Made by a program: the position numbers and the translations under genes. Under the pieces are notes generated by a model, which worked only from the letters and a program-made list of their open reading frames with translations, was not told the origin of the DNA and did not search any database. Below, one piece after another: positions 1 to 27,047 of a stretch of 27,047 nt of DNA. The DNA is from a virus. Location of the stretch: positions 6,699-33,745 of the IMG/VR virus record IMGVR_UViG_3300030060_008123, one strand, 5' to 3'. Numbering within the stretch: position 1 is the first letter of the stretch; every line of letters starts with the position of its first letter.

Positions 1-1
1 T

Positions 2-181
2 GGAGATGAATATTCATATCATAATTTTAATGGAGGTCAATGGTTAGATTATTCTGGCGGTTTGATTTTTGGTTACTGGTTTAATAAGAATTTAGGTGCC
101 TTTATAGAAGGTAAGTATAATAAATACTGGAATAGAGAATGGCATAATTTTTCATTCGGTATTAACTATAAAATATTTTAA
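2..181 (+). CDS. Outer-membrane beta-barrel protein, C-terminal end (5'-partial)
   Basis: An open frame enters from the left edge and ends with TAA at 179-181, giving 59 residues. The visible part alternates polar and hydrophobic/aromatic residues in short strands separated by Gly/Asn turns (for example GGLIFGYWF, LGAFIEGKYN, NFSFGINYKIF). It ends in a terminal Phe after an alternating strand, which is the usual C-terminal signal of outer-membrane barrels recognised by the BAM complex. This suggests the last strands of a small OmpA- or OmpW-like barrel inserted in the host outer membrane. The start and total length lie outside the window. It sits 5 nt before the next gene, so it probably belongs to the same transcript as the exported proteins that follow. 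The barrel call is from pattern only; a beta-rich virion protein is the alternative. Confidence 0.55.
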   Translation, partial: GDEYSYHNFNGGQWLDYSGGLIFGYWFNKNLGAFIEGKYNKYWNREWHNFSFGINYKIF

Positions 182-186
182 AAACG

Positions 187-471
187 ATGGCAAAAGAATT
201 AAATGAAGACTCAAGCTTTAAAATTAGTATAAAAACCTTAATTGGTATAGGATTTGCAATGACTACAGTTATTAGTATGTGGTTTATGTTACAAGCAGAT
301 ATTGCTGAAGCAAAAGAATTACCTATTGCACCCGCTCCTGATGTAACAAGAATGGAATTTGATATGAAAGATAAAAATATAAGATTAACAATCGAAAATA
401 CTCAAGACGATGTTGAAGAGATTAAAGAAGACTTGAAACGTATTGAAGAAAAAATAGATAGATTAAAATAA
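187..471 (+). CDS. Small single-span membrane protein with C-terminal coiled coil
   Basis: This 94-aa protein has a hydrophilic N-terminus of about 15 residues, one hydrophobic span at about residues 17-36 (TLIGIGFAMTTVISMWFML), a short Pro/Ala-rich stretch, and a charged heptad-like helix from about residue 60 to the end (IEEKIDRLK). With no cleavable signal, the likely topology is N-terminus in the cytoplasm and coiled coil in the periplasm. Proteins of this shape, with LQADIxEAKELP after the span, are to my recollection recurrent in marine T4-like phages. A holin-like or spanin-like lysis role is possible because T4 holin also has one N-terminal span, but no lysis enzyme adjoins it and I see no diagnostic motif. 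It follows the barrel gene by 5 nt and precedes the thioredoxin-fold gene by 5 nt. Function is unassigned. Confidence 0.7.
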   Translation: MAKELNEDSSFKISIKTLIGIGFAMTTVISMWFMLQADIAEAKELPIAPAPDVTRMEFDMKDKNIRLTIENTQDDVEEIKEDLKRIEEKIDRLK

Positions 472-476
472 AAATT

Positions 477-815
477 ATGAAAAAATTACTAATATTATTA
501 CTATTACCTTTTTTAACATATGCTCAATCATCACCTTGTGATGCTGATGTATGTGTAGTACAATTTAATGCTGGATGGAATTCATCTAATGACGTTGAAT
601 GGGTAGGAAATTTAAAAGATTGTGAAGTGCAGTATATTGACATTGCGACTAATACAAATGCTGCAACAGAATGGGAAATAGTAGTTGTACCTACTATTAT
701 AGTATTTAATGGAAAAGAAGTAAAAAGATTTCAAGCTGACATTTCTTTTGCTATGAAAGCAACAAAAAAAGAAGTACAAGCAGTAGTAGATGAAATCTTA
801 ATGGATCAATTTTAA
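477..815 (+). CDS. Exported thioredoxin-fold protein lacking the CxxC active site
   Basis: The 112-aa product starts with MKK and a Leu-rich hydrophobic core, then TYA|Q, a good signal peptidase I site after residue 16. The mature part follows thioredoxin order: a beta strand with a following Trp (VVQFNAGW, residues 27-34), a helix, the strand VQYIDIA (51-57), the cis-proline loop VVPT with Pro72, then IIVFNGKEVKRF (74-85). Where thioredoxins have WCxxC, this protein has W34-NSSN, so both catalytic cysteines are absent. Three other cysteines (21, 26, 49) remain and could form a structural disulfide. It is therefore unlikely to be a classical oxidoreductase; a binding or chaperone-like periplasmic role is an inference. 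It lies 12 nt upstream of the T9SS cargo gene and its signal peptide resembles that of the cargo, so a joint role at the envelope is plausible. Confidence 0.7.
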   Translation: MKKLLILLLLPFLTYAQSSPCDADVCVVQFNAGWNSSNDVEWVGNLKDCEVQYIDIATNTNAATEWEIVVVPTIIVFNGKEVKRFQADISFAMKATKKEVQAVVDEILMDQF

Positions 816-827
816 AAAAATAAGCGT

Positions 828-3800
828 ATGAAAAAGTTATTATTATTATTGGCGTTAACGCCAATGTTGTTATTATCCCAAGGTATACAACTAGATATTT
901 TTACTTGGGTAAATGTAGAATTTCAGTTTGATGATTATGCAGAAGAAGTCTCTTGGTCATTATCAAATAATGATAGTACAATAGTAATTTATCCCTATGG
1001 AAGTTACGAATCTGAACAACCAAATGCCTTTCATTTAGTAGATTCACTAGAACCTGGTGATTATACATTTGAATTATTAGATTCTTTTGGTGATGGTTTA
1101 TCATGGCCTAATGATGGTTATTGTTTAGTATCAAATGCTTGTCAGGATACTTTATTTTTTGCTCAAGGAGATTATGGTATAGGTTTAATTGAATCACTTA
1201 CTATAGCACCCTGTGCTCCTCCAACACCCGCAGTTGTTGATTGTATGGATGAAAATGCAATTAATTATAATCCTGATGCGGATGTAAACGATTTAATGTT
1301 ATGTGAATACCCTCCTTGTGAATCAATCGATAATATTTATGTAGAACAAACATGTGATGGAGGTTCTGCAATTCTTTATTATAATTGGGATACTTCAATT
1401 AACCCAAATTGTAATATAGTTCAAATAACCTATGGTAGTGAAAATACTAATGCATATACCTTTGATGTTAATATAGATAATGGAATATGGGGTGTTTATG
1501 CAGGTAATGGTCAAATGCCACCTAATTGGGAAGATGAATTTTATGCTCAATTTACTACAGCAGACAGTTTAGTATCAGATACTATATTTTTTACACCTTA
1601 CCCATGTACACAAGGTTGTACAGATTCAAACGCTCCAAATTATAATCCATGGGCAAACGTTGATGATGGATCTTGTGGAGGTCAAGCATGTGATATAGGG
1701 TATACTCCATTAACTATAGAAATCACTTTAGATAATTGGCCAAGTGAAACAGGTTGGTCATTTGTTAGTGGTGATGGCTCTACAGAAATTTCAGACGGAA
1801 CATACACTTTTCAAGATGTAGGTCAAACTTACACATATAATGTTTGTGCAATGGAAAGTGGATTTGAATTTATTATATCAGACACATATGGTGATGGTTT
1901 AGCAGGTTCTACTTCAGGAGGAACATTAGATGGAGATGTCCTTATTACAGGATGTAATGGTGATACAATAACCTCTTTATCATCTGGAACTTGGATAAAT
2001 GCAGATCAAGAAAATGTAAGTGTCGGTTTTGGTAATGTAGCTTATTCAGGTTGGCAAGAAGTTCCTACATGTGGAGGTCCAGAAGAAATATTGGGTTGTT
2101 TAGATAGTGATTATCAAGAATTTAATCCTTTTGCAAATATAGATGATGGTTCTTGTTTAAATGAACATGTATTTGGTTGTATAGATGAAAATGCATTTAA
2201 TTATAACCCTGATGCAACACAAATGGAAATATATCCTACATGTAATTATGAATTATGGATAGGAGACGCAGGTGCTGATGGTTGGGGTAATTCATTTTTA
2301 GGAGTTGTTCAAGGAAATAACCAATGGTCATTTACAATGGGTCCAGGAGAGTATGAACAAATATTTCCTATATGGTTAGAAACAGATAAGCCTGTAAAAA
2401 TATTTTATTTTGAAATAGGTGGAGCACAAACCCCACCAGAAGAAGTAGAATTCCAAACACTACATAATTCATTCAAACTAACAGATCAAAATGGTGTTGT
2501 ATTAATACATGAAGGATGGAATCCTTTTGCAAATAATGGTCAAGGTGCACTTCAACCTTTTGCACCTCCTTTTTATCAAACTTATGAAGCAATGCCTTTT
2601 TGTGGTACTTTATGTATTCCAACAATAGAAGGTTGTTTAGATTCAACTGCTTTAAATTATAACGAAGAAGCAAATACAGACGATGGTTCATGTATTGAAA
2701 TTATACCTGGTTGTACTCAAGAAATTGCATTTAACTATGATGAAAATGCTAATTTTGATGATGGTTCATGTGTAGCAGAAATAGTAGGATGTATGGATTC
2801 AACAGCATGGAATTATAATTCAGAAGCAAATGTAGGAGATGATTCATGTTTATATTTTGGATGTACAGATTCAGAAGCAACTAACTATAATGAAGGCGCA
2901 AATGTAGATAATGGTTCATGTCTATATCCAGGTTGTACTGATCCTTCAGCATTTAACTTTAATTCAGAAGCTAATATAGATGATGGTAGTTGTATATTAC
3001 CTATATATGGATGTACTGATCCAAATGCATTTAATTATGATGCAACAGCTAATACAGATAATAATTCATGTATACCTGTAATTGAAGGTTGTACTAATAT
3101 ATTTGCTTTTAATTATGATGCATTTGCAAATACAGATAATGGTAGTTGTATATTAACAGTTTATGGTTGTACAGACTCAACAGCACTTAATTATGATTCA
3201 GATGCTAATGTTGATAATGGTTCATGTATTGAAATAGTAGAAGGTTGTACTGATCCTATAGCTTTAAATTATAACGAATTAGCTAATGTTGATGATTTTA
3301 GTTGTATTGACCCTGTTTATGGTTGTACTGATTCAACAGCATTTAATTATAATGAATTAGCTAATGTTGATAATAATTCATGTATACCTGTAGTTGAAGG
3401 TTGTACAGATCCAACAGCTTTTAACTACAATGCAGACGCAAATACAGAAGATTTTTCATGTATAGAAGTTATATATGGGTGTACAGATGAAAATGCATTT
3501 AACTATGATGAACTAGCTAACACAGATAATGGGACTTGTATTGATATATTAACAGGTTGTACTGATGTTAACGCTGATAATTATGATGCAAATGTTAATA
3601 CAGATGATGGTTCATGTGAATATGATGCAGGATGTAGTGGAGGACCAGGAGTTCCATATTGGTTACCTAATGAATGTTTTGAATGGGTAATATCAATTGA
3701 CACTGAATGTTGTACAGGTGATTGGAATTCTTATTGTATTGAATTATATAATTATTGTGAATTTGGATGGCCTATTGATTTAGCAGAATTCAATGGAGAA

Positions 3801-4004
3801 TTATTAATATACCCTAATCCTGTAAGTGATATACTTAATATAACACAAGAAATTGACATAAAAGTATATGATATGGTAGGTAATTTAATAATTTTTAAAG
3901 AAAAAACAACACAAATAGATATGACTAATTTACCTAGTGGTATTTATAATTTAAATATAAATCATAATAATAAAATAATAAATAATAGAATTATAAAACA
4001 ATAA
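828..4004 (+). CDS. T9SS-exported multimodular surface protein with 17 GCTD...C modules
   Basis: This 1058-aa protein has a Leu-rich signal peptide (cleavage probably LLS|Q, near residue 17). Three beta-rich domains carry a GDG/ADG-Trp-type motif: SFGDGLSW near 86-93, TYGDGLAG near 353-360, and GADGWGNS near 482-489. Single GCxD...C modules separate them (about 138-160, 263-283, 423-443, 450-472). A tandem array of 13 more occupies 602-930. Next comes a Cys-rich stretch (about 935-977) with the ECCTGDWNSYC pattern, seen in many secreted proteins as DxxCCxxxWDxxC. The last ~68 residues are a typical type-A T9SS sorting domain: YPNPVSD, KVYDMVGN, LPSGIYNL and a Lys-rich end. Known biology: such domains direct export through the Bacteroidota type IX system, with removal and attachment to surface lipopolysaccharide or release. 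Acidic DDGSC-like ends suggest calcium binding (inference). The exact biological role is unknown; adhesion, surface masking or exclusion of other phages are options. Confidence 0.88.
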   Translation: MKKLLLLLALTPMLLLSQGIQLDIFTWVNVEFQFDDYAEEVSWSLSNNDSTIVIYPYGSYESEQPNAFHLVDSLEPGDYTFELLDSFGDGLSWPNDGYCLVSNACQDTLFFAQGDYGIGLIESLTIAPCAPPTPAVVDCMDENAINYNPDADVNDLMLCEYPPCESIDNIYVEQTCDGGSAILYYNWDTSINPNCNIVQITYGSENTNAYTFDVNIDNGIWGVYAGNGQMPPNWEDEFYAQFTTADSLVSDTIFFTPYPCTQGCTDSNAPNYNPWANVDDGSCGGQACDIGYTPLTIEITLDNWPSETGWSFVSGDGSTEISDGTYTFQDVGQTYTYNVCAMESGFEFIISDTYGDGLAGSTSGGTLDGDVLITGCNGDTITSLSSGTWINADQENVSVGFGNVAYSGWQEVPTCGGPEEILGCLDSDYQEFNPFANIDDGSCLNEHVFGCIDENAFNYNPDATQMEIYPTCNYELWIGDAGADGWGNSFLGVVQGNNQWSFTMGPGEYEQIFPIWLETDKPVKIFYFEIGGAQTPPEEVEFQTLHNSFKLTDQNGVVLIHEGWNPFANNGQGALQPFAPPFYQTYEAMPFCGTLCIPTIEGCLDSTALNYNEEANTDDGSCIEIIPGCTQEIAFNYDENANFDDGSCVAEIVGCMDSTAWNYNSEANVGDDSCLYFGCTDSEATNYNEGANVDNGSCLYPGCTDPSAFNFNSEANIDDGSCILPIYGCTDPNAFNYDATANTDNNSCIPVIEGCTNIFAFNYDAFANTDNGSCILTVYGCTDSTALNYDSDANVDNGSCIEIVEGCTDPIALNYNELANVDDFSCIDPVYGCTDSTAFNYNELANVDNNSCIPVVEGCTDPTAFNYNADANTEDFSCIEVIYGCTDENAFNYDELANTDNGTCIDILTGCTDVNADNYDANVNTDDGSCEYDAGCSGGPGVPYWLPNECFEWVISIDTECCTGDWNSYCIELYNYCEFGWPIDLAEFNGELLIYPNPVSDILNITQEIDIKVYDMVGNLIIFKEKTTQIDMTNLPSGIYNLNINHNNKIINNRIIKQ
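2631..3617 (+). repeat. In-frame tandem array of 13 GCTD...C protein modules
   Basis: Within the T9SS cargo gene, 13 consecutive units of about 72-78 bases encode 24-26-residue modules of the form GCTDxxAxNYxxxANxDDGSC plus a 3-5 residue linker. Every unit keeps both cysteines and the NY/NF pair; the acidic segment before the last Cys varies (DDGS, DNNS, DNGS, DDFS). Codons differ between copies, so the array is diverged rather than recently amplified. Four further single copies lie upstream in the same gene. The two conserved cysteines probably form an intramodule disulfide, in keeping with export. Confidence 0.9.
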
Positions 4005-4026
4005 CGCCTTTTAGAATTGTTTTATA
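3992..4026 (+). terminator. Perfect 11-bp inverted repeat at the end of the T9SS gene (candidate terminator)
   Basis: TATAAAACAAT at 3992-4002 is matched by its exact reverse complement ATTGTTTTATA at 4016-4026, with a 13-nt loop. The right arm runs into a T-rich stretch. The stem overlaps the stop codon and contains only one G:C pair, so it would be weak at physiological temperature. It does lie at the one place where the envelope cassette ends and the virion-type genes begin, and its right arm overlaps a promoter-like element. In DNA this AT-rich a chance match is possible. Confidence 0.3.
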
Positions 4027-4033
4027 TTTATTA
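4023..4033 (+). promoter_or_regulatory. TATATTTATTA element, candidate phage promoter
   Basis: TATATTTATTA ends 17 nt before the ATG at 4051. The same core, TATATTTAT, recurs in three other gaps, ahead of 9633, 13573 and 21375. It fits the first seven positions of the Bacteroidota -7 box (TAnnTTTG), with A in place of the final G, or could be a variant phage late promoter. Its recurrence in gaps is the main support; AT-richness makes single matches cheap. Confidence 0.35.
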
Positions 4034-4050
4034 GAGAATAACTATATATA

Positions 4051-5121
4051 ATGGCAAATAACAAATTTTACGGATACACCCCTAAACCTGAAAAGGAAAA
4101 AGAAGGTAATAGATTAGATAGATTAAATCCATACGAATTTAGAAAAGGTATGGATTATGAACTAACCGCTTTAGGGTGTATGAGACTTCAAGAATCAACC
4201 CCTTCAGAAAGAGAGGAAGCTACAGAAAAAGTAATAAAAAACTTACAAGAACATCCTGCATATTATTCAGGATTAATACAATTTGAAGCTGGAATGAACC
4301 ATGCTGGTAAAATTGAAGGTAAAGCTTTTAAAGCTTGGCTTAATGATCATTATGATACTAATAAAATGAAAGAAATAAAAAATGCTTTTAAATTTGGTAA
4401 ATCAAAAGATGCTGATTTTAAAAATGACAAAATGGAAGAACTTAAAGAAGCTATTAAAAATGAAGTAAAAATGGTTCTTAAAGAAAAAGAAGAAACAGAT
4501 TTTGATGCTGATGAAGAAAAGGCGGATAAAGCAGCAGCTAAAGGAGCTAAAAAATCTAAAGGTAATAGATTTGATTTAGAAAAAGATGCTATTAATGATT
4601 TATTATTTAGAGGCAAAAAAGGAAAAGAAAGTGAATACACAAAAGATGAACCCGCTCCTGAAAGTATTTTAGCTAAAAAAGATGAATTATTGCAAGTATA
4701 TAAAACTAAATTTAAAGGTAAAGAAGGAGGCGCAGATGAATATAATGAATTATTAGTAAAAGCAAATGAAAAGTTTGAAAAAACTTTAGAAAAACACATA
4801 AAAACATTTGGTGAAGAAGGAAAAGGTAATAATGTTGTTATAGGTGATGTATTTGGATCAACTTTACCTGAAACTATTAAAGCATTAGGTGCTAGATTAA
4901 AAGCTATTGAAAAAGAAGAAGAAGAAGATATCGTAAAAACTAATGAAATGCGATATGAAATAGCTAAAACAGACATGACTAGAGAACAACATATTAAACT
5001 TCTTGAAATTATAAAAGAAAAAGGTATTTCCTTAAAAGAAGGAGCTATGGGTGTTAAAACATATTATGAAATTGCAAAGGCAGCATATTTAGAAGGTCTT
5101 TCAAATGGACTAAAATTATAA
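4051..5121 (+). CDS. Unknown charged helical phage protein
   Basis: The 356-aa product is rich in Lys and Glu and largely helical. Residues about 22-95 form a compact region (RLDRLNPYEFRKGMDYEL, then ERxxATEKVIKNLxEHPAYY) that I recall from uncultivated marine T4-like phages without an assigned function. The middle (about 105-215) is low-complexity Lys/Glu/Asp, probably disordered or coiled coil. The C-terminal third is helical and ends in LEGLSNGLKL. There is no signal peptide, membrane span or catalytic motif. It follows the first intergenic break after the envelope cassette and lies 4 nt before the next gene. A scaffold, core or other structural role would fit the composition and context, but nothing in the sequence proves it. 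Confidence 0.75.
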   Translation: MANNKFYGYTPKPEKEKEGNRLDRLNPYEFRKGMDYELTALGCMRLQESTPSEREEATEKVIKNLQEHPAYYSGLIQFEAGMNHAGKIEGKAFKAWLNDHYDTNKMKEIKNAFKFGKSKDADFKNDKMEELKEAIKNEVKMVLKEKEETDFDADEEKADKAAAKGAKKSKGNRFDLEKDAINDLLFRGKKGKESEYTKDEPAPESILAKKDELLQVYKTKFKGKEGGADEYNELLVKANEKFEKTLEKHIKTFGEEGKGNNVVIGDVFGSTLPETIKALGARLKAIEKEEEEDIVKTNEMRYEIAKTDMTREQHIKLLEIIKEKGISLKEGAMGVKTYYEIAKAAYLEGLSNGLKL

Positions 5122-5125
5122 AAAA

Positions 5126-5416
5126 ATGAATTTAAAAAAATTAAAAAATATCATCAGAGAAACTATAGAAGAACAAAAGATGCGTTCTGGAGGGATTGGA
5201 AACACTGTTAGTGCAAAAGGCTGTTGTAAAGAATTACATATATTACAACGACTTATTACACTTAAACAAGAAGAAATACAAGAATTAAATAATAGTCAGT
5301 CTTGGTTTGATATGTTTTTCGGGGATACTCAACTGATGGCAGCACAGAGTAGTCTACAGGCTATGACATCAGCTTACACGCAAATGCAGGCAACAGGTTG
5401 TTGTAAAGGTATGTAG
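5126..5416 (+). CDS. Small helical protein with paired GCCK motifs
   Basis: This 96-aa protein starts with an amphipathic basic/acidic helix (MNLKKLKNIIRETIEEQ) like those on the products of 5629 and 13573. It then has a GCCKE motif near residues 32-36, a helical middle ending in a Ser/Ala/Met/Gln-rich part, and a second GCCKGM at the extreme C-terminus. Two Cys-Cys pairs at the ends of a helical segment could bind metal or form a disulfide, but no known family comes to mind. It begins only 4 nt after the preceding stop, with A-rich sequence before the ATG. The preceding and following genes are also of unknown function, so context does not resolve its role. Confidence 0.65.
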   Translation: MNLKKLKNIIRETIEEQKMRSGGIGNTVSAKGCCKELHILQRLITLKQEEIQELNNSQSWFDMFFGDTQLMAAQSSLQAMTSAYTQMQATGCCKGM

Positions 5417-5421
5417 GATAA

Positions 5422-5447
5422 TATAAATAATAAACAATAAATAAATA
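5422..5447 (+). promoter_or_regulatory. Cluster of three NATAAATA motifs (candidate late promoter)
   Basis: TATAAATA at 5422-5429 is an exact match to the T4 late promoter core recognised by gp55. AATAAATA follows at 5436-5443 and 5440-5447. The cluster sits just before the small ORF at 5451. The spacing to the ATG is short for all but the first copy, and such strings are common in AT-rich DNA. Confidence 0.3.
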
Positions 5448-5450
5448 GTT

Positions 5451-5600
5451 ATGAATTTTATAAATAGTTGGAGAGAAGGCAATAAAAAAAATATTGTTGA
5501 CTTAACATTAAGACTTGGAGTGTTAACTCTATTTGAACTTAAGTGGAATCCCGGAATTAAGTTTAGATTAATAGTAATAAATTTTGGGATTGAATTATAA
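5451..5600 (+). CDS. Small ORF, 49 aa, unknown
   Basis: The ATG at 5451 opens a 49-codon frame ending in TAA at 5598-5600, in a gap that would otherwise be about 212 bases without a gene. The product is basic and moderately hydrophobic (LTLRLGVLTLFELKW, later FRLIVINFGIEL), with no clear signal or motif. The ATG is preceded by an A/T-rich leader like other starts here, and the orientation and spacing fit the operon. It could encode a short membrane-associated or regulatory peptide, or be a chance ORF. Confidence 0.5.
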   Translation: MNFINSWREGNKKNIVDLTLRLGVLTLFELKWNPGIKFRLIVINFGIEL

Positions 5601-5628
5601 GACTAATAATAACTTAAATTAACTAAAA

Positions 5629-6024
5629 ATGAATTTAGAAGAATTAAAAAATCTTGTTGCTGAAGAGTATAATAAATACATGGCAGAACAAGAAGATGAT
5701 AAAGAAAAAAAAGATAATGCTAAAGGAGATGATGAAGGTAAGCCTAAAAAAGCTACTGCTCCTAAAGTAAAAGCGGGATCTAAAGATTTAGACATATCAG
5801 GTGATGATGATCCTGAAAAAGCTTTACGTGACATATATAATATGTTAAAAGATTTTTTTGAAGTAGATGATAAAGGAGATAAAAAAGATGGAGAAATGGG
5901 AGATGCAGAAAAAGGTGCTCCAGATGCTCCTAAACCTTCTCCAGGTATGGACGCTCCAAAACCACCTATGGAAATGGATATGCTTCAAGAACGCTTTAAA
6001 AAACTTGCAAATATTATAAAATAG
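5629..6024 (+). CDS. Acidic, mostly disordered phage protein with leader helix
   Basis: The 131-aa product begins with an amphipathic helix (MNLEELKNLVAEEYNKYM). A long Asp/Glu/Lys/Gly stretch follows with a helical patch (DPEKALRDIYNMLKDFF, about residues 63-79), then a Pro/Met-rich linker and a terminal helix (MLQERFKKLANIIK). The composition resembles internal head or core proteins of T4-like phages (for example gp67, gp68 or the IP proteins), which carry an N-terminal capsid-targeting helix. This likeness is by composition and architecture only. It is 5 nt upstream of the 494-aa gene and probably cotranscribed with it. Confidence 0.7.
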   Translation: MNLEELKNLVAEEYNKYMAEQEDDKEKKDNAKGDDEGKPKKATAPKVKAGSKDLDISGDDDPEKALRDIYNMLKDFFEVDDKGDKKDGEMGDAEKGAPDAPKPSPGMDAPKPPMEMDMLQERFKKLANIIK

Positions 6025-6028
6025 TCTT

Positions 6029-7513
6029 ATGACTCTCGACGAGTTATTATTAGAATGGTCTTATAGGTCAGAAAAGGGTTATCCTGAATTAGATAACCCT
6101 TCTGATATCTCTATACTTAAACAAATCTTAGAAAAACTAAATTTACCCTCTCATACTATTATAGAAAATTTAAAAGAAGGAAAATTACAAAATATAGACT
6201 TTAGAAATAGTGTAGAAAGAAAAGATGATATTCTTCGTTCTGATATATTTTTAAATAAAATTAATAAAGGTGAAGAATTTGAACTAACAGATGGTTCCAA
6301 AATTATTATAGATCCAGATCAATCTGCTGAATCTATTCAAAAACTCCAAAACCAAGATTTTAAAAATCTAAATTTTACAGATACTTCAGGTAACACATAT
6401 AGCCTATCTAAATTTGAAAAAACAGCAGAATTTGGTGGAGGTTCAGGAGCAGGAGGTGGATCTAAAGATACAAGAATAATGGAATCTGCTCATTGTTATG
6501 CTTTAGCAATAGCATATTATATTAAACAGGGTCCTATTAATGAAGATGATTTATTAGGTGCTACTAGTTCAGAACAATTTGCACAAGCTCAACAATATGT
6601 AGATGTTGATGCTGAACTTGATGAAATAGAAGAATTTTTTGATAGAAAAGGAGATTGGTATCTTTCTATAGTTAAAGCAACAAATAAAATATATGATTTA
6701 TTCCCTAATAAAGGATATAAAATCCATAGAAATTCTGATATAATAGATACATTATATAAAATTTATAATAAATCATTTGAAAAAGATGATGAACAATCAA
6801 TCCAATACCCAAAAATGAAAGATGATAAATGGAATCCTGCTGATATTTGGTTAATAAATGATAATGTTAATCCCGAAGAATTTTCTGGTAATTTAGCAGT
6901 TTTAAACGGACAATTAGCAGACTGGTATGAAGATGGAGATATGATAGGTATATCTTTAAAAAAGATAGGTAAAAAAGATAATGCAGCAGAAAAAATATAT
7001 AATGATCCTGATATAGATTCAGAAAAATATAAATATGAAGGATATAGAAGTTTACCTACTAACGCTAATTCTGAAATAATATTTACAGGAGGAAAAGCAA
7101 CAGCTAGAATGTTTAGTACTACTAAAAACTTTAACGTAGAAATTTCAGGTAAAGCAGCTCAAGGAGGAAAAGCCGGAATGGAAGCTATAAATACAATTTT
7201 AGAAAGAAATGGATTAAGTGTTTTGCCTCCTAACCAAGAAGTAATAGATGCTTTTAATAATAACGATGAAAATTATTATAATAAACTATATTATTTATAT
7301 GATAGGTTTGTAGAAACTATATCAAAAGAAGATTTTGAACAAAAATATACTTCAGCTAAACCAGGATGGATAATAGGTAAATTTTATAGTTTAGAACTTA
7401 TAGAAAAACTTGAAGACAACCAACCACAACCAACAAACGAAATATTAGATGATATTTTAAGATATGCATCTTCATCTACTAATGATTCATCTAAATTTAT
7501 AAAAATATCATAA
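6029..7513 (+). CDS. Phage protein with possible PD-(D/E)xK-like nuclease motif pattern
   Basis: The 494-aa product has an N-terminal motif (LLLEWSYRSEKGYPEL, about residues 6-21) that I recall from marine T4-like phages. A Gly/Ser-rich linker (about 135-145, GGGSGAGGGS) joins it to the second half. That half contains E152 in ESAHCYALA, then KWNPADIWLI (about 267-276) and IGISLKK (about 306-312). An acidic residue, then PxD, then a strand with SLK is the spacing seen in some PD-(D/E)xK-fold nucleases, with D272 and K311 or K312 as candidate metal or catalytic residues. The usual D/E two residues before Lys is replaced by Ser, as it is in some members. It could be a DNA-processing enzyme or a virion protein with a decayed fold. 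I see no signal peptide or membrane span. Nuclease function is an inference. Confidence 0.7.
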   Translation: MTLDELLLEWSYRSEKGYPELDNPSDISILKQILEKLNLPSHTIIENLKEGKLQNIDFRNSVERKDDILRSDIFLNKINKGEEFELTDGSKIIIDPDQSAESIQKLQNQDFKNLNFTDTSGNTYSLSKFEKTAEFGGGSGAGGGSKDTRIMESAHCYALAIAYYIKQGPINEDDLLGATSSEQFAQAQQYVDVDAELDEIEEFFDRKGDWYLSIVKATNKIYDLFPNKGYKIHRNSDIIDTLYKIYNKSFEKDDEQSIQYPKMKDDKWNPADIWLINDNVNPEEFSGNLAVLNGQLADWYEDGDMIGISLKKIGKKDNAAEKIYNDPDIDSEKYKYEGYRSLPTNANSEIIFTGGKATARMFSTTKNFNVEISGKAAQGGKAGMEAINTILERNGLSVLPPNQEVIDAFNNNDENYYNKLYYLYDRFVETISKEDFEQKYTSAKPGWIIGKFYSLELIEKLEDNQPQPTNEILDDILRYASSSTNDSSKFIKIS

Positions 7514-7561
7514 TAAATTTGGTTTTTTAAATTCCTTTTATTATACATTACTATTAATTAG

Positions 7562-7569
7562 AATAAATA
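7562..7569 (+). promoter_or_regulatory. AATAAATA motif before the 72-aa gene (weak late-promoter candidate)
   Basis: The 58-nt gap at 7514-7571 ends with AATAAATA two nucleotides before the ATG at 7572. It matches the NATAAATA consensus of T4-like late promoters, but a start here would give an essentially leaderless message. The rest of the gap is T-rich with only a weak AATTT/AAATT inverted repeat. Confidence 0.2.
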
Positions 7570-7571
7570 TT

Positions 7572-7790
7572 ATGAAATATACACGACAAATTCAAGGACG
7601 TTTAGAAGGTTTAAATAAAACATTATTACAACTCAATAAGCTTATTAAAGCAGGTAAAAAACAAGAAGCAATTGAATATATGGATAATGGACCACTTAAA
7701 GAAGCTTATGAAAATTTAGAAAATATTGTAAATATAGCAACTACAGGTAATTATGGAGCTAGAGGAGTCCAAAATACAGGTACACTTTAA
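7572..7790 (+). CDS. Small helical phage protein, unknown
   Basis: The 72-aa product is a helical hairpin-like protein: a basic N-terminus (MKYTRQIQGRLEGLNK), a Leu-rich helix, a Lys/Gly turn, a second helix (EAIEYMDNGPLKEAYENLENIV) and a polar tail. Short proteins with this MKYxRQIQ start are, to my recollection, recurrent in T4-like marine phages without known function. A relatively long gap precedes it and the HD-hydrolase gene begins 12 nt downstream, so it may head that small operon. No catalytic or binding motif can be seen. Confidence 0.65.
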   Translation: MKYTRQIQGRLEGLNKTLLQLNKLIKAGKKQEAIEYMDNGPLKEAYENLENIVNIATTGNYGARGVQNTGTL

Positions 7791-7802
7791 AAAAAATAGG
7801 TT

Positions 7803-8588
7803 ATGTTATCAGCAGAAAAAATTCAATCAAATTGGGATCGTTATTTAACCGAAATAAAAACCAACATATCTAAAGAACGAACAAGTATATTAATTCCTTT
7901 TTTAGAAAAATTCGAAGAACGAATAATGATGATGCCTGCCGCAGCTAAAAATTGGCATCATTCAGCATTTGCGGGTGGTTATGTTGACCACGTTTTACGT
8001 GTATATGATTGCGCAAATGAATTATATAAAACGTGGAATAAAATGGGAGGAGATATATCCACATATACAATTGAAGAAATGCATTTCGTCGCTTTATTCC
8101 ATGATTTAGGTAAAATGGGTCAACAAGAAGGTGAATATTATCAACCAAATGATTCACAATGGCATATCGATAAATTAGGTCAAATATATAAATTTAATAC
8201 TGATATACCTGCAATGAAAATACCAGAACGATCTTTATTTTTATTACAACAAATAGGATGTATAGTATCTCAAAATGAATATATAGGAATTAAAATTCAT
8301 GATGGTTTATATGATGAAAGTAATAAATTTTATTTTATGTCAGGTATGAAAGAAACTAAATTAAGATCACATTTACCCTTATTAATGCATCAAGCAGATC
8401 ATATGGCAGCTCAAATTGAATTTGAAATATGGAATAATGCAACAGATGCTGTTCCTAAACAATCAAAACCTAAAAACGGTTCTAAAGGAGATAAAACAAT
8501 AAGAAATGCTAAAAAAATAAATACTAAAAATAATCCGAATCTATCTAATGCTACTTTAGACGTTATAGATTCTTTTTTTAAAGATTAA
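7803..8588 (+). CDS. HD-domain metal-dependent phosphohydrolase
   Basis: The 261-aa product carries the ordered HD-superfamily residues: His63 in GGYVDHVLRV, the His100-Asp101 pair in ALFHDLGKMG, a possible accessory His166 in IKIHDG, and Asp199 in HQADHMAAQIE. These residues bind one or two divalent metals and hydrolyse phosphoester bonds, commonly in nucleotides or cyclic nucleotides. The specific substrate cannot be read from sequence. The C-terminal ~45 residues are Lys/Asn-rich and look like a flexible tail. Phages often carry HD enzymes for nucleotide turnover or for removing signalling nucleotides; a counter-defence role against nucleotide-signalling systems is possible but unproven. 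The gene ends 2 nt before the next one and is two genes upstream of the late sigma factor gene. Confidence 0.82.
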   Translation: MLSAEKIQSNWDRYLTEIKTNISKERTSILIPFLEKFEERIMMMPAAAKNWHHSAFAGGYVDHVLRVYDCANELYKTWNKMGGDISTYTIEEMHFVALFHDLGKMGQQEGEYYQPNDSQWHIDKLGQIYKFNTDIPAMKIPERSLFLLQQIGCIVSQNEYIGIKIHDGLYDESNKFYFMSGMKETKLRSHLPLLMHQADHMAAQIEFEIWNNATDAVPKQSKPKNGSKGDKTIRNAKKINTKNNPNLSNATLDVIDSFFKD

Positions 8589-8590
8589 TT

Positions 8591-8842
8591 ATGGAAATAT
8601 TATTAATAACATTATTAACGTTATCAATATCTACATCATTTTTTGTTATTAGAAATTTATTAATAAAAAACGAAAAATTAGAAGATTTTATTACTAAACA
8701 AAGTGACGCTATAAATGAATGTGATAAAAAAATAAAAGAGATAGATATTAGAGGTACTTTTAGTGCAGATGACGAAATAGGATGGTTTTTTAAAGAAATA
8801 AAAAGAATTCAATCAGCATTAAATGAATTTACACTTAAATAA
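8591..8842 (+). CDS. Small single-span membrane protein, conserved phage type
   Basis: The 83-aa protein has an N-terminal hydrophobic span (about residues 2-24), a charged helix, and a C-terminal block TFSADDEIGWFFKEIKRIQ (56-74) that I recall from T4-like cyanophage and other marine phage proteins encoded near gene 55. The span lacks a convincing cleavage site, so it likely stays anchored with the charged part in the cytoplasm. It lies 2 nt after the HD gene and 3 nt before gp55, so all three genes are probably cotranscribed. No function is known to me. Confidence 0.7.
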   Translation: MEILLITLLTLSISTSFFVIRNLLIKNEKLEDFITKQSDAINECDKKIKEIDIRGTFSADDEIGWFFKEIKRIQSALNEFTLK

Positions 8843-8845
8843 AAT

Positions 8846-9601
8846 ATGACAACACAAACCAAAATTAAATTAGATGCTAACTCTATCCCACCACCTAAAA
8901 AAAAAAGAGGTAGAAAAAGAACTAAAAAAAGATACTTTACTGAAGATACAGAATTAGCAATAGGGGAGTATTTAGCTTCTAATAGCCAATCAGAAAGAGA
9001 CAGAATATATAATGAAAGAATTCATTATGCTTTATATAAATTAGCTGAAAACTTAATCCATACTTTTAAATTTTACTATACTGAAGTAGATAATTTAGAA
9101 GATTTAAAACATGAAGTAATGTGTTTTCTTTTAGAAAAATTAGATTATTTTGATCCTACTAAAGGATCTAAAGCATTTTCATATTTTTCTATTGTAGGTA
9201 AAAATTACCTTATATTATATAATAATAATAACTATAAAAAGAAAAAAATTACAGTAGATGTTATGGAAGCAGATGAAGATGATAGTGTTATACATCAATT
9301 AGGAAGACCTCAAAGGAAAAAAGAATTAAAAGATTTTATAGATTATTTTACATCTTATATAGATAAACATATGTTTACTCTTTTTAAAAAAGATAAAGAT
9401 AGAAAAGTATGTGACGCTATTAATCTTTTATTTAAACGTAGAGAAAATTTAGAAATTTTTAATAAAAAAGCTCTTTATATTTACATTCGTGAAATTACTA
9501 ATGTAGATACTCCTGTAATAACTAAAGTAACAAAAATATTAAAAAAATTATATAAAAAACTCCATGACGAATACAGAGACACAGGATATGTAAAAATTTA
9601 A
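8846..9601 (+). CDS. 55: Late transcription sigma factor, T4 gp55-like
   Basis: The 251-aa product has a very basic N-terminus (PPPKKKRGRKRTKKRYF), then a helical region (about residues 33-75) and a sigma-70 region-2-like core: LKHEVMCFLLEKLDYFDP and GSKAFSYFSIVGKNYLI (about 87-123). The AFxYFxxxxKN block is the signature shared by T4 gp55 and its marine phage homologues. gp55 is a minimal sigma factor that binds host RNA polymerase and directs it to late promoters with the core TATAAATA, normally helped by the sliding clamp. The protein is longer than T4 gp55 (185 aa), with a Lys-rich C-terminal extension. Its position just upstream of the baseplate operon, and exact TATAAATA strings in nearby gaps, fit this role. 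Confidence 0.85.
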   Translation: MTTQTKIKLDANSIPPPKKKRGRKRTKKRYFTEDTELAIGEYLASNSQSERDRIYNERIHYALYKLAENLIHTFKFYYTEVDNLEDLKHEVMCFLLEKLDYFDPTKGSKAFSYFSIVGKNYLILYNNNNYKKKKITVDVMEADEDDSVIHQLGRPQRKKELKDFIDYFTSYIDKHMFTLFKKDKDRKVCDAINLLFKRRENLEIFNKKALYIYIREITNVDTPVITKVTKILKKLYKKLHDEYRDTGYVKI

Positions 9602-9608
9602 ATTTTAC

Positions 9609-9625
9609 TATATTTATTATAAATA
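9609..9625 (+). promoter_or_regulatory. TATATTTAT / TATAAATA dyad before the baseplate operon
   Basis: In the 31-nt gap after gp55, TATATTTATTA (9609-9619) overlaps an exact TATAAATA (9618-9625). The right-hand part forms a perfect dyad, TATTTAT-T-ATAAATA, at 9611-9625. It is the only gap between gp55 and the run of baseplate genes, so a promoter here would drive the whole late tail operon. TATAAATA lies only 7 nt from the ATG, so the left element may be the functional one. Confidence 0.4.
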
Positions 9626-9632
9626 ATATAGT

Positions 9633-10010
9633 ATGGATTCACTAAACCAAATAATATTCGATGATAAATCTTTTTCGGATTTACTAAAAGAAATACATAA
9701 AAATCAAAGTAAAAAATCAAAACAATTAGCTGCTTTAATAGCTGAATTACGTCCTCTTATTACTAGTTTAGGAGATGCTACAGTAGTAGTACCCTTAATT
9801 AAAGAATATATGGAAATCAGTGTTAAAAATGATGACCAACTAATAAAAATGGCAGCTATAGTACAACGTTTATCTACGGGCAATGCTAATACAGGTGATG
9901 GAGGTATGTTAACTGAAGAAGAAATGCAACAACTACAAAATGTAGCTGAAGAAATATCAAAAACAGTAGAAAAACCAAAACAATTAAACCAACCAGATAT
10001 AGATGATTAA
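9633..10010 (+). CDS. Helical protein leading the baseplate operon, unknown
   Basis: The 125-aa product is helical, with an acidic N-terminus, a central pair of helices (LAALIAELRPLITSLGDA and VPLIKEYMEISVKNDDQLIKM, about residues 32-80) and a polar, disordered acidic tail. It has no signal or transmembrane span. Similar small proteins directly ahead of the gp5-like gene occur, to my recollection, in uncultivated marine T4-like phages. Its last 8 bases overlap the next start (ATG at 10003), so translational coupling with the hub-peptidase gene is likely. It may be a baseplate assembly factor or hub component; the sequence gives no direct proof. Confidence 0.7.
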   Translation: MDSLNQIIFDDKSFSDLLKEIHKNQSKKSKQLAALIAELRPLITSLGDATVVVPLIKEYMEISVKNDDQLIKMAAIVQRLSTGNANTGDGGMLTEEEMQQLQNVAEEISKTVEKPKQLNQPDIDD

Positions 10011-11979
10011 TTTTTTTCCTGCACAAGTTAAAGATATTATTACTTCACCTAGGCATGAACTTGCAAAAGCTATAGGAAGTTATTCTGCTGTAGGTACTAT
10101 AAGATATGAAGTAGTTGGAGAATCATCTGCTAATAATATTCTTTTAGCTAAACCCGCTAATCCTAGAATAACAGATCTTCCTGTAATAGATGAATATGTT
10201 TTAATATTTAAAACAGTTTCAAAAACAAGTAACTTTATTTCAACAAATGAAGATACTTATTATTTACCTATGCAAGTAAATGTTTGGGGGAATCAAAATC
10301 ATAATAGTAACCCTGGAGAACCTGAAGATTTTTATGATGCTATGCCTCCTACACAAGAATATTTAGAGGCAGCTGGAGGAAACCCACATAATCCTTCAGA
10401 AAATTTTGATGAACAATTAACTATATATCAAGGAGAATATTTTAAAGAAAAAAAGATAAAACAACTATTACCTAAAGAAGGTGATTATATTATAGAAGGA
10501 AGATTCGGACAAAGTATAAGATTTGGATCTACAGCAAACCAAAATACCTTAATGGCAGATGAAAGAGATAATTGGAGTGATGGAGGGATGCCTGGAGATC
10601 CTATTACTATTATAAGTAATGGATTACCTAATGATCCAAATATATATAAACAAAATCTTATAGAAGATGATGATATAGAAAAACCATGGATACATACTAT
10701 GGAAGATGTCAATAATGATCCTTCTAGTATATATTTAACATCAAACCAAAGAATAAATAATTTTAGACCTGCAGGAGTAGGACATCCTTCTATTAATGCC
10801 TTTAAACCAGAAGAAAAAACAGAAACAGAGGAACAAACTTTAGGTACAAATTACATAACTAAAACAGATTTAAATAATGATCCTTTACCTGAAGTAAAAG
10901 AAGAAGATGTAGTAACAACTCTTCCTTCTGAAACAGATTTAACACAAGTTAAGACAGATAATTCTGAATTAGCAAATATAAGTGGTGAAGAAATGACTCC
11001 TTTTTATATAATAGAAGGATCTACAGATAATAATAACATATTTATAAATGATAATATAAATGAACTTATAACAAATAATCCATCTACAATACCTCTTGAA
11101 GCTGTAGAAGGTGAAGAACTAGATACTTTAGGTAGTTGGAATACAAATATAGGATCTTATTTTAAATTAGCCCATTTAATAGCTACACCTAACTCACAAA
11201 ATTATAATATATATACTTCATCATATAGTAACCCTAATCACCCAGATGCAGATTTTGTAAGAAAAAATACAGAAGTAGGATTTTATATTGATGTAAATAA
11301 TGTAGGTAGCAAAAAAATAATAACAAAAGAATATATAGGTCCTACTCCTGGAGAAGAATCATCATACAGAATATTAGAAGATGAACCTAAAATAAACCCA
11401 ATAGATTCTGTTGAACCTTATACTTATCTTAAAACAGATGTTGAATTACTTAGAGAAGCAGAATCTTATATATTTGGTAATTATAGCAATTATGGTATAG
11501 ATAATTACCCCGGAAAAGATATGCATATATCTTATCAAAGTGTTATAACTAATTTAACTAAATTATTTGAAAATTGTATTGATCCTATTATAAATGATTT
11601 TGGAAACATAAAAATAGTCTCAGCATATAGAAGTAGAAATCTTAATAGAACTTTACCTAAAAACCCATCAAATAGTGAACATATTTTTGGACATGCTGTT
11701 GATATAAAAACTTTTGGTCCAGGAAATAATGCAGGATTATTTAATTTTATTTATACAAATTTAGAATTTAAAAATTTAATGTGGGCTTATCCTGAAAGAG
11801 AAGAAGGCTCTTGGATACATCTTTCTTTTATTGAAGGAAAAAATTACAAAAAAACAACATTACTTTCAGAAAATAATTCATTTCATAAACAATATAACGG
11901 AACAAGAAGAGGACCAAATAACTTTTATCAAGATAATATAACTGAAGCTCTTACTCCAATTAATTTCCAAAACTATTAA
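10003..11979 (+). CDS. gp5-like baseplate hub protein with M15-type peptidase domain
   Basis: In the 658-aa product, the N-terminal part (about residues 28-100) has strands of an OB-like fold (GTIRYEVVG, PVIDEYVLIF, PMQVNVWGN), followed by EGRFGQSIRFGS (165-176) and EDVNNDPSSIYLTSNQRI (234-251), blocks found in gp5-like hub proteins of marine T4-like phages. After an acidic linker, residues about 475-620 form a D-Ala-D-Ala-carboxypeptidase-type domain: SAYRS (540-544), SEHIFGHAVD (558-567) and WIHLS (604-608). His560, Asp567 and His606 would bind zinc. Thus the enzyme that thins peptidoglycan during injection probably cuts peptide cross-links, whereas T4 gp5 (575 aa) carries a lysozyme domain. 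It overlaps the preceding gene and lies 2 nt upstream of a spike-like protein, as expected for a hub/spike pair. Confidence 0.8.
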   Translation: MINFFPAQVKDIITSPRHELAKAIGSYSAVGTIRYEVVGESSANNILLAKPANPRITDLPVIDEYVLIFKTVSKTSNFISTNEDTYYLPMQVNVWGNQNHNSNPGEPEDFYDAMPPTQEYLEAAGGNPHNPSENFDEQLTIYQGEYFKEKKIKQLLPKEGDYIIEGRFGQSIRFGSTANQNTLMADERDNWSDGGMPGDPITIISNGLPNDPNIYKQNLIEDDDIEKPWIHTMEDVNNDPSSIYLTSNQRINNFRPAGVGHPSINAFKPEEKTETEEQTLGTNYITKTDLNNDPLPEVKEEDVVTTLPSETDLTQVKTDNSELANISGEEMTPFYIIEGSTDNNNIFINDNINELITNNPSTIPLEAVEGEELDTLGSWNTNIGSYFKLAHLIATPNSQNYNIYTSSYSNPNHPDADFVRKNTEVGFYIDVNNVGSKKIITKEYIGPTPGEESSYRILEDEPKINPIDSVEPYTYLKTDVELLREAESYIFGNYSNYGIDNYPGKDMHISYQSVITNLTKLFENCIDPIINDFGNIKIVSAYRSRNLNRTLPKNPSNSEHIFGHAVDIKTFGPGNNAGLFNFIYTNLEFKNLMWAYPEREEGSWIHLSFIEGKNYKKTTLLSENNSFHKQYNGTRRGPNNFYQDNITEALTPINFQNY

Positions 11980-11981
11980 AT

Positions 11982-12536
11982 ATGGCAGAAACAACAAATC
12001 TTTACATACCAGATCCTGTTAACAAATACCAAGGTGCCCAAGTAATAATTAATTCGGATAGATTAACTTTTAATGCTAAACAAGATTCTATACTACAATA
12101 TTCTAATAAAGATATAGGATTTAGTGCTCAAGGAAGTATATATTTTGATACTAGTACTAATGATAAAGGACTTAATTCTAGTAAATTTATAGTAAACTCT
12201 CCTGAAATGTATTTTGGGTTGCAAAAAGGAGGTTTAGATGATGGTAAACTACCTATAGAAAGAGCTGTATTAGGTAACCAATTAAGAACATTTTTAAATA
12301 AAATATTATTACTTATGGAAGATATAATAGATGATTTAGAAGATCATTCTTTTACAAGTATATCTTCTGAACCCGGAAAACCCACTATAGGTAATTATCA
12401 AGCAAACAAATCAATGGGAAAATTAAGAAAAGATCAAATTCAAAATTTAAGATCTAATTTATCTATTGATGAATTTGACCAATTAGGAGATGCAGACCTT
12501 TGTGCTTTTTTAAGTAAACGAATAAAATTAACGTAA
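11982..12536 (+). CDS. Spike- or needle-like baseplate protein (gp5 C-terminal beta-helix type)
   Basis: The 184-aa product opens with regularly spaced short beta strands (QVIINSDRLTFNAKQDSILQ, then GFSAQGSIYFDT and KFIVNSPEMYFGLQ; residues about 20-80), the look of a trimeric beta-helix such as the C-terminal needle of T4 gp5. This leads to ERAVLGNQLRTFLNKILLLM (about 93-112), a helix after an LGN turn that often ends such modules, and a polar helical tail. It follows the hub-peptidase gene by 2 nt, so the hub and its needle may be encoded as two polypeptides rather than one. The assignment is from strand periodicity and neighbourhood, not from a signature motif. Confidence 0.55.
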   Translation: MAETTNLYIPDPVNKYQGAQVIINSDRLTFNAKQDSILQYSNKDIGFSAQGSIYFDTSTNDKGLNSSKFIVNSPEMYFGLQKGGLDDGKLPIERAVLGNQLRTFLNKILLLMEDIIDDLEDHSFTSISSEPGKPTIGNYQANKSMGKLRKDQIQNLRSNLSIDEFDQLGDADLCAFLSKRIKLT

Positions 12537-12537
12537 T

Positions 12538-13527
12538 ATGTCACAAGCTACCCCACAACAATCATTAAACCAACAAATAAATCTTCAAGTAAAAGGAGCT
12601 TTTATAACTATACAACAAGAATTAGAAGTATACGCTAAAAATAAAGTTTTAGAATTACAGGCTCAATTAATGGATCCTGCTTTTATATTTGAAAAATTAT
12701 CTTCTTTTTTATGTGATCCTAAAGTTCAAGAAAAAATACATAAAACTTTTGATAAAATATTAAATTTTTTAGAAAAAAATCTTTTAGGTCCTGTAGGGGA
12801 TGTTAAAAATTTTCTCCAAAAAATAATGGATAGAATTATTAAAATTAGAGATCAAATTTTAGGTAAAATAAATGATGTATTAGCAAAACTTCAAGAAATA
12901 GTAAGTCCATTAAATAAAATTTTAAGAGTAGCTCCTTTAGCCTTAAATGCATTGACAGGTCTTGCTGCTGCAGGTGGGTTAATTGATCAATTAGGAAGAG
13001 CTATTACAGCAGCTAAAAATTTTATAGGAGCTATTTTTGCTATAATTGCAGATGTAGGTGGTAGAATAAAAAAATATGTAGAAAAATGTTTTAAGTTTGT
13101 AGGTATAATAGGTCAAGCACATACTTTAGTTAACCAATTATATAATAAAATAGACCAGTTAATACAATATGCAAAATTTTTACTTTTAGCATATGAAGGA
13201 TTTTGTTTGATTGAAGAAACACCTGATGTAGGAATAGAAGATACTATAGATAATGAAGATCCGCCCCCTCCTCCTATTGTAACATTAAGTGCAGAAGATA
13301 TTTTAAATAAAGTTGATAAAGGTACAAATATACCTGATTTATTAACATCAGCATATCAACAATTAATAAATGAATATACAGAACAAGGAATAGGTTTAAA
13401 AGCTGAAAGACTTTTTAAACTTAAATCTACATATGTACCTGGGTCAACTGTTACTGATGAAAATATAGAGTACATGACTAATTATAGAGTAAAATTAATT
13501 ACACAATATAATCAATCATCTAGTTGA
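12538..13527 (+). CDS. Baseplate-operon protein with long hydrophobic helical middle
   Basis: The 329-aa product has a helical, amphipathic N-terminal half, then a hydrophobic Ala/Gly/Ile-rich stretch at about residues 124-178 (LNALTGLAAAGGLIDQLG, FIGAIFAIIADVGG). More helices follow, then a five-Pro run (about 242-246) and a folded-looking C-terminal part. Hydrophobic segments of this kind in virion proteins may insert in the host membrane during DNA entry or pack inside the tail tube, as in tape-measure proteins; the length is short for a tape measure. It begins 1 nt after the spike-like gene and ends at the T8A8 tract before the gp25 cluster. Function is unassigned. Confidence 0.65.
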   Translation: MSQATPQQSLNQQINLQVKGAFITIQQELEVYAKNKVLELQAQLMDPAFIFEKLSSFLCDPKVQEKIHKTFDKILNFLEKNLLGPVGDVKNFLQKIMDRIIKIRDQILGKINDVLAKLQEIVSPLNKILRVAPLALNALTGLAAAGGLIDQLGRAITAAKNFIGAIFAIIADVGGRIKKYVEKCFKFVGIIGQAHTLVNQLYNKIDQLIQYAKFLLLAYEGFCLIEETPDVGIEDTIDNEDPPPPPIVTLSAEDILNKVDKGTNIPDLLTSAYQQLINEYTEQGIGLKAERLFKLKSTYVPGSTVTDENIEYMTNYRVKLITQYNQSSS

Positions 13528-13554
13528 TTTTTTTTAAAAAAAATATATTTATAA
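13528..13554 (+). promoter_or_regulatory. T8A8 tract plus TATATTTATAA element
   Basis: Directly after the TGA stop come eight T (13528-13535) and eight A (13536-13543), then TATATTTATAA (13544-13554), 18 nt before the ATG at 13573. TTTAT-A-ATAAA inside it (13548-13558) is a dyad like that at 9611-9625. Phased T/A tracts bend DNA and can act as upstream elements for promoters. This is the fourth copy of the TATATTTAT core found in gaps. Confidence 0.35.
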
Positions 13555-13572
13555 TAAACAAACAAAATAAAG

Positions 13573-14028
13573 ATGAAAGCAAAAACGTTTGAAAACCTAA
13601 TTAGAAAAGTAGTTAGAGAAGAAATTGATTATGCATTACGCAGAGAAATAAAATCACTTAAAGAAGATTTACGTGATGAAATTAAACCTACTATTATAGA
13701 AACTAAATCACCTGTTATTACAAATAATTTAAAAGAAAAAATTATGGGAACTCCAACACAACAAACCCCTAAAAAATCTTTTAAACCAAAACAATTTACA
13801 AGTAATAATACTTTAAATAGTTTACTAAATGAAACGGCAATGGGAGATACTAGTTTAGGCCAATCTCAATCACCTGTTTCTATGGAAAGAAACTTTAATA
13901 TGACAGAAGCCCCAATAAGTACTATAGGTAATATGCCTATAGAATCTGCTCCTAAAGAGGTAGCAGATGCTGTAACTAGAGATTATAGTAGTTTAATGAA
14001 AGCAATAGATAAAAAAAGAAATAGATAA
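13573..14028 (+). CDS. Unknown protein with amphipathic leader helix, next to gp25
   Basis: The 151-aa product begins with a strongly charged amphipathic helix (KTFENLIRKVVREEIDYALR, about residues 4-23) continuing as coiled coil to about residue 45. The rest is polar, low-complexity and rich in Thr, Asn, Pro and Ser, ending in a basic helix (MKAIDKKRNR). The leader resembles those of the 5126 and 5629 products. The gene's stop codon overlaps the gp25 start by one base (TAATG), so translation of the two is likely coupled. It may be a chaperone or minor virion component for the wedge; no catalytic features are seen. Confidence 0.65.
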   Translation: MKAKTFENLIRKVVREEIDYALRREIKSLKEDLRDEIKPTIIETKSPVITNNLKEKIMGTPTQQTPKKSFKPKQFTSNNTLNSLLNETAMGDTSLGQSQSPVSMERNFNMTEAPISTIGNMPIESAPKEVADAVTRDYSSLMKAIDKKRNR

Positions 14029-14441
14029 TGGCTTTTATATCTAATATAAGTAGAAAACATCCTATTGACCTTAATAAAAATATGAGGGTAGGGATAGCTT
14101 TCCCTTTAGATGAAAGAAACGTAAATACAGGTACTTTTACTTTAAAAGAACAAGCTAAGTCAAATCTTATAAATGTTTTACTAACAGAACCTGGAGAAAG
14201 AGTATATCAACCTAATTTTGGAGTAGGTTTAAAAAAACTTTTATTTGAAAGTAAAATAAATACTCAATTATTAAATAGAAAAATTGATAAACAAATAAGA
14301 ATGTTTGTTCCTCAAATACAATTGCAAAATACTTCTACAGATTTTATAGAAAATGAAAATTTACTTTATATAAGAATAACATATAAATTTTTATTAGATG
14401 GGTCTCCAGATGCAATACAATTAAATTTTAATTCATATTAA
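14028..14441 (+). CDS. 25: Baseplate wedge protein gp25
   Basis: At 137 aa it is close to T4 gp25 (132 aa). It has the family's layout: a short N-terminal strand with DLNKNMRVGIAFPLDE (residues 14-29), a helix leading into the conserved LLTEPGERVYQPNFGVGL (51-68, with the Glu54-Pro55-Gly56 core), and a C-terminal beta hairpin (LLYIRITYKFLL). gp25 sits at the inner ring of the baseplate and helps trigger sheath polymerisation; related proteins occur in P2 (W), R-type pyocins and type VI secretion systems. Phage rather than T6SS origin is supported by the neighbouring gp55 and gp6 homologues. It lies 5 nt upstream of the gp6 gene. Confidence 0.92.
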   Translation: MAFISNISRKHPIDLNKNMRVGIAFPLDERNVNTGTFTLKEQAKSNLINVLLTEPGERVYQPNFGVGLKKLLFESKINTQLLNRKIDKQIRMFVPQIQLQNTSTDFIENENLLYIRITYKFLLDGSPDAIQLNFNSY

Positions 14442-14446
14442 ATAAA

Positions 14447-16342
14447 ATGGCATACAATAAAACATCAAACATACCTGATAACAGAAATGTTAAGTATTTA
14501 AGTAAAGATTTTGAATCTTTTAGAAGTAATTTACAAGAATTTGCAGAAATATATTTTCCTAATACTTATAATGATTTTTCAACAAGTAATCCAGCTACAA
14601 TGTTTATTGAAATGGCTTCTTACGTTGGTGATATATTATCTTTTTATACTGATACTCAAATTCAAGAAACTTTTTTATCTTTAGCTCAAGAAAATGAAAA
14701 TATATATAATATGGCTTATGCTATGGGGTATAAACCTTCATTATCAGAAGCTTCTAGTGTAGGTTTAAGTTTATACCAATTAGTTCCTTCTAAACCATCT
14801 TCTAACTATGATCCTGACTTAGACTATGCTTTAACTATAGGCCAAGGATCCACATTTACAACAGCAAATGGAACTTCTTTTTATACAACACAAGAATGTA
14901 ATTTTGGTGTTTCTTCTTCATTAAATGATGATCCAGATGCAGAAATATTCCAATATGATGGTAGTGGAAATCCTGAATATTGGTTACTAACTAAAAATAA
15001 TATACCTGCTATTTCTGCAGAACAAAAAACCCAAACATTTCAAATAGGTGCCCCTGAAAGATTTAAAACATTAACTTTATTTGATAATAACATACTTTCA
15101 GTAGTATCTTGTACAGACTCAGATGGTAATCAATGGCATGAGGTAGATTATTTAGCACAAGATACTAAGTTTTTTACTAGAGCAAATACAGCAGCTGTAG
15201 ATCCTACAATGGCTCAATATAGAGATAATGTTACTAGTATTATAGACCTTATTACTGTACCAAAAAGATTTGTAACTAGAGCTAAAGAAAATAATACATT
15301 AGAAATCCAATTTGGTGCTGGTACTTCTGCAGAAGCTGATGTAGATATAATTCCTAATCCTGATAATATAGGTTTAGGAATTAAAGATGGAAGAAGTAAA
15401 TTAGATCAAGCATATGATCCTTCAAATTTTTTATATAGTAAAGGGTATGGTGAATCACCTTCAAATACAACTTTAACTATAACTTATTTAGTAGGTGGAG
15501 GTATAGAAAGTAATGTAAGTTCTAATACTATAACTCAAAAAGGAATACTTGATGTAAGAAACAAAGCTAATCTACAAAATTCTTTACTAACTTTTGTTAA
15601 AAATTCTATTGAATCAACAAACCCAAACCCTGCTGCAGGAGGGGGTGATGGAGATACTCCTCGAGATGTTAGAGAAAAAGCTATGGCTCATTTTGCTGCT
15701 CAACAAAGAGCTGTAACTAAAGAAGATTATACATTAAGAGCACTTTCTATGCCTGCTGAATTTGGAAGGATAGCTAAAGCATACATAACTCAAGATGATC
15801 AACTAAGTCCTAATACAAATGAATCTAATCGTATTCCTAATCCTTTAGCTTTAAATTTATATACTTTGGGACTTGATAATCAAGGATCTTTAATTCCTTT
15901 AAATTTTGCTACAAAACAAAATTTACAAACATATCTAGAACAATACAGAATGTTAACAGATGCTATTAACATTAAAGATGCTTATGTTATAAACATAAGA
16001 GTATTATTTACTATAACAACTTATAAAAATTCAAATAACCAACAAGTTTTATTAAGTTGTATTGATTTAATTTCAAGATTTTTTAACCCTCGGTTTTGGC
16101 AAATCAATCAACCTATTGTTTTATCTGAACTAGAAAATCTTATAGGTGTTGTAAGTGGAGTAAAAACAGTAGAAAATATTGAGATTTTAAATATTGCTGG
16201 AGAAAATATAGGTTACTCTAAATATGTATATGATATATTATCAGCAACTAGAAATGGAGTAATTTATCCTTCATTAGACCCAAGTATATTTGAACTTAAG
16301 TTCCCTCAAGAAGATATTGAAGGATCTGTAACAACTTATTAA
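14447..16342 (+). CDS. 6: Baseplate wedge protein gp6 (baseplate J-like)
   Basis: The 631-aa product compares with 660 aa for T4 gp6. Its N-terminus has the characteristic KYLSKDFESFRSNL (17-30), then NPATMFIEMASYVGDILSFY and TFLSLAQENENIYNMAYAMGY, seen in gp6 and J-like proteins of contractile tails. The central region holds beta-rich segments and RDVREKAMAHFAAQQRAVT followed by DYTLRALSM, the family's conserved middle block. The C-terminal third (VINIRVLFTI, QINQPIVLSELENLIGVVSGV) is the typical end, in which a dimerisation domain links wedges. gp6 forms the iris-like inner ring that opens on contraction. It is adjacent to gp25, as in most T4-like phages. Confidence 0.9.
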   Translation: MAYNKTSNIPDNRNVKYLSKDFESFRSNLQEFAEIYFPNTYNDFSTSNPATMFIEMASYVGDILSFYTDTQIQETFLSLAQENENIYNMAYAMGYKPSLSEASSVGLSLYQLVPSKPSSNYDPDLDYALTIGQGSTFTTANGTSFYTTQECNFGVSSSLNDDPDAEIFQYDGSGNPEYWLLTKNNIPAISAEQKTQTFQIGAPERFKTLTLFDNNILSVVSCTDSDGNQWHEVDYLAQDTKFFTRANTAAVDPTMAQYRDNVTSIIDLITVPKRFVTRAKENNTLEIQFGAGTSAEADVDIIPNPDNIGLGIKDGRSKLDQAYDPSNFLYSKGYGESPSNTTLTITYLVGGGIESNVSSNTITQKGILDVRNKANLQNSLLTFVKNSIESTNPNPAAGGGDGDTPRDVREKAMAHFAAQQRAVTKEDYTLRALSMPAEFGRIAKAYITQDDQLSPNTNESNRIPNPLALNLYTLGLDNQGSLIPLNFATKQNLQTYLEQYRMLTDAINIKDAYVINIRVLFTITTYKNSNNQQVLLSCIDLISRFFNPRFWQINQPIVLSELENLIGVVSGVKTVENIEILNIAGENIGYSKYVYDILSATRNGVIYPSLDPSIFELKFPQEDIEGSVTTY

Positions 16343-16344
16343 TT

Positions 16345-17958
16345 ATGGCTTATTATTATTTATTTCCAGAAATAGACTCAACTATATATAGTCATCCAGA
16401 CCGAAAAACTTTAAACACTGGTGGAGATGAAATCCTTGAAATTGTAAAAGAAAAACACACTGACCAAAAATATTATCCTACTAGGATTTTAGTTAAATTT
16501 AAAAATGAAGAAATTAAGGATGTAATTGAAAATACAATAGGATCTTCTACTTTTAATAATGGTACATCTAAAGTTAATTTAAGGTTATATGAAACCCAAC
16601 AAAAAAATCTTACTACAACTCTTAATTTAAATGTATTTGCTGTATCTCAATCATGGTCTGAAGGTAAAGGTAGATATTCTAATTTACCCTCTTCCTCTAA
16701 TGGTGTTTCTTGGTTATATAGAGATAATGATATTACAAAAACACAATGGCCTACAGGATCAACACCTGGATTGTCTATAGCTTCAAGTTCTTTTACAATA
16801 TTAGAAATACCTTCCTCCTCAGTACATAAATTAAGAATAGGAAATATTAATTATATACCTGTTATATCTGGTTCTAGTTTTTTTAGTGGAAGTGATAGTA
16901 CAGAAGTTTATGTAGATATAAGTGGGTCCGGTACTGTTTCCGCAATGGGTAATTTTAATAAAAGTTTAGTTAAAGCTATCAATACTTACTCAACAGATGT
17001 ATCAGCTAGTTTTAATTCAGAAGCATGGGGTTCCAATATAGGAGCAATTTATTTATCAGCATCAGTAGCAGGTACTAAAGGTAACATAGAAGTAGTTACT
17101 AGTTCTCTTCAGACAGATCAAGCAGGAAAACACCAAGGAGTCTTTAGAGCGAATTCATCTGAATTAGGATATAGTCTTCAAGGAGGAACAGATGGTACAG
17201 CAGTAACTTTTTACCCAGGAACCACAGGATCTTTAGACAAAGATTTACTTACCGCGGGAGGTGGTGCTTGGTGGACAGGTAGTAATTATACTTCAACTCA
17301 ACAATTTTTAAACGCTACTTCATTTGATACTAATTTTGAAGTAATTAATATAGTTCAAAGATGGAGTAGTAGTTTATTTGCAAGCCAACAATATAATCAA
17401 GGTAACTTACCTTCAGGAATAGAAAATCATGGTTTTTTAATTAAACAACCTGAATCAGTAGAATTAGCATCAAGTAGTAGTTTTGGAGAAATGCAGTTTT
17501 TTTCTGTTGATACTCATACTATTTATCCACCAAGATTATGTTTTAAATGGGATGATAGTACTCATGAATTTACTTCTCAAGCTAAAACTAGTGGGGAATT
17601 AAATGTGTCATTATATAAAAATAAAAAAGAATATAATCAAAATGATGTAGCTACATTTCGAGTTCATGTAAGAGATAAATATCCAACAAGAACATTTGTT
17701 ACTTCATCTAATTTTTTAAACCCAGGTTACTTTACAGCAAATTCTTTTTATAGTATTAGAGATGCTTATTCAGAAGAAGAAGTTATACCATTTGATGATA
17801 ATTTTACTAAAATGAGTGCAGATGCAGAAGGTATGTATTTTAAAATCTATATGAATGGTTTACAACCAGAAAGATATTATCGTTTATTATTTAAACATAT
17901 GAACGATGATGGAACTATGATATATGATAATAATTATATTTTTAAAGTTATTAGATAA
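16345..17958 (+). CDS. Beta-rich virion structural protein with an inserted domain
   Basis: The 537-aa protein starts with MAYYYLFPEIDSTIYSHPDR, a start I recall from marine T4-like phages. Its first part (YYPTRILVKF, LNVFAVSQSWSEGKGRYSN, GVSWLYRDN) and a later part (IVQRWSSSLFASQQYN, GFLIKQPESV, PRLCFKWDDS) together resemble one jelly-roll-like DNRLRE-type domain. Between them lies a Ser/Gly-rich insert with LVKAINTYS, IYLSASVAGTKGNIEVVTSS, a small module found in virion adhesins and shared with the large protein at 21375-25755. The C-terminal part has Ig-like strands (FRVHVRDKYP, YYRLLFKHM). A wedge-arm or tail-fibre-attachment role is plausible; the exact T4 counterpart is unclear. It overlaps the next gene by one base. 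Confidence 0.72.
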   Translation: MAYYYLFPEIDSTIYSHPDRKTLNTGGDEILEIVKEKHTDQKYYPTRILVKFKNEEIKDVIENTIGSSTFNNGTSKVNLRLYETQQKNLTTTLNLNVFAVSQSWSEGKGRYSNLPSSSNGVSWLYRDNDITKTQWPTGSTPGLSIASSSFTILEIPSSSVHKLRIGNINYIPVISGSSFFSGSDSTEVYVDISGSGTVSAMGNFNKSLVKAINTYSTDVSASFNSEAWGSNIGAIYLSASVAGTKGNIEVVTSSLQTDQAGKHQGVFRANSSELGYSLQGGTDGTAVTFYPGTTGSLDKDLLTAGGGAWWTGSNYTSTQQFLNATSFDTNFEVINIVQRWSSSLFASQQYNQGNLPSGIENHGFLIKQPESVELASSSSFGEMQFFSVDTHTIYPPRLCFKWDDSTHEFTSQAKTSGELNVSLYKNKKEYNQNDVATFRVHVRDKYPTRTFVTSSNFLNPGYFTANSFYSIRDAYSEEEVIPFDDNFTKMSADAEGMYFKIYMNGLQPERYYRLLFKHMNDDGTMIYDNNYIFKVIR

Positions 17959-20486
17959 TGTTTGTTGATGAAAATGATCTTTATAATGAAAATCTCTCAT
18001 CTTATGAACCTGCTAGGGATACAGATGCAGAATTTGGTGATTCTATGGAAGGAGAACTTCCCCAAACAGTATCTAATCCCTCAATAGATTTAGAGAAAGA
18101 AATAATAAGTAATAGGTTAGCTAAAGAAATTTTAGATCGAGATTTTAATGAATTAATAGATTTAGGAGTAGATATAGATGTAAAAAAGTTATTTGATTTA
18201 TACAATACTTTATTTTATCAAATAAAAAAAAAAGATGCTCCTAATAATAATTCTCATCATGATTTAATCCATGAAAGTCTCCATTATTTTAATAATTTTG
18301 TAGATTATTGTAAACCTACAGGATATGGAGATACTCAAGTTAATTGTGATAATGAAATTGAAAGATTATTTGGAATAATAGATGAAATTAATACTCTTTC
18401 ATATGAAAAAGAAAATAAAATAGACGAACAAAATTTTATGTATCCTAATGGTACTTTATTAAGAGGAGAACACTTAGCAGAAAATGGATTGCCTGTATGG
18501 GTTATGGTTCAAGGAAAAAAAAGAGAAATAAAAAATACAGAAATATATCAAGTAATAAAAAGGGCTTTAGGACATGCTTCTAATACCCCAGATAGTGAAA
18601 TATTACATAAAGTAACTAATGATGAATTAAGTGACATTGTAGAAGGATTATCTATAGAAAATGCATTTGATGTTTATAATGTAGACAATACAGGAAGTCA
18701 AACATTAGCAGATCCTACAGTAACTATAAGTGAAACTTTTAATTATAGAGAATCAATGTTTGTTTGTCTATGTGATGCTGTTGATGATCCTGACGAAGCA
18801 CTAGATTTATATAAAATATTTGGAGGGGGTCAACCTAGTAATGGAACGGATAATACAGGAAAATGTACTATTATTTATTATAATTTAGATTCACAAAAAC
18901 AAACTTTAGTTTTAAATGCAGGAGAAAGTACCCTTTCTTATTTTCCTTCTACAGGAGGTAAAATTCAACATAGAGTTGATTTATTTGATGGTGTAGAAAG
19001 TGTTCCTGCTGTTTTTAGTGATCCTACTACTCCTTGTACTGATAATGATGGGAATAACTATAATTTAGACCCTTATGGAAATGTAGTTAACGGAGTATAT
19101 CTTAATGGTTTTATAAGAGAAATTAGATTTTCTGAAAATGGTAATAATTTAACTACACCCCCTGATGGAACTGGTTATCTTTTTGATGATGATGGTTTTG
19201 GAAATATTACATCAGGGCATACCATAGAAAAATTAAAAGATGACTATGGGTCTGACGAAGAAGGTTTTAATGTGTTTTATTATAATGTTCCCTTTGTTGC
19301 AAGATTACCTAAATTTTCAAATTATAATCATAATACTAATAACGGGCATCTTAATGGAGGAAGACTTGGAGTACAACTTGTTACTCCAAAAATAAGAATG
19401 TTTACTAGTGGTGATGGGGGATTATTTGCTCAATTTCCACCTACACATAGTCCAGACACTGAAGATAATAAAAGTTCTTACCCTAATGGGTCTACTTATG
19501 GTTATGCTCATGGTTTTAGTCCTGAAGCAGGAATAGGAAATGATTTTTATGCTATAGAAAATATAAAAATTCGAGATCCTGAATTTTATAATACTGTTTT
19601 AAATAATCCTGATTCAAGAATTTACAACCCTAATGAAGATGCTTCTAAATGTCTTTTTTTAGGTCCTAAAAATAATGGTCATGGTCTTTCTTGGACTCGT
19701 ACTTACGGAAATAATGATATAAGATCAGCCTTTAATTCTAGTATATCTTTTCAACAAATTGCTTCTGCTTATAGTACTTTAGCAGGTGCTGCAGCTGAAT
19801 TTCAAAGTTATTTAGTTACGGGTAATGGATATTCTGCCTATAATAATGCTGGATCTTTACCTGTAGTTTTTAATTTAGATGTTGGGTATTATGGGTATAA
19901 CCATGGGTTAGGATCTTTTGATGTGAAAGCATGGGCATGTTATGGTGCTCCTATTTTTGAAGTACCTGTTGGGGGAGGTAAATTATGGTATGTAATAGGA
20001 CCTATGTTGTGGCATGTAGATGGAAATAGTTATGTTGAAAGGATGGAAAAAGCAGATATGGGTAGTTCTTATACAGAGTCAGGTGGTAATTGGAGATATG
20101 GTAAAGCAGGAAATGATCATTGGAGACTTATATATCCTATAGCAACTACAAGCTGGACTTCTTTTCAAGGTGATAATGATGATGGAGGTCATATTCATAA
20201 ATTTTGTGATGGTTCTTTTGCAGGTGGTATAGCATTAAGATATCCTGAAAGACATCCTTTAATGCAAGGGACTTTTAACACTATTACTCAAATAATGGCA
20301 GGAACCCCTGTTACTAATACTAATCTTTCTGGAGGTACACCAAGAGTAAAATGTGTATTTCCTGGTTTAGACCATGTTTTTTACCAAAATTACATAAACA
20401 CAGGTGGTCCATATGGACATACAACTCCTTGGAATGGAACCGGATTAGAAAGTAAGTTTTCATTTACAGGACATTATCATTTTTAA
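17958..20486 (+). CDS. Large baseplate/adhesin-like structural protein with HxH end
   Basis: The 842-aa product has an acidic N-terminus, then a domain (about 70-200) with KKLFDLYNTLFYQI, MYPNGTLLR and WVMVQGKKREIKNTEIY that reappears in the next gene. A short PCTDNDGNNYN segment (about 359-370) looks like a remnant of the GCTD...C module. The C-terminal half is Gly-, Asn-, Tyr- and His-rich and beta-like, with HGFSPEAG, GHGLSW, GGHIHKF (His745, His747) and a terminal GHYHF (His839, His841). HxH pairs bind metal ions along the axis of trimeric phage fibres such as T4 gp37, so a receptor-contacting trimer is possible. The domain order suggests a baseplate anchor in front and an exposed tip at the end. 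It starts on the last base of the preceding stop. Confidence 0.7.
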   Translation: MFVDENDLYNENLSSYEPARDTDAEFGDSMEGELPQTVSNPSIDLEKEIISNRLAKEILDRDFNELIDLGVDIDVKKLFDLYNTLFYQIKKKDAPNNNSHHDLIHESLHYFNNFVDYCKPTGYGDTQVNCDNEIERLFGIIDEINTLSYEKENKIDEQNFMYPNGTLLRGEHLAENGLPVWVMVQGKKREIKNTEIYQVIKRALGHASNTPDSEILHKVTNDELSDIVEGLSIENAFDVYNVDNTGSQTLADPTVTISETFNYRESMFVCLCDAVDDPDEALDLYKIFGGGQPSNGTDNTGKCTIIYYNLDSQKQTLVLNAGESTLSYFPSTGGKIQHRVDLFDGVESVPAVFSDPTTPCTDNDGNNYNLDPYGNVVNGVYLNGFIREIRFSENGNNLTTPPDGTGYLFDDDGFGNITSGHTIEKLKDDYGSDEEGFNVFYYNVPFVARLPKFSNYNHNTNNGHLNGGRLGVQLVTPKIRMFTSGDGGLFAQFPPTHSPDTEDNKSSYPNGSTYGYAHGFSPEAGIGNDFYAIENIKIRDPEFYNTVLNNPDSRIYNPNEDASKCLFLGPKNNGHGLSWTRTYGNNDIRSAFNSSISFQQIASAYSTLAGAAAEFQSYLVTGNGYSAYNNAGSLPVVFNLDVGYYGYNHGLGSFDVKAWACYGAPIFEVPVGGGKLWYVIGPMLWHVDGNSYVERMEKADMGSSYTESGGNWRYGKAGNDHWRLIYPIATTSWTSFQGDNDDGGHIHKFCDGSFAGGIALRYPERHPLMQGTFNTITQIMAGTPVTNTNLSGGTPRVKCVFPGLDHVFYQNYINTGGPYGHTTPWNGTGLESKFSFTGHYHF

Positions 20487-20489
20487 ACT

Positions 20490-21338
20490 ATGGCAACACA
20501 AGAACAAAAAACAATATTAGAAGGTTGTACAGACCCAAAAGCTTCAAATTATATAGGAGCTACTTTTATGGAAGATCCTACTATTAAAGTTATAGATAAT
20601 CTTAGTTGTGAATATTACCAACAGATTAAATTAAATAAAAGTATATATGGTCATAAAGGATTCGAAGAAAATACAGATATAAATTTTACAGAACTAAATC
20701 TTCGAAATTTAGAAATAGAAGATTTTTTTTCATTATATAGAAAAATTTTTTACAATATACCTAGAAGAGGAATATTTTCCCATAAATCAATAATAGATAG
20801 AAGTACAGAATATATACCCGGATATACACACCCTAAAACAATACAGATAGAAGATTTATTTTTAGAAATCCAAGCAGCTTTACAAAGATTTTTTTCAATA
20901 GAACAAAAACATTCTATAATAAAAAATAATACTATATTAAGAGCCACAAATAATGTAAGTTCAACCTTTAATGCTAATTCAGGTGAAGCTTTATATCTTA
21001 TACAGTCTTTTAAAAAAAGACTTATAACTGGAACAAATGTAGTTTTTACTAATCTTGGATCTACAACAGCTGAAAAACGAGGACCAGCACATATTTTAAG
21101 CCAAATTAAACAAACATTAAATTTAGCAGAGGATGTAGATGTTACTGTTCCTTTACCTTCTGAAGTTTTAAGTAATATACCTGATGGTCCTGAAATAACA
21201 AAAATAGCAGATATTGATGTAGATTTATTAGATATAAATACTATAAATATTAATTTAGCTTTAGAAGAAATAATTGAACATTATGGGGTAGGAAATACTT
21301 CTTCCGGTCTTAATAATGCTCTTTCAGGAAATTATTAA
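20490..21338 (+). CDS. Baseplate-operon protein with an N-terminal GCTD...C module
   Basis: The 282-aa product starts with a GCTD-type module (residues about 11-40: EGCTDPKASNY ... DNLSCEYY), carrying both cysteines and a roughly 9-residue insertion relative to the T9SS protein's copies. It then has a domain (about 73-187) with DFFSLYRKIFYNIPRR, SHKSIIDRS, NNTILR and LIQSFKKRLITG, clearly parallel to residues about 70-200 of the preceding 842-aa protein. The C-terminal part is acidic and helical. A pair of Cys in a non-secreted virion protein is unusual, but particle proteins meet oxidising conditions after lysis. Spacing is 3 nt after the preceding gene. A likely role is a peripheral baseplate or adapter protein; the function of the module is unknown. 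Confidence 0.72.
   Translation: MATQEQKTILEGCTDPKASNYIGATFMEDPTIKVIDNLSCEYYQQIKLNKSIYGHKGFEENTDINFTELNLRNLEIEDFFSLYRKIFYNIPRRGIFSHKSIIDRSTEYIPGYTHPKTIQIEDLFLEIQAALQRFFSIEQKHSIIKNNTILRATNNVSSTFNANSGEALYLIQSFKKRLITGTNVVFTNLGSTTAEKRGPAHILSQIKQTLNLAEDVDVTVPLPSEVLSNIPDGPEITKIADIDVDLLDINTININLALEEIIEHYGVGNTSSGLNNALSGNY
20523..20609 (+). repeat. Single GCTD...C module in a baseplate-operon gene
   Basis: The encoded segment GCTDPKASNYIGATF, a short insert, then DNLSC, matches the module that is repeated 17 times in the T9SS protein at 828-4004 (GCTDPxAxNYxxxAxxDxxSC). Conserved points are Gly-Cys-Thr-Asp-Pro, Ala, Asn-Tyr and the final Asp-x-x-Ser-Cys. It is the only full copy seen in the virion genes. 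Confidence 0.75.
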
Positions 21339-21353
21339 AATAAAAAAAACATT

Positions 21354-21371
21354 TATATTTATATATAAATA
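21354..21371 (+). promoter_or_regulatory. TATATTTATAT overlapping TATAAATA before the largest structural gene
   Basis: TATATTTATAT (21354-21364) runs into an exact TATAAATA (21364-21371). ATTTATATATAAAT at 21357-21370 is a perfect 14-bp palindrome. The 36-nt gap is one of only a few in the tail operon. TATAAATA ends 3 nt before the ATG, so the left element is the better promoter candidate. Confidence 0.35.
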
Positions 21372-21374
21372 ATA

Positions 21375-24300
21375 ATGGCAGACAATTACGAAATATTATC
21401 TTTACCTAGACTAGAAATTAATACCCCTTTAGTAGATAAAAAACTTATTGAAAAAACTTTTGGTCAAAATGGAGATGTAATAGAACTTCATATATATTCT
21501 ATGAACGGTGATCTTATTATGTCTGAAACACCTTTCACAGATTTTATTCTTCCTAATCCTGGAGATCTTAATACTGAAATTCAAATAGATCCTAGACAAA
21601 TATTATTAGATAGAGGTTTTTATAAAGGTAAATATAATTTACGTTTTAATTTTCAAAGATATAAAATATTCAATACAGAGGATAATTATCTTTCTATTAA
21701 AGAAATTTCTAACTCTAGAACAGAAATTAGAGCTGTAGCTCCAAATATTCCTAATTCAACCTTAAGACCACCAGTTGAAAGTTTTATTTCTGAAATAGAT
21801 ACTTCTGCATACTTTAAAGAATTTATTTTAAATTTTGGAGATGATAAAAATGTAGTAGGAATTAATATTTTATTAAATAGAAATCCTGAAAAGTTTGAAG
21901 TATTATTTAAACTTTTTGAACCATTACCTGATAACATATTTACACAAAATTCTTTTAAAATAGTAGAATCTATTACTGATCCAAAAAGTGTAGAAGTAGA
22001 TTTAGGTAGTACATCAACAATTGCTATAGGAGTTGGTATTAGAGGACCTAATTTTAATATAGAAACAAAAAGATATAATAGTTCTCCTACTGATTTTAAA
22101 AACTTTAATGAAATTTTAGAAGATTTTGCTATTACTTCTTCTCGTGACCATTTAATAAGTAAATTAAATAATTTTGATGAAATACCTAATATAAGATATG
22201 ATTATATAAGACCTATTTCTGGTAGTGATAGTAATTACATAAATGAAAATTCTTATCATTTTGAAAATTTTGTACATTTTGGTAGTGCTACTGAAATGTT
22301 AAAAAACTTTAAATTTAAGTTAGAACTATTAGAAAGTTATGATTCAAAAATAAATGAAATAAATACAACTTCTCTAAATACAGGATACATTAATAATGCT
22401 CGAAAAGATTTAATTGATAAAAAAAGAAAAATAACAAATGCTTTTAGTGGATACGAAAAGTTTTTATATTTTGATTCAGGAACTTATTCATGGCCTAAAA
22501 CAAATAACCCAAATACTCCTGTTACTTCTTCTTATACTTTAGCTACTGTAGATTCTACAGCAGCATTAGAATGGTTAGGTAGTGAGAATGACCAAAATGC
22601 TTATTATGGAGGTCAGTTGTTATCTGCTTCTTTATTTGATAGAGATAATCCTTACACTTTAACAAGAACTTTACCTAATTTTATTACAGATAATGATGAT
22701 AATGGATATTACATATCTTTTATAGATATGATAGGCCAACATTTTGATCATATATGGTTATATATAAAACATATAACTGAAAAAAATAACGCACATAACC
22801 TTCATGGTATATCTAAAGATTTAGTATATAATCAATTAAAAAGTTTGGGAATAGAAACTTTTGATCAGTTTGAAAATTCTAGTTTATATGAATATATTTT
22901 AGGGGAAGGGACTTCAGGTAGTCAATATTTTAATGTAAATCACTTCCATAATTATAGTGCAAACCACCCTTCAAGTTCTTTTGGATTAGGATTAGCCGTT
23001 TCAGCTTCAGAAACTTTAATTACTGCTTCTAATGATGGATCTATACCTAAACAAGATATTTCAAAAGAAATATGGAAAAGATTATACCATAATGCTCCCT
23101 ATCTTTTAAAAACTAAAGGTACAGAAAGAGGAATAAGAGCTTTAATGGCTTGTTATGGTGTACCTTCAACTATTTTAAATATAAAAGAATACGGAGGTCC
23201 TACAACAGATAAAACAACTTATAAAACTTTTAGTTATGATAAGTCTGGATTATCTCTTAAAGGAGGAACTACAGGTTCTGGGTATTTTATTAAAACTCCT
23301 TGGAGTTCATCTCTTACAAATGAATTAAGAAGATCAGGCAAAACAGTTGAGTTTAGAATTAAACCTATAAGATCAGGAAGTAATAGCCATCATTTATTTA
23401 GTTTATCAGGTTCAAATCCTACAAAAGAACCTGTTTTAGTACTAAACCCACACACAGGAAATGATGTATCTTCTTCAGGAGATAGATTAGAATATGGACA
23501 GTTAGATTTACGAATAAATGATTCTGTAGTAGCATCAACAAGTAATTTTCCTATATTTAATGGAAAATTTTGGAATATTTTTATAGGAACTCATGGAACT
23601 TCAGGAAGTAGTGCTGACATAAAATTTGGAGCATATCAATCTAATAATTTTAAAAGAGTAATATCACATACAGCAAGTATATCTCAAACACAAAATGATA
23701 GAGCACTTACTTTTGGAGATCCGTTTTTTGAAGAAGGTGTAGGAGGTTCAGAAATAGGATCTGGATTTGAAATAGGTGGTTATTATGGCCCACATATAGG
23801 AGGAGCTACTTTTGCTTACTTTGGAGGTATGGAAGAAAGTGATGATTCTGAATATAATAATGTAGATACTTTAGGATATTCAGGTTCAATGCAAGAAATA
23901 AGATATCATTTTGGAGAATTATTATCTCATGATACTTTTAAAAAACACGCTTTAGAACCCTTTATGTATGCAGGTAATACACCTTCATCATCTTATGAAA
24001 ACTTAATTCTTAGATTACCCTTAGGTAGTAACAATCAACAAAATCCATCTTCAAGTTTTCATCCTAATATAAATGTAAAATATATTCCTGAAACTCCTTC
24101 ACAAGCAACAGCACAATTAATATTTACTAATCTTAATGATGCTTTTACTAACAGTCCTTTACTTACAAATTTAGGACAATATAATGTAAGTTTAACTATT
24201 ATAGACACTAGTGGGGTTTCAAAAACTTATTTAGGACAACACCCAGATGGAGGAGGAATCTATTCTAATTTTAGTAATGGAGATTTAACTCCTGATGGAG

Positions 24301-24548
24301 AAGTATTTTTTAAAGTTAAACCATATGCATTACCTATATCTAATCCTGTTCCTGGTGGTATGGTTAATTCTTTAATAGGAGGTACATTAGAAGGAGGAGG
24401 AAGTATGTTTTTTAATTTAGCACAAGCTATAAATTCTGAAAATGGACATAATGGATCTATAATAGCAACAGTAGATGGATCAAATCCTAACCCAATTAAC
24501 AGGAGGGTCAAGTGGAAATACAACTATAACTTATCACGAAAACAATAA
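21375..24548 (+). CDS. Large tail/baseplate protein with LamG-like domain, N-terminal part (frame broken)
   Basis: This 1057-aa frame probably encodes the first ~1039 residues of a longer protein. The N-terminus has Ig-like strands (VIELHIYSMNGDLIM, KYNLRFNFQRYKIF). The middle has FIDMIGQHFDHIWLYIKHIT (about 449-468) and EIWKRLYHNAPYLLKTKGTERGI (565-587), close to the conserved core of phage tail protein I (W..L..NAP.LLK.KGT...IR.L). Residues about 615-850 form a concanavalin/LamG-like sandwich (TVEFRIKPIR, FWNIFIGTH, GSMQEIRYHFGEL) that may bind a glycan. From about 1010 a small module (FFNLAQAINS, GSIIATV) begins and is cut off: after 24491 the frame continues into an unrelated 19-residue tail. 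The missing half of the module is encoded one frame over (24493 onwards). It may be the largest baseplate or fibre-attachment protein of the particle. Confidence 0.75.
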   Translation: MADNYEILSLPRLEINTPLVDKKLIEKTFGQNGDVIELHIYSMNGDLIMSETPFTDFILPNPGDLNTEIQIDPRQILLDRGFYKGKYNLRFNFQRYKIFNTEDNYLSIKEISNSRTEIRAVAPNIPNSTLRPPVESFISEIDTSAYFKEFILNFGDDKNVVGINILLNRNPEKFEVLFKLFEPLPDNIFTQNSFKIVESITDPKSVEVDLGSTSTIAIGVGIRGPNFNIETKRYNSSPTDFKNFNEILEDFAITSSRDHLISKLNNFDEIPNIRYDYIRPISGSDSNYINENSYHFENFVHFGSATEMLKNFKFKLELLESYDSKINEINTTSLNTGYINNARKDLIDKKRKITNAFSGYEKFLYFDSGTYSWPKTNNPNTPVTSSYTLATVDSTAALEWLGSENDQNAYYGGQLLSASLFDRDNPYTLTRTLPNFITDNDDNGYYISFIDMIGQHFDHIWLYIKHITEKNNAHNLHGISKDLVYNQLKSLGIETFDQFENSSLYEYILGEGTSGSQYFNVNHFHNYSANHPSSSFGLGLAVSASETLITASNDGSIPKQDISKEIWKRLYHNAPYLLKTKGTERGIRALMACYGVPSTILNIKEYGGPTTDKTTYKTFSYDKSGLSLKGGTTGSGYFIKTPWSSSLTNELRRSGKTVEFRIKPIRSGSNSHHLFSLSGSNPTKEPVLVLNPHTGNDVSSSGDRLEYGQLDLRINDSVVASTSNFPIFNGKFWNIFIGTHGTSGSSADIKFGAYQSNNFKRVISHTASISQTQNDRALTFGDPFFEEGVGGSEIGSGFEIGGYYGPHIGGATFAYFGGMEESDDSEYNNVDTLGYSGSMQEIRYHFGELLSHDTFKKHALEPFMYAGNTPSSSYENLILRLPLGSNNQQNPSSSFHPNINVKYIPETPSQATAQLIFTNLNDAFTNSPLLTNLGQYNVSLTIIDTSGVSKTYLGQHPDGGGIYSNFSNGDLTPDGEVFFKVKPYALPISNPVPGGMVNSLIGGTLEGGGSMFFNLAQAINSENGHNGSIIATVDGSNPNPINRRVKWKYNYNLSRKQ

Positions 24549-25755
24549 TCCTTCTACCGAAACTAATGCAATAACTAATTTTACAGCATTTGCAGATGAT
24601 ACTTTTCCTACTGCATTTACAGAAGGAGAAGATATAGAAGATAGAAATAAATTACGTCATTTTGAATGGGAAGAAGTAGTAGAAACACACCATTTACCTA
24701 CTCCAGATACAGTAGGAATTTCAACAACAAGTGAAAAAGTAAGAATAGATGAGGGTGAAGTAGATGGAAATATTTTACACCCAACAGTTAAATCAGAAAT
24801 ATCAACCTTAGATAGACAACCCTTAGATTATGAAGATTTAGGTATATTTTTTTCTCCAATAAATGAAATAAATGAAGATATAATTTATACTTTAGGTTCA
24901 TTTAGATTAGATGATTATATAGGCTCACCCTTACCTACAGCTCAAACTGCTTCTGAATATAGTGATTTAAAAGACTTAAGTAAAATATACTACCAAAAAA
25001 TTGAAAAAAGATACAACTATGGGGATTATATTAAACTAGTCCAAAATTTAGATTATACTTTGTTTAGAATGATTGAACAGTGGGTACCTGCTAAAGCAAA
25101 TTTAAAAACAGGATTAGTAATAGAACCTCATGTTTTAGAAAGAACTAAATTTCCAAGAGAAGTTCCCATTAGATCTGATGGTCAAACAATGATAACAGGT
25201 TCACATCAAACTTTTGAAGTTAATCTTAAACCAGGTGACCATAAAATTGAATTTGCCCAATCATTAACAGGATCTATGGGTGGAGGTAATGTTGTTACAA
25301 CAAATAACATGATAAGAAAACCATTTGGTCCTATAACAACTACAGCTGAGGGTATATCTTTAGATGGTACAGACAATGGAATGGTTGTAGGTAGTAGTTT
25401 TATAATAGGCATTACAGACAGTACTGTTAGTGTTCCTCAACCAGAAGGAGCTATTAAAGAACAAGGTACTAATGCTACTTTTAGTGTAATGTCAACAGTT
25501 AAAGGTGATCCTGATGTATCTCAGGGTCCTATAATACCTTTTGGTCCTAAAACATCTGCTCCTGGAGGTGCTGCTACTGTATATCATGTTAGTAATTCAC
25601 TTACTCGTTATAAAGAAAAACAATCAAGTGATTTATTAGGAAATGCTACGAAATACAAAAAGTCTAATAGGTATTACCGTAGTTTGGCTTTAGGTAGTGT
25701 AGATAATATAGTAGGATTGCCAGGAAATGCTACAACAATAAATATATTTGAATAA
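24475..25755 (+). CDS. C-terminal part of the large tail/baseplate protein (+1 frame)
   Basis: The frame is open from 24475, just after an in-frame TAG at 24472-24474, so its first ATG may be fortuitous; the real entry is probably by frameshift near 24491. It continues the split module with QLTGGSSGNTTITY, then FSPINEINEDIIYTLGSF and RLDDYIGSPLP, DLKDLSKIYYQKIEKRYNY and DYTLFRMIEQWVPAKANLKT, blocks that I recall being located directly downstream of the LamG region in one long polypeptide in related marine phages. The end is Gly/Ser/Thr-rich with beta-like strands. If joined, the product would be 1459 aa. If it is separate, it would be 426 aa with a 74-nt overlap and no A-rich leader. The next gene starts 4 nt downstream. 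Confidence 0.65.
   Translation: MDQILTQLTGGSSGNTTITYHENNNPSTETNAITNFTAFADDTFPTAFTEGEDIEDRNKLRHFEWEEVVETHHLPTPDTVGISTTSEKVRIDEGEVDGNILHPTVKSEISTLDRQPLDYEDLGIFFSPINEINEDIIYTLGSFRLDDYIGSPLPTAQTASEYSDLKDLSKIYYQKIEKRYNYGDYIKLVQNLDYTLFRMIEQWVPAKANLKTGLVIEPHVLERTKFPREVPIRSDGQTMITGSHQTFEVNLKPGDHKIEFAQSLTGSMGGGNVVTTNNMIRKPFGPITTTAEGISLDGTDNGMVVGSSFIIGITDSTVSVPQPEGAIKEQGTNATFSVMSTVKGDPDVSQGPIIPFGPKTSAPGGAATVYHVSNSLTRYKEKQSSDLLGNATKYKKSNRYYRSLALGSVDNIVGLPGNATTINIFE
24489..24494 (+). other. Probable +1 frameshift or single-base indel site (AACCCA)
   Basis: Reading AAC (24489-24491), then skipping C24492 and resuming at CAA (24493), gives the continuous sequence SNPNQLTGGSSGN and joins the two frames. 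The join lies in a CCC run, a common place for sequencing or assembly length errors. An AGGAGGG string at 24501-24507 follows; it encodes Gly-Gly in the second frame and lies on the wrong side of the site to act as an upstream frameshift stimulator of the prfB type. Confidence 0.55.
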
Positions 25756-25759
25756 AGTT

Positions 25760-27047
25760 ATGCCATCAACCGTAATAAGAAAAATCCCTTTATTTGCTTC
25801 AAGAGTTGTTAAACAACCAACTCATAATCTTTCTTCTGATACAAACGCAGCTATTATATATCCTAATGCTGTAAATTCTATTAATGTAGCTAATAAAAAT
25901 GATGGTTATGTAGAACTTAATGCTAATGGTACTACAAATCAACTTAAAAATATGTTTGATAATTTCTATAATACTTCTTATAGAATATCAGCTCAAAGTA
26001 TAATTAATGCAACTGAAGGAGCACAATTAATTTTAGATTTTGGTAGACAAATAAAACCAAGACAAGTAAAAATAACATTTGCTGATAATGAAAACTGGGC
26101 TAATTTTAAACTATATTTTTCTAATAACTTAGGGGTACAAGAAGCAGAAATAGTAAATGATGATAATGATTTTGGTGCCCAAATAGGACAAGTAACAGGC
26201 TTAGGAGCCCAAGCAACTTTAGATACAACACAAAATACAGACCCTGATGGAGTCTTTGAACTTACAGATTTTGAGGGTTCATTAGCTGTAAATGTAGGAG
26301 GTAACCCTGATGGAACTGTTACTTCAGATTTATTTCAATGTTCTATAAATGAAGAACATTTTACAACAGGTGAATTTGATAATTTTAGATATGCTGTTTT
26401 TGTATTATCAAACCCAGGAGGAACAGGTACTCCTGATTTTGTTGATATTGCTTTAATTGAAGTATTTGAAGAATTTGATAATAGAGATTTTAGTGTAGAA
26501 TTTGATGATGCTTTATTTTCACAAAAAGGATGGATAAACCCTAGATATGAGGGATCTAAAATTACTATAAAAGAGTTAAATAAATTTACTCCTCGACTTG
26601 AAAGCGATATAGGTATTCCTAGTATAGGTCCTAATCCAGACCCTACTAATGATGCTCAAGTAGGAATTAATTTTGTTGTTGGAACAGGAGTTATATACCC
26701 TGGAGACACAGTAGGTCCTTATGGACAAATAGCTATGCTTTCTACAAGAACTATAGCTTTATATTACGCTACTACAGTAATAGGGGGAGATGAATCTCCT
26801 AATTTAGCAAAAATAAGAAACCATTCATATATAAAAATAGCTAAAATCCTTCTAATAAATAAAGAAGATCAAACTATTACTATTATAGATAGAGACACAC
26901 AAGGAGGTGGATTAGGTTCAGATACAGATTCTAATTTTAATTCTTACCATAGATATATAACAGAAGATTTCCCTACAGGAGGTAAATTAAATCTAAAAAT
27001 CTTAGATAATAGTGTACAATCAAATCTAAAAACAACATATCATTGTA
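25760..27047 (+). CDS. Beta-rich virion structural protein (3'-partial)
   Basis: The ATG at 25760, 4 nt after the preceding stop, opens a frame that stays open for 429 codons to the window edge. The N-terminus is short and basic (VIRKIPLFASRVVK), with no signal peptide. The body is Asn-, Asp- and Gly-rich with alternating strands: AQLILDFGRQIKPRQVKITF, WANFKLYFSNNLG, GWINPRYEGSKITIKELN and PYGQIAMLSTRTIALYYA. The GWxNPRYEGSK block is, to my recollection, common in structural proteins of marine T4-like phages. A discoidin- or fibre-like fold is possible from strand pattern. Position at the end of the baseplate run suggests a tail-fibre or wedge-peripheral protein. The C-terminus, which might hold the receptor tip, is outside the window. 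Confidence 0.72.
   Translation, partial: MPSTVIRKIPLFASRVVKQPTHNLSSDTNAAIIYPNAVNSINVANKNDGYVELNANGTTNQLKNMFDNFYNTSYRISAQSIINATEGAQLILDFGRQIKPRQVKITFADNENWANFKLYFSNNLGVQEAEIVNDDNDFGAQIGQVTGLGAQATLDTTQNTDPDGVFELTDFEGSLAVNVGGNPDGTVTSDLFQCSINEEHFTTGEFDNFRYAVFVLSNPGGTGTPDFVDIALIEVFEEFDNRDFSVEFDDALFSQKGWINPRYEGSKITIKELNKFTPRLESDIGIPSIGPNPDPTNDAQVGINFVVGTGVIYPGDTVGPYGQIAMLSTRTIALYYATTVIGGDESPNLAKIRNHSYIKIAKILLINKEDQTITIIDRDTQGGGLGSDTDSNFNSYHRYITEDFPTGGKLNLKILDNSVQSNLKTTYHC

Follow-up and report, generated by a model that had tools for sequence, protein, structure and literature searches.

Several described systems resemble parts of the locus analyzed here. Cryophage also encodes T9SS cargo with T9SS type A sorting domains, but the cargo proteins are an endoglucanase, a glycoside hydrolase, and a PA14 protein; in the part of the report available, no array of GCTD modules and no four-gene cassette is described, and a role of phage T9SS cargo in competition or superinfection exclusion is proposed (PMC7468147). 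A Gln following the signal-peptide cleavage site is given as the Q-rule of Bacteroidetes in the accessible part of another source (PMC5837995). The hinge of perforin-2 is referred to, likewise in the available part of the paper, as a truncated EGF-like domain (PMC6989145). Flavobacterium phage immuto gp161, annotated as hypothetical, resembles the protein encoded at 20490-21338 in its core and in its position after gp25/gp6-like genes, but is different in being 112 aa in length, with little beyond the core, no cysteine, and no GCTD module. A search of the open-access literature found no paper naming the GCTD module or the four-gene cassette described below.

The window, i.e. the whole stretch of DNA analyzed here (27,047 nucleotides), is part of an IMG/VR virus record of 33,745 bases (IMGVR_UViG_3300030060_008123, positions 6,699 to 33,745). 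The gp25-like gene (14028-14441) and the gp6-like gene (14447-16342) are located upstream of the 20490-21338 gene. The gp6-like protein is 44% identical to its counterpart in Flavobacterium phage immuto and approximately 60% identical to those of 80 marine viral contigs, and on the basis of these matches the source is considered to be a T4-like phage, the host of which is probably a marine Bacteroidota. Within the tail operon, the protein encoded at 10003-11979 carries a C-terminal M15-peptidase-like stretch (PF08291, E 3e-4, slightly below the curated cutoff). An N-terminal leader resembling M..LKNIIKE(Q/T) is common to the proteins encoded at 5126-5416, 5629-6024, and 13573-14028 of the window and at L002:409-729 and L361:6537-10470; some of these leader proteins also carry a C-terminal RFKKLA(G/N)I, and two of them in G016 bear GCTD modules. 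We take these leaders to be reminiscent of the capsid-targeting leaders of T4 internal proteins.

The GCTD module (consensus GCTDxxAxNYNxxANxDDGSC) is a Cys-capped unit of roughly 23 residues. Its richest occurrence in the window is a T9SS type A cargo protein of 1058 aa (828-4004, + strand), for which the first-pass annotation had reported 17 copies. A total of 17 modules were indeed counted (residues 138-932, 1239-3623), of which the last 13, from residue 602, are arranged in tandem (2631-3623) as repeats of 72/78 bases. From inspection of the sequence and a simple rule of hydrophobicity, the N-terminus, MKKLLLLLALTPMLLLSQG, was identified as a Sec signal peptide with Gln after the cleavage site, and the C-terminal sorting domain (residues 994-1055, 3807-3992) matches Por_Secre_tail (PF18962, E 1.7e-11) and TIGR04183 (E 1e-8). 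With these signals the protein would be displayed on the cell surface. No family in Pfam, NCBIfam, or PHROGs was matched by the array modules, and no cellular relative was found in the scan of cellular genome contigs with the whole protein. The protein is kept in 14 other viral contigs with a variable number of modules. The AlphaFold2 model is of low confidence (pLDDT 31).

The gene for this cargo is preceded on the same strand by three others. At the beginning of the window (2-181) lies the C-terminal part of an exported, outer-membrane-barrel-like protein of about 350 aa, for which profile matches were obtained in its own record (E 3e-140 and 2e-31); the gene begins upstream of the window (from position 5816 of L002), and a gap of 10 N immediately precedes the window start. 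Next comes a 94-aa protein (MAKELNED..., 187-471) with a single transmembrane (TM) segment and an apparent coiled coil, located just upstream of the gene for an exported thioredoxin-like protein (477-815). The assignment of signal peptides, TM segments, and coils is based on simple rules and inspection of the sequences. In the thioredoxin-like protein, FNAGWNSSN replaces the FWAxWCxxC site (NxxN); a profile made from 20 homologues (A4) hit thioredoxin chains in the PDB by hmmsearch (best E 4.5e-9), and in all 20 aligned copies the CxxC redox site is absent, both catalytic Cys being replaced by Asn.

Among 19 records with the array, the thioredoxin-like protein was present in all 19 and the barrel-like protein, with 53-88% identity to the reference copy, in 18. 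All 18 barrel-like proteins carry an [AGSC]Q site and many end in F, although the barrel character is judged from the sequence only; no significant match was detected against Pfam, PHROGs, or PDB. All 87 loci with the thioredoxin-like gene also have the coiled-coil gene in the vicinity, which in the records listed directly precedes the thioredoxin-like gene; 88 of 89 coiled-coil proteins contain a TM segment, the apparent coil being judged by eye. By scanning viral contigs, 544 relatives of the coiled-coil protein and at least 562 of the barrel protein were identified. Among the best 80 of the barrel relatives, both the GCTD array and the thioredoxin-like gene were present at every locus with 5.5 kb on both sides (38/38); for 39 well-flanked coiled-coil loci, arranged in three main gene orders, the corresponding counts were 39 for the thioredoxin-like gene and 38 each for the array and the barrel. 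The sets of related contigs behind these counts overlap and are not independent samples. No match to the barrel protein or to the coiled-coil protein was obtained in 50,697 phage records. With respect to cellular genomes, the search covered 296 genomes from the order to which a Flavobacteriales metagenome-assembled genome belongs; the barrel protein was detected in one of them and gave no match in the other 295. The single case is a contig of a Flavobacteriales metagenome-assembled genome (L513:6501-11192), in which the barrel, thioredoxin-like, and GCTD genes lie beside an amidase gene and replication-type genes; the contig, which holds the whole trio and looks viral by reading, is probably a binned phage contig, and a cellular origin of the barrel was rejected. 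We conclude that the real functional context of the exported protein is a conserved four-gene cassette, not previously described, whose members are predicted to sit in the inner membrane, in the periplasm, in the outer membrane, and on the cell surface, possibly as parts of a single complex.

A second occurrence of the module had been proposed for the beginning of the 282-aa protein encoded in the baseplate operon (20490-21338, + strand), which starts with MATQEQKTILE-GCTDPKASNY-IGATFMEDPTIKVI-DNLSCEY. The copy spans 20523-20615 and consists of GCTDPKASNY (20523-20552), a middle part longer by eight residues, and IDNLSCEY (20592-20615). When a profile of the 17 array copies was run against the 271 open reading frames of the window (30 aa or more), the only match outside the array protein was this protein (16.5 bits, E 9.2e-5), the next-best frame giving E 1.8, and thus the copy does score better than unrelated Cys-containing segments. 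An independent profile, A3, made of 41 modules from other viruses only, recognized the first half (module positions 1-10, at 20523-20552) with E 0.0022 and the second half (module positions 16-23, at 20592-20615) with E 6.1. Shuffling the protein sequence 20,000 times never yielded the score of the 17-copy profile (16.5 versus a maximum of 12.8), nor that of A3, the latter with a narrow margin (13.0 versus 12.8). The pattern GC[TMLIV][DN]xxAx[NE][YF] is expected about 7e-5 times among the proteins of the window; across 570,853 aa of open reading frames from 80 relatives and its own record, it was found only in this protein, one array homologue, and one paralogue. In agreement with the proposed Cys-bounded module, residues 13 and 40, which are the sole two cysteines in the protein, occupy module positions 2 and 21 and flank the segment.

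The baseplate copy is, however, degenerate: it scores 16.5 bits as against 34-47 for the array copies, its Tyr-to-Cys spacing is eight residues longer, and its middle and acidic end (IDNLSC) have diverged. It therefore belongs to the module family without closely duplicating any array unit. A recent transfer of the module from one of the two genes to the other was rejected on the basis of a codon comparison, in which the same-codon rate was 0.61 versus 0.68 expected. The two profiles, the shuffles, and the Cys register altogether confirm that the baseplate segment is a genuine, although degenerate, member of the GCTD family, as judged by sequence comparison.

A direct search of viral contigs and phage records with the 20490 protein gave no close relative. 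About 50 homologues, adjoining gp25/gp6-like genes in the relatives, were instead collected via the neighboring gp6-like gene, and share a conserved core (residues about 46-135, positions 20625-20894) with the motif K..YG..F.E..FF.lY..lFY.IP..G.SH. By this core domain and by its position beside gp25/gp6, the protein is a homologue of immuto gp161 and is assigned here as a putative virion (baseplate) protein, from operon position and homologues and not from proteomics. The leader ahead of the core is hypervariable in the alignment, ranging from four to 78 residues, and 32 of the 50 aligned sequences contain no cysteine at all. The N-terminal GCTD module is present, among the approximately 50 homologues, in the window protein only, while four others (L040, L065, L028, and L026) carry in the same N-terminal slot a different four-Cys module, CxxCxF..C..W....YVC..W (CxxCKF..C.NW....YVCNSW). 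This four-Cys module is, we presume, reminiscent of high-potential iron-sulfur proteins, but such an identity was unsupported by a PDB sequence search. The protein encoded just upstream (842 aa, 17958-20486, + strand) is a paralogue with, by reading, the same core (FNEL..KLFDLYNTLFYQI..SHHDLIHESLHY) and without a GCTD module, and the upstream paralogues of L081 (13050-14375) and L147 (277-1557) carry two GCTD modules at their end. These cases indicate repeated acquisition of small Cys modules by the gene pair, at one end or the other. The AlphaFold2 model of the baseplate protein has a pLDDT of 70, decreasing to about 45-55 (low confidence) in residues 1-45, which include the module; Foldseek with this model retrieved four proteins of uncultured viruses and no significant PDB match.

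GCTD modules are distributed more widely than these two proteins. The pattern scan of viral contigs gave at least 120 stretches with the module, and the module proteins listed from it fall into two groups, one of signal-bearing exported arrays and one of proteins that are not exported and contain a single module or several. The non-exported proteins tested, from G023, G027, G029, and G043, match virion structural protein families of PHROGs, and the GCTD protein of cyanophage S-CAM3 belongs to such a family as well (phrog_2155). In cyanophages S-CAM3 (gp232) and ACG-2014j (gp030), one or two GCTD modules are included within a structural protein, but this is of another protein family, the host is Synechococcus, and the cassette barrel protein is absent from the records. 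Among the matches listed from cellular genomes, most are from Bacteroidota and some from Marinimicrobia.

From the sharing of one module between a baseplate-operon protein and an exported protein of the same genome, the first-pass annotation had suggested a common partner of the two. The sharing itself was confirmed, but the partnership was not borne out by the comparison of relatives. Ten relatives combine the array with homologues of the baseplate protein, but no GCTD module is present in these homologues in any of the ten, including the nearest, G001, in which the array protein is 95% identical. Of the 19 array-bearing records, 12 encode no other GCTD protein and seven also encode a non-exported one, a fraction that is only rough since the records (44-127 kb) are all fragments and five were first chosen because they seemingly hold both kinds; the sample comprised array-bearing records only, and the co-occurrence is compatible with some link to the array. 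The lack of conserved pairing, the cyanophage virion modules without cassette barrel, the arrays standing alone, and the presence of an unrelated four-Cys module in the slot of four homologues favor module reuse over a dedicated partnership between virion and surface. We thus consider, with a probability of roughly 0.6, that the whole is best explained by a common extracellular building block having been used in more than one place. In the virus analyzed here, a T4-like phage with a presumed marine Bacteroidota host, the module would have been acquired as a decoration at the N-terminus of a structural protein. The 17-module array is most likely a stalk, closed by disulfides, that connects the N-terminal domains with the outer-membrane sorting end and for which a length varying between relatives is as expected, and the single copy of the baseplate operon most likely forms a small exposed spacer or knob. 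These roles are assigned by analogy, the AlphaFold2 models of both module regions being of low confidence, and the disulfide and the virion location are likewise inferred; virion proteins are made in the reducing cytoplasm, and the Cys pair of the baseplate copy may therefore not be bridged.

Several other explanations were weighed against the reuse of a building block. The two proteins could recognize a common ligand, either a glycan or an ion such as calcium held by the Asp/Asn-rich end, the baseplate copy serving for adsorption and the array as a decoy or a receptor mask against superinfection. Both proteins would face outside, both kinds occur in seven of the 19 records, Asp/Asn at module positions 4, 9, 11, 15, 17, and 18 are strongly conserved, and superinfection exclusion is suggested for phage T9SS cargo in the available part of the Cryophage report (PMC7468147). 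This explanation is nevertheless improbable, since the nearest relatives retain the array without the pair, the baseplate copy is degenerate in its middle and acidic end, cyanophages carry virion modules without the barrel protein, and no metal is mentioned at the perforin-2 hinge in the part of the paper available (PMC6989145). A decoy or exclusion role of the exported protein is possible, but none of the present results ties that protein to the baseplate module. Docking of the baseplate module on the virus's own surface protein, for instance for leaving or aggregating on infected cells or for trapping progeny, draws on the origin of both proteins from one genome and on the mutual association that tandem Cys modules might undergo; it is even harder to accept, given that the pairing is not conserved where the surface protein is 95% identical, that no sequence evidence of co-evolution was found, and that the codon comparison gave no recent exchange. 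The least plausible explanation of all appears to be that a leader of low complexity resembles the module by chance. The leader is indeed hypervariable, the match is split in two, and translation could begin past GCTDPKASNY, at a further ATG located at residue 27. The matches of two profiles (E 9e-5 and 0.0022), the 20,000 shuffles without success, and the register of both Cys stand against chance, and the ATG at 20490 lies only three bases past the stop codon of the upstream gene, in keeping with tight gene packing.

The exported GCTD protein could also belong to a system for lysis or outer-membrane opening, in which case the baseplate module is incidental; this is compatible with module reuse and is put forward here as a tentative and rather doubtful possibility, although a better one than the three above. 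One cassette member, the single-TM coiled-coil protein, is spanin-like in topology. Of 87 loci, 48 have small 2-TM genes, which resemble holins in topology only, at a distance of up to 8 kb, and 21 have M15 peptidases in this range; in L513, an amidase gene directly adjoins the cassette. The 2-TM and M15 neighbors are hints of lysis; against it, the match to spanins is not significant (Rz-like PHROG, E 0.09), no lysis gene was found adjoining the cassette in the window, and the strong conservation of the barrel would be unusual for a lysis accessory. Superinfection exclusion is as plausible as lysis for the cassette, which may act in surface remodeling, exclusion, or lysis. As a broader proposal, with chances that we regard as even, the four proteins constitute an envelope-spanning phage system (inner-membrane coiled-coil protein, periplasmic redox-dead NxxN thioredoxin-like protein, outer-membrane barrel, and T9SS-exported array), present in several hundred or more contigs of uncultivated marine viruses and acting in outer-membrane opening, superinfection exclusion, or surface remodeling, with its module being common with structural proteins in a minority of viruses.

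The exported protein thus led to a near-inseparable four-gene set of marine viruses, which we rate as more important than the module link; if the set acts as one machine, it would represent a widespread means by which viruses that infect marine Bacteroidota modify or break through the envelope of their host. The set resembles spanin systems in that its 94-aa protein has, as an i-spanin, a single TM segment and, after it, what appears to be a coiled coil, but is different from spanins with respect to the family match, which is not significant, and to the partners, which are here barrel-like, thioredoxin-like, and T9SS cargo proteins. As to the module, its only significant match among solved structures, by end-to-end alignment of the module profile, is the EGF-like hinge of perforin-2 (macrophage-expressed gene 1; PDB 6u2j, 6u23, and 6sb1; E 1.5e-6). 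The likeness lies in the sequence profile, by which alone the phage copies were compared, and the hinge differs in being a single copy located between the MACPF and P2 domains of a metazoan pore former. The GCTD module links, in this way, phage structural proteins, surface proteins of Bacteroidota, and the hinge of an animal pore former.
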